This document shows, piece after piece, positions 1 to 45,822 of a stretch of 45,822 nt of DNA (position 1 is the stretch's first letter; the number at the start of each line of letters is the position of its first letter). This DNA is from Deltaproteobacteria bacterium (lineage in GTDB: Bacteria > Desulfobacterota > DSM-4660 > Desulfatiglandales > HGW-15): NCBI GenBank assembly GCA_016931115.1, contig JAFGFM010000061.1:1-45822 (forward strand). Direction: 5' to 3'. A program made the position numbers and the translations under genes. The notes under the pieces were generated by a model, which was given only the letters and a program-made list of their open reading frames with translations, was not told where the DNA came from and made no database searches.

Positions 1-500
1 ACAAACAAGGTTTATGATGCCAATACCACTGCAACAGTAGACACCACTGGTGTAACTGGATGGATATCAGGGGATACTGTAACTGTTACTTCCTCAGGAG
101 AGTTTGACAATAAAAATGTGGGAACAGGCAAGACTGTTACCCTTACAAGCAGTTATGGCGGGGCTGATTCGGGTAACTACTCAATTACAGATCAGGCCTC
201 CACAACAGCCAATATTACCCAGAGAGCAATCACAATCTCAGGTATTACTGCTGCGAACAAGGTTTATGATGCCAATGACACAGCAACAGTATACACCACC
301 GCTGCAGGAGGCTGGCTTGCTGGGGACACAGTGACAGTTTCCTCTTCAGGTCTGTTTGATAATAAAAATGTAGGGACGGGTAAGACAGTTAACCTTACCA
401 GTAGCTATGGTGGAGCAGATTTAGGTAACTACTTAATAACTAATCAGGCATCCACAACCGCGAACATCACGCAAAAAGCATTGACCGCGTCCTACACCGG
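1..500 (+). repeat. In-gene tandem repeat, period 252 then 249 bp
   Basis: The coding DNA repeats itself: a block starting AACAAGGTTTATGATGCCAA at about base 4 recurs at about 256 with close nucleotide identity, and a more diverged copy begins at about 505. These are the DNA copies of the YDG protein modules. Confidence 0.85.
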
Positions 501-1650
501 AATAAACAAGGTGTATGATGGCACTACAAATGCCCAGGTAACAGCCTCTTCGGCTGATATTATTGCAGGCGATATTATAAATTTCAGTCAAAATGCACAT
601 TTTACAAACAAGGATGCAGGGATTGGAAAAAACATAAACGTTACAAATATCGACCTGTTAGGAATCGATTCAGCAAACTACAACCTGCAAAATATCACAG
701 CTACTGCCACGGCTAATATTACACCTGCCCTGCTGACTGTAACTGCCAGTGATGACACCAGGATTTTTAATAATGTTCAATACAGCGGTGGAAATGGCGT
801 AACATATGCCGGTTTTGCAAATAATGAGACCTCTTCTGTGCTGAATGGAACACTTGAATATGGCGGGACAAGCCAGGGCGCAGTTAACCCTGGTCTGTAT
901 GATATTGTTCCCTTTGGTCTGACATCGAACAATTATGATATTAACTTTATAAGCGGCCTTCTTGAAATTATCAGTGATACGAATGTGACAATTGACATGA
1001 TTTCAAGAGACAGACAAAACGGCATTAACAGTACCGGCCAGGATCAGGCCACTCAATCGGGTGGTTCATTTACCTCCTTGCTTGGGCCGGGATCAGGTAG
1101 TTCGGTAATGACGGGTTATGCCAGTTTTGAAGTTATGGCCCTTGACATTACAGAAACCGGAGCACTTTCTCTCTCATCAGAAAGCGGAACCACGATGGTA
1201 AACTTTACACCCACCCGAGAAGGTGGAAGCATTATGAATAGCGGAGGAGCTTCATCTGGTGAAATGAAAACTATCATAGATTCATTGCCTGTTTTTGAAC
1301 AGAATGGCCTATCTGGGCCTGTCTGGATCAAGAGCTATACAATTAGCAAGGGCAATCAGGCACTATCGGCAGCACCATTTAATGGTACAGAGATGGAAAC
1401 TCCTCCCGGATACGGGATGCCGGAAAAAGAATATCCATTTACACTTACCATGCAGGATGGAATGTCTGTTCAGTATACTGCGGGTATTACTGATGAAGGA
1501 TATATGGTCATCAGCTTTTCTTCATCTCCGGGTGGTGTGGATATTGAAAAAATATTACTGATGGGAATGACTGTTGTTGAGAAAGAGACGAAGAAGAAAG
1601 CAGATGAAATCAGGGGTGTTGTTATTATCAAAAGGAATAGATCCATATAA
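1..1650 (+). CDS. YDG/MBG-repeat surface adhesin, 3' part (5' end outside window)
   Basis: The frame is open from base 1, so this is the C-terminal 549 residues of a larger protein. It holds tandem YDG-type modules that begin with NKVYDA or NKVYDG near bases 1, 253 and 502 (84- then 83-residue spacing). An MBG-like module follows at about 725-990, starting around LLTVTASDDTR. The last 200 residues are not repetitive, lack a membrane anchor and end in a basic tail. YDG and MBG modules are known from filamentous-haemagglutinin-like, secreted or surface adhesins. I infer an extracellular stalk or adhesin role; partner and secretion route are outside the window. A GTG at 118 lies inside the repeat and is not the start. 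Confidence 0.8.
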   Translation, partial: TNKVYDANTTATVDTTGVTGWISGDTVTVTSSGEFDNKNVGTGKTVTLTSSYGGADSGNYSITDQASTTANITQRAITISGITAANKVYDANDTATVYTTAAGGWLAGDTVTVSSSGLFDNKNVGTGKTVNLTSSYGGADLGNYLITNQASTTANITQKALTASYTGINKVYDGTTNAQVTASSADIIAGDIINFSQNAHFTNKDAGIGKNINVTNIDLLGIDSANYNLQNITATATANITPALLTVTASDDTRIFNNVQYSGGNGVTYAGFANNETSSVLNGTLEYGGTSQGAVNPGLYDIVPFGLTSNNYDINFISGLLEIISDTNVTIDMISRDRQNGINSTGQDQATQSGGSFTSLLGPGSGSSVMTGYASFEVMALDITETGALSLSSESGTTMVNFTPTREGGSIMNSGGASSGEMKTIIDSLPVFEQNGLSGPVWIKSYTISKGNQALSAAPFNGTEMETPPGYGMPEKEYPFTLTMQDGMSVQYTAGITDEGYMVISFSSSPGGVDIEKILLMGMTVVEKETKKKADEIRGVVIIKRNRSI

Positions 1651-1660
1651 ACTTATTATT

Positions 1661-1693
1661 AAAGCGTTCCCATGATCACCGTGGGAACGCTTT
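1661..1693 (+). terminator. Hairpin after the adhesin gene
   Basis: A perfect 12-bp stem (AAAGCGTTCCCA / TGGGAACGCTTT) with a 9-nt loop starts 11 nt after the stop codon. The U-tract after it is short, so termination efficiency is uncertain. Confidence 0.65.
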
Positions 1694-1774
1694 GATTTGA
1701 TGCTCATCATCTCATGGTCAAAAAATGATAAATACTCTTAATAATATGACACCTGATTTTTTTTAATCACCCAT

Positions 1775-1814
1775 AAAAAAACAAGGCGGTTAAAGATGAT
1801 AACCTTTAACCGCC
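1775..1814 (-). terminator. Rho-independent terminator of the 1864-3225 transporter
   Basis: A perfect 11-bp stem (GGCGGTTAAAG / CTTTAACCGCC, 1785-1795 and 1804-1814) is followed on the minus strand by a run of T (the A run at 1775-1781). It lies just past the transporter stop codon. Confidence 0.85.
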
Positions 1815-1863
1815 CTGATATTACTGACCTAAATGTACTTAAGCCAAAACATTTATGGTGCTA

Positions 1864-3225
1864 TTATTTGGCTACGATTTCGTTCTGCATCCGTTGGATA
1901 TCTGTATCTTTAATCCTGTAGCCGGCATAAAAAATAATCGCCGCAAGAATGCTGGTTATGGCCGGGGCATAAACCATGATGGTGCGGATACCATTTGCGA
2001 CCTCCGGTGTAGGCTCAGCACCACCGATATACCCGATCATTGCTAGGCCTGTTATTATGATGCCTCTTCCGATCAGCAATCCGAATTTTATAGGCAGCAT
2101 CATCATGGACATGGTAAACCCCAGGATATTTTTACCGGTTTTCCACTCCCCGTACACTGACGTATCCACAAACAGGGCGCCTACCATGGCCTGTGAGGCA
2201 CATGCTATCATGGCGGCAATGGTAAAGATGATTGTAAAACTCCAGGAGTTCGTATCTATAAAGGCCACTGAAAAATAGACAAGGCCGCTTATAATGCAGG
2301 CGAGTCCGTAGGCATGACGTTTACCAATTTTAACGCCGATCCATGGGGAGGCAAAGGCGCCCAGGAGTGTTCCGATACCGTTGCCAAGAATAAAGATCCA
2401 AAGAAAACCTTCATTCCTCAATACATTATTAAAATAATAGGCGGCAAAGGATAAAATAAAGAAAAGACAGGTATTTCTGAATGTTTCGCCAAGAATAAGA
2501 AATAAAAGAGGCGGGTTTTTAAAAACAAGCCCAACCATTTCCCCTACGCTCTTCTTATCAGGCGCTACTGTCTCCGCGGGAGAGGTTTCACTTTCGGCTG
2601 CTTTAGTGTTAGCAGACATCTTGTACAGATATAAATATCCGAGTATCATCACGATACCGAAAATGAGTATAGTGACGGAAAAACCATAGACCAGGCCGAT
2701 GCCCGCAGTAAAAATCGGCACCATTTTTGCGCCGGTGAATGAAAACAGGAGATTTCCAGCTGATTGCCCCTGTGCCCTGCTGCTGGAAAGGATTGTCCTT
2801 TCATCGGAATTTTGCGTTATGCTCCCCATCAGGCCGCCGATCGCACCGTAACCCACATTCCAGAAAAGATGACTCACAAGAAAACCGATAATAATGATCG
2901 CAGCCGCAAGAGACTCGCTCCCGACCTTGGAAAACTGAAAGAGAAACAGGACAACAACAAGTGGAGGGGCGATAATGAGCCATGATCGGTATTTCCCGCC
3001 AAACTTAAATGAGACCCTCTGAAGGACAACACCGGCAAGAAAGGCGAACACGATATCACCGATACCGGTTGCATATACGATCACGTTACCGGTGAACATT
3101 GAGAACTTGGCATAATCGGTAAGAAATAGAGTAAAAAAGTAAACCTCCATACAGACCAGCAGGGTAAAACACAGATCCCCGATTCCATAGGTATAAAGCA
3201 GGGATTTCTTCAGTTTTTCGGTCAT
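1864..3225 (-). CDS. GPH-family (MFS_2) cation/glycoside symporter
   Basis: A 453-residue polytopic membrane protein with about 12 hydrophobic segments. The N-terminus, with YGIGDLCFTLL and the TDYAKF region, is typical of the glycoside-pentoside-hexuronide:cation symporter group (MFS_2). Members import sugars, glycosides or related solutes with H+ or Na+. A charged central loop (about residues 205-230) divides the two six-helix halves. The start is supported by GGAGG 6 nt upstream of the ATG. The next gene upstream (3413-4783) is a second, diverged member of the same family in the same direction, so the two may be co-transcribed. The substrate cannot be told from sequence. Confidence 0.85.
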   Translation of the reverse strand: MTEKLKKSLLYTYGIGDLCFTLLVCMEVYFFTLFLTDYAKFSMFTGNVIVYATGIGDIVFAFLAGVVLQRVSFKFGGKYRSWLIIAPPLVVVLFLFQFSKVGSESLAAAIIIIGFLVSHLFWNVGYGAIGGLMGSITQNSDERTILSSSRAQGQSAGNLLFSFTGAKMVPIFTAGIGLVYGFSVTILIFGIVMILGYLYLYKMSANTKAAESETSPAETVAPDKKSVGEMVGLVFKNPPLLFLILGETFRNTCLFFILSFAAYYFNNVLRNEGFLWIFILGNGIGTLLGAFASPWIGVKIGKRHAYGLACIISGLVYFSVAFIDTNSWSFTIIFTIAAMIACASQAMVGALFVDTSVYGEWKTGKNILGFTMSMMMLPIKFGLLIGRGIIITGLAMIGYIGGAEPTPEVANGIRTIMVYAPAITSILAAIIFYAGYRIKDTDIQRMQNEIVAK

Positions 3226-3300
3226 AACGCCTCCTTCATGAATGTAAAAAATTATTAAGTCAGTTTTTTCTAATTATTAAGGATTTATCGGAACAGATAA

Positions 3301-3326
3301 TTGACAAGATTATATCGGGTTGTCAA
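3301..3326. promoter_or_regulatory. Inverted repeat, candidate operator upstream of the 1864-3225 transporter
   Basis: TTGACAA (3301-3307) and TTGTCAA (3320-3326) form 7-bp arms around a 12-bp spacer, about 75-100 bp upstream of the transporter start. Each arm contains a -35-like hexamer. The symmetry suits a dimeric repressor. No cognate regulator gene is next to it. Confidence 0.4.
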
Positions 3327-3371
3327 GATAAACCTCCAAAAAATGTTGAAGCAAAAAGGGGTTTTATAATT

Positions 3372-3413
3372 TTGAATCTTCAATCTTGAATCTTCAATTT
3401 TTGATTTTGAATT
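3372..3413. repeat. 7-bp-period array, TTSAATC units
   Basis: Six contiguous heptamers: TTGAATC, TTCAATC, TTGAATC, TTCAATT, TTTGATT, TTGAATT. The array spans 42 bp exactly and its last base is the first base of the (reverse) stop codon of the 3413-4783 gene. It is one of five such arrays in the window. Confidence 0.75.
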
Positions 3414-4783
3414 TATTCCTGCCCCCTTTTTTTCCGATTTTCAGCCATATAAAATGCCACTTTATCATCGGTAAGGTCATAGAATAAAAATACAAAACCC
3501 GCGATCAGGTAACATACTGCAGGTAGATATGCTATTAGATTCATAAGGTTCTCTACAAATTCGGGTGTTGTCTCCATATTGGCCACAAAACCGATATATG
3601 CCAGAAATGAATTTAAAAGTGTAAGGGCTATAGCCATACCTATTTTTACTGGCATTGTATACATGGACATGATAAGGGCGCTTGCATTTTTCCCTGTTTT
3701 ATACAAGCCATATTCCGCAGCATCCATGTACATTGCCTGTCTTATAGGCATGGGGAGGTAAACCACAAGGTTTGTGCAGCAGATAATGGAGGTATAGATA
3801 ATCGGGCTATTCGCTCCATACATACGCAGGATAATATAACCCAAAATACCAACAAAGGCCGTGTAGATACATATACCTTTTTTCCCTACCTTTTTAGTAA
3901 TGGCTGGTGCTATCAATGAGCTTACAAGAATTGCGCTGGCTGAATAAAGTGGATAGATCTGCATCCATGAATCATCACCAGAAACATATTTGAAGTAGTA
4001 TACTGCTACAGATGTAAGTCCGAATATGGCAATATCCTTAAAGGTATCGGCGATCATTATCAGCACAAGGGGCCTGTTGCCAATTATCTGCATGAGCATC
4101 TCACGCCATGTTAGAATATTTGAAGGTTTTAATTTTTTATCAGGATCATAACGATCATATTCTTTTGTCCTGAAGAACAGGTTCCAGTAACCTAATACCT
4201 GTAATGCCGCAAGCATAATAACAGTTAAAAAAAACCCCAGCGACTCGCCATAGTTGTCATTTAATGAATTCAACACCCATACAACAACAATACTGAATAT
4301 GATCTGTGAACCATACTGGTATTGGATGTTTCTTGCTGAGAGTTTTGCCCTGTCATTTGTATTGCCGGACAACACAGAGATAAGACCGAGCTGGGCATTA
4401 AAGGCAAAATTAAGGCTGATATGGGCCAGTAAGTATGCTGAACCCAGATAAAACATCTTAAGCCAGTAGCTTACAGATGGTATGTTTGTAAAGGTAATTG
4501 TAAAAAACACGAAGGTGGAAATGGGCAGAAACAGGAGCCATGACCTGAACTGGCCCCACCTGAATTGTGTCTTTTGTATTACTGCCCCTCCCACAGGCAC
4601 GGATACTGCGTCTATAATATGGGTTATAAGCATGAAAATAGCCAGATGAGCAGGGTTGATAAGCGCAACATCTGTCATGAAATAGCTGTAGTAATAGATT
4701 GCTACCAGCATCATCATGTTGAAGGTCATGGTGGAGATGCCATAGCTGTGGATAACAAATGAGGGAAGCCTTTTTTCAATCAT
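3413..4783 (-). CDS. GPH-family (MFS_2) symporter, second copy
   Basis: A 456-residue, about 12-helix transporter that aligns along its whole length with the 1864-3225 protein, though clearly diverged. It shares the N-terminal YGI segment, the TGKNASALIMSMYTMPVK region (TGKNILGFTMSMMMLPIK in the other copy) and the C-terminal pair of helices. It is divergent from the nitrilase-family gene at 4946, with a 162-bp shared upstream region. The pairing suggests uptake of a solute whose amide or nitrile is then hydrolysed, but that is inference. Confidence 0.85.
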   Translation of the reverse strand: MIEKRLPSFVIHSYGISTMTFNMMMLVAIYYYSYFMTDVALINPAHLAIFMLITHIIDAVSVPVGGAVIQKTQFRWGQFRSWLLFLPISTFVFFTITFTNIPSVSYWLKMFYLGSAYLLAHISLNFAFNAQLGLISVLSGNTNDRAKLSARNIQYQYGSQIIFSIVVVWVLNSLNDNYGESLGFFLTVIMLAALQVLGYWNLFFRTKEYDRYDPDKKLKPSNILTWREMLMQIIGNRPLVLIMIADTFKDIAIFGLTSVAVYYFKYVSGDDSWMQIYPLYSASAILVSSLIAPAITKKVGKKGICIYTAFVGILGYIILRMYGANSPIIYTSIICCTNLVVYLPMPIRQAMYMDAAEYGLYKTGKNASALIMSMYTMPVKIGMAIALTLLNSFLAYIGFVANMETTPEFVENLMNLIAYLPAVCYLIAGFVFLFYDLTDDKVAFYMAENRKKRGQE

Positions 4784-4945
4784 TCTTTTGATCTCCAGAA
4801 AGGTTTTATTATATGCTGAATAGTGCCTTTAAAGCATTTCTAGACTATGCAGTTATTTTTCTCAAGACAATAATTTTTAAAAGAGTTACAAACCTGCATA
4901 TCATCCTCTTAGCAGAAACCATATTATATACGCAGGAGTAAAAAT

Positions 4946-5740
4946 ATGCTTACAGGCATTTATCAGAATAATCCGCGTTTTGGCGAAATTACAAAAAATC
5001 TTGAGCAGGCAATAAAGACAATGGAGGGCATAAAGGTCGACCTGATGGTACTCCCGGAGCTGTTTGCCACAGGCTACCAGTTTACCTCGATAAGTGAACT
5101 TGAAGGGCTTGCCGAGAAGATCCCTGATGGGCCAACCTGTGATGCACTGATCAGATATGCACGAAATAACAATCTTTATATAGTATTTGGCATTGCAGAA
5201 AAAGATAATGGTAAATTTTACAACTCCGCTGCGCTTGTTGGCCCTGATGGCCTTGCCGGTCTTTACAGGAAGAGTCATCTATTTTATGAGGAAAAACTCT
5301 TTTTTACCCCTGGTGACACAGGGTTCAATGTGTATGATATCGGTTCTGCAAGGGTGGGTATCATGATCTGTTATGACTGGTGGTTTCCAGAGGCGGCAAG
5401 GACCCTTGCCTTAAAAGGTGCAGACGTTATCTGCCACCCTGCAAACCTTGTCCTTACCGGGTGCCACAGGGCCATGACAACCCGATCCCTTGAAAACGCG
5501 GTCTACTCTGTTACTGCAAACCGTATCGGCGCTGAGAAGCGGGGCAATAAGTCTGAATTAAGATTTACAGGTAAAAGCCAGATAGCGGACCCTAAAGGGG
5601 AGATAATTCTGTCGCTTGAAGCGAGTAAAGAGGGGATAGCTGTCATTGATATTGATGTTGAAAGGGCAAGGGATAAGGCTATAACATCCATGAATGACAG
5701 GTTTTACGACAGAAGGCCGGAGCTTTATAAAATTATCTGA
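4946..5740 (+). CDS. Carbon-nitrogen hydrolase (nitrilase superfamily)
   Basis: A 264-residue single-domain enzyme with the complete nitrilase-superfamily triad: Glu38 (LPELFATGY), Lys109 (LYRKSHLF) and Cys142 (MICYDWWFPE). These enzymes hydrolyse amides, carbamoyl groups or nitriles to acid plus ammonia in the cytoplasm. Length and the FPE motif after the Cys match omega-amidase or N-carbamoyl hydrolase branches; the exact substrate is not resolved. AGGAG about 8 nt upstream supports the ATG. It is divergent from two symporter genes, which may import its substrate. Its 3' end overlaps the end of the convergent metallo-beta-lactamase-fold gene by 8 bp. Confidence 0.9.
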   Translation: MLTGIYQNNPRFGEITKNLEQAIKTMEGIKVDLMVLPELFATGYQFTSISELEGLAEKIPDGPTCDALIRYARNNNLYIVFGIAEKDNGKFYNSAALVGPDGLAGLYRKSHLFYEEKLFFTPGDTGFNVYDIGSARVGIMICYDWWFPEAARTLALKGADVICHPANLVLTGCHRAMTTRSLENAVYSVTANRIGAEKRGNKSELRFTGKSQIADPKGEIILSLEASKEGIAVIDIDVERARDKAITSMNDRFYDRRPELYKII

Positions 5741-7268
5741 TCTTTCCTCTTACGCTTTTCACCACCCTGCCGGATGTCCTGTTTTTTGTAATTTTGATTT
5801 TTTCTACCCTGCCATCAGGGCGCGGTGAGTAGTATTCATCTGCGCTGGTAAGTAAAGGAAAATATTCACCGTTTATCTCTTCAAAAAGTTCAACCTGCAT
5901 GATCCCATTTTCAGGTCTCTCTATCTCTGCAATCCCTAAAAGACCATCTCTCTCTATAACTTTATAGGGGCCATTTTTGGATTTATATCCAATCATATTT
6001 CTTGACCAGTGCCGTATGTAGATGTCTGCATCAAATGGAAACAACTTACCCTTTACATGCTCAAACAGCTTTTCCCCATTTACGATGACCCTTTTACCTG
6101 AACTCAGCATGGGCCTTGTGGATGTGAGGTTATCAGGGTTGTGGGTGTAGATCATATTTTCAAAAGGCGCGTTTGCTATATCCGCATAATCTGTATGTAC
6201 AATGCTCTTTTTCGGCGCAATATCATGTATGACCACAGAACCTTTATATGCCTCCATTGCCCTTTCATATCTCTCCCTGCTCCAGGTGCGTTCAATAAAG
6301 TCGTTTATGTCGGCATATATAATGGCAGATTTCTCAAACTCATCGCGGCTTACCTTGTCAAAATGCTGGGGCCGGTAGGTCTCACAGAGCTCTTTCCAGA
6401 GTGAGGGCTTCCATACTGTGTCTGCGCTGTACAGGAGGCTGCTTTTTTTTGTCATAAATTTGAATGCAACCGATGGAAGGCCGTGCCATACAGATGATTT
6501 AATTGCACGTACAGTTAGACCTGCCTCATCATCATAAAAATCATTTTTTTCTTTTTCATAAAATGAGGTGGAGCTAAAGGGGTAATAGCTTGCTGGCTCA
6601 ACCCACTCACCTGAATCCTCATCCTTAAAGAGGAGCCTGGGCCTGTTTGCCCTGTGATTTATAAAGATCTTTGCCCGGTCAGGGCCTATTTCGTTTCCAT
6701 CAAGGTCTTCAATACAGTATCGGAATGTCCCGTCTTTATTATCTTTCAGATTTATAAAATATTTTTCCCTGGGGCCAATAATACATTCTTCAACCATAAC
6801 ATCATATGGGATATCCACTATTCTTTTTGAATCTATTGAAAGGGATCTTTCAAGGGCACCCTTGGAGTTCTTTCGATACTCTTCAAGGACAGGTTCGCAT
6901 GAAATAAGCCTGAGCCTCTCTTTTGAATGTGGATTATAAAAATTGAAAAGTACTATATCTGTAAACCATCTTTTATGGTCTTCATGGGAATGGGTACCGA
7001 AGATGCCTTTAATCCCGGCAATGCCCTTGTACCCCAGATAGGGGAAAACAGGAGAGCCGCATTCAAGCAGGTATACATGGCCGTTTACGGTTATCATATA
7101 CCCGCTGCTCTCTCCCATCATTGAGAAGGCGCTTGTATTCCCCACAACATCAATAATAATATCATGGCCCACAGTGCAGTATAGCTCCCTCAGGTTCAGA
7201 TAGATGGATGTCCTATTCAAAACCGCCTGAATTTTCCCATTTATCAGGTAAATACAAGGTAATTGCAA
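5733..7268 (-). CDS. Metallo-beta-lactamase-fold hydrolase, possible cyclic-nucleotide or nucleic-acid phosphodiesterase
   Basis: A 511-residue protein with a clear MBL metal motif, HSHEDH (His93, His95, Asp97, His98), after the beta-strand segment LLECGSPVF. Candidate later ligands are Asp in YSADTVW and His in VIHDI, IVHTD and THNPDN. It is longer than a minimal MBL enzyme, with an insert between metal motifs and a roughly 100-residue C-terminal extension. It lies 64 bp downstream of the adenylate cyclase on the same strand. One attractive but unproven role is therefore turnover of cyclic nucleotide; an RNase Z or lactonase-like role is equally allowed. The first possible start is a TTG (7268) with no good Shine-Dalgarno, so the N-terminus is uncertain. 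Confidence 0.7.
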   Translation of the reverse strand: MQLPCIYLINGKIQAVLNRTSIYLNLRELYCTVGHDIIIDVVGNTSAFSMMGESSGYMITVNGHVYLLECGSPVFPYLGYKGIAGIKGIFGTHSHEDHKRWFTDIVLFNFYNPHSKERLRLISCEPVLEEYRKNSKGALERSLSIDSKRIVDIPYDVMVEECIIGPREKYFINLKDNKDGTFRYCIEDLDGNEIGPDRAKIFINHRANRPRLLFKDEDSGEWVEPASYYPFSSTSFYEKEKNDFYDDEAGLTVRAIKSSVWHGLPSVAFKFMTKKSSLLYSADTVWKPSLWKELCETYRPQHFDKVSRDEFEKSAIIYADINDFIERTWSRERYERAMEAYKGSVVIHDIAPKKSIVHTDYADIANAPFENMIYTHNPDNLTSTRPMLSSGKRVIVNGEKLFEHVKGKLFPFDADIYIRHWSRNMIGYKSKNGPYKVIERDGLLGIAEIERPENGIMQVELFEEINGEYFPLLTSADEYYSPRPDGRVEKIKITKNRTSGRVVKSVRGKIR

Positions 7269-7332
7269 GTAAAATCTAAATACTGACAGATAAAATACAA
7301 AAAATGGTGGATATCATTAAGCCCTGCCAGCT

Positions 7333-9174
7333 TCAGAATGCCTTGAGGCACCTGACATTATAGGTGAGTACGGGGTTATGTATGCCTTTGACCATTATCT
7401 CCCCAATTTTATCAGCCTCAACAATATCCTGTACGCTGCTGTATGTCCTCTGGCTGATGAGTATCTGACCTGCCTTTGCATTTGATTCCAGCCGGGAGGC
7501 CACATTTACCTGGTTTCCGATTACTGTATAGTCAAGCTGCATCTCTGAACCAATATTTCCTACGGTCATAAACCCGGTGTTTATCCCTATGCCCATGCCG
7601 AATTCATAACCGAAATACCTCCAGTCTTTTTTCAATTCCTCAGTCTTTTTCTGCATTTCAATGCCCATCATGACCGCCCTCTGGGCATGATCGGCCATGG
7701 GTACAGGATCACCTAAAAAGATCAACAGGCCATCGCCAATTATCTTGTTCAGTGTGCCGTCATACCGGTATACGATCTTTGTCATTTCTGAGATATAGTT
7801 CTGAAGCAGGCTGAACAGCTCTTCAGGCTCAAGGTTATCGGTAAATGTGGAGAAGTTTCTGATATCAGTAAACATGACTGTCATCATCTTTCTCCTTGGT
7901 GTTGCCCAGAGGGTATCACTGTTCGATAAAATCTTTTCTGCAACATTTGGTGAGAGATATCTCCTGAGGTTATTATATTTATTGAGTTCATCAATCTGTC
8001 TTTTTACCTTTTCCTCAAGTCCTTCATTGAGGACAAGCAACTCTTTTCTTGCCTTATCAAGCTCCTGAGTCCTTTCATCCACCTTCTGTTCAAGGGTAAT
8101 GCTGTAATCCTCAAGCCGCGCCTTTGCCTCCTTAAGCTCTTCATTTACTATCTTCAGTTTATCATAGGCCTTGTTTCTAGCCTTGATATTCAGCCGGAGG
8201 TTGTTGATTGTATCCACAAGATGGGTCTCAGAATCCTGACCCTGCCTGCCTGCCCTGAATATCTGTAAGTTTCGTCTTAGCCATGAAAACCTGCCATAGG
8301 TAACATCAAGGACAAAATATGGAGAAGCAAATATCTCACCTTTTTTCAATATGATTCGGTCATCACCCCTGACAGTCTCAGTAATAAGTATAGCGCAGGG
8401 GTTTTTACCGTTTAACCGGTTGATTTCAAGCTCTGTGTATCTGCCAAGAAAAACCTCTTTTTCATTAAGCCTCTCTGACAACAGGACAATCTTTTTTCCA
8501 ACGCTTTTTCTCACCCTGTCTATGGGATCTGTAACCCATAAATTGCCATCTTCCATACTTGCGTTAAGGTTAAAACCCCTGAATTCAGGCTCTTCATTCA
8601 GAAGGATAACAGGGTTATATGATTTTAATGGTTGTTTAATATCTGCGGCTGGCAGGTTCCAAACCGTTGGTATTGTGGAAATGATACCTCTTCTGTATGA
8701 ATCAACAATAAATTCACGGTTAACATCTATATCACTGTGATATGAAACTTTGAGCAAGACCCTCATTTTTTTAAGGGTTTTATCATAGTATGGCGGGAGG
8801 ATTACCTCAATATCCTTTGTATCGTTGATATTATAGTTGAAAAAGGGCACCCTTTTATAACCGTCATCAGGCCCGGCAAAGAACCTTACCATATAATCGA
8901 ATCTTCCCCATGATTTCAGCATGGCAGAAGAAGAACCACAGTTAAAATAAAAAAATGGTTCTTCCGAAAGATCCTTTGCCCTTCTCATTATCCTGTGGAA
9001 ATTGTCATAGGTTGTCCACTCATCTTCATTTAAAAAAAATGATTCAGGAGTGTCATACCTGTCTGCAGGAAAAGGCAGGTCATTAAAGAGTGAAGGGTGT
9101 CCCCCTGTCTTTTTTTGAAGGTAGGAGTAAACAATGCTTATATTTCTGTTACTTATACAATCTGTTCTGCTCAT
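7333..9174 (-). CDS. Class III adenylate cyclase with N-terminal sensory region
   Basis: A 613-residue soluble protein. The last 185 residues are a full class III cyclase domain: metal-binding aspartates in FTDIRNF and GDGLLIFLGD, substrate-choosing Lys (TLNKIIGDG) and Asp (QLDYTVIG), which favour ATP over GTP, and the transition-state Asn/Arg of NVASR. All catalytic residues are present. Before it is a predicted coiled coil (about residues 320-410). The first 300 residues have no recognised domain and no membrane helix. I place the start at 9174, not at the upstream ATG (9201), because GAGGGG sits just before it and the sigma-54 promoter predicts transcription beginning near 9199. It heads an operon with the MBL-fold gene. 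Confidence 0.9.
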   Translation of the reverse strand: MSRTDCISNRNISIVYSYLQKKTGGHPSLFNDLPFPADRYDTPESFFLNEDEWTTYDNFHRIMRRAKDLSEEPFFYFNCGSSSAMLKSWGRFDYMVRFFAGPDDGYKRVPFFNYNINDTKDIEVILPPYYDKTLKKMRVLLKVSYHSDIDVNREFIVDSYRRGIISTIPTVWNLPAADIKQPLKSYNPVILLNEEPEFRGFNLNASMEDGNLWVTDPIDRVRKSVGKKIVLLSERLNEKEVFLGRYTELEINRLNGKNPCAILITETVRGDDRIILKKGEIFASPYFVLDVTYGRFSWLRRNLQIFRAGRQGQDSETHLVDTINNLRLNIKARNKAYDKLKIVNEELKEAKARLEDYSITLEQKVDERTQELDKARKELLVLNEGLEEKVKRQIDELNKYNNLRRYLSPNVAEKILSNSDTLWATPRRKMMTVMFTDIRNFSTFTDNLEPEELFSLLQNYISEMTKIVYRYDGTLNKIIGDGLLIFLGDPVPMADHAQRAVMMGIEMQKKTEELKKDWRYFGYEFGMGIGINTGFMTVGNIGSEMQLDYTVIGNQVNVASRLESNAKAGQILISQRTYSSVQDIVEADKIGEIMVKGIHNPVLTYNVRCLKAF

Positions 9175-9209
9175 TTTCCCCTCTGAATTGTAAAAATACA
9201 TGATGATTT

Positions 9210-9225
9210 TGCAACTAACATGCCA
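9210..9225 (-). promoter_or_regulatory. Sigma-54 (-24/-12) promoter of the cyclase operon
   Basis: On the minus strand the sequence is TGGCATGTTAGTTGCA. It matches the consensus TGGCACG-N4-TTGCW with one difference, and the GG-to-GC spacing is exactly right. Predicted transcription starts near 9199, giving a leader of about 25 nt that contains the GAGGGG ribosome site of the cyclase. Confidence 0.8.
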
Positions 9226-9293
9226 TGTCGTAACATACTGTTATTATGTTTATTTTTCTAATTATTATGTAAAAATGCCCTTTATTAACTTCA

Positions 9294-9317
9294 TATGTGC
9301 ACAAGAAAATGTGCAAA
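9294..9317 (-). promoter_or_regulatory. Possible activator site upstream of the cyclase promoter
   Basis: Two copies of TGCACAT on the minus strand (about 9309-9315 and 9297-9303), one within the palindrome TGTGCACA, lie 70-90 bp upstream of the -24 element. That is a usual enhancer distance for sigma-54 activators. The assignment is tentative; the rest of 9226-9351 is AT-rich with nothing else recognised. Confidence 0.3.
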
Positions 9318-9351
9318 AAAGGATATTTTTATAATTTAAAAAATAATATGG

Positions 9352-9378
9352 TTGACAGTATTACTGTTTTTATATTAT
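9352..9378 (+). promoter_or_regulatory. Sigma-70-type promoter of tRNA-Pro
   Basis: TTGACA (9352-9357), a 15-bp spacer and TATTAT (9373-9378), with the predicted start a few bases before the tRNA. Confidence 0.55.
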
Positions 9379-9391
9379 CTCTTGGCCCGAT

Positions 9392-9468
9392 CGGGACGTA
9401 GCGCAGTCTGGTAGCGCACCTGAATGGGGTTCAGGGGGCCGCTGGTTCAAGTCCAGTCGTCCCGACCA
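9392..9468 (+). tRNA. tRNA-Pro (anticodon GGG)
   Basis: A 77-nt cloverleaf. The 7-bp acceptor stem is CGGGACG/CGTCCCG with discriminator A and encoded CCA. The D stem is GCGC/GCGC, the anticodon arm is CCTGA-ATGGGGT-TCAGG with anticodon GGG, and the T arm contains GGTTCAAGTCC. All stems pair. Confidence 0.97.
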
Positions 9469-9560
9469 GCCTTCGCTTAAGCTACGGCTTGGCAGGCCAG
9501 TCTCCGATAATAGCTGGCTATATTTTGTCAAAGTTTAGCAAAAGCCACAAACAAGCATAG

Positions 9561-9605
9561 AAGGGGTAAATCCGGTTTTTCCCGGGTTTGCCCTTTTTTG
9601 TTTTC
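9561..9605 (+). terminator. Terminator downstream of tRNA-Pro
   Basis: An imperfect 14-bp stem (AAGGG.TAAATCCGG against CCGGGTTTGCCCTT, with one bulge and G-T pairs) is followed by TTTTTTGTTTT. Confidence 0.7.
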
Positions 9606-9632
9606 ATGCCTTGAGTATAATATCACAGCCAT

Positions 9633-10130
9633 TTAAATATCGAATTCCTCAGCAAACCTCTTTGACTTTTCTCTTCGCTCTTTCCTGAGCCTGGCCCTTT
9701 CAGGGGCTGTTTCATACAGTCTCTTTTCTATGTCACTCTCAGGAATAACCGGTGGTACCGGGTGTGGCCTGCCGTCATCTCCAATTGCAACAAATGTTAA
9801 AAAAGCGGTTGTGCATAAAAGCTTTTCACCGGTATAAAGATTTTCACCTAAAACCTTAACGAATACCTCCATGGAGGTATGACTTGTCCATGTTACAAAT
9901 GCCTCCACGCATATTGCCTGACCTCTTTTGATTGGCTGGAGAAAATCTACAGAGTCTGTGGAGGCTGTAACCACATTTATTCTTGCATGCCTGATAGCGG
10001 ATAACCCTGCCACCTCATCTATATGAGACATGGTTTTTCCGCCGAAGATGGTTCCATGGTTGTTTGTATCAGGAGGAAGGATCAAAGATGTCTTGGAAAC
10101 AAATGAATCACTGGCCTTTTTCGGTTCCAT
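9633..10130 (-). CDS. Acyl-CoA thioesterase (hotdog fold, YciA/BACH type)
   Basis: A 165-residue single hotdog-domain protein. It carries the PPDTNNHGTIFGG segment and the helix with HIDEVAGLSAIRHA, the signature of cytosolic acyl-CoA hydrolases, which cleave acyl-CoA to free acid and CoA. The short basic C-terminal tail (ERARLRKERREKSKR) is common in this family. It stands alone on the minus strand between tRNA-Pro and the divergent sigma-54 activator gene. Chain-length preference cannot be read from sequence. Confidence 0.88.
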   Translation of the reverse strand: MEPKKASDSFVSKTSLILPPDTNNHGTIFGGKTMSHIDEVAGLSAIRHARINVVTASTDSVDFLQPIKRGQAICVEAFVTWTSHTSMEVFVKVLGENLYTGEKLLCTTAFLTFVAIGDDGRPHPVPPVIPESDIEKRLYETAPERARLRKERREKSKRFAEEFDI

Positions 10131-10376
10131 ATTTTATCGCCTCTGTAAGATAAATTGTATTTGGTAAGAATGATGCCTGTTTTACATCAAGCAGGGAAAA
10201 AAATACATAAAAACTTAATCGGGACACCTGATTTTCTTAATTCATAAAACTGCCCCATATATAAGTGTCAACTGATCAATAAAGGTTTGGTTATATGGTC
10301 ATCAGTTTGATCCCTTTCTTAACAACCAAAATTGACAAAAGCAGTTTATGTGGTTATGGTTTGCCAGGAAAAACAA

Positions 10377-11744
10377 ATGGAAAACATACAGGAAAACCAG
10401 ACCAGGATCATACTGGACAGTATAGCGGACGGCGTATTTACCGTTGATTCGGATTGGCGGATAACCTCTTTTAACCGGGCTGCTGAAAATATTACAGGCA
10501 TAGGTAAAAAGGATGCGCTTGGCCGCCATTGCTGGGAGGTATTCAGGGCCAGCATTTGTGAAAGCCATTGCGCTCTAAGGCATACAGTTCAAACAGGCGG
10601 CCCTGTGGTAAACCGCTCTATTTTTATCGTCAACTCAAATGGTGATCGTGTACCCATAAGCATTTCAACCGCTCTATTAAAAGACAACCGTGGGAAGGTG
10701 ATAGGCGGGGTTGAGACATTCAGAGACCTTAGCCTTGTGGAGGCACTTAAAAAGGAACTTGATAAGAGCCATTCATTCTATGACATAATCAGCAAAAACA
10801 AGGAGATGCAACGTCTTTTCGGCATCATGGAGCAGCTTGCTGACAGCGATTCAACGGTTCTGATTGAGGGTGAAAGCGGAACAGGCAAGGAGCTCTTTGC
10901 AAAGGCGATTCATTCCATGAGTTCAAGAAGAAAGAGGCCGGTTGTTACAATCAACTGTGGCGCCATCCCTGATAATCTGCTTGAATCAGAACTTTTCGGA
11001 TACAAGGCCGGGGCATTTACTGATGCAAAAAAGGACAAGGCAGGGCGCATTGCCCTTGCTGAGGGAGGGACCCTTTTTCTGGATGAAATAGGCGACATCT
11101 CCCCGGCTCTTCAGGTAAGGCTTTTAAGGGTTATACAGGACAAGACCTATGAACCCCTTGGGAGCACAAAGACTGAAAAGGCGGATGTCCGTTTTGTGGC
11201 TGCTACCAATAAAGAGCTTGAACGCCTTGTGAAGGAAAAGAGGTTCAGGGAAGACCTCTATTACAGGATAAATGTTGTCAGGCTTAAACTGCCTCCTTTA
11301 AGGGACAGAAAAGGTGATATCCCGCTTCTTGTCTCTCATTTTATAAAACGGTTTAACGAGTTAAAGGGTAAGCACATTTTGGGGCTAAAACCTGAAGTAA
11401 TATCTCTGTTAATGTCTCACCCGTTTCCAGGCAATATAAGGGAGCTTGAAAACATACTCGATTATGCCACAGTTGTCTGCAAAGATGAATATATCGGCAT
11501 TGAGCATCTGCCTGACTTCCTTGCAGGAACAGCAAGATCTTTGACTCCACCTGTAACCATTGTCAATACTGATATCAAAGATATGGAGCGAAACTATATA
11601 TACAGCGCCCTTAAAAAAAACAGCTGGAACAGAAAAACAACAGCAAATTCTCTGGGCATGCACCCTACAACCCTCTGGCGAAAAATTAAGCAGATGGGCA
11701 TTATCATGCCTGATCATGATGGAAGATCAAAAAACCTGGGGTAG
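10377..11744 (+). CDS. PAS-containing sigma-54 activator (enhancer-binding protein) of the ORP-like locus
   Basis: A 455-residue regulator with three parts. A PAS domain occupies residues 8-120 with Cys52, Cys61 and Cys65. An AAA+ sigma-54 interaction domain follows, with Walker A GESGTGKE at 165-172, sigma-54 loop GAFTDA at 212-217 and Walker [10 protein letters not shown] Fis-type helix-turn-helix ends the protein ([20 protein letters not shown]). The loop carries Asp where most activators have Gly (GAFTGA). I choose ATG 10377 because AGGA lies about 10 nt upstream; the longer TTG frame from 10332 adds unconserved residues. A sigma-54 promoter follows 136 bp downstream, ahead of NifX/Mrp genes, matching the arrangement of the Desulfovibrio ORP activator. 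Confidence 0.88.
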
Positions 11745-11749
11745 TGCTG

Positions 11750-11789
11750 CAAATATGCAATGCTGCAATGTTTCAGTGTTGCATATTTG
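11750..11789 (+). promoter_or_regulatory. 16-bp-arm inverted repeat, candidate enhancer (UAS) for the sigma-54 activator
   Basis: CAAATATGCAA and TTGCATATTTG are perfect 11-bp arms, extended to 16 bp by two G-T pairs and CTG/CAG, with an 8-nt loop. It starts 6 bp after the activator stop codon and about 90-130 bp upstream of the sigma-54 promoter, a normal enhancer distance. It lacks a T-tract, so a terminator role is less likely than an activator site, though both are possible. Confidence 0.6.
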
Positions 11790-11823
11790 AAATAATACTG
11801 AAAGGCTATATTTTCTGTTAATA

Positions 11824-11847
11824 CCTGGATTATCTAATTAATCCAGG
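11824..11847. promoter_or_regulatory. Perfect 9-bp inverted repeat between enhancer and promoter
   Basis: CCTGGATTA (11824-11832) and TAATCCAGG (11839-11847) with a 6-bp spacer, 33 bp upstream of the -24 element. It has no T-tract. It may be a second regulator site or a weak terminator of the activator gene. Confidence 0.4.
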
Positions 11848-11879
11848 ATGATGCATATATTTAAGAACAGGTGTCTTTG

Positions 11880-11895
11880 TGGCATGATAAATGCT
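11880..11895 (+). promoter_or_regulatory. Sigma-54 (-24/-12) promoter of the ORP-like operon
   Basis: TGGCATGATAAATGCT has GG and GC in exact -24/-12 register (10 bp between them) and matches TGGCAYR-N4-NTGCW. Predicted transcription starts near 11907 and reads through the DUF5320-like relic into the NifX/Mrp genes. Confidence 0.75.
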
Positions 11896-11914
11896 TTACC
11901 AATTATGGTGTTGA

Positions 11915-12121
11915 GTAATTTCCATTCAGGAAGAGGCATTATTAAAGTCTGAGGCAGAAATGGTTAAAAATGGCCTTGAGGCGATAGAAAAAAGGATTAA
12001 CAACCTGAAAAACAGAATAGGATTTAAAACAAAAGGCATGTTAGACGGCATACCCGTGCATGATACACTTAAGCCGTGGGTGGCGACCAGCTCTCCATGC
12101 CTGCTATTTAATGTGATATAG
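11915..12121 (+). pseudogene. Relic of a DUF5320-like small protein
   Basis: An open frame from 11915 (no start codon until ATG 11960) reads IQEEALLKSEAEMVKNGLEA and then IEKRINNLKNR before ending at a TAG at 12121. This charged helix closely resembles the C-terminal coiled coil of the DUF5320 proteins that usually accompany NifX/Mrp genes. The Gly/Met-rich N-terminal part (MP.GDRTGP-type) is missing; the sigma-54 promoter lies only about 20 bp upstream. I infer a deletion remnant. A 53-residue product from ATG 11960 is possible, but no ribosome site is evident. Identification is from memory of the family, not from a search. Confidence 0.45.
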
Positions 12122-12123
12122 TT

Positions 12124-12534
12124 ATGAGAATCGCCATACCAGTATGGGATGATAAGGTTTCACCGGTCTTTGATACAGCCCTGAAATTATTGGTGGTAAA
12201 TATCGATAATAACAGGGAGGAATCGAGGTTTTTTTATCCTATTGATGAAGAGGAGATTACCCAGAAATGTCACAGGATAAAAAAGCTTGAGCTTGACACC
12301 CTCATATGCGGTGCTGTATCACAGGCATTTCTCCAAATACTTCTTTCATCAGGTCTTGATGTTATACAGGAGATATCAGGCCCTGCTGAGGATGTACTCA
12401 AGGCGTATCTTGACGGGACCATATTTCAACCCCGTTTTTTAATGCCTGGATGCAGGAGATGGAAGCACAGGTGTTGTGGAAAAGGCAATATGGGCGCAGG
12501 GCTCAGGGGAAAAGGCATTGAAAGCAGGCATTGA
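12124..12534 (+). CDS. NifX/NifB-type dinitrogenase-cofactor-domain protein (ORP-like)
   Basis: A 136-residue protein beginning MRIAIPVWDDKVSPVFDTA, the classic opening of the Nitro_FeMo-Co (PF02579) domain, which spans about residues 1-108. The domain binds Fe-Mo or related metal-sulfur clusters in NifX and NifY and holds the Mo-Cu-S cluster in the orange protein. The C-terminal tail is Cys- and basic-rich (CRRWKHRCCGKG) and might add metal ligands. It is the first intact gene after the sigma-54 promoter. No Shine-Dalgarno is obvious before the ATG. Confidence 0.85.
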   Translation: MRIAIPVWDDKVSPVFDTALKLLVVNIDNNREESRFFYPIDEEEITQKCHRIKKLELDTLICGAVSQAFLQILLSSGLDVIQEISGPAEDVLKAYLDGTIFQPRFLMPGCRRWKHRCCGKGNMGAGLRGKGIESRH

Positions 12535-12589
12535 TGCAATTTTTAATTTAATGACCAGTTATTATGGATCTTGAAGATTCGAAATAAAG

Positions 12590-12609
12590 AAACAATTATG
12601 AAATTGTTT
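12590..12609 (+). other. Small hairpin between the NifX-like and Mrp genes
   Basis: A perfect 8-bp AT stem (AAACAATT / AATTGTTT) with a 4-nt loop, 18 nt upstream of the mrp-like start. It is too weak to be called a terminator and may be an RNA processing or stability element. Confidence 0.3.
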
Positions 12610-12626
12610 TAACCGACTTACTTAAT

Positions 12627-13499
12627 ATGGGGGTGTTTAAAAAGGAAATGTCAAACAATCAACAGAACCAGGGGCTTAAAAACTTTGATGCCCAGTCTCA
12701 ACAGGATATGGAGATAGGCAAACGTCTTAAAAGGATAAAAAACAAGATACTTGTGATGAGCGGTAAGGGGGGGGTAGGTAAAAGCAGCGTTGCAGCATAT
12801 CTTTCCATCAGCCTGGCAAAAAAGGGGTACAGGGTAGGGCTGATGGATGTGGATCTGCACGGCCCCAGCATCCCGAGAATGCTTGGAATAAATGCAAACA
12901 TAGCCGTATCGCCTGTTACAGGAAAGGCAATCCCTATTGAACCTATGCCAAATCTGCAGGTTATTTCAATAGAATCCATTATGGGTTCTGACAAGGATGC
13001 TGCAACCATATGGCGCGGGCCTATCAAAATAGGTGTTATCAGGCAGTTTGTTTCTGATATGGACTGGGCTGAACTGGATTACCTTGTTATAGACTCTCCT
13101 CCAGGCACAGGTGATGAGCCCCTTACAATTGCCCAGACAATAAAGGATGCAAAGGCGCTTATAGTAACTACACCACAGGAGGTATCCCTTGCAGATGTGC
13201 GGAAATCAATTAACTTCTGCAGGCAGGTAAATATGGAGATGCTCGGCGTGGTTGAAAATATGAATGGCCTAAAATGCCCCCATTGTGGTGAAATAATCAA
13301 CCTGTTCAAGTCAGACGGAGGGAAACATATGGCTGAAAAGGCCGGCATTAAACTTCTTGCAAGCCTGCCTATTGAACCCGAGGTTGTAAAACTTGCTGAT
13401 GCCGGAAGGCTTTTAGAGCTTTTTGATAAGGGCATTGTTTTCAGTGATGAATTCAGTAAAATGGTTGAACAGATCATAAGCAGTACAGAAAATGCTTAA
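12627..13499 (+). CDS. Mrp/NBP35-type Fe-S carrier ATPase
   Basis: A 290-residue P-loop ATPase of the Mrp/NBP35 family. It has a deviant Walker A (SGKGGVGKSS, residues 45-54), the switch motif DVDLHGPSIP, IDSPPGTGDEP, and the paired cysteines CPHC (217 and 220) that hold a bridging [4Fe-4S] cluster at the dimer interface. The family transfers Fe-S clusters or assists metal-cofactor assembly in the cytoplasm. In the ORP locus of Desulfovibrio an Mrp protein is a complex member. ATG 12648 is an alternative start giving MSNNQQ; neither start has a well-spaced ribosome site. Confidence 0.92.
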   Translation: MGVFKKEMSNNQQNQGLKNFDAQSQQDMEIGKRLKRIKNKILVMSGKGGVGKSSVAAYLSISLAKKGYRVGLMDVDLHGPSIPRMLGINANIAVSPVTGKAIPIEPMPNLQVISIESIMGSDKDAATIWRGPIKIGVIRQFVSDMDWAELDYLVIDSPPGTGDEPLTIAQTIKDAKALIVTTPQEVSLADVRKSINFCRQVNMEMLGVVENMNGLKCPHCGEIINLFKSDGGKHMAEKAGIKLLASLPIEPEVVKLADAGRLLELFDKGIVFSDEFSKMVEQIISSTENA

Positions 13500-13542
13500 C
13501 ATGTGTAAGTTTAACAGGTAAAAAAACTTTCAGGTAAAATTG

Positions 13543-13989
13543 ATGGATGAAGATGATTTACTAAAAATTATTAAAAATACAGATGACCCTATATATGCCG
13601 AATTGTTAAAAATTTACAGCCCTGAGGCTATAGAGAGGTGGATAGATCCTGACAATTTTGGGCCGATTGAAAATGCCGATGCTCATGCCTCGGTTAGTGG
13701 CAGGTGCGGTGACAGGATGGAGATATTCCTGAAAGTCAGTGGAGACAGGGTAATAAAATCATCATATATGACTGACGGGTGCGCATCAAGTAATATATGC
13801 GGCTCATTCGCAGCAGATATGGCCATGAATAAAGGCCCTGATGAAATTATTGAGATCACAGGAGAGGCTGTAATGGAAAGGGCTGGCGGTTTACCGGAAG
13901 AGGACAGGCACTGTGCATTTCTGGCTGCTGAGACCCTTCAGGCAGCGCTGGATGTATACATGAAAAAACAGAAGCAGTTGAAAGGATAA
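13543..13989 (+). CDS. IscU/NifU-N-like iron-sulfur scaffold protein
   Basis: A 148-residue protein with the three ligand cysteines of the IscU/NifU N-terminal fold in order: Cys55 (GRCGDRM), Cys80 (TDGCASS) and Cys124 preceded by His123 (RHCAFLAAETL). An extra Cys86 is present. The N-terminal 40 residues, with a repeated acidic stretch, are an extension. It would bind a transient cluster for handover, here presumably to the Mrp and MinD-type ATPases that flank it. The ATG at 13543 is preferred over the TTG at 13540. It ends 4 bp before the next gene, supporting one operon. Confidence 0.8.
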   Translation: MDEDDLLKIIKNTDDPIYAELLKIYSPEAIERWIDPDNFGPIENADAHASVSGRCGDRMEIFLKVSGDRVIKSSYMTDGCASSNICGSFAADMAMNKGPDEIIEITGEAVMERAGGLPEEDRHCAFLAAETLQAALDVYMKKQKQLKG

Positions 13990-13993
13990 TATT

Positions 13994-14851
13994 GTGATTA
14001 TAAGTATTGCAAGCGGAAAGGGTGGGACAGGCAAGACAACCGTAGCAACCAACCTGGCAATATCCCTTTCTCAAATGGATGTAACACTTCTGGACTGTGA
14101 CGTTGAAGAGCCCAATGCTCATCTCTTTTTAAGGCCTCAAATGGAATTAAAAGAGACTGTAACAACACCAGTACCTCAGATAGATGAGGGCAAATGCACC
14201 CTGTGCGGAAAGTGTAGTGAGATATGCCAGTTTAAGGCTATTGTGCGTATAGCAGATACCATGCTTACCTTTACTGACCTCTGCCACAGTTGCGGCGGAT
14301 GCATGGAGGTCTGCCCTTCAGGGGCCATTTCTGAAACAGGGAGAGAGCTTGGGGTTATTGAAAAGGGGGTTAAAAACGGACTGAAATTTATACATGGCAG
14401 ATTAAGGGTCGGAGAGGCCATGTCACCTCCCCTGATAAAAAAGGTGAGGAAGATGGCTGAAAGTAGCGGTCTCACAATAATTGATGCCCCTCCCGGTACA
14501 TCCTGCCCTGTGATATCAGCCATGAAAGATACAGATTTTGTAATTCTTGTGACAGAGCCCACACCCTTCGGGCTTAATGACCTGAAACTCGCGGCAGGCG
14601 CTGTGAAAATCCTTGGCATACCCTGTGGTTTAATAATCAACAGATCGGACATGGGCGATGATAAGGTAAAAGGGTTTGCAACAGATGAAGGGATACCAAT
14701 ACTTATGGAGATCCCGTTTGATAGAAAGATAGCTGAATCATATTCAAGGGGTGAACTTATTGTGGAGAGCATCCCTGAATATAGAAAAAAGTTTATCGAC
14801 CTTTACGATAATATCCAGAGTGTTGTTACTGCGGGGGAGGCTGACTTATGA
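13994..14851 (+). CDS. MinD-family ATPase with inserted 2[4Fe-4S] ferredoxin domain (first copy)
   Basis: A 285-residue protein combining a deviant Walker A ATPase (SGKGGTGKTT, residues 7-16) with an inserted ferredoxin. The two four-cysteine sets are Cys68/71/74/78 and Cys97/100/103/107. The ATPase resumes with IIDAPPGTSCP and VTEPTPFG. This architecture is that of the paired ATPases encoded in the ORP locus and near NifB-type genes. It is thought to couple ATP hydrolysis to cluster handling or positioning. Translation starts at GTG 13994. The last 4 bp overlap the start of the second copy (ATGA), indicating translational coupling. Confidence 0.9.
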   Translation: MIISIASGKGGTGKTTVATNLAISLSQMDVTLLDCDVEEPNAHLFLRPQMELKETVTTPVPQIDEGKCTLCGKCSEICQFKAIVRIADTMLTFTDLCHSCGGCMEVCPSGAISETGRELGVIEKGVKNGLKFIHGRLRVGEAMSPPLIKKVRKMAESSGLTIIDAPPGTSCPVISAMKDTDFVILVTEPTPFGLNDLKLAAGAVKILGIPCGLIINRSDMGDDKVKGFATDEGIPILMEIPFDRKIAESYSRGELIVESIPEYRKKFIDLYDNIQSVVTAGEADL

Positions 14852-15714
14852 AAGAGCTTGTTATTATAAGCGGTAAAGGTGGCACAGGAAAGACAAGCAT
14901 GGTCTCAGCCATTGCATCTCTTGCACAAAATAAGGTCCTTTGTGACGCTGATGTTGATGCTGCTGACATGCATCTGATCATGTCCCCTGAGGTTATAAAA
15001 TCAGAACCCTTTAAGGCCGGGTGTGAGGCGAAAATAGATAAGAATAAATGCACTGAGTGCGGTCTTTGCAGAAAACTTTGCAGATTTTATGCCATAAGTC
15101 CTGATTTTATAATAGACCCTATTGATTGCGAAGGATGCGGGGTCTGCTATTATTTTTGTCCGGAAAAGGCCATTACCTTTGAACAGAAAACCTGCGGTGA
15201 ATGGTTTATCTCTGATACAAGACACGGGCCTATGGTGCATGCGAGACTGGGGATTGCTGAAGAAAATTCCGGTAAACTGGTATCCCTTGTGCGCAAGGAA
15301 TCAAAAAGAATAGCGGAAGAAAGCGGTTTAGACCTTATCATAACAGATGGCGCCCCTGGTGTAGGCTGCCCGGTAATTGCATCCATTGGCGGGGCAAGCG
15401 CAGTGCTTATTGTTACAGAGCCAACAGTATCAGGTGTGCATGATATGAAAAGGGTAGCAGAATTGGCCTCATTTTTCAGGATACCTGCAATGGTATGTGT
15501 AAATAAATATGACCTGAACAAAGAAAAAACAGAAGAGATAAAATCCTTTGCTGAGACTCATGATATTAACTATGTGGGGCAAATACCATTTGATCCTGTT
15601 TTTACCAGGTCTATGGTGGATGCAAAGAATATTTTTGAATATGCACCTGATTCGGATGCGTGCTCTGAGGTAAAAAAGATCTGGAAAAGGGTGAGCGAAA
15701 GACTTGGTTGCTGA
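14848..15714 (+). CDS. MinD-family ATPase with inserted 2[4Fe-4S] ferredoxin domain (second copy)
   Basis: A 288-residue paralogue of the preceding protein. It has Walker A SGKGGTGKTS (residues 8-17), ferredoxin cysteines 68/71/74/78 and 94/97/100/104, and ITDGAPGVGCP and VTEPTVSG further on. The two probably form a heterodimer, as such tandem pairs nearly always occur together. The start overlaps the stop of the first copy by 4 bp. A 46-bp gap with a good GGAGG site leads to the next NifX-like gene. Confidence 0.9.
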   Translation: MKELVIISGKGGTGKTSMVSAIASLAQNKVLCDADVDAADMHLIMSPEVIKSEPFKAGCEAKIDKNKCTECGLCRKLCRFYAISPDFIIDPIDCEGCGVCYYFCPEKAITFEQKTCGEWFISDTRHGPMVHARLGIAEENSGKLVSLVRKESKRIAEESGLDLIITDGAPGVGCPVIASIGGASAVLIVTEPTVSGVHDMKRVAELASFFRIPAMVCVNKYDLNKEKTEEIKSFAETHDINYVGQIPFDPVFTRSMVDAKNIFEYAPDSDACSEVKKIWKRVSERLGC

Positions 15715-15760
15715 ACAGATAATTTAATCATATAAAATATAATTTAGGAGGATTTGGATT

Positions 15761-16144
15761 ATGGAAAATGGAAGAATAGCAGTTCCATCTATGGACAAAG
15801 GCGGTTTGGACGGACAGAGGGCAGGCCATTTCGGCCACTGTGATGTGTTCACGCTTGTAGATGTAAAAGATGGAAAGATTGACCAGGTAACAACAATTAG
15901 TAACAGGGAACATGTGCAGGGCGGGTGTATGGTTCCTGTGAACCTGCTAGCCGAGCACAATGTGAACGCCCTTGTTGTCGGCGGAATAGGAATGAGGCCG
16001 CTTATGGGTTTCAGACAGGTTGGAATCAATGTATACCATGACGCCACAAGACCGGAGATCAGGCCTGTTGTTGAGGACTTAATTGCGGGCAAGCTTCCGG
16101 TAATAAGTGATGACCAGGTCTGTGGCGGCGGAGGTGCACAATAA
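15761..16144 (+). CDS. NifX/NifB-type cofactor-domain protein
   Basis: A 127-residue Nitro_FeMo-Co domain protein (GRIAVPS at the start, HFGHCDVFTLVDV, VNALVVGGIGMRP). It carries Cys in HFGHC and GGC and a Cys/Gly-rich tail (QVCGGGGAQ). The HFGHC motif near residue 27 is a typical cluster-binding feature. GGAGG 12 nt upstream supports the ATG. It is followed after 1 bp by another NifX-like gene whose ribosome site lies in this gene's last codons. Confidence 0.88.
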   Translation: MENGRIAVPSMDKGGLDGQRAGHFGHCDVFTLVDVKDGKIDQVTTISNREHVQGGCMVPVNLLAEHNVNALVVGGIGMRPLMGFRQVGINVYHDATRPEIRPVVEDLIAGKLPVISDDQVCGGGGAQ

Positions 16145-16145
16145 A

Positions 16146-16505
16146 ATGAAGATAGCAGTTACATCACAGGGAAAAGAGTTGGATTCGCAGGTTGACCCCC
16201 GCTTCGGAAGGGCGGCATACATTATTGTTGTTAATTCTGACAATCTTGAATTTCAGGTAATTGACAATGATGCAAATGTAAACGCAATGAAAGGTGCAGG
16301 GATTCAGGCTGCAGGCAATGTGGTTAACAGCGGGGCGCAGGTGCTTTTAACAGGGAATTGCGGCCCCAATGCGTTCAAGGCTCTACAGGCCGGCAAGGTC
16401 GCTGTATCAAACAATGCATCAGGGACAGTGAGGGAGGCCGTTAAGGCATACCTTGACGGAAAACTGCCCCATGCTGACGACTCCAATGTTGAAGGGCACT
16501 GGTGA
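16146..16505 (+). CDS. NifX-like protein, closest candidate for an orange protein (ORP)
   Basis: A 119-residue Nitro_FeMo-Co domain protein: MKIAVTSQGKELDSQVDPRF at the start, then TGNCGPNAFKAL and AVKAYLDGKLP. The length, the DPRFGRA motif and the lone domain match the MTH1175/ORP subgroup. In Desulfovibrio that subgroup binds a non-covalent Mo-Cu sulfide cluster; whether this copy does is unknown. I use ATG 16146 because GGAGGTG lies about 10 nt before it; the longer frame from 16107 only overlaps the upstream gene. A 7-bp-period repeat array begins 7 nt after the stop. Confidence 0.88.
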   Translation: MKIAVTSQGKELDSQVDPRFGRAAYIIVVNSDNLEFQVIDNDANVNAMKGAGIQAAGNVVNSGAQVLLTGNCGPNAFKALQAGKVAVSNNASGTVREAVKAYLDGKLPHADDSNVEGHW

Positions 16506-16511
16506 TAAAAA

Positions 16512-16546
16512 CAGGGCTCAAGGCACAAGGCTCAGGGCGCAAGGTG
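16512..16546. repeat. 7-bp-period array, CARGGCN units
   Basis: Five contiguous heptamers: CAGGGCT, CAAGGCA, CAAGGCT, CAGGGCG, CAAGGTG. The same unit family recurs at 20529-20587. Confidence 0.8.
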
Positions 16547-16619
16547 GAAAAAGTTGTACTGAGGCATTGTATTTATTGTTCAAATCTATATGTAAAAATA
16601 TTTTTTGCGGGAGATTGTT

Positions 16620-17021
16620 ATGTTTAAACTGCTGCTGGTCAGTAAAACCAGAGATGCTTTATCAGATTTTTGCTCTGGGTTGAGAGAAAATGACAGCAAT
16701 GAACTCCTTTATTCAGATTCGGGTGAAGAGGCCATCAAGGTACTGAAACAAAACTCCTTTGATCTTGTAATCACGGATGAAGACGTTGGTGATATGTCAG
16801 GGCTTGAGCTTGCCAGAAAACTCATTACTGTGAGTCCTTTGACCAATTGTGTGGCTGTAAGCAGCCTCTCAGAAGAGGATTTTCATGAGGCAAGCGAGGG
16901 GCTGGGACTCATGACTCATTTGCCATTAAATCCTGGCACGTCCGAGGCAGATAATCTCCTCAAAAACCTGAGGCAGATCAAGGGGCTTGAATCAATCGGC
17001 TGCGGAAAGAGGTTTTCATGA
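16620..17021 (+). CDS. Degenerate receiver-domain protein
   Basis: A 133-residue protein with the length and pattern of a CheY-like receiver. Asp53 stands at the phosphorylation position (LVITDEDVGDMSGLELARKL). The acidic pair near residues 8-9 is replaced by Ser-Lys (LLVSKTRD), and no Lys is found in the late position (LPLNPGT). The Mg-binding pocket is therefore incomplete and normal phosphorylation is doubtful. I infer a pseudo-receiver acting through protein contacts. ATG 16620 follows GGGAG. The gene overlaps the next by 4 bp (ATGA), so it belongs with the DUF364 genes. Confidence 0.7.
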   Translation: MFKLLLVSKTRDALSDFCSGLRENDSNELLYSDSGEEAIKVLKQNSFDLVITDEDVGDMSGLELARKLITVSPLTNCVAVSSLSEEDFHEASEGLGLMTHLPLNPGTSEADNLLKNLRQIKGLESIGCGKRFS

Positions 17022-17740
17022 TACTTAAAGATATACTGGCATCACTCAACCATGATGCAGAGATAAAAGATATACGGATCGGCATTTTTCACACGGCTGT
17101 TCTCACACGAAATTGCGGGCTCGCGGCCTCCCTGCCAAGGGATGCCCTTAAACAGACCCCTCCACTGGTCGCATCTCCCGGCTTTCTTATGGATAGAACC
17201 GCCCGTGAACTGACAGACATGGTCTTTTCCGAAAGCATCCTGGAGGCTGCTATAGGCATGGCAGCCATTAATTCACTTATTGATATAGATGAGTCACGCT
17301 GCTCCGAATTAAATGCCAGTGAGATTATTGCTGAAAAAGGCAGGGGCAGGAATGTTGCTATTATTGGTCATTTTCCATTTATCCCAAAAATAAGGGAGAT
17401 TGTACAAAATCTCTGGGTAATAGAAAAAAATCCACAGCCAGGAGATTATCCTGAGGAAAAGGCAAAAGAGCTTATCCCTGAAGCCGATGTACTGGCGATT
17501 ACAGGCACAGCCATAACAAACCACACTATTGAAGAACTTTTAAGATTAAAAAACAAAAATACATATACAATAGTTTTAGGTGACTCGGCTATTCTTTCAC
17601 CTGTGCTTTTTGATTATGGTGTGGATGCGATCGCCGGGACAAAGGTACTTGACCCTGATCTTGTCTTGAGATGTATTAGCCAGGGGGCAAACTTCAGGCA
17701 GATAAAGGGAACCAGAAAACTTATCATGTTAAAGGGTTAA
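17018..17740 (+). CDS. DUF4213/DUF364 Rossmann-like protein, putative metal-binding (first copy)
   Basis: A 240-residue protein with an N-terminal DUF4213-like half (to about residue 105) and a C-terminal DUF364 Rossmann-like half (VAIIGHFPFIPKI, ADVLAITGTAITNHT, TIVLGDSAILSP). The family is annotated as putative heavy-metal chelation by structural similarity and its reaction is unknown. Translational coupling to the pseudo-receiver gene and the position after NifX/Mrp genes suggest metal or cofactor handling. A second, diverged copy begins 4 bp after its stop. Confidence 0.8.
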   Translation: MILKDILASLNHDAEIKDIRIGIFHTAVLTRNCGLAASLPRDALKQTPPLVASPGFLMDRTARELTDMVFSESILEAAIGMAAINSLIDIDESRCSELNASEIIAEKGRGRNVAIIGHFPFIPKIREIVQNLWVIEKNPQPGDYPEEKAKELIPEADVLAITGTAITNHTIEELLRLKNKNTYTIVLGDSAILSPVLFDYGVDAIAGTKVLDPDLVLRCISQGANFRQIKGTRKLIMLKG

Positions 17741-17744
17741 AAAT

Positions 17745-18467
17745 ATGGCCAATATTTATGACGAAATAAGGGCGCGTGCCCTCAAGATTATAGATAAAAA
17801 CCTTCTAGAGAAAAATATCACTGTAAAGGCCCGTGCATTAACAATTGAAGAGGCAATCGGCAACCCTGAAGCGGACGATTTCCCGCTAATGAAGGGTAAA
17901 GAAAGGCTGATGCAGGCAGAGATCAATGGATCATGTGGTCAGGCATTTACTGACCAGTATGGTAATTTTGAAGGCAAGCTCAAAGATATACTGCTGTCAG
18001 ACCTGACAAACAATTTCCGCATGGCCATATTTATTGCCTCTATAAATGCGGCATTGAGGCACATGGGGCTAATTAAAGGCACCATCCATTGCAGGGATAA
18101 AGAGCCTGAAGAGTGCGCAGGAGAGCTTGTAAAAAAGATAAAGGAAGAATATGGCACCCCCAGGATATTACAGATAGGGTTCCAGCCCCGCTTTGTAGAA
18201 GTGCTGTCAGGAATCACTGAGCTACGTGTAATTGACCTTGATAAAGACAATATCGGTACAAAAAAGTTCAATACAACTATTGAAGGCCCTGAAAAGACAG
18301 ATGAGGCAATCGAATGGGCGGATCTCCTGTTCGTTACAGGGACAACAGTTGCAAACGGGACAATCGTAAAGTTCCTGAATAAAAAGCCTGTTTTATTTTA
18401 CGGGACCACGATTGCAGGGGCAGCTTATCTTATGGGGTGGGACAGGTTCTGCGCAAAGGGCAGGTAG
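17745..18467 (+). CDS. DUF364-like Rossmann protein (second copy)
   Basis: A 240-residue paralogue of the preceding protein, also with the two-half layout (ILQIGFQPRFVEVL, ADLLFVTGTTVANGT, PVLFYGTTIAGAAYL). It contains Cys in GSCGQAF, HCRDKEPEEC and RFCAKG that the first copy lacks at these places. That suggests the two are not redundant and may form a heteromer around a metal site; this is inference. It ends 3 bp before the convergent uvrB stop, the right border of the ORP-like block. Confidence 0.75.
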   Translation: MANIYDEIRARALKIIDKNLLEKNITVKARALTIEEAIGNPEADDFPLMKGKERLMQAEINGSCGQAFTDQYGNFEGKLKDILLSDLTNNFRMAIFIASINAALRHMGLIKGTIHCRDKEPEECAGELVKKIKEEYGTPRILQIGFQPRFVEVLSGITELRVIDLDKDNIGTKKFNTTIEGPEKTDEAIEWADLLFVTGTTVANGTIVKFLNKKPVLFYGTTIAGAAYLMGWDRFCAKGR

Positions 18468-18470
18468 ACA

Positions 18471-20456
18471 CTAAATCATCTCAAGCTCTTCTTCCCTTAG
18501 CTCCCTGATTTCATCCCTGATTCGGGCTGCCTCTTCAAACTCAAGATTAGCGGCAGCCTCCTTCATCTTCTTTTCAAGCTCCTTAATTGTCTTTTTGATC
18601 TCATCAGGGCTAAAATATTTCAGTGCCTTTTCAGAAACTGCCGGCACTGTCACATAGTCAGCCTCATAAATGGAGCCGAGCACATTATCTATATTCTTTG
18701 CAATGGATTCAGGGGTGATATTATTCTCAACATTGTATTTAAGCTGTATCTCTCTTCGCCTGTTGCTCTCATCAATCGCCCTTTCCATTGAACCTGTCTT
18801 ATGGTCTGCATAAAGGATAACCGTGCCATTCAGATTCCTCGCTGCCCTGCCGCATGTCTGGATAAGGGATCTCTCTGACCTTAAAAACCCCTCCTTGTCA
18901 GCGTCCATTATAGCCACAAGAGATACCTCAGGGATATCAAGCCCCTCTCTCAGAAGATTGATACCTATAAGCACATCAAATAGACCAAGCCTCAGGTCTC
19001 TGATTATCTCCATCCTCTCGATAGTCTTTATATCTGAATGCAGATATCTGACCTTTACTCCAAGCTCAGAGTAAAATTCGGCAAGATCCTCTGCCATCCG
19101 TTTGGTAAGGGTTGTTACCAGAACGCGTTCATTATTTTTTACCCTTTCTCTTATCCTGTAAAGCAGATCGTCAACCTGATCCTTTGCCGGGATAATAATA
19201 ATATCAGGGTCAATCAGGCCGGTCGGCCTGATTATCTGCTCGGTTATGGCCTCGCCTTTTTCAAGCTCATATGGCCCGGGTGTAGCAGAAACATACACTG
19301 TCTGATTGAGCCTTTCATTAAACTCTTCAAACTTGAGGGGCCTGTTATCAAGCGCTGATGGCAGGCGGAACCCGTAACTTACGAGAGTCTCTTTTCTGGA
19401 TCGGTCTCCACGGTACATCCCGCCTATCTGCGGGACCGTGATATGGCTCTCATCAATAAAGAGCAGAAAATCCTTTGGGAAATAGTCAAGGAGCGTCGGA
19501 GGGGCCTCGCCCCGTGACCGGCCCGTAAGGTGCCGTGAATAGTTTTCTATACCGTGGCAGTAGCCCATTTCGATCATCATCTCCAGATCAAAAAGGGTGC
19601 GTTCCTCAATACGCTGCGCCTCGATAAATTTATTGTTATTTCGAAATTCCTCTACCCTCTGCTTCATCTCCTCCCTTATACCCTTTATGGCCTTGTCCCT
19701 TATTTCAGCGGATGTTACATAATGGGTTGCAGGATAGATGGTGATCCTGTTAAGCTCTCCCTTGACCTTTCCGGTAAGCGGGTCAATCACCTGAATGGCC
19801 TCCACTTCATTACCCCAGAAGGTTATCCTTATTGCCTTATCCTCTTCATAGGCAGGAAAGATATCAAGTATGTCACCCCTTACCCTGAACCTGCCCCTGT
19901 AAAAATCAAAGTCACCTCTTTCATAATAGATCTCAACCAGCTTTTTTACTGCGGTATCCCTGGATAGTTTGTCGCCCTTTTCTGCATATAGGATCATATC
20001 GTGATATGCCTCAGGGGAACCAAGGCCATAGATGCAGGAGACACTGGCAATGATAATGACATCATCCCTGTCAAGGAGTGACCTTGTCGCCGAATGCCTC
20101 ATCTTGTCTATGTTTTCATTGATACTTGAGTCCTTCTGGATATAGGTATCTGACTGGGGGATATATGCCTCAGGCTGGTAATAGTCATAGTAACTCACAA
20201 AATACTCAACCGCATTTTCAGGAAAAAGATTCTTGAATTCGCCATAGAGTTGAGCAGCCAGGGTCTTGTTAGGTGCCATAATGAGTGCAGGCTTCTGCAC
20301 ACTTTCTATTACATGGGCCATTGTGAAGGTCTTGCCTGAACCTGTAACACCAAGCAGCACCTGATGTCTCAGGTTATTTTTTATGCCCCTGACAAGATCA
20401 GAGATGGCCTGTGGCTGATCCCCGCATGGTTTGAGGTCTGAAACGATTTTGAACAT
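18471..20456 (-). CDS. uvrB: Excinuclease ABC subunit B
   Basis: A 661-residue UvrB, the usual length. It has Walker [10 protein letters not shown], the beta-hairpin region [13 protein letters not shown], the DESH box ([11 protein letters not shown]), helicase motifs through QTCGRAARN, and the C-terminal UVR domain ([18 protein letters not shown]) that contacts UvrC. It is the damage-verification helicase of nucleotide-excision repair. AAGGA precedes the ATG. It is the last gene of the selA-to-uvrB minus-strand run, separated from cysS by 134 bp that include a repeat array able to fold. Confidence 0.98.
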
Positions 20457-20528
20457 GGGAGATCCTTAATTTGAAAATTTCGAAATTAATGAGGCAAATA
20501 TAAAATTATGATTGAGAGAGTCTAATAG

Positions 20529-20587
20529 CAGGTGCAAGGCGCAGGGCGCAAGGCACAGGGTAAAAGCCTTTTCTTGCGCCTTGCGCC
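20529..20587. repeat. 7-bp-period CARGGCN array with an inverted partner forming a hairpin
   Basis: Units CAGGTG, CAAGGCG, CAGGGCG, CAAGGCA, CAGGGTA (20529-20562) face two inverted units CTTGCGC (20573-20586). Together 20538-20552 and 20573-20587 pair over 15 bp with one G-T pair. The hairpin sits 3 bp past the cysS stop and could end cysS transcription or protect its mRNA, although no T-tract follows. Confidence 0.75.
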
Positions 20588-20590
20588 GAA

Positions 20591-22042
20591 TCATATATCT
20601 TTTCGCCATTTGGTGACGCCTTCTTTATCTTCCAGTACAATGCCCATCTCTTTTAGTCTGTTTCTTATCTCATCCGCCTTTGCCCACTCTTTCTGAGCCC
20701 TTGCCTCTTTCCTCTGTTTAATTAGCTCCTCAATCTCTGATTCATTAATGTCAGAGGGCTTTTCCATTCGGGAGATAAAATCTGATGGGTCGGAATTCAT
20801 TATCCCCAGGACAGCCCCGGCCCGGTAAAACGCATCTATCTCTTCTTTGAGCTGATTAATGGAACCTTCTGAGGGGTTGGTGCCAGCATCATCCAGCATG
20901 CGGTTTAAATCCTTGATCTTATCAAATATCAGCCCTGTCACACCTGCTGCATTCAGGTCATCATCCATATAGTTAATGAATCTGTTTAAAAACTCATTTT
21001 TATGTTCACCTGCTATCAGGCCCTGAATCCGTGATGAATAATTATTTTTGTTTGGCCCTGTAAACTGTTCAGCCCTTTGAAGTGTACGATATATCCTGAT
21101 AAGGCCTGATTGGCAGTCAAGCACATCCTTTCTGGAAAAATCAAGAGGGCTCCTGTATTGTTTAGACTGGAGAAAGAATCTCAAGACCTCAGGGTGATAA
21201 TCACGAAGGGCATCCTTGATAAAAATAAAATTGCCAAGGGATTTGGACATCTTTTCCGACTCTACAGTAAGAAAACCATTATGCACCCAGTAGCGGGCAA
21301 ACTCCCCGCCTGTTGCGGCCTTTGACTGTGCCCTCTCATTTTCATGATGAGGGAATAGAAGATCCTGCCCACCGCCATGTATGTCAAAGGTGCCACCTAA
21401 AAAGTGATTGCTCATTACAGAACACTCCATGTGCCAGCCGGGTCTGCCATTGCCCCAGGGGCTTTCCCACATGGGTTCTCCCGGCTTGGATGGTTTCCAG
21501 AGTGTAAAATCCATCGGATGACGTTTTTTTTCATTGATCTCTATACGGCTCCCTGCCTTCATCTCATCAAGTTTTCTACCTGAAAGTCTGCCGTAGTCCT
21601 CCAGCTTTTCAACCGCATAAAAGACATCACCATCAACCTCATATGCAAACCCTTTGTCAATCAGGACCTGGATCATCTCGATCATGTTACCTATGAATTC
21701 GGTTGCCCTGGGTTCCATATCCGGCTTCATCACATAAAGGGCCTTCATGTCTTCATAGAATGAATCAATATATTCCTGCGCAAGGGTAGCAGTATCCTTT
21801 CCAAGCTCATTTGCCCTGTTGATAATCTTGTCATCCACGTCAGTAAAGTTTCTCACATAGGTTACAGATATCCCCCTTGCCCTGAAGTACCTTACAAGCA
21901 CATCAAAAACAATCGCTGAGCGTGCGTGCCCTATGTGAGAGTGATCATATACTGTAACGCCACATACATATATCCCTGCCCTGCCTTCAACAAGGGGGAT
22001 AAATTCCTCTTTCTGCCTGTTTGCAGTGTTGTATAACTTCAT
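20591..22042 (-). CDS. cysS: Cysteinyl-tRNA synthetase
   Basis: A 483-residue class I synthetase with HIGH (SHIGHARS), KMSKS (EKMSKSLGNF), and the zinc ligands in YVCGVTVYD, MECSVMS and GGGQDLLFPHHENE. It charges tRNA-Cys. The C-terminal region ends in the family's basic anticodon-binding tail (EGVTKWRKDI). It follows ispF after a 92-bp gap that contains a terminator hairpin, so it may also have its own promoter. Confidence 0.98.
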   Translation of the reverse strand: MKLYNTANRQKEEFIPLVEGRAGIYVCGVTVYDHSHIGHARSAIVFDVLVRYFRARGISVTYVRNFTDVDDKIINRANELGKDTATLAQEYIDSFYEDMKALYVMKPDMEPRATEFIGNMIEMIQVLIDKGFAYEVDGDVFYAVEKLEDYGRLSGRKLDEMKAGSRIEINEKKRHPMDFTLWKPSKPGEPMWESPWGNGRPGWHMECSVMSNHFLGGTFDIHGGGQDLLFPHHENERAQSKAATGGEFARYWVHNGFLTVESEKMSKSLGNFIFIKDALRDYHPEVLRFFLQSKQYRSPLDFSRKDVLDCQSGLIRIYRTLQRAEQFTGPNKNNYSSRIQGLIAGEHKNEFLNRFINYMDDDLNAAGVTGLIFDKIKDLNRMLDDAGTNPSEGSINQLKEEIDAFYRAGAVLGIMNSDPSDFISRMEKPSDINESEIEELIKQRKEARAQKEWAKADEIRNRLKEMGIVLEDKEGVTKWRKDI

Positions 22043-22060
22043 TTTATTAACCTGTTTTTA

Positions 22061-22095
22061 TTTTTAAAAATAAAGATCAGGATTTAGCTGATCTT
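22061..22095 (-). terminator. Terminator hairpin between ispF and cysS
   Basis: A perfect 8-bp stem (AAGATCAG 22073-22080 / CTGATCTT 22088-22095) is followed on the minus strand by TATTTTT. Confidence 0.6.
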
Positions 22096-22112
22096 GAATA
22101 TTAAACTCTTAT

Positions 22113-22141
22113 CCTAAACCGTAGACCTCAAACCTTAAACC
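22113..22141. repeat. 7-bp-period array, GGTTTRR units (minus strand)
   Basis: Minus-strand units GGTTTAA, GGTTTGA, GGTCTAC, GGTTTAG. The array covers the ispF stop codon (22135-22137), so the last codons of ispF are part of it. Confidence 0.7.
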
Positions 22142-22614
22142 GTTCTAATCAGACTAACAACCGCGTATGCCTCCATGCCCTCACCCCGACCTGCAAAGCC
22201 CATTCCCTCGGTTGTTGTTGCCTTTATATTTATAGAGCCTTTTTCAACTGCAAGTATAGGAGCCAATCTGTCCTTCATGGCCTCTATGTGGGGAGATATT
22301 TTTGGCTGCTGTGCTACAATGGTGCAGTCTACATTATTTATCAGATAACCATCTTTCTCCACCATTGACATGACATTCTTTAACATAAGGAGACTGTCAA
22401 TATCCTTATAAGCAGAGTCTGTATCAGGAAAGTGTCTGCCAATATCTCCGCGCCCAAGCGCACCTAGTATCCCGTCCATTATTGCATGGACAAGCACATC
22501 GGCATCAGAGTGTCCTAGAAGCCCCTTGCCCCAGGGTATATTTACTCCACCCAGTATCAATCTTCTGCCCTCAACCAGGCGGTGAACATCATATCCGAAA
22601 CCTATGCGGAACAT
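22135..22614 (-). CDS. ispF: 2-C-methyl-D-erythritol 2,4-cyclodiphosphate synthase
   Basis: A 159-residue trimeric MEP-pathway enzyme with the metal ligands of GYDVHRL and [10 protein letters not shown] and the FPDTD loop. It makes the cyclic diphosphate from CDP-methylerythritol phosphate, on the way to isoprenoids. No ispD is adjacent. Its final codons lie inside a 7-bp-period repeat. Confidence 0.97.
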
Positions 22615-22639
22615 ACAAGACTCCTGGTATACCTGTTAA

Positions 22640-22873
22640 TTAATGGCACGAAGTGCAGCTTCCGCCTGAGCAGGAAGAGCAGCCTGATGAGGATGATTTT
22701 GAAGGGGAAGAAAAATCTCCACCGCCTTTATCCCCGCTCTTGAAACTGCATGCGGAGATCTTACGCTTTACCTTTCTGGTGTTACATTTAGGGCATGTGA
22801 CCGTATCCTCTCCAAGTACAATACACTCAAATTCTTCATTGCACTTTGTGCATTGATATTCATAAATAGGCAT
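22640..22873 (-). CDS. FmdB-type zinc-ribbon protein
   Basis: A 77-residue protein of the FmdB/CxxC_CXXC_SSSS family. The N-terminus MPIYEYQCTKCNEEFE and CPKC form a zinc ribbon (Cys8, 11, 27, 30). The tail is Ser/Gly-rich with further cysteines (SGCSSCSGGSCTSCH). The role is unknown; it is proposed regulatory or metal-binding. It starts immediately after the gmhA stop, with its GGAGG site inside gmhA. Confidence 0.9.
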   Translation of the reverse strand: MPIYEYQCTKCNEEFECIVLGEDTVTCPKCNTRKVKRKISACSFKSGDKGGGDFSSPSKSSSSGCSSCSGGSCTSCH

Positions 22874-23452
22874 TTACATTCCTCCCTGGAACAAAATATG
22901 ATCCACTAGTTTGCAGATAATGTGCCCGGCCAAAATATGGCTCTCCTGTATCCTGGCGGTTCTCTCACTCGGGACAATAAGAGAAAGATCACTCACATCC
23001 TTCAGTTTTCCGCCGTTGCATCCGGTAAGTGCAGCCACATAAATGCCCATCTCACTGGCTGCCTCTGCTGCGGATATTACATTCTGTGAATTGCCGCTTG
23101 TGCTTATTGCAAGGAGGACATCTCCTTCAAGACCGATAGCCTTCACCTGTTTGGTGAAAATATCATTAAAAGAATAATCATTACCTATGCATGTAATAAT
23201 GGAGGAATCTGTGGCAAGAGAGATGGCCGGAAGGGGAGGCCTCTCCATTTCGAGCCGGTTGACAAATTCAGCGGCAATATGCTGCGCATCAGCAGCGCTG
23301 CCGCCATTCCCGCAAAGCATCAGCTTCCGGTCACTGGTAAATGCGGATGCTATTTTTCTGGCGAGGGTGATCAGGTCATTATAGCTCTCTTTGACAAACT
23401 GCTCCTTTACTCTTACACTCTCCTGAACAATATCTTCTATTATATCCTTCAT
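22874..23452 (-). CDS. gmhA: Sedoheptulose-7-phosphate isomerase (phosphoheptose isomerase)
   Basis: A 192-residue SIS-domain isomerase with CGNGGSAADAQHIAAEFVNR and the ISTSGNSQNV loop. It makes D-glycero-D-manno-heptose 7-phosphate for LPS inner core. The start is set at ATG 23452 because GGAGGCATA lies just before it and the length then equals that of the E. coli enzyme; the longer frame from 23482 would run back over the selA stop. The ribosome site is supplied by an 8-bp repeat array. Confidence 0.95.
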   Translation of the reverse strand: MKDIIEDIVQESVRVKEQFVKESYNDLITLARKIASAFTSDRKLMLCGNGGSAADAQHIAAEFVNRLEMERPPLPAISLATDSSIITCIGNDYSFNDIFTKQVKAIGLEGDVLLAISTSGNSQNVISAAEAASEMGIYVAALTGCNGGKLKDVSDLSLIVPSERTARIQESHILAGHIICKLVDHILFQGGM

Positions 23453-23453
23453 T

Positions 23454-23483
23454 ATGCCTCCATGCCTCCCTGCCTCATGCACC
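23454..23483. repeat. 7/8-bp-period array that carries the gmhA ribosome site
   Basis: Plus-strand units ATGCCTCC, ATGCCTCC, CTGCCTC, ATGCACC. On the minus strand this reads GGAGGCATGGAGGCAT directly before the gmhA ATG, and the array overlaps the selA stop codon (23475-23477). Confidence 0.7.
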
Positions 23484-24893
23484 GGTTTTATTCAGATTAT
23501 TAATACAGGCTGCTACAGTCTTAAGTTCCTTTTCCTGTATTGTCCTTACATCAAGAAGTACGCTCTCCTGTTCAACCCTTACTATAATGGGAGGGGTGCA
23601 GGATTTTAATGCCTCACTTATATCATGTGCACTCATTTTATCAGGGTTAAGCCTGATTAGACGTGTGGGGAGTTCCAGCAGTGGCAATGCACCGCCTCCT
23701 ATCTTTGATGTGCCGTTTATCATGTCGACCCTGAAGCTTCCCCCATCCTTTACCAGTATCATGCGATAGAGCCTTCCTGCCTTTGATTTGAGGCTCTCAT
23801 ATGACCGGCATATCATACTAAGTGTAGGGATTGTCTCAATGGCCTTTTGCTCATCCCTGTATATGTTCAGTGTCTCTTCAAGGGCTGCAAGTGTAAGCTT
23901 ATCTATTCTCAGTGCCCTGTTAAGCTGGTTTTTACGAATTTTTTCGACAAGCTCCTTTTTGCCGATTATTATCCCTGCCTGCGGGCCCCCAAGCAGTTTA
24001 TCACCGCTAAATGTTACAATGTCCATACCCTCGTTAACCACCTGCTGAACTGTTGGTTCCCATTGATAACCATATTTTGAAAGATCAATAAACGAGCCGC
24101 TCCCAAGATCTTCGATAACAGGGATATTGTATTTCCTGCCCAGTTCAACAAGCATTGATCTCTTTACCTCCTCATGAAAACCTATTATCTGGAAGTTACT
24201 TTTATGCACCTTTAATATTGCGGCTGTTTCATTAGTTATTGCCCCTTCATAATCATTTAGGTGGGTCTTATTGGTTGTTCCAACCTCAATCATTTTTGCC
24301 CCGCTTTTTTTCATGACATCAGGTATCCTGAAAGAGCCTCCTATCTCTACGAGTTCTCCCCGTGATACAATAACCTCACGCTCTTTTGCCAGTGTCTCAA
24401 GGGTAATAAGTACAGCTGCAGCATTATTGTTTACCACCATTGCCGCCTCTGCTGAGGTCAGCTCTTTTAAAATACCCTCCACATGGGTATATCTGCTGCC
24501 ACGTTTTCCCCTTTCCAGGTCATATTCCAGATTGCTGTAGCCGCTGCTTACATCAATTAACCTTTTGATAACCCTCTCTGCCAATATCGACCGGCCAAGA
24601 TTCGTATGAAGCACAACACCTGTAGCGTTAATTACATTGCGAAGGCTCGGTCGTGACAGGTGTTCGAGCCTTTTTACAATCCTGCTTACGATGTTTTCCG
24701 GATCAATCGCATTGCTATCTTTTGATATGTCACCCTTTTCTATGCCCTTTCTTGTTTCAGACAGTATCTCATTTATTGCCCGCAGGATAAGGGTTCTGGG
24801 GTAGCTCTCTGCAATATCTTTTATTCCTGGGCTATCAAGCAGCCGGTCAACCGCCGGTATCATCCTGTATAATTCTGCCCTGTTATCTGTCAT
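23475..24893 (-). CDS. selA: L-seryl-tRNA(Sec) selenium transferase (selenocysteine synthase)
   Basis: A 472-residue PLP enzyme of full family length, with the PLP lysine in FSGDKLLGGPQAG and the conserved VLHTNLGRS and NNNAAAVLL-type segments. It converts Ser-tRNA(Sec) to Sec-tRNA(Sec) using selenophosphate, so the organism should make selenoproteins. selB, selC and selD are not in this window. It is first in the minus-strand run leading to uvrB. Confidence 0.97.
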   Translation of the reverse strand: MTDNRAELYRMIPAVDRLLDSPGIKDIAESYPRTLILRAINEILSETRKGIEKGDISKDSNAIDPENIVSRIVKRLEHLSRPSLRNVINATGVVLHTNLGRSILAERVIKRLIDVSSGYSNLEYDLERGKRGSRYTHVEGILKELTSAEAAMVVNNNAAAVLITLETLAKEREVIVSRGELVEIGGSFRIPDVMKKSGAKMIEVGTTNKTHLNDYEGAITNETAAILKVHKSNFQIIGFHEEVKRSMLVELGRKYNIPVIEDLGSGSFIDLSKYGYQWEPTVQQVVNEGMDIVTFSGDKLLGGPQAGIIIGKKELVEKIRKNQLNRALRIDKLTLAALEETLNIYRDEQKAIETIPTLSMICRSYESLKSKAGRLYRMILVKDGGSFRVDMINGTSKIGGGALPLLELPTRLIRLNPDKMSAHDISEALKSCTPPIIVRVEQESVLLDVRTIQEKELKTVAACINNLNKTGA

Positions 24894-24981
24894 TTTTTTT
24901 AATTGGCCTGCTCCCTGTTTATTAATATTTTAATCTTTTTGTTGCAAAATTTTGAAAGCATGATAAAAGGTTAAAAATTCT

Positions 24982-25058
24982 GGTGGGTGTAGCTCAGCTG
25001 GTAGAGCACTGGGTTGTGGCCTCAGATGCCGCGGGTTCGAGCCCCGTCACTCACCCCA
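24982..25058 (+). tRNA. tRNA-His (anticodon GTG)
   Basis: A cloverleaf with the extra 5' G-1 (24982) facing discriminator C, acceptor stem GTGGGTG/CACTCAC, D arm AGCTCAGCTGGTAGAGC, anticodon GTG in TTGTGGC, T loop GGTTCGAGCCC and encoded CCA. The G-1/C73 pair is the tRNA-His identity element. Confidence 0.97.
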
Positions 25059-25075
25059 TCAACAAAAGAAATTTC

Positions 25076-25103
25076 AGGGAGCTTATGCTCCCTTTAATTT
25101 TTT
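25076..25103 (+). terminator. Terminator downstream of tRNA-His
   Basis: A perfect 7-bp stem (AGGGAGC / GCTCCCT) with a 4-nt loop, followed by TTTAATTTTTT. From 25104 to 25269 the sequence is AT-rich with nothing recognised. Confidence 0.8.
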
Positions 25104-25269
25104 CAGAACCATACTTTTAAACCTTATAACTACTGTACCCTGCAAAATTTCTCAATTTTATCAAAAGCATAACTTAGTTAACACATTTTTTTTCTGTTTT
25201 AAAGAACAAAGAATACAAGTTCTATAATTTTGGTATTTATAAGAAAGATAAAAAAGGACTGAAATAGGA

Positions 25270-25317
25270 ATCGCCCCTCGATCCAGGGGGAGGTGAAACA
25301 TGGGATCAAGGGGCGAT
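25270..25317 (-). terminator. Hairpin after the first FN3 gene
   Basis: 15-bp arms (ATCGCCCCTCGATCC / GGATCAAGGGGCGAT) with one imperfect pair and an 18-nt loop, 28 bp past the stop. The T-rich stretch after it is weak. Confidence 0.6.
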
Positions 25318-25345
25318 GTTAAAGGCTATTTATCAGGAAACTATC

Positions 25346-26170
25346 TTAATATCTCCATGTGCATGCAGAATTGACCTTTATCCAGTAACCATAACCGGGC
25401 TTCAAAGATGTCAGGTCACTGAAATTCGGGTTCTCAGGGTCATAAACCTTCCACTTGCCATCCTGATATGTCCAGATGCTGATTACATTATTAAGGATTG
25501 AAGATATTGCCTGTGGCATATTCAGAATCGACGCTGAATTCAACCCTACAAGGTTCCATCCCTGTGAAAGGTGCACCCCATCTACTGGCACAGTCTCCGG
25601 GATATATAATTCAGCATTGCCACGCATATTCAACCAGAGACCCTGACCCGGTCTTACTTCAAGAAGGGTGCTGGTATTTGGGGTCTCAGGATTATAATGC
25701 TTCCATACACCATCAACATAAGCCCATATGGTTACCACATCATCCATGATTGGGCCAAGGGCATCTTCAATAGGGGTATTCTCAGCAACATTGGGTAAGG
25801 AGATGAGGTTCCAGTTGCTTGATGTTGAGATAAACATGCCGGGAAAAGAATTGACCTCATTTGAAAAGTCACTTTCAAGGCCGGCCTCATCAACAGCGGT
25901 TACCGCAAAATAGTATTTCTGCCCATCATCAGGTATATCAGTCGTATACTCATTAGTTAACCCGATATTGCCGCTGTTATCAGTATAATTGCCCGAGCTA
26001 TTTCCCCAGTAGACAATATAATGGCTCAGGTCGGGTTCGCTGTTGGCTTCCCATGTGAGGGTGATCTCACGGGCAGCAACAGATGTTACAAAAAAAACAA
26101 TAAAGAGGATTGAAAAAACCTGGATAAAACCTTTGACTAAAAAGCGAATTGCAGAATTATTATGTTCCAT
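25346..26170 (-). CDS. Exported fibronectin-III protein under c-di-GMP riboswitch control
   Basis: A 274-residue protein with a Sec signal peptide (hydrophobic core at about residues 9-32, cleavage near VAA) and one FN3 domain (about 34-108, from EITLTWEANSEPDLSHYIVY). Two copies of an about 75-residue module follow: a GWNL/NWNL start, an IWxYxxGxW centre and a GxGxW or GYGYWI end. No anchor is seen, so it is probably released or held by partners. The leader carries a sigma-54 promoter, a GEMM-I aptamer and an SD-hiding hairpin. This points to matrix, adhesion or surface behaviour switched by c-di-GMP. A paralogue lies directly upstream. Confidence 0.85.
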   Translation of the reverse strand: MEHNNSAIRFLVKGFIQVFSILFIVFFVTSVAAREITLTWEANSEPDLSHYIVYWGNSSGNYTDNSGNIGLTNEYTTDIPDDGQKYYFAVTAVDEAGLESDFSNEVNSFPGMFISTSSNWNLISLPNVAENTPIEDALGPIMDDVVTIWAYVDGVWKHYNPETPNTSTLLEVRPGQGLWLNMRGNAELYIPETVPVDGVHLSQGWNLVGLNSASILNMPQAISSILNNVISIWTYQDGKWKVYDPENPNFSDLTSLKPGYGYWIKVNSACTWRY

Positions 26171-26171
26171 A

Positions 26172-26233
26172 TTGGCACCTCCCAGTGTCTGTGCTTATCA
26201 GCCTTTGGCCGAATCAGCACTCAGTGGTGCCAA
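26172..26233 (-). promoter_or_regulatory. SD-sequestering expression platform of the riboswitch
   Basis: In the RNA, TTGGCACC (26233-26226) pairs perfectly with GGTGCCAA (26179-26172), which overlaps the end of the GGGAGG ribosome site and stops just before the ATG. A nested stem (GTGCT/AGCAC and GGCC/GGC) fills the loop. The first arm begins 3 nt after the aptamer, so ligand binding can compete with it. This suggests translational control. Confidence 0.75.
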
Positions 26234-26236
26234 CCC

Positions 26237-26330
26237 GCCCGGCAACCTCGCAACCATGTCCCCCATTTTGTTTCAAGGGGATTTAGGCCGACGGCTTTGC
26301 GTCCCGCCCTTTCGGACGGTTTGCTCTTAT
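26237..26330 (-). ncRNA. c-di-GMP-I (GEMM) riboswitch aptamer
   Basis: The minus-strand RNA contains the GEMM-I signature in order: GAGCAAACC, a GAAA-tetraloop stem (CCGTCC-GAAA-GGGCGG), GACGCAAAGCC, GTCGGCCTAAA, a stem CCCC...GGGG that would carry the tetraloop receptor, and GGTTGCGAGGTTGCC. The class binds cyclic di-GMP. It starts only about 12-15 nt after the predicted sigma-54 transcription start and ends about 65 nt before the FN3 gene. Confidence 0.93.
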
Positions 26331-26352
26331 CAAGCGACTCAATCTCTATATA

Positions 26353-26368
26353 AGCAATTCATATGCCA
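26353..26368 (-). promoter_or_regulatory. Sigma-54 (-24/-12) promoter driving the riboswitch and FN3 gene
   Basis: On the minus strand: TGGCATATGAATTGCT, with GG and GC exactly 10 bp apart and a full TTGCT -12 box. Predicted start is near 26342, just ahead of the aptamer. The remaining stretch to 26533 is AT-rich. It holds direct ATGCAAT/TGCAG motifs at about 26382-26403 that could be activator contacts. Confidence 0.8.
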
Positions 26369-26517
26369 ATAGTAGTTGTTTTGCAGAAATAGCTGCATTG
26401 CATCGATATGATTAGATTATTTTGCATTTGTGTATTTTAAAAATTGAAATGGGGTGCCTAAAAGATTATACAAAATAAGACATGAGTATAATATTTTTTA
26501 TACAAGAGAGGGATTCT

Positions 26518-26531
26518 TACTGAATTCAGTA
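26518..26531. other. Perfect 14-bp palindrome beside the second FN3 stop
   Basis: TACTGAATTCAGTA ends 2 bp before the (reverse) stop codon of the 26534-27349 gene. It is too short for a classical terminator; role unknown. Confidence 0.3.
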
Positions 26532-26533
26532 GA

Positions 26534-27349
26534 TCAGTGTGTCCATACACAGGCATTTTTGACATTTATCCAATAACCAGGTCCCGGATCCATTTTCTGA
26601 AGGTCGCTTAAATAGGGATTCAGTGGATCATAAACCAGCCATCTACCCTCCTGATAGGTCCATATGCTTATTATATTTCCATGAATTTTAGAAATGGCAT
26701 CATGGATATCCTGGGATTCAGGCAAAGCAAATCTGACAAGGTTCCACCCCTTTGCGAGATAAATACTATTAAATGTTTTGGGCATAAAGGCTATGGTTTC
26801 ACTATTTCGCATATTTAACCAGAGCCCTTGCCATGGTTTTATTACTGTAAAGGTCCCATAGCCTGGATAAGATGGGTATGCCCGCAATGTTCCGTTTTCA
26901 TATGACCATATATTGATTATACTGCTCATAATCGGACCAAAGGCTTCTACCACAGAGATGTTTTCCGATATATCTGGAATAGAAATGAGGTTCCAGCCAC
27001 TCTTTAAAGAAAATACAACGGAGCCTGTATTCACCTCATTTGAAAAATCACTTTCAAGACCTGATGTATCAACCGCGGTAACTGCAAAAAAATATATCTG
27101 ATCATCATCGGGGATTCTGGCTATATATTCAATTACCAGGCCGATATTCCCGCTGTTATAAGTATACACTCCCGGTTCTACACCCCAGTAAACTATATAA
27201 TGGCTGAGGTCTGGTTCACTGTTTGCTTCCCATGTAAGGGTAACTTCACGGTCGATTGCGTAAACTTTAAAAGAGAATAAAATCAACAAAAAGAAAAAGG
27301 CGAATGTTAAAAAAGTACTAAAGAGGCGATCAGATTTTTTCAAATACAT
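26534..27349 (-). CDS. Exported fibronectin-III protein, paralogue without riboswitch
   Basis: A 271-residue paralogue with the same order of parts: signal peptide (core at about residues 10-30, cleavage near VYA), FN3 domain (EVTLTWEANSEPDLSHYIVY) and two GWNL...IWxY...GYWI modules. The FN3 parts are nearly identical, while the modules have diverged (for example, the tail NACVWTH against SACTWRY). No GEMM aptamer or sigma-54 site is found upstream, so the pair arose by tandem duplication but is regulated differently. The ATG has only a weak ribosome site and overlaps the end of a possible 54-residue ORF. Confidence 0.8.
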   Translation of the reverse strand: MYLKKSDRLFSTFLTFAFFFLLILFSFKVYAIDREVTLTWEANSEPDLSHYIVYWGVEPGVYTYNSGNIGLVIEYIARIPDDDQIYFFAVTAVDTSGLESDFSNEVNTGSVVFSLKSGWNLISIPDISENISVVEAFGPIMSSIINIWSYENGTLRAYPSYPGYGTFTVIKPWQGLWLNMRNSETIAFMPKTFNSIYLAKGWNLVRFALPESQDIHDAISKIHGNIISIWTYQEGRWLVYDPLNPYLSDLQKMDPGPGYWINVKNACVWTH

Positions 27350-27504
27350 AAAATTTCCCAGTTAGTCTGTTTCAGATCAAGAATGATGTATGCTTTATTA
27401 AACAGGCCAGTTTCAGCCCTTTTAAGCCACTTGTCATCATCAAAAGAATCAAACCAATATGATGCAAATTCTATTCCTTTTTTTATTTTCAGCGAATTCT
27501 CCAT
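27340..27504 (-). CDS. Possible 54-residue small protein, unrecognised
   Basis: An ORF from ATG 27504 reads MENSLKIKKGIEFASYWFDS, continues with an acidic FDDDKW stretch and ends ...ILCI inside the start of the downstream FN3 gene (10-bp overlap). Composition is protein-like (aromatic and charged residues in balance) but the ribosome site is weak and I recognise no family. It may instead be a remnant. The rest of 27505-27706 is AT-rich and holds only an 8-bp inverted repeat at 27588-27618. Confidence 0.35.
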   Translation of the reverse strand: MENSLKIKKGIEFASYWFDSFDDDKWLKRAETGLFNKAYIILDLKQTNWEILCI

Positions 27505-27587
27505 ATAATCCGCTGAATTATTTACTTTTAATTTTTTTAATTACTTCCTGGCAGGTTGTATAACCAGGTATTTTTGTACCTGATTTC

Positions 27588-27618
27588 ATGCAGGGGCACT
27601 GTATATTTTTCCCTGCAT
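27588..27618. promoter_or_regulatory. Inverted repeat upstream of the second FN3 gene
   Basis: ATGCAGGG (27588-27595) and CCCTGCAT (27611-27618), perfect 8-bp arms around 15 bp, about 240 bp upstream of the paralogue. It may be an operator or a structured leader; no T-tract. Confidence 0.3.
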
Positions 27619-27706
27619 TTTCTCCTCAAACCATGCACACCTTAAGGAGAATTTTTCAATATGTAAAGTATTTTTTATAAAATTTTTTTATGCATGGGTT
27701 TAAAGG

Positions 27707-27752
27707 GAAAAAATACCATGATTCACCTTTTCCAGGGTGAATCATGGTATTT
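27707..27752 (-). terminator. Strong terminator of the adenylate kinase gene
   Basis: A perfect 17-bp stem (AAATACCATGATTCACC 27711-27727 with GGTGAATCATGGTATTT 27736-27752) followed on the minus strand by TTTTTT. Confidence 0.92.
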
Positions 27753-27769
27753 AAGCTATTAATAAAATA

Positions 27770-28450
27770 TCATATAAGCTTAGCAATCAGGTGCTCAGAC
27801 ACCTCTTTAACCCCTGGTCTCCCATCCAGTTCAATAACCTTAGGTACCCCATTATTTGTTGCAGAAAGGTTTTTATAGTAGTTTACCGCGGCCATGGTCC
27901 CTGTTTTCGTGTCATAATAAATATCATGCCTTTTATCGATTGCCGCCTCATCCTGATCATCAGACCTTGCCTTGAGCCCACCTCCGCAGATGCGACATTT
28001 ATCACCATCTGGTTTTATGGCATCTATAAATATATTATTTGGATGATTGTTGTCATTTTCACAGAGTCGCCTCCCCATTATCCTCTCTTTGGCGGTCTGT
28101 CTCGGTAGCACCATTTCAATTACTATATCAAGCGTAATACCCTCTTTTTTTAAAGATCTGTCAAGCTCTTGCGCCTGTGTAAGATTTCTCGGGAAGCCAT
28201 CAAGTAGCCATCCATTTTTACAGTCATCTTTCTTGATTCGGTCAAGAATCATTGGGATGGTAATGCTGTCAGGCACCAGCTCTCCCCTGTCAATATAGCC
28301 CTTTGCCTCTTTGCCAAGGCTTGTACCTTTCTGGATATTTTCCCTGAAGATTACACCTGTTTCAATATGAGGGATATTCAGCCTGTTCTTAACAATAGCG
28401 CCCTGGGTACCCTTTCCGCTGCCATTTGGTCCGAAGAAAAGAACTTTCAT
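27770..28450 (-). CDS. adk: Adenylate kinase
   Basis: A 226-residue nucleoside monophosphate kinase with P-loop GPNGSGKGT (residues 7-15), the AMP-site TGVIFREN and LLDGFPRN motifs, and a long LID domain with Cys residues (GRRLCEND, CRICGG). It interconverts ATP + AMP and 2 ADP. The LID insert (NNHPNNIFIDAIKPDGDK) is longer than in E. coli Adk. ATG 28450 is chosen because GGAGA lies 7 nt before it. A strong terminator follows, so it is monocistronic, divergent from the Cys-cluster gene. Confidence 0.9.
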   Translation of the reverse strand: MKVLFFGPNGSGKGTQGAIVKNRLNIPHIETGVIFRENIQKGTSLGKEAKGYIDRGELVPDSITIPMILDRIKKDDCKNGWLLDGFPRNLTQAQELDRSLKKEGITLDIVIEMVLPRQTAKERIMGRRLCENDNNHPNNIFIDAIKPDGDKCRICGGGLKARSDDQDEAAIDKRHDIYYDTKTGTMAAVNYYKNLSATNNGVPKVIELDGRPGVKEVSEHLIAKLI

Positions 28451-28565
28451 GATTATGTCTCCTTTTGGTTTTTTCATAGGATTATTTTATATTCCGAATA
28501 AAGTCAACACTGTAAAGTCAGGGCAAAACAGGTGATATCTCTTATAAGGGTTTCAATAAATATTC

Positions 28566-28594
28566 TTGACTTAAATCCTGCTCCGCTCTATAGA
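28566..28594 (+). promoter_or_regulatory. Sigma-70-type promoter for the Cys-cluster gene
   Basis: TTGACT (28566-28571), 17-bp spacer, TATAGA (28589-28594), about 50 bp before the ATG at 28644. Confidence 0.5.
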
Positions 28595-28643
28595 ATTCTG
28601 CCAATTTAGATTTGAGATACATTATTTGTTATATCGGTGAATT

Positions 28644-29018
28644 ATGATAATAAATCCATGCACTAGTTGTGGTGCCTGCTGTGCACTGTTTCGCGCCTCC
28701 TTTTACTGGTCAGAGACATCGGAATTTACCCCCGGGGGTGTCCCTTCCCATTTAACTGTAAAGATAAATGATTTCATGGTAGCAATGAAAGGGACAGATA
28801 AAACGCCCCCGCGCTGTGACTGTCTTGTCGGGGAGATCGGGCAGAGTGTCTATTGCAAAATCTATGAAAACCGCTCCTCTGTATGCAGGGAGTTTAAACC
28901 TGCCTGGGAAGATAATCTCCCTTCACCAAGATGTGATTATGCACGAAGCGTCTGGGGGCTTGAACCTCTCACCCCTGATTCCTGGAGATCACCTGAAGGT
29001 TACCCCAAGGCTGCATGA
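28644..29018 (+). CDS. YkgJ-type cysteine-cluster protein
   Basis: A 124-residue protein of the YkgJ/CxxCxxCC zinc- or iron-chelating family. It opens with CTSCGACC and has further cysteines in RCDCLVG, VYCKIYENR, SVCREF and PRCDYAR. The family has a predicted metal-binding role of unknown function. It stands alone, with its own likely promoter. Confidence 0.85.
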   Translation: MIINPCTSCGACCALFRASFYWSETSEFTPGGVPSHLTVKINDFMVAMKGTDKTPPRCDCLVGEIGQSVYCKIYENRSSVCREFKPAWEDNLPSPRCDYARSVWGLEPLTPDSWRSPEGYPKAA

Positions 29019-29056
29019 TTTACCGGGCTCGCAGATATAAAGAGATGTGATAAGAT

Positions 29057-29089
29057 ATGTCCCATTCCCTCTTTCAAGGCCCGGGACAT
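29057..29089 (+). other. Inverted repeat after the Cys-cluster gene
   Basis: ATGTCCC (29057-29063) and GGGACAT (29083-29089), 38 bp past the stop. No U-tract; it may be a weak terminator. Confidence 0.35.
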
Positions 29090-29111
29090 GGTATCATTTA
29101 TATTTAACACT

Positions 29112-29276
29112 TCAGATAAAAAAATCTGATTTATCAATAGGATATAAATACCTTGACACATAGATGGATTTTCCATATATCTTGAAAAGCAGTTAAAACC
29201 CTTGTCAGATATTAAAGATTATGAATATTTATGGCAGCCCTTTTCATAAAATAAGGATACATAGCTGTCAGATATT
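29112..29276 (+). promoter_or_regulatory. Promoter and TCAGATA motif cluster upstream of the UroD-family gene
   Basis: A sigma-70-like promoter TTGACA (29153-29158), 17-bp spacer, TATATC (29176-29181) predicts a leader of about 130 nt. Around it TCAGATA occurs at 29112 (with an inverted ATCTGA at 29124-29129), and TGTCAGATATT recurs exactly at 29203-29213 and 29266-29276, 63 bp apart, near six helical turns. This suggests a binding site for a regulator. Nothing else is seen in 29019-29320. Confidence 0.45.
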
Positions 29277-29320
29277 CAGGGATAAACCTGTAAAGAATGA
29301 GATAAAAGGAGATTAGGGAG

Positions 29321-30328
29321 ATGCTTACAAAAAGACAAAATCTATTGGAAACAATAAGAGGAGGAAAACCGGACAGGTTTGTAAATCAGTATGAAGCCCT
29401 GGCATGTCAGGATACCATGTTCGGCATGATCATGGGTGACCCTGTCAGTGCAGGAAACCCATCCCCTGGGCCAGGCCAACAGGCTGTTAACGGCTGGGGT
29501 GTCACAATAAAGTGGCCAGCAGGTCTACCCGGGCCATTTCCTGTGCATGATGCTGAACATAAGGTCATAAAGGACGTAACAAAATGGCGGGATGTTGTAA
29601 AATCACCAAGACTTGACTTCCCGGATTCAGAGTGGGAAAAGTATAAACCTTCTGTTGAGGCCATCGACAGGAAAGAGGTATTTGCTACAGTATTTATAGC
29701 CCCCGGCATATTCGAGCAGACCCATTATCTTATGGGTGTGGATACTGCCCTTATGAACCTGGCTCTGGAACCTGAGGCCATGAAGGATCTAATTGACTAC
29801 ATCACAGAATGGGAACTCGGTTATGCAAAGCTTCTTTGTAAACATTTTAAACCGGATTGTATATTCCACCATGATGACTGGGGCAGCCATACCTCATCTT
29901 TTATGTCACCTGATATGTTTAATGAGTTTTTTGTTGAATCCTACAAAAAGATATATGGCTATTACAAGGCAAACGGTGTTGAGCTTATTGTTCATCACAG
30001 TGATGCATATGGCGCAAACCTCGTACCATATATGATAGAGATGGGAATCGATATCTGGCAGGGATGCGTTACAACCAATAAGACACCTGAGCTGGTTAAA
30101 AAATATGGTGGAAAGATCTCCTTTATGGGTGATATTGATAACGGCGTTGTTGACCGTGAAAACTGGTCAAGGGATTTAATTGCCAGAGAGGTAAGAAGGG
30201 CCTGCGAAACAAACGGGAAACTCTACTTCATTCCAAATACAACAATGGGCGGCCCTATGAGCACATACCCCGGTGTGTATGAGGCTGTTTCCGAGGAAAT
30301 AGACAAGATGAGCAAAGAGATGTTCTAA
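29321..30328 (+). CDS. Uroporphyrinogen decarboxylase-family protein (MtaA/CmuA-like)
   Basis: A 335-residue TIM-barrel protein of the UroD family (MLTKRQNLLETIRGGKPDRF start, FHHDDWGSH, IVHHSDAYG, SFMGDIDNG, PNTTMGGPMSTYPG). The N-terminus lacks the heme-pathway signature, and the family in anaerobes mostly comprises cobamide-dependent methyltransferases. No corrinoid protein or activator gene is adjacent, so the methyl donor and acceptor remain unknown. It is monocistronic, bounded by a strong terminator. Confidence 0.8.
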   Translation: MLTKRQNLLETIRGGKPDRFVNQYEALACQDTMFGMIMGDPVSAGNPSPGPGQQAVNGWGVTIKWPAGLPGPFPVHDAEHKVIKDVTKWRDVVKSPRLDFPDSEWEKYKPSVEAIDRKEVFATVFIAPGIFEQTHYLMGVDTALMNLALEPEAMKDLIDYITEWELGYAKLLCKHFKPDCIFHHDDWGSHTSSFMSPDMFNEFFVESYKKIYGYYKANGVELIVHHSDAYGANLVPYMIEMGIDIWQGCVTTNKTPELVKKYGGKISFMGDIDNGVVDRENWSRDLIAREVRRACETNGKLYFIPNTTMGGPMSTYPGVYEAVSEEIDKMSKEMF

Positions 30329-30352
30329 TTCATCCCTGTATGACTGTATTTA

Positions 30353-30392
30353 AAAAAAAGGTCAGGTCTTTTGATAAGGCCTGACCTTTTTT
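30353..30392. terminator. Bidirectional-looking terminator after the UroD-family gene
   Basis: A stem (AAAAAAGGTCAGG / CCTGACCTTTTTT) with a short loop, A-rich before and T-rich after. Confidence 0.88.
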
Positions 30393-30435
30393 ATATGTAT
30401 CAAAGGTTCGTAAATATAAGGAAAGGGGCATTAAT

Positions 30436-30834
30436 ATGATTCTTGCAGCTAATCTCATCTGGTTTGTGTTTGGAGGGGGCTTTTTTGCATGGCTTGGCTG
30501 GATTATCTGCGGGTCTATCCTCTGCTGCACGGTTGTTGGTATTCCCTTTGGTATTGCGGCCTTCCGGATAGCCGGGTTTTCAGCTTTCCCTTTTGGTAAG
30601 GAACTTGTAGATGCAAGGGAGTTGGGTGAAGAGAGGATTATAGGGACAGGTCTCGCCAATTTTTTATGGATTATACTTGCAGGTATATGGCTTGCCATCG
30701 GTCATATACTGGCCGGGATAGGCTGTTTTTTATCCTTCATTTTGATATTTCCCATTTTTTTCGGGATTGCCCATTTTAAACTGGTAGAGGTATGCTTTTC
30801 GCCACTCGGAAAAAGAGTCATAAACAGATATTGA
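30436..30834 (+). CDS. yccF: YccF-domain inner-membrane protein
   Basis: A 132-residue membrane protein with the repeated YccF module: NLIWFVFGGGFFAWLGWIIC with TVVGIPFGIAAFRIA, then NFLWIILAGIWLAIGHI with IFFGIAHFKL. It has about four transmembrane segments. Function is unknown in general. AAGGGG precedes the ATG. It is followed 89 bp later by another small membrane protein gene in the same direction. Confidence 0.88.
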   Translation: MILAANLIWFVFGGGFFAWLGWIICGSILCCTVVGIPFGIAAFRIAGFSAFPFGKELVDARELGEERIIGTGLANFLWIILAGIWLAIGHILAGIGCFLSFILIFPIFFGIAHFKLVEVCFSPLGKRVINRY

Positions 30835-30923
30835 CCCATTAATCAGGGCTTAACATGAATATTAAGGATGCCAGGTTTACCGGGGTATATCTTGCCTGAA
30901 GTAAATGAGTATAAGGAGCTAAC

Positions 30924-31316
30924 ATGAAAAAATTATTGATCTGTTTTGCTGCGGGGTCTCTTGGTGGTCTTGTAATGAGCCTTGCAGTGTGGGCAGCCGA
31001 TTACTCTGGCATTACCAGTTCTCTTGGTGTACGCATAGCCCCGGCGCTTGCCCTTCCATGTCTTTATCAGCGTATAGTATGGGGAGGTATCTGGGGCTTT
31101 CTGTTTCTTGTTCCCATACTTGGTTTAAAGGCATTTTCCAGGGGGACACTTATCAGCCTGTTTCCGACCCTTGTACAGCTCTTTTATATCTTTCCCTATA
31201 AAACCGGTAATGGCATGGCGGGCATAGAACTTGGGCTTCTTACACCTGTCTTTGTACTTGTCTATAACTGGATATGGGGTGTTGTGACATCTGCAACTAT
31301 AAAAATTGCAAGATAG
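30924..31316 (+). CDS. Small integral membrane protein, unknown family
   Basis: A 130-residue protein with about four hydrophobic segments (residues 4-24, 48-66, 77-92, 100-125). It has no motif I recognise. AGGAG sits 5 nt before the ATG, supporting the gene. The arrangement of helices and the short loops suggest a small channel-like or accessory membrane protein; no substrate can be proposed. It converges on tilS. Confidence 0.65.
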   Translation: MKKLLICFAAGSLGGLVMSLAVWAADYSGITSSLGVRIAPALALPCLYQRIVWGGIWGFLFLVPILGLKAFSRGTLISLFPTLVQLFYIFPYKTGNGMAGIELGLLTPVFVLVYNWIWGVVTSATIKIAR

Positions 31317-31347
31317 GATTTCAGCTTTTTAGAATATGTGTAAAGAG

Positions 31348-32739
31348 TCATATAAGGGAGATCTTTAATATCTCCTTTGTTTCTGGTGTCACCTTGAAAC
31401 GGTCATCAATTCGGTAACCTCCTACCCAGATGATTCGATCATCTTTTAAAATGACAGGGATCTGCTTCCTTACATCAGCAGGGATTTTCAGGTCTATAAA
31501 AAAATCCTTTAGCTTCCTGTGTCCTTTCATCCCGAGAGGTATGAACCTGTCGCCAGGTCTGAAATTTCTTACAGTAAGCGGGTACGAAAGCAGTTCTTTA
31601 TCAAGCATGGCAACATCTGCGCCTGCCTTAATAATATCCGGGCTGTTAACTGTCTCCTCTATAACAATTGTTCTTCCAATCTCCTTGATACTGGTCTCTC
31701 CACTGGATCCCAACTCATAACAGAATGAATCAGGGCAGGATCTCCTGTATGAAAAAATAAGGGAGTTATACTCCTTGCGGGTAATAACGTTACCTGGCAG
31801 ATTCATAATTATATTGGGTTTGGGGTTATGAAGGAGATCAAATATCTCCTGCACATGATCCGATTCAATGCCATACATGCTGTTATTATATCTTTTAACA
31901 ATACCCCTGATTATCCTTTTAATAAGGGCATGGTGTAGTAGCTTAACCGACCTGATATCAACCAGGTATTCATCATTATCATTTTTTTTAAGGTTGTCTT
32001 TAATCCATTCATCTGCCCATGTTTCAACAAGGCTGTTTTCTTCCCTGAGATGATCTGAAAGGCGTCCGAGCATCTCAATCAATTCAGGCTGATAACTGGT
32101 CATCTCCGGTATCAGTACCTGTCTGATCCTGTTTCTTGTAAACCGTGTATCACTGTTGGAGCTGTCAACAGCATACCTGAGCTCTCTCTCCTCAAGATAC
32201 CTTAGAATATCCTCTCTACTGGTCTCTATAAGGGGCCTGATAATTCTATTATCCCTTACAGGCGGAATCCCTGAAAGCCCGGCAACACCGCTCCCCCTTA
32301 ACAGCCTCATTAACACGGTTTCTGCCTGATCATTGAGGTTATGCCCCATTGCGATCCGGTCGGCATTATATCTTTTCCTTACCCTTTCAAAAAAATCATA
32401 CCTGAGTTCCCTTGCCTTTTCTTCAAGGGATGAAGCGGTCAAATCAAGACCTGATGCCTTTTCGGTCTCAGAGGGTAGATTCAATGATCGTGCATACTTA
32501 CATACAAGGGCGGTTTCAAAAGGGTCTTCCAGAGGTCTGAGACCATGTTCAAAATGGGCGGTTATAAGAGTTATATCCAGTTCATTTGCAAGAGCGGCAA
32601 GTATGTCCAGGAGACATATGGAGTCTGCCCCACCTGAAACGGCAACTATGACCCGATCTCCCTTCCGGATCATATTGTACCTTGAGATGGTCTTTTTCAC
32701 CTGGCTAAGTATTCGTTTCACTTGCATAGAATCACGCAT
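31348..32739 (-). CDS. tilS: tRNA(Ile)-lysidine synthase
   Basis: About 463 residues. PP-loop motif VSGGADS with the HFEHGLR and GHNLNDQAETVLMRLLRGSG segments, and a C-terminal TilS domain (LTVRNFRPGDRFIPLG, KLKDFFID). It modifies C34 of tRNA-Ile(CAU) to lysidine, which is essential for reading AUA. The start is uncertain: ATG 32802 adds about 21 unconserved residues, while ATG 32739 (MRDSM) or 32727 fits homologues better. No clear ribosome site separates them. It lies just after the IHF/HU gene on the same strand. Confidence 0.92.
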   Translation of the reverse strand: MRDSMQVKRILSQVKKTISRYNMIRKGDRVIVAVSGGADSICLLDILAALANELDITLITAHFEHGLRPLEDPFETALVCKYARSLNLPSETEKASGLDLTASSLEEKARELRYDFFERVRKRYNADRIAMGHNLNDQAETVLMRLLRGSGVAGLSGIPPVRDNRIIRPLIETSREDILRYLEERELRYAVDSSNSDTRFTRNRIRQVLIPEMTSYQPELIEMLGRLSDHLREENSLVETWADEWIKDNLKKNDNDEYLVDIRSVKLLHHALIKRIIRGIVKRYNNSMYGIESDHVQEIFDLLHNPKPNIIMNLPGNVITRKEYNSLIFSYRRSCPDSFCYELGSSGETSIKEIGRTIVIEETVNSPDIIKAGADVAMLDKELLSYPLTVRNFRPGDRFIPLGMKGHRKLKDFFIDLKIPADVRKQIPVILKDDRIIWVGGYRIDDRFKVTPETKEILKISLI

Positions 32740-32820
32740 AAAATAAACAGCCCCGAAGCCATTACAAGATTTTATAAAATATCTGCATGAGCTGCGGGGC
32801 ATGACAAAAAGAATTTAGAG

Positions 32821-33105
32821 CTAACCCTGTTTATTAAACCTCTCCCTTAAAACCGAAGAGCAGTTAAAGGTTATAACCTTTCTTTTGCCCAGAATAAGAT
32901 CATCACCTGTTGCCGGGTTTCTGCCTCTGCGCTCTTTTTTATTTTTTATGCTGAATTTGCCAAAACCTGAAATCAGCACATCTTCACCATTTTCCAGATT
33001 TCTTTTTATGATCTCCAAAAGGTTTTCAAGCATCTGTATTGCCTTTTTACGATTAAAACCAATTTTTACCAGATTTTCTACAATCTCTGTTTTTGTTAAT
33101 GACAT
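32821..33105 (-). CDS. ihfA: IHF-alpha/HU-family nucleoid protein
   Basis: A 94-residue DNA-bending protein with the family signature GFGKFSIKNKKERRGRNPAT and a C-terminal KRKVITFNCS strand. Sequence is closer to IHF-alpha than HU by its start (SLTKTEIVENLV), though the distinction is not certain. IHF is a usual co-factor of sigma-54 promoters, three of which are present in the window. It lies 18-81 bp upstream of tilS, depending on the tilS start, and may be co-transcribed with it. Confidence 0.85.
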   Translation of the reverse strand: MSLTKTEIVENLVKIGFNRKKAIQMLENLLEIIKRNLENGEDVLISGFGKFSIKNKKERRGRNPATGDDLILGKRKVITFNCSSVLRERFNKQG

Positions 33106-33286
33106 CTCTTCTCCTGAAATTCATACTGTTATTCTGTCTGATATTTTTAAACTATGTTCTTTACTGTTAGGGCAAGAATATGATATTTCTGTTAACATAT
33201 TGCATTTATGAAGTAAATAGAACTTTTAAAATTAAACTAAAATGGCTGTCTGAAACAGTATTAAATTCAAATGGACAGGGAGAGAA

Positions 33287-33655
33287 ATGGGCTCTGAAAA
33301 CAGAAAGTTTACACGCTTTTATTATAGAATGAAGTCTGAATTATCTGTCAACGGCTGTATATACAAGATAGAAGAGTTAATAAATCTCAGTATAGGCGGG
33401 TGTCTGCTTCCTACAAGCATCACCGCAAATACCGGTGACAAATGCCTGCTGAAAATAATGCTCGGAGATAATGACGAGGCCCCTGTTGTTTCGGTAGAGG
33501 GCAAGATAGTAAGGATTGATGATATAACATCTGCTATTGTGTTTACAAAGATAGACCCTGAGAGCCTTGACCATCTGCACAGCATTGCCATGTATAATGC
33601 CTCTGATCCAAAAAAGGTAGAACAGGAGATAAAAAAACATCCCGGGTTGTTTTAG
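33287..33655 (+). CDS. PilZ-domain c-di-GMP-binding protein
   Basis: A 122-residue single PilZ domain with the two binding motifs: RKFTR (RxxxR, residues 6-10) and NLSIGG (D/NxSxxG, about residues 33-38). It should bind cyclic di-GMP. Short stand-alone PilZ proteins act as adaptors in motility, secretion or exopolysaccharide control. The ribosome site GGGAGA precedes the ATG. With the GEMM riboswitch this is the second c-di-GMP receptor in the window. No cyclase or phosphodiesterase of this messenger is nearby. Confidence 0.85.
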   Translation: MGSENRKFTRFYYRMKSELSVNGCIYKIEELINLSIGGCLLPTSITANTGDKCLLKIMLGDNDEAPVVSVEGKIVRIDDITSAIVFTKIDPESLDHLHSIAMYNASDPKKVEQEIKKHPGLF

Positions 33656-33756
33656 CCTGTACTGATTCATTTCCATTTGGTTTAAAAAAGTCATAAAAGC
33701 ATTGGCAAAAAATACAATTTATACCTGATAGCATCAGGCTATGGAGAGTTGCATAA

Positions 33757-34398
33757 ATGATAGTGATTATTGATTATAACGCCGGAAACCTGACCAGTGT
33801 AAAAAGGGCACTTGATTACATTGGTGCGACCTCTTTGATTACATCCGATTTTAAAAAAATCCTTGATGCAGACAGGGTTATATTTCCCGGTGTCGGGGCA
33901 GCAGGAAAGGCCATCAGTGACCTTAAGTCAAACAGGCTCGATCTTGCATTAAAAGAGGTGTTTGAATCAGGTAAACCGGTTCTGGGCATCTGCCTTGGCA
34001 CCCAGATTATTCTTGAATCAAGTCAGGAGAATAATACCCGGTGTCTTTCACTTGTAAAAGGGGATGTACTGAAATTCCCGGATGACCTCAGGGACACCGA
34101 AGGTAGAAAACTAAAGGTGCCTCACATGGGTTGGAACAGTATAAAATTAAAAAGACCCCATCCTCTGTTTGACGGGGTGCCAGAGGACAGTGAGTTCTAT
34201 TTTGTCCATTCATATTATCCTGCGCCTTCATCCCCTGATAATATACTGGGTGAAACCTTATACGGGATCAGGTTCACCTCTGTACTAAGCTCAGGTAATC
34301 TAGTTGCAGTGCAATTCCACCCTGAGAAGAGCGGCAGGCCCGGGCTTAAGATCCTTGAAAATTTTTACAGATGGAGCGGAAAAAAGAATGTTGAGTAA
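33757..34398 (+). CDS. hisH: Imidazole glycerol phosphate synthase, glutaminase subunit
   Basis: A 213-residue class I glutamine amidotransferase with the complete triad Cys79 (GICLGTQ), His188 and Glu190 (QFHPEKSG). It feeds ammonia to HisF in histidine and purine biosynthesis. GGAGAG precedes the ATG. It overlaps hisF by 11 bp, indicating coupled translation. Other his genes are not in the window. A paralogous role in nucleotide-sugar amination is possible for isolated hisHF pairs, but the sequences look like ordinary His enzymes. Confidence 0.93.
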
Positions 34399-35167
34399 AA
34401 GAATAATCCCATGCCTGGATGTAAAGGATGGAAGACTTACAAAGGGTGTAAAATTCAAGGGTAATGTCGATATAGGTGACCCGGTTGAAACAGCTTACCA
34501 GTACTACCTGCACGGGGCTGATGAAATAGTCTTTTATGATATTACCGCCTCAAGTGAGGGGCGCGATATCATGATAGAGACGGTAAAAAATGTGGCCGAA
34601 AAGATCTTTATACCCTTTTCAGTGGGAGGGGGTATAAAAACAGTTGAAGAGATGAGAAGGGTACTTCTTGCAGGTGCTGAAAAGATCAGCGTGAATTCCG
34701 CTGCGGTGCAGAACCCTGAGATTATCTCACAGGGGGCTGATGCCTTTGGAAGTCAGTGTATCGTACTTGGAATGGATGTCAAAAAGGTGCCTGTCTCAGA
34801 AAAGATCCCCAGCGGATATGAGGTTGTTATAAATGGTGGCAGAAAATACATGGGGATTGATGCTCTTAACTGGGCTAAGAGATGTGAAGGGCTCGGGGCA
34901 GGTGAAATATGTCTTAATTCCATAGATGCAGACGGTACAAAGGAGGGTTATGAGCTTGAATTGAACAGGCTAATATCCTCAAACGTCAATATCCCGGTGA
35001 TCGCCTCTGGCGGGGCAGGCACCCCCGAACATATTTATCAGGTGCTTGATGATGACAGGGCTGATGCAGCGCTAATAGCATCCATGACCCATTTTAATGA
35101 GTATACAATAAAAGAAATAAAGGAATATCTCTCAGGCAGGGGGATAAAGGTCCGTATGAACTGGTGA
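34388..35167 (+). CDS. hisF: Imidazole glycerol phosphate synthase, cyclase subunit
   Basis: A 259-residue TIM barrel with catalytic Asp in [10 protein letters not shown] (Asp11) and in [11 protein letters not shown], and phosphate loops VGGGIKT and [10 protein letters not shown]. It forms IGP and AICAR together with HisH. ATG 34388 is used, since the longer frame from 34304 only translates the end of hisH. The loop carrying [14 protein letters not shown] is typical of the family. Confidence 0.94.
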
Positions 35168-35408
35168 GCTGCCCATCAGAGCGGGGGTGTCAGCAAAAGA
35201 ATCCAGACAATAGGCTTAAGGTAATTACAGGCTTAACCTGTATCCGGATTGATCTTTATCTTAAAGGGAAATGAAATTATTTGCATCATCCAGAAAAATA
35301 TGGTAAAAATGCAGTACTTTTTTTAGATTCTCCTGTTTTCCAGATGTATAATTTTAATAGACCGTTCTCATGTGATCCCATTATTACTGCTTTGTAAGGG
35401 AGGGTTTG

Positions 35409-35774
35409 ATGGCCAAGATACTGATAGTTGATGATGAAGAGCATATCCGCTTTCTCTATTCGGAAGAGCTTGCAGAGGCAGGTTATGAAATTACCACTGC
35501 TGACAGCGGGTACATGCTGCTGGAAAAAATAGAGACTGAAAAACCTGACCTTGTTGTACTTGATATCAAAATGGTGGATTATAACGGGCTTGATCTGCTC
35601 CAGGATATACGTAATAAATTTTATGAACTGCCTGTTATACTCTGTACGGCATATGATACATTCAAGGAAGACATGAAATCCATTGCCGCGGATTTTTATG
35701 TGATCAAATCCTTTGATCTTACAGAGCTGAAAAACAAGATAAAATTGGCACTTGAGGCAAATTCAGCCATATAA
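35409..35774 (+). CDS. Single-domain response regulator (CheY-like)
   Basis: A 121-residue receiver with all functional residues: the acidic pair in LIVDDEEH, phosphorylated Asp in VVLDIKM, Thr in LCTAYD and Lys in VIKSFD. It has no output domain and acts by protein contact. GGGAGG precedes ATG 35409. It converges with rlmH across a shared hairpin. The partner kinase is not obvious; the hybrid kinase at 43254 is distant. Confidence 0.92.
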   Translation: MAKILIVDDEEHIRFLYSEELAEAGYEITTADSGYMLLEKIETEKPDLVVLDIKMVDYNGLDLLQDIRNKFYELPVILCTAYDTFKEDMKSIAADFYVIKSFDLTELKNKIKLALEANSAI

Positions 35775-35802
35775 AAGACAGATACTGATCCTGTTCTTTT
35801 AT
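35771..35802. terminator. Bidirectional terminator overlapping both convergent stop codons
   Basis: ATAAAAGACAG (35771-35781) pairs with CTGTTCTTTTAT (35791-35802) with one bulge. The stop codons of the response regulator (35772-35774) and rlmH (35799-35801) are inside the stem. Confidence 0.6.
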
Positions 35803-36272
35803 TTATGGTATTTGTGCCCCTCCAATATTGTAAATGCCCTGTAGATCTGTTCTGTAAGAATCAGTCTGACCATTTCATGGGTAAGGGTCATTTCAGAAAA
35901 AGAAACAGTCTGATTTGCCCTTTTTTTAATGTCTTCTGATAATCCCAGAGGGCCTCCAATAATAAAACAGACCTGCCCCCGGTTTTCATCAGACAACCTC
36001 CTTAGCAGTGAGGCGAAGCCTTCTGAGCTGTATTGCCTTCCCCCTTTATCAAGGGCGATCAGGTAATCACCATGCTCGATCTTTTCAAGTATATTTAAGC
36101 CTTCCCTGCGGATAACCTCTTCATCTGAGATGCCCCTGGTGATTTTTACAGGTTTGACCTCTGTCCATTTATAACTGATAAATCTTTTTATACGCTTAAG
36201 GTACTCCTCTTCCCCTTCCCTGATGTATGACGCCCTTGTCCGGTCCACCATTATAAAATTTAGCCTGATCAT
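35799..36272 (-). CDS. rlmH: 23S rRNA (pseudouridine1915-N3)-methyltransferase
   Basis: A 157-residue SPOUT methyltransferase with the conserved LDKGGRQYSSEGFA, FIIGGPLGL and MTLTHEMVRLILTEQIYRA segments and the terminal HKYHK. It methylates pseudouridine 1915 of 23S rRNA. It starts 2 bp after the phosphatase gene stop, the last member of the thrC-PTPase-rlmH run. Confidence 0.97.
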   Translation of the reverse strand: MIRLNFIMVDRTRASYIREGEEEYLKRIKRFISYKWTEVKPVKITRGISDEEVIRREGLNILEKIEHGDYLIALDKGGRQYSSEGFASLLRRLSDENRGQVCFIIGGPLGLSEDIKKRANQTVSFSEMTLTHEMVRLILTEQIYRAFTILEGHKYHK

Positions 36273-36274
36273 GA

Positions 36275-36736
36275 TTATTCCCCTGGTGTAATTGCCCTGA
36301 CCAGGTTTGATACTGCAAGCGATATCTGTGACTGTACAAGCCTGTAGTGGTAGGGAGACCTGCCATATGGGTCTATTATCTCATCATCAGGATGGTCAGG
36401 GGAGATATACTTGCCCAGCATTTCCATCTTTCCGGCTGATTCAGGCCATGTTTTAATTATATGGTTATAGTGGGGTTTCTCCATGACAAGGATCATATCC
36501 GCCCATTTTATATCTTCGGAGGTTACAAGTTTAGAGGCATGCACGGGCACAGGGATTTTTTTATCTGTGAGAAATTTTACCATTTCAGGATCGGCTGCTG
36601 TACCGGGGTATGCCCCGGTACCGGCAGACGATATTTGAACATCCTTTATGCTGTTTTTGCTGATCTCATCAAGCAGGATCGCCTTTGCCAGAAAGCTTCT
36701 GCTTATGTTACCGGTGCATACAAAGAGGATATTCAT
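36275..36736 (-). CDS. Low-molecular-weight protein-tyrosine-phosphatase family protein
   Basis: A 153-residue LMW-PTP fold with the active-site loop CTGNISRS (Cys7, Arg13) and the general-acid Asp in IIDPYGRS. Such enzymes remove phosphate from tyrosine, or from arginine (YwlE-like); the loop has Ile rather than Thr or Leu after Asn and does not decide. The start codon follows the thrC stop without a gap. A regulatory role is inferred. Confidence 0.88.
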   Translation of the reverse strand: MNILFVCTGNISRSFLAKAILLDEISKNSIKDVQISSAGTGAYPGTAADPEMVKFLTDKKIPVPVHASKLVTSEDIKWADMILVMEKPHYNHIIKTWPESAGKMEMLGKYISPDHPDDEIIDPYGRSPYHYRLVQSQISLAVSNLVRAITPGE

Positions 36737-38239
36737 CTATCTCTTTTCCAGGTCAAGAATTCCGGCAATTTCAGTGCTCATCCTTGTGACAAATTCGTCC
36801 ATCTCTTTTCCTGTTAATGGGTTTCCCGGTGCAGGAAATTTTCCGAGTGTAGAGGGTTTAACGAGCATGGGGAAATTCTTCAGCCGCTGAACAGGTTTCA
36901 CGTTGAATTCAGGCTCAAATGAATCGTTGAAATACTTTTCCTGAAAACTCAGGAATTTTAGCATATGGGCTGTCGAATCAAGGATCCCTGTCTCATCCTT
37001 TTTCACAATCCCCAGCTCCACCGCCCTTTTCATACCGGCCATGGATTCTCCACCCTGGGTGCAGACCACATTACCATTTCTGTTGGCCATGATCATGGAG
37101 TCCATTATCTCCTGCTCTCTCACCTGTACAACAAACACCTTCTTTTCAGGTGCAATGCTATTGTATGCATTTGCCACCTCTATAACCCTTGGCATAGAAA
37201 CAGGATTCCCTATCATGGCGGCCTGTGCAACGCTTGCCTTTACATTTACTGGCCTGAACACGCGTTTATCGGGGTTTCCCTCAAGATAGTATCTGTAGAC
37301 AGGGTCAGCATGTTCTGACTGGACACCTATAATTTTGGGCAGGCTTTTAATAACACCTGCCCTGTAGAATTTTAGAAAACCGCTCATGACAGCCGTTATA
37401 TTGCCTGCATTACCAACAGGAAGAACAATAACCTTATCACCCACCTCATAATCAAAGGCCTGGGCTATCTCATATGAGTATGATTCCTGTCCCAGTATAC
37501 GCCAGCTGTTTTTGGAGTTAAGGAGGGCAACATGATAGTTTTCAGCAAGGGCCTCTACGACCTTCATGCAGTCGTCAAAGACCCCGGGGATCTCCATTAC
37601 CTTTGCGCCGGCACCAAGTGGCTGGGCAAGCTGCTGCGGTGTGACCTTGCCCTGTGGTAAAATAACCGCGGATTTTAAAAATGCACCCATGTAACTTGCG
37701 TAAAGTGCAGCGGCAGCAGATGTGTCCCCTGTTGAGGCACATATGGCAAGGATATTGCCTGCATTATTTTTTGATGCAAAGTAGTTAATATAGCTCATGG
37801 CGCAGGCCATACCCCTGTCCTTAAAGGAGGCGCTGGGGTTAAGGCCGTCATCCTTGAAAAAGAAATCCCGGCCCACAATATCCCTGAGCCGGTTATTTGC
37901 TTTTACCACAGGCGTATGACCTTCTCCGAGGTATACTATTTTATCAAGTGGTATTATGGGTGCTATGAATTCATAAAACCTGAAAATACCTTTAAGGGGC
38001 GGGTCGCAGATCATTGACCTGTAGTCAAATATCCTTCTCCACATCTCCCCGCTTATATCTTTATATCTGTCAAAGGAGGAGTCTTCCAGCATGAGGACTG
38101 TGCCGCAGTCCGGGCAGGTGTAGAGGAGTTCATCTATCCCAAAATGGTTATTGCATCCGAGGCACCTGTATAACATGGTGCCGTTTGGGGTTGGTATAAT
38201 ATATTTTTGTATATCTTCTGGTAACTGGCTAATTTTCAT
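36737..38239 (-). CDS. thrC: Threonine synthase
   Basis: A 500-residue PLP enzyme with the PLP lysine in NPSASFKDRGMA, the phosphate loop PVGNAGN and CASTGDTSAAAALYASYMG. An N-terminal zinc-ribbon-like segment (Cys26, 29, 42, 45) matches the ribbon-bearing ThrC group. It converts O-phosphohomoserine to threonine. It is first of a tight three-gene run on the minus strand. Confidence 0.95.
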   Translation of the reverse strand: MKISQLPEDIQKYIIPTPNGTMLYRCLGCNNHFGIDELLYTCPDCGTVLMLEDSSFDRYKDISGEMWRRIFDYRSMICDPPLKGIFRFYEFIAPIIPLDKIVYLGEGHTPVVKANNRLRDIVGRDFFFKDDGLNPSASFKDRGMACAMSYINYFASKNNAGNILAICASTGDTSAAAALYASYMGAFLKSAVILPQGKVTPQQLAQPLGAGAKVMEIPGVFDDCMKVVEALAENYHVALLNSKNSWRILGQESYSYEIAQAFDYEVGDKVIVLPVGNAGNITAVMSGFLKFYRAGVIKSLPKIIGVQSEHADPVYRYYLEGNPDKRVFRPVNVKASVAQAAMIGNPVSMPRVIEVANAYNSIAPEKKVFVVQVREQEIMDSMIMANRNGNVVCTQGGESMAGMKRAVELGIVKKDETGILDSTAHMLKFLSFQEKYFNDSFEPEFNVKPVQRLKNFPMLVKPSTLGKFPAPGNPLTGKEMDEFVTRMSTEIAGILDLEKR

Positions 38240-38397
38240 TTTTAAATCCTTTTATTGAGATTAAAACGGCATAATAGCCGAAAGGCCTTTTTATTACAAG
38301 GGGTTGATTCTTTTTTAGGATCATAGATATTCCCATTGAAAACAGTAATCACATTGTAGTAATTGATATGTATGTTTTAAATAGAGAAGGGTTTTTG

Positions 38398-38622
38398 ATG
38401 CAGAGCGAATGCAGCCGCCTGAAAGAGATACTTGAGGCGCAGATAGAGATTATAGAACGGCATGTGGATGATCATAAGTGGTTTATGCAGATAGCAGACC
38501 GGAATGAGGCAACGCGTGATTTTATTGAAAAATATGGCTTTATCATGAGAGAGTTTTACTGCTCCAGGGTATGCGAACAGAGGTTTACCTGTGAAATCGC
38601 GCGCCAGTATAACCCGAAATAG
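38398..38622 (+). CDS. Small Cys-containing protein preceding the helicase, unrecognised
   Basis: A 74-residue acidic/basic helical protein: MQSECSRLKEILEAQIEIIE at the start and VCEQRFTCEIARQ near the end, with four cysteines in all (EC, YC, VC, TC). ATG 38398 is preceded by AGAAGG at a proper distance; the ATG at 38368 is less likely. It lies 22 bp before the nuclease-helicase gene and is probably co-transcribed. Function is unknown. The Cys pair YCSRVCEQRFTC could bind metal. Confidence 0.6.
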   Translation: MQSECSRLKEILEAQIEIIERHVDDHKWFMQIADRNEATRDFIEKYGFIMREFYCSRVCEQRFTCEIARQYNPK

Positions 38623-38644
38623 CAGGTTATAAGGGGGCCTTCAA

Positions 38645-40990
38645 TTGAAAAAAAGGATAGCTGTTTCAGTCAGGAATCTTGTTGAAGACTCCTTCAGGGG
38701 AGGAGATCTCTCCTTTGATACATTCTCCCAGATCAACCCGGTTGATGCAATACGCGCCCACCAGAAGATACAGAAATCAAGGCCTGTCGAATATACAGGT
38801 GAAGTACAGGTAAAAAGAGAATTTGAAACAGAGACTCATGTCCTTGAGGTAACAGGCCGTATGGACGGCATATTTCGCTACGCTGACAGGGTAATAATAG
38901 AAGAGATAAAGACCACCACAAGGGCACTTGACTATTATGAGGAGTTTACCAATCCTACCCACTGGGCCCAATTAAAGGTATATTGCTACATATGGCTCAT
39001 GCAGGAAGGGCTTAAAGAGATATCAGGCCAGCTCACCTATTGCCACCTTGATTCAGGGAAGCAAAAAGAGATCATTAATGTTTTTAACAGAGATGATCTG
39101 GAGAAATTCTTTCTTGAGATGGCCTCCCGCTACCTGAAGCGGATAACCGATCTTGAAAGATGGTGGGAGATTAGGGACAGTTCAATAAAGGCGCTTGAAT
39201 TTCCATTTGAGAATTACCGCCCGGGCCAGAGAGAGATGGCTGTTGAGGTCTACAGGACGATCCTTCAGAAAAGGGAGATACTGATTCAGGCGGCTACCGG
39301 CATAGGAAAGACCATGTCAACCCTGTTCCCTGCAATAAAGGCGATTGCCGAAGGCCTTTCAACAAAGATCTTTTTCCTGACAGCAAGAACCACAGGAAAG
39401 GATTCTGCTGGGGCAGCTATTAATGAGATGAGGAAAAAGGGATTAAGGATCAAGACCCTTGTGATAACAGCAAAGGATAAGATATGCTTTAAGCCTGATG
39501 CTGCATGCTCTCCGGATGAGTGCGAATATGCAAAGGGATATTTTGACCGGGTTGATGAAGCGGAGGAGAGGTTTTTTCATGAGGACAGTTTTACCGGGGA
39601 TGTTATTGCAAGGATAGCAGAAGAACACATGGTATGCCCCTTTGAATTCAGCCTTGGACTGTCGCTCATGGCAGATGTCATTATATGCGATTATAATTAT
39701 GTATTTGATCCGAGGGTCTATTTGAGAAGGTTTTTTCTCGAAGAGGAAAATGATTTTATCCTTCTTGTGGATGAGGCACATAATCTGGTAGACAGGTCAC
39801 GGGAGATGTTTTCTGCTGAGATATTTAAACAGAGCTTGCTTGATACAAGAAAGGAGTTAAACAGGGAGGAGCTGCCAGCTATATATAAAAAAATAGGGGG
39901 CATAAATACAGCCCTGAATAAACTAAAGAAAAGGTGCGATGAAAATGGGAAAAACATAATTGTGGAGACTGATGCACCTGTTTCTCTTATACCTTCCATA
40001 AGGGGTTTTATAAAGGAGTGTGAAGAGTGGTTTGCACTCAATATGAAATCAGCTTCAAAGGATGCTGTTCTTGATCTTTATTTTAGGATAAGGACATTTG
40101 CGCGTATCCTGGAGGAATATGATGACGCCTACAGGAGCATATTTGAGGTTACAGGTAAGGATTTCAGGGTAAAGCTCTTCTGTATTGACCCTTCAAAGAG
40201 GCTTGAGAGGACATTCAGCAAAAACAGGGCTGCTGTATTTTTTTCCGCCACCATGTCTCCTCCAGGCTATTTTAAAAGGCTCTTCGGCTGTGCGGCGGAC
40301 ACAAGAAACCTGGAGATAGCATCGCCTTTTCCTTCTGAAAACCTCTGCCTTATTATTTACAGCGGTATTTCAACCCTGTTCAAAAACAGGGAAACCACAA
40401 AGGCAAATGCTGCTGCCCTGATTAACCCTGTTATTGATACTCGAAAGGGCAATTATCTCCTCTTTTTCCCATCCTATGCCTACATGCAGATGATCATTTC
40501 ACTTTTTGAGGCTGAAGATAAGGATTTTGAGATTATCACCCAGAACCAGGGCATGACAGGAGAGGAGCGGGATAATTATCTGAGCCGGTTTTCAGTCAGT
40601 AATGAAAATACCCTTGTAGGTTTTGCTGTTATGGGGGGAATATTTGGGGAGGGTATTGATCTGGTCGGAGAAAGACTTTCAGGGGCTGTTATTTATGGGG
40701 TCGGGCTACCGGGTATCTCCCCAGAAAGGGATATTATAAGGGACTATTTCAATGAGACCGATCAGGCAGGGTTTGAATATGCATACCTTTACCCCGGTAT
40801 AAACAGGGTGTTACAGGCAGCAGGCAGGGTGATACGCTCTGAAGCAGACAAGGGGGTAGTGATCCTTGTGGATGACAGGTACAGGGGGCCCAGATACAAA
40901 TCCCTTTTCCCTGTGAACTGGAAACCTGTAACAGTAAAAACAAAGGAAGAGGTTGAAAGGGTGCTTGAAAGATTCTGGGCAGGGGAATGA
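38645..40990 (+). CDS. Fused RecB-like nuclease and XPD/DinG-type Fe-S DNA helicase
   Basis: A 781-residue protein. Residues 60-115 form a PD-(D/E)xK core: Asp74 (GRMDGIF), Glu87/Lys89 (EEIK) and the QxxxY helix (Gln109, Tyr113). From about 190 it is an SF2 XPD/DinG helicase with Walker A ATGIGKT (217-223), DEAH (376-379) and RVIRSEADKG late. Four cysteines of the Fe-S domain lie between: Cys281, 288, 293 and 331. It likely acts in DNA repair or recombination. TTG 38645 is a strong start, with AGGGGG upstream. Nuclease and helicase in one chain resemble the lhr-like or DinG-associated proteins of anaerobes. Confidence 0.9.
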   Translation: MKKRIAVSVRNLVEDSFRGGDLSFDTFSQINPVDAIRAHQKIQKSRPVEYTGEVQVKREFETETHVLEVTGRMDGIFRYADRVIIEEIKTTTRALDYYEEFTNPTHWAQLKVYCYIWLMQEGLKEISGQLTYCHLDSGKQKEIINVFNRDDLEKFFLEMASRYLKRITDLERWWEIRDSSIKALEFPFENYRPGQREMAVEVYRTILQKREILIQAATGIGKTMSTLFPAIKAIAEGLSTKIFFLTARTTGKDSAGAAINEMRKKGLRIKTLVITAKDKICFKPDAACSPDECEYAKGYFDRVDEAEERFFHEDSFTGDVIARIAEEHMVCPFEFSLGLSLMADVIICDYNYVFDPRVYLRRFFLEEENDFILLVDEAHNLVDRSREMFSAEIFKQSLLDTRKELNREELPAIYKKIGGINTALNKLKKRCDENGKNIIVETDAPVSLIPSIRGFIKECEEWFALNMKSASKDAVLDLYFRIRTFARILEEYDDAYRSIFEVTGKDFRVKLFCIDPSKRLERTFSKNRAAVFFSATMSPPGYFKRLFGCAADTRNLEIASPFPSENLCLIIYSGISTLFKNRETTKANAAALINPVIDTRKGNYLLFFPSYAYMQMIISLFEAEDKDFEIITQNQGMTGEERDNYLSRFSVSNENTLVGFAVMGGIFGEGIDLVGERLSGAVIYGVGLPGISPERDIIRDYFNETDQAGFEYAYLYPGINRVLQAAGRVIRSEADKGVVILVDDRYRGPRYKSLFPVNWKPVTVKTKEEVERVLERFWAGE

Positions 40991-41131
40991 TTAATAAATG
41001 CATTAATTGATTATTACACAGCCTGTCAGGCTGCGCTGTTATTAAAAAAAAAATAAGATCAATCGGGCGAAATAAGATTGACTTTCCTTTTAGATATCCT
41101 TATCAATTTATAAACTTCAGGAGGTCCTTCC

Positions 41132-41632
41132 ATGACAGAGATGAGAATCACAAAATACCCAGAAGAGTTTAAAAAAACAGCCGAGGAGCTTGCCGCAGCA
41201 TATGGCCCTGAATTCCATGGATGTGCGCAGGTTGTTGCAGGCACACTTATGGAGATCTTGGGCATTGTAAATGACCAGGTTTTAATGGCAGCCTCATTAT
41301 TTGCCGGAGGTTCAAAACGATGTCTGACCTGTGGTGCAATATCCGGTGGACTGATTGTTCTTGGCATGAAATATGGATCGTGTAAACATGATGATGGCAC
41401 TGAGCCAGAGGAGCCGGTTGACCCTGCAATGGAACTTATAGACCGTTTTATTAATGAATACCATACAACCAGCTGTTGTGAACTTACCGGTTTTGATTTC
41501 CGGGACCCTGCCCAGTTTCAATCATTTAAAGATTCACCCGAAGCAAGGCAAAAATGCACTGAAAAGATGAGCCGGGTGTGCGGATGGGTTGCTGAAATTA
41601 TCAGCAGGAGAGACAACCAAATCAGTTCGTGA
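41132..41632 (+). CDS. C_GCAxxG_C_C family protein
   Basis: A 166-residue protein of the C_GCAxxG_C_C family (PF09719): GCAQVV, FAGGSKRCLTCGAISGG, YGSCKHDD, TTSCCELTGFD, KCTEKMSRVCGW. The spaced cysteines suggest a metal or Fe-S ligand set. The function is not known; the family is common in anaerobes and often near redox enzymes. AGGAGG precedes the ATG. Confidence 0.88.
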   Translation: MTEMRITKYPEEFKKTAEELAAAYGPEFHGCAQVVAGTLMEILGIVNDQVLMAASLFAGGSKRCLTCGAISGGLIVLGMKYGSCKHDDGTEPEEPVDPAMELIDRFINEYHTTSCCELTGFDFRDPAQFQSFKDSPEARQKCTEKMSRVCGWVAEIISRRDNQISS

Positions 41633-41737
41633 TTACCTGTCCGCCTCTGGCGGGGCAGGGCTGGCAAAAATGAAGTGAGTTCAATATACCGGTTTCGTAA
41701 TGCAGAATAATTATGAAATAAAACAAGGAGGGTAAAA

Positions 41738-42505
41738 ATGGGCCGTGTTAAAGGTAAAACAGCCCTTATCACAGGCGCTGCAAGCGGACTTGGTGAAGCG
41801 AGCGCACTATTACTTGCACAAGAGGGCGCAGCTATTGTTGTGGCAGACATTAATGAGAGCAAGGGGCAGGGCGTAGTAGATAAAATAGTCAGGGATGGTG
41901 GAAAGGCCCTTTTTGTAAGGCTCGATGTCTCAAAAGAAGATGAATGGGAGGATGCAATAGCAAAAACCATTGCAGAGTTTAAAAAACTGGATGTCCTTGT
42001 TAATAATGCAGGGATCCAATATGTGAAGGAGCTTGAGGATACCCCGCTTGAAGATTGGCGAAGGTTAATGAGTGTCTGCCTGGACGGTGTCTTTCTGGGT
42101 ACGAAATACGCCATCAGGGCCATGAAAAAGAGCGGGGGCGGGTCAATTATAAATATCTCCTCTGTTGTAGGCATAGTAGGCACAGTTGACAGCACCAGTG
42201 CATATTGTGCAGCAAAAGGGGGTGTCAGGGCCTTTACCAAGGCAGCGGCCTTAGAGTGTTCAAAGGCAGGGCGTAACTATAATATCCGTGTTAACTCAGT
42301 CCATCCAGGTGCCATGGAAACGCCAATGATAGCCGGCATGCTGAAGGACCAGGTTATCAGGGAAACGGTGGAAAAGGCCCATCCGATCGGCACCCTTGGA
42401 AAACCGATCGACATTGCCTATGGTGTCCTGTATCTCGCTTCTGACGAGTCCAGAATGGTCACAGGCGCAGAGATGGTTATTGATGGGGGCTGGATTGCGT
42501 GGTAG
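41738..42505 (+). CDS. Short-chain dehydrogenase/reductase
   Basis: A 255-residue classical SDR: cofactor motif TGAASGLG, the NNAG motif, and catalytic Ser (NISSVVG) with YCAAK (Tyr/Lys). Asp in VVADINE favours NAD(H) over NADP(H). Most such enzymes oxidise a secondary alcohol or reduce a ketone. GGAGGG precedes the ATG. The substrate is unknown. A Tat-exported DUF3795 gene starts 31 bp after its stop. Confidence 0.9.
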   Translation: MGRVKGKTALITGAASGLGEASALLLAQEGAAIVVADINESKGQGVVDKIVRDGGKALFVRLDVSKEDEWEDAIAKTIAEFKKLDVLVNNAGIQYVKELEDTPLEDWRRLMSVCLDGVFLGTKYAIRAMKKSGGGSIINISSVVGIVGTVDSTSAYCAAKGGVRAFTKAAALECSKAGRNYNIRVNSVHPGAMETPMIAGMLKDQVIRETVEKAHPIGTLGKPIDIAYGVLYLASDESRMVTGAEMVIDGGWIAW

Positions 42506-42536
42506 AATAAATATTCATAAAAGAGAGGGGGTAAAT

Positions 42537-43199
42537 ATGGATATCTTTAATAGCGAGAAAATAACCAGAAGAGGGTTTGTTAAAGGGGTAACAGGCGTGG
42601 CTCTATGCTGTTCATGTTTTCCACTGGATCGTCTTACAGCCGCAGAGGTGAAAAAAGAGATAAAAATCAATGACAGCAATGCTAAAATTCATCTTGCTGC
42701 CGCATGCGGGACATTCTGCGGGGCCTGCCCCGCTTACCTTGCCAAACATGGCGAGGATGAGCAGATGAAAATCAAACGTCAAAAGATATCGTCATCCGTG
42801 CCTGCAAAATCTGTAAAGGGTATTCCACCTTCCAACTGGATGAATGGCCTTCTTTGCGACGGTTGCCTTAGCGGAGGCAAGCTTGCGGGCCATTGCCAGA
42901 TGTGCAATATCAGGCTGCACGCATTGGAAACACAGGAAAATTCACGCTGTTCCCACTGTAAAGATTTACCCTGCCATCGTATAAATGGTTTAATCAATAT
43001 GGGTAACTATCTGCACCGTAACGAATACGTGCCAAACCTTAATAAAATTCGTGAGATGGGTCTTGAGGAGTGGGTTAAATACGAAGAAGAGCGGTGGCGT
43101 TGCCCAAAATGCAGCCTACCCATGAGCTGGTACGATGCTGAATGCATACGATGCGGGGAATCAAGGTCAGGGCGTGTGTTTGCCTTGACTGAAGAGTAG
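42537..43199 (+). CDS. Tat-exported DUF3795 Cys-rich protein
   Basis: A 220-residue protein with a twin-arginine signal (KITRRGFVKGVTG, RR at 11-12) and a Cys-pair hydrophobic stretch, ALCCSCFPL. It is followed by DUF3795 cysteine clusters (CGTFCGACPAY, CDGCLSGG, CQMCNIRLHALE, CSHCKDLPCHRI) and a zinc-ribbon-like pair (CPKC, CIRC). It is probably folded with metal or cluster in the cytoplasm before export. ATG 42537 is preferred because AGGGGG lies just before it and it starts the Tat signal; the longer frame overlaps the SDR gene. Confidence 0.8.
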   Translation: MDIFNSEKITRRGFVKGVTGVALCCSCFPLDRLTAAEVKKEIKINDSNAKIHLAAACGTFCGACPAYLAKHGEDEQMKIKRQKISSSVPAKSVKGIPPSNWMNGLLCDGCLSGGKLAGHCQMCNIRLHALETQENSRCSHCKDLPCHRINGLINMGNYLHRNEYVPNLNKIREMGLEEWVKYEEERWRCPKCSLPMSWYDAECIRCGESRSGRVFALTEE

Positions 43200-43253
43200 C
43201 AAAATTCACAAATAAAAAAGGGGCAGCTTTTTACAGGGTAATATCCCTCTGTT

Positions 43254-45822
43254 TTACTCCTGTGACAGTAACCCTTTTATGGCTGTTAATAATATTTCTG
43301 ATTGCTCATCAAGCTGTGTGATGAGTGTGTCTATGCCTGTGATATCCCCTGATTTTGCCCAGTTTTCTATCTGCCTTGCAATTTTCTGCAGGGCAATTGC
43401 CCCGATATTTCCCGAAGAGCCTTTCAGGGCATGTGCCTCGTGTTTCACAAGATGCGAATCATTTTTTGCACAGGCATCCTTTAATGCGGATAATTTATCA
43501 GGAAGATATTCGCAGAAGTCATTCAAAATATTGTTGATAAGAGACTTCTCTTCAGAGAAGTTGCTCATGAGCACAGAGAGGTCAAATACATCATCCTCTG
43601 TATCCATATTAACAGCGGTCACCTCTTTATCCTGGACTGGCTCCTGTTTTGACAGCCACTTATCTATCATATCAGCCAGTTCCTGGGGCTTTACAGGCTT
43701 AGACAGATAGTCATCAAGACCAGCCTTAATGAACTTTTCCATGTCACCATCCAGTGCATGACCTGTGAGCGCAATTACAGGCACATCGTGATCTTTAACC
43801 TTTGAATCCATGCTGCGTATTATAGCGGTCGCCTCATAACCATCCATTACAGGCATCTGGCAATCCATAAGAACCAGGTCATATGATTCCTGCTCAAGCG
43901 CCCTGATCGCCTCATGCCCGTTTATGACAACCTTTGCCATGTAACCGATCTTTGCCATGATGCTTATTATAATCTTTTGATTGATGGTATCATCTTCTGC
44001 CACGAGTATGCGCAGCCTGCGTTTTTTATCCTCGGAAATGGAATGTCTGGTAATTATCTCAACAGGAGATTCCCTTTTCATCTCTCTTTTCCTGTCTGTA
44101 ATGATTGAAAGACATTCATAGAGCTGGGCCTCATCAACAGGTTTTGTAAGGTAGGCTGAAAAACCGCTATTCTTCACCCTTGCGGCATCCCCCCTGCAAC
44201 CGTGGGAGGCGAGCATAATAAGGTTGATATTTTTCAGGTCAGGGTCTTTCTTTATATTTGCCCCGAGCGCCTCTCCATCCATGTCAGATAACTGTAGATC
44301 AATAATCGCTATTTCATAGGGGGATTTACAGTCATGGGCAAACCTCAACTCCTCAAGCGCGCCCGGTGCGTCTGAAGCTGCTCCATATGCGCATCCCCAT
44401 TTATTCATATAATCCATCAGGCAATTTCTGCCTGTCTCTGTGTCTGAAACAATCAAAACGCGTTTCTCTTTGAGGCTCGCTGATATGCTAACTGCAGATT
44501 TGTCTTTTTCTCTCTGCCTTTCAAGGGTCAAGATAACACGGAATCTGGAGCCTTTGCCTTCATCGCTCTCTAACCCTATCTCTCCCCCCATCATCTCTGT
44601 GATCTGTTTTGATATGGCAAGCCCAAGGCCCGTGCCCCCGTATCTCCTTGTGTTAGAGCCGTCTACCTGCACAAAGGAGTCAAAGATCATTGCCTGTTTA
44701 TCGTGAGGGATGCCTATACCGGTATCCATCACACTGAACTGGATCACCGCATTGGATTTTGACTCGCTTATGAGGGAGACCTCAAATTGAATTTTTCCCT
44801 GTTTGGTAAATTTAATGGCATTACTGATAAGATTGATTATAACCTGCCTTATTCTGCCCGGATCACCGCGAAGAAGAGACGGGACATCCGGAGAGATGTT
44901 AGAGATATACTCAAGCCCCTTTTCCTTTGCCTTTTCGGACAGGAGGTCATTGACTTCTTCCATTGCGGATCTCAGGTCAAAATCGATATTTTCAAGGGTA
45001 AACCTGCCTGCCTCGAACTTTGAATAATCCAGTATGTCATTAACTATTGTAAGCAGGGCATTACCGCTGCTCCTGATTATCTCCAGCAGCTCTCTCTGTT
45101 CATTAGTAAGCCCGGTACCGGAGAGTATCTCTGTAATGCCTATCATACCATTCATCGGGGTCCTGATCTCATGGCTCATATTTGAAAGGAATTGGCTTTT
45201 TGCCGAGCTTGCGGCCTCAGCCTTTGTTTTGAGTGCCTCAGCTGTTATGATGGCCTGTTCCAGCTCACTGTTGAGCCTTTTCATATCAATTTCCATCTGC
45301 TTACGCTCACTGATATCATTAAAACTTACCAGGATGTAAGGATAGTTTTCTATTGATATGGGGGTTACTGTCTGGATTATATATGCCCTTTTGCCGTTTC
45401 CCCTTATGACCTCCACTTCGGTATTATAAACAGCCTTTTCCTTTTTTTCAGCCTGGCAGTTTTCATTATCAAATATGCCGATAGAGCTATCGCATCTCTT
45501 TCCTGTAACAGCCTCTTTTTCTACCCCGAGAATGGCGCATGCTGCGGGGTTGGCGTCAAGAATGGTGTGTGATTCTGCATCTATCAGGAGCACACCGCTC
45601 TGTATGGAATCAAGAATTGCCTCCATGCGGATGTTACTCTTGAGTATCCTCTCTTCATGTTTTTTTGTTCGTTTTTTACAGTAGACAATCCCTGCCAGCC
45701 CCGCTATCCATATGCCAATATGAAGCGCGGCTAAGGGTATAAAGTTTTTCTCAAGGTTTAATGATGCTGCCCCATTAACCATCTGCACTGCCGCCTCATG
45801 ACGCTGGTATAAGCTCCACGTA
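43254..45822 (-). CDS. Hybrid sensor histidine kinase with two receivers and HPt (5' end outside window)
   Basis: The frame is open to the right edge, so the N-terminus is missing; the first candidate start inside is GTG 45788. Numbering from it: a transmembrane helix (residues 16-37), PAS (about 52-165), HisKA with His206 (NMSHEIRTP), HATPase (about 310-420), receiver 1 with Asp497, receiver 2 with Asp642 ([12 protein letters not shown]) and HPt with His786 ([10 protein letters not shown]). This is a full phosphorelay in one chain. The upstream residues suggest a further periplasmic or membrane sensor part. The gene converges on the DUF3795 gene. Confidence 0.93.

Follow-up and report, generated by a model that had tools for sequence, protein, structure and literature searches.

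The question raised by this locus is whether one compact leader can place a single gene under the control of both a sigma-54 activator and a cyclic dinucleotide, and, if so, which dinucleotide is read and with what effect on translation. A first-pass annotation of the window (the whole stretch of DNA analysed, 45,822 nucleotides) had proposed that a sigma-54 promoter, a cyclic di-GMP riboswitch of the GEMM-I class and an SD-hiding hairpin lie together in front of a surface-protein gene. All three parts are indeed present, and all are on the minus strand, as set out below.

26534-27349 (-): upstream paralog of the controlled gene, 271 aa
26470-26483 (-): candidate upstream activator site, tentative, ATGTCTTATTTTGT, about 100 bp above the promoter
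26368-26353 (-): predicted sigma-54 (-24/-12) promoter, TGGCATATGAATTGCT, GG-N10-GC, PWM score 16.8 bits
26342 (-): predicted transcript start (+1)
26335-26238 (-): GEMM-I (c-di-GMP-I, RF01051) aptamer, cmscan 74.4 bits, E 6.8e-13
26331-26337 (-): 5' strand of P1, UCGCUUG, pairing with 26241-26235 and beginning 5 nt past the predicted +1
26325 (-): ligand-selectivity base A (model position 11, the equivalent of G20 of Vc2), read off the alignment
26241-26235 (-): 3' strand of P1, CGGGCGG, shared with alternative hairpin A as its base
26233-26226 (-): anti-SD arm, TTGGCACC (RNA UUGGCACC), perfect complement of 26179-26172
26207-26220 (-): anti-anti-SD segment, GUGCUGAUUCGGCC, the 3' side of hairpin A, pairing with 26240-26227
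26172-26183 (-): ribosome site, GGGAGGUGCCAA, containing the SD arm
26179-26172 (-): SD arm, GGTGCCAA (RNA GGUGCCAA), partner of the anti-SD arm
25346-26170 (-): controlled gene, 274-aa protein, start codon at 26170

When C26354 is placed at -12 the predicted +1 falls at 26342, the position that the earlier reader had given, 7 nt ahead of the aptamer and 5 nt ahead of the main P1 5' strand, and thus the predicted transcript takes in the entire aptamer. The covariance-model search that had been proposed as a check identified GEMM-I across the full model (positions 1-87 of 87) with a score more than twice the gathering score of 35. The SD arm overlaps the end of the ribosome site (GGGAGGTG; RNA GGGAGGUG), and its perfect pairing with the anti-SD arm is as first described, although that arm lies about 4 nt past the covariance-model end and not 3 nt after the aptamer. 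The view that promoter, aptamer and SD hairpin constitute one leader is supported. The covariance-model end and the start codon are 67 nt apart, and the gene, which is on the same strand, is preceded by a covarying SD helix.

The product of the controlled gene looks like a secreted FN3 protein, in keeping with the surface protein originally proposed. Its N terminus is hydrophobic, and the protein includes a single FN3 domain (PF00041, 27.7 bits; cut-off 25) and two tandem 'GWNLISLP...WxYxxGxWKxYxPE...GxGYWIKV' repeats, which were seen by eye in the translation. The gene and its paralog, followed by a selA-like gene, also occur in a genome of the same genus, where the syntenic leader is L037; no Rfam aptamer was found before the paralog in the window.

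The first-pass annotation had regarded the direct join of an rpoN promoter to a GEMM switch as unusual; a wider survey shows that it is not a one-off. A sigma-54 PWM was run over the 110 nt that precede each of 49 GEMM-type leaders from 61 genomes of the same order; 11 of the 49 exceeded 10 bits, while the other 38 scored no more than 6.4 bits; as controls, shifted spacers gave 0-2 leaders, the reverse strand none and shuffles 0.5%. A scan of the genomes of 84,980 species for TGGCAY-N6-TGC followed, after 20-50 nt, by a strict GEMM core returned 81 loci, an absolute count under this strict pattern that comprises, as judged from record titles, 45 in Deltaproteobacteria/Desulfobacterota, 29 in Nitrosomonas or other ammonia-oxidising Betaproteobacteria and seven elsewhere. 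A search of 395 genomes of the phylum that left the spacing free between 1 and 13 gave 11 matches, of which 10 displayed the exact sigma-54 spacing. The unconstrained base after the GC was A or T in 75 of the 80 loci from the species-wide scan that were analysed. These sequence comparisons indicate that the coupling of sigma-54 to GEMM is genuine and recurrent. As the same layout is found in dozens of Desulfobacterota and in ammonia oxidisers, it looks like a recurring two-signal switch. In the Desulfobacterota the products of some 35 downstream genes have a signal-like N terminus and a first domain resembling 'VTLAWDANTEPDLAGYKIYY', the FN3 type found in the window. The Nitrosomonas genes encode other proteins with signal-like N termini, which form two sequence groups, one of which has a weak match to a polysaccharide lyase. 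The genome from which the window derives contains a sister leader, L001 (G000:C14, 783-872, minus strand), which has a sigma-54 site and an SD helix of its own, carries G at the selectivity position and precedes an FN3-PKD protein.

While the two-signal layout that had been proposed holds, the assignment of c-di-GMP as the second signal does not stand as made. The base equivalent to G20 of Vc2, immediately before the conserved GC of the core, is A (A26325), which is the signature of GEMM-Ib, the cGAMP-responsive class; the equivalence of positions 11 and 20 in the two numberings is given in PMC9262584. G is found at this base in L037, the syntenic ortholog, in the sister leader L001 and in 78 of the 80 sigma-54-linked leaders from elsewhere; among the FN3-type leaders only the window copy has A. 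The two other sigma-54-linked leaders with A are L139 (4514-4590, plus strand) and L161 (581-646, plus strand), from an uncultured bacterium and a Nitrosomonas MAG, respectively. It could be argued, therefore, that the window copy is a cGAMP riboswitch newly re-tuned from a c-di-GMP ancestor by one G-to-A change, a proposal that gains weight from the finding that A20G alone switches a Geobacter GEMM-Ib aptamer from cGAMP to c-di-GMP selectivity (PMC6456294). Against this, a search of the GGDEF and SMODS families in the draft genome (98.5% complete) revealed no cGAMP synthase. Nine intact GGDEF domains all have GHxxGD, with none displaying the Hypr signature (GHxxGS, with Ser at the PleD D344 position), the tenth is degenerate, and no DncV-like SMODS nucleotidyltransferase was matched. 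Furthermore, position 20 is a selectivity factor and not a hard filter (PMC9262584). The re-tuning is thus a serious possibility, but one to which we would give appreciably less than an even chance. Given an A at this base, a G in the ortholog and the lack of a cGAMP synthase among the families searched, the ligand is uncertain: it may be c-di-GMP, as in the relatives with G20, with A20 lowering selectivity, or 3',3'-cGAMP. It should be emphasized that the identity of the ligand is independent of the sign of control.

The SD-hiding helix, here termed helix B, consists in the window of 8 perfect base pairs, and the 79-nt segment downstream of the aptamer folds with it better than any of 200 shuffles (z = -5.1). 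Its conservation was assessed on an unguided MAFFT alignment of 24 FN3-type leaders, in which 35 cells had changed on both sides, compared with 14.6 after shuffling (0 of 500 shuffles as good), and 77.9% of cells were paired, compared with 39-49% when one strand was slid by 1-3 columns. Exchanging partners between leaders weakened the helix from -20.2 to -13.0 kcal/mol, no permutation out of 20,000 did as well as the true partners, and the composition control was passed by 22 of 26 leaders. The helix is built from differing sequences in different leaders, such as AGCACUUCCAA/UUGGAGGUGCU in L001, AGUACCUCC/GGAGGUACU in L100 and CAUCCUCC/GGAGGAUG in L108. The Nitrosomonas leaders have an SD hairpin of their own, in which GUUCCgUCCUU pairs with AAGGAGGAA.

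The anti-SD arm has a second potential partner. In hairpin A the P1 3' strand and the anti-SD arm pair with the next segment downstream, and in the window the transcript is predicted to adopt this fold until the SD emerges (-22.1 kcal/mol). None of 20,000 partner permutations was as good as the real hairpin A, 72% of its cells were paired (33-41% when slid), and when P1 was blocked its base paired downstream with a probability above 0.5 in 19 of 26 leaders. In an unguided diagonal scan of the alignment hairpin A and helix B, which share the anti-SD arm, ranked first and second. Covariation of hairpin A above shuffles was not detected in the leader alignment, the composition control was passed by 11 of 26 leaders, and in the window the arm gave a p of 0.09, which is not significant. 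Hairpin A is likely to be a real alternative structure, with moderate support. The pairing of P1 itself is barely leader-specific (905 of 20,000 permutations were as good).

These elements suggest how the leader might operate. An active sigma-54 activator would fire the enhancer-dependent promoter, and the RNA would start at the outer edge of P1 of the GEMM-I aptamer. Past the aptamer, a single RNA arm would have the choice of two partners. While P1 is open, its 3' strand and the anti-SD arm would together fold with the downstream segment as hairpin A, leaving the ribosome site free (ON), whereas a cyclic dinucleotide that locked P1 would deprive hairpin A of its base, and the anti-SD arm would then take the ribosome site in helix B (OFF). 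In most leaders P1 ends ahead of the anti-SD arm, such that P1 and helix B are compatible, while hairpin A competes with both; the ligand is therefore predicted to close the SD. We consider this account, in which the activator drives the RNA and the ligand shuts it, to be reasonably probable, and the leader is most likely of an AND type, its OFF direction, on which the first-pass annotation was silent, being suggested by the anatomy. Equilibrium folding gave a closed SD irrespective of whether P1 was allowed (mean unpaired 0.15 and 0.14), so the OFF sign is one that we infer, and an ON state would need kinetic trapping or the help of a protein.

The opposite sign, in which the ligand opens the ribosome site because the bound aptamer and an extension of P1 keep the anti-SD arm off the SD, is consistent with the closure of the SD in the equilibrium models without ligand. 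In the window and in L037 such an extension is able to base-pair with the beginning of the anti-SD arm (UUGG in the window), and the related Geobacter cGAMP riboswitches are ON switches, which act by antitermination (PMC6456294). In most other leaders, however, P1 stops before the anti-SD arm, and hairpin A competes with P1 as well as with helix B, making an ON switch, in our judgement, unlikely, if still to be reckoned with. It might also be proposed that A at position 20 is a weakening change and the leader a degrading copy, given that the leader in the window is the only one of the FN3 type to depart from the G that prevails among the sigma-54-linked leaders. However, the promoter and helix B are intact, as is the remainder of the aptamer, and helix B of the window ranks with the strongest observed (-28.4 kcal/mol), arguing that decay is rather improbable.

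The promoter itself has GG at -24, GC at -12, 10-nt spacing and consensus flanks. TGGCATATGAATTGCT is the second-best sigma-54 match in the whole window on either strand, shuffled windows contained no site of at least 16.7 bits, the ortholog L037 keeps the element, as TGGCACATAAAATGCT, and the genome has one copy of rpoN (PF04552, 217 bits). Its use as a promoter is thus a prediction from these features. The distance from the element to the aptamer spans 10-38 nt (the pattern allowed 8-38), which places the element outside the RNA fold, and with the smallest gap found in the 80 loci, 10 nt, model position 1 falls at +1, so that any shorter gap would leave it out of the transcript. The suggestion that GG-N10-GC is instead a 5' extension conserved as part of the RNA, or that it resembles a promoter by chance, is very improbable in view of this variable gap, the fit of the spacing and of the A/T after GC to sigma-54, the failure of decoy spacings and the conservation in L037.

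The activator may bind upstream, as the window leader, its ortholog L037 and two sister leaders, L001 and L038, all have words similar to ATGTCTTATTTTGT at roughly corresponding positions; alternatively, the similarity reflects the common descent of these leaders and not an activator site. The pattern ATGTCTNNTTTTGT occurs five times in the genome, compared with two occurrences of the reversed pattern. Two of the five are sigma-54/GEMM leaders, and no wider regulon was traced through these matches, one of the other three having been examined and found to be the start of an unrelated ORF.

Compared with established GEMM-I riboswitches (RF01051; Vc2 of Vibrio cholerae, Cd1 of C. difficile), the aptamer of the window shares a score far above the gathering threshold, the conserved P2/P3 core and a place in the 5' leader of a surface-protein gene, but differs in its A selectivity base, its sigma-54 promoter and a translational anti-SD platform in place of a terminator. 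With the GEMM-Ib riboswitches of Geobacter (pgcA/GSU1761, Gmet_0970) it shares the A at the G20 equivalent. Those elements, however, use antitermination and belong to a genome that encodes a Hypr GGDEF (PMC6456294), whereas the window leader has an SD hairpin as its platform, lies in a genome in which no Hypr enzyme was found and precedes a gene for an FN3 protein. The RpoN-dependent PEP-CTERM and exopolysaccharide genes associated with PrsK-PrsR in environmental bacteria (PMC9850573, PMC1569441) resemble the window gene in that sigma-54 promoters appear to serve genes for secreted surface proteins. The window gene, in contrast, has no PEP-CTERM match. PrsR is not supported as the activator, the best match in the genome scoring 438 bits, below the TIGR02915 cut-off of 502.6.

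Enhancer-binding proteins of the FleQ type couple a sigma-54-family activator to c-di-GMP, the protein sensing the dinucleotide at transcription, whereas the RNA of the window would sense it after initiation. The parts and the principle are therefore known, while the recurrent fusion of sigma-54 with a GEMM/c-di-GMP riboswitch is without a description that we could find in the open-access literature. The broadest formulation, which we offer tentatively and hold to be somewhat doubtful as a whole, is of a widespread composite element (sigma-54, GEMM-I and a covarying SD hairpin) that serves FN3 surface proteins in Desulfobacterota and, through an SD hairpin of different construction, a further set of secreted proteins in Nitrosomonas; a cyclic dinucleotide would gate translation only on activator-made RNAs, and one base would have re-tuned the element towards cGAMP in the species of the window. 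The data suggest that two global circuits, sigma-54 activators and cyclic dinucleotides, have repeatedly been wired in cis on single genes in distant bacteria. The layout is a compact RNA that is open to testing, it has a defined set of targets, the FN3 surface proteins, in bacteria whose regulation is little known, and the window leader and L037 provide a natural pair of orthologs that differ at the ligand-selectivity base.

Several further arrangements were observed. In one genome of the order a sigma-54 site and a GGC-type GEMM precede a gene for a sigma-54 enhancer-binding protein (L082; G041:C370, 579-1643, plus strand), possibly a riboswitch-controlled activator, while L006 (G000:C172, 1501-2455, minus strand) has two cobalamin riboswitches and a GEMM aptamer in series on one strand, before a gene for a probably secreted protein. 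The best sigma-54-like site of the window, TGGCATGTTAGTTGCA (9225-9210, minus strand, 18.3 bits), directly precedes an ORF of 622 aa (7333-9201). The C terminus of this ORF resembles that of a class III nucleotide cyclase, and the true start is probably the downstream ATG preceded by AGAGGGG. The region 10332-14851 (plus strand) contains a PAS-type sigma-54 activator of 470 aa, then a sigma-54-like site (11880-11895, 15.5 bits) and a set of genes similar to an ORP-type operon, with an MrpORP NCBIfam score of 368 bits, under the cut-off of 450.
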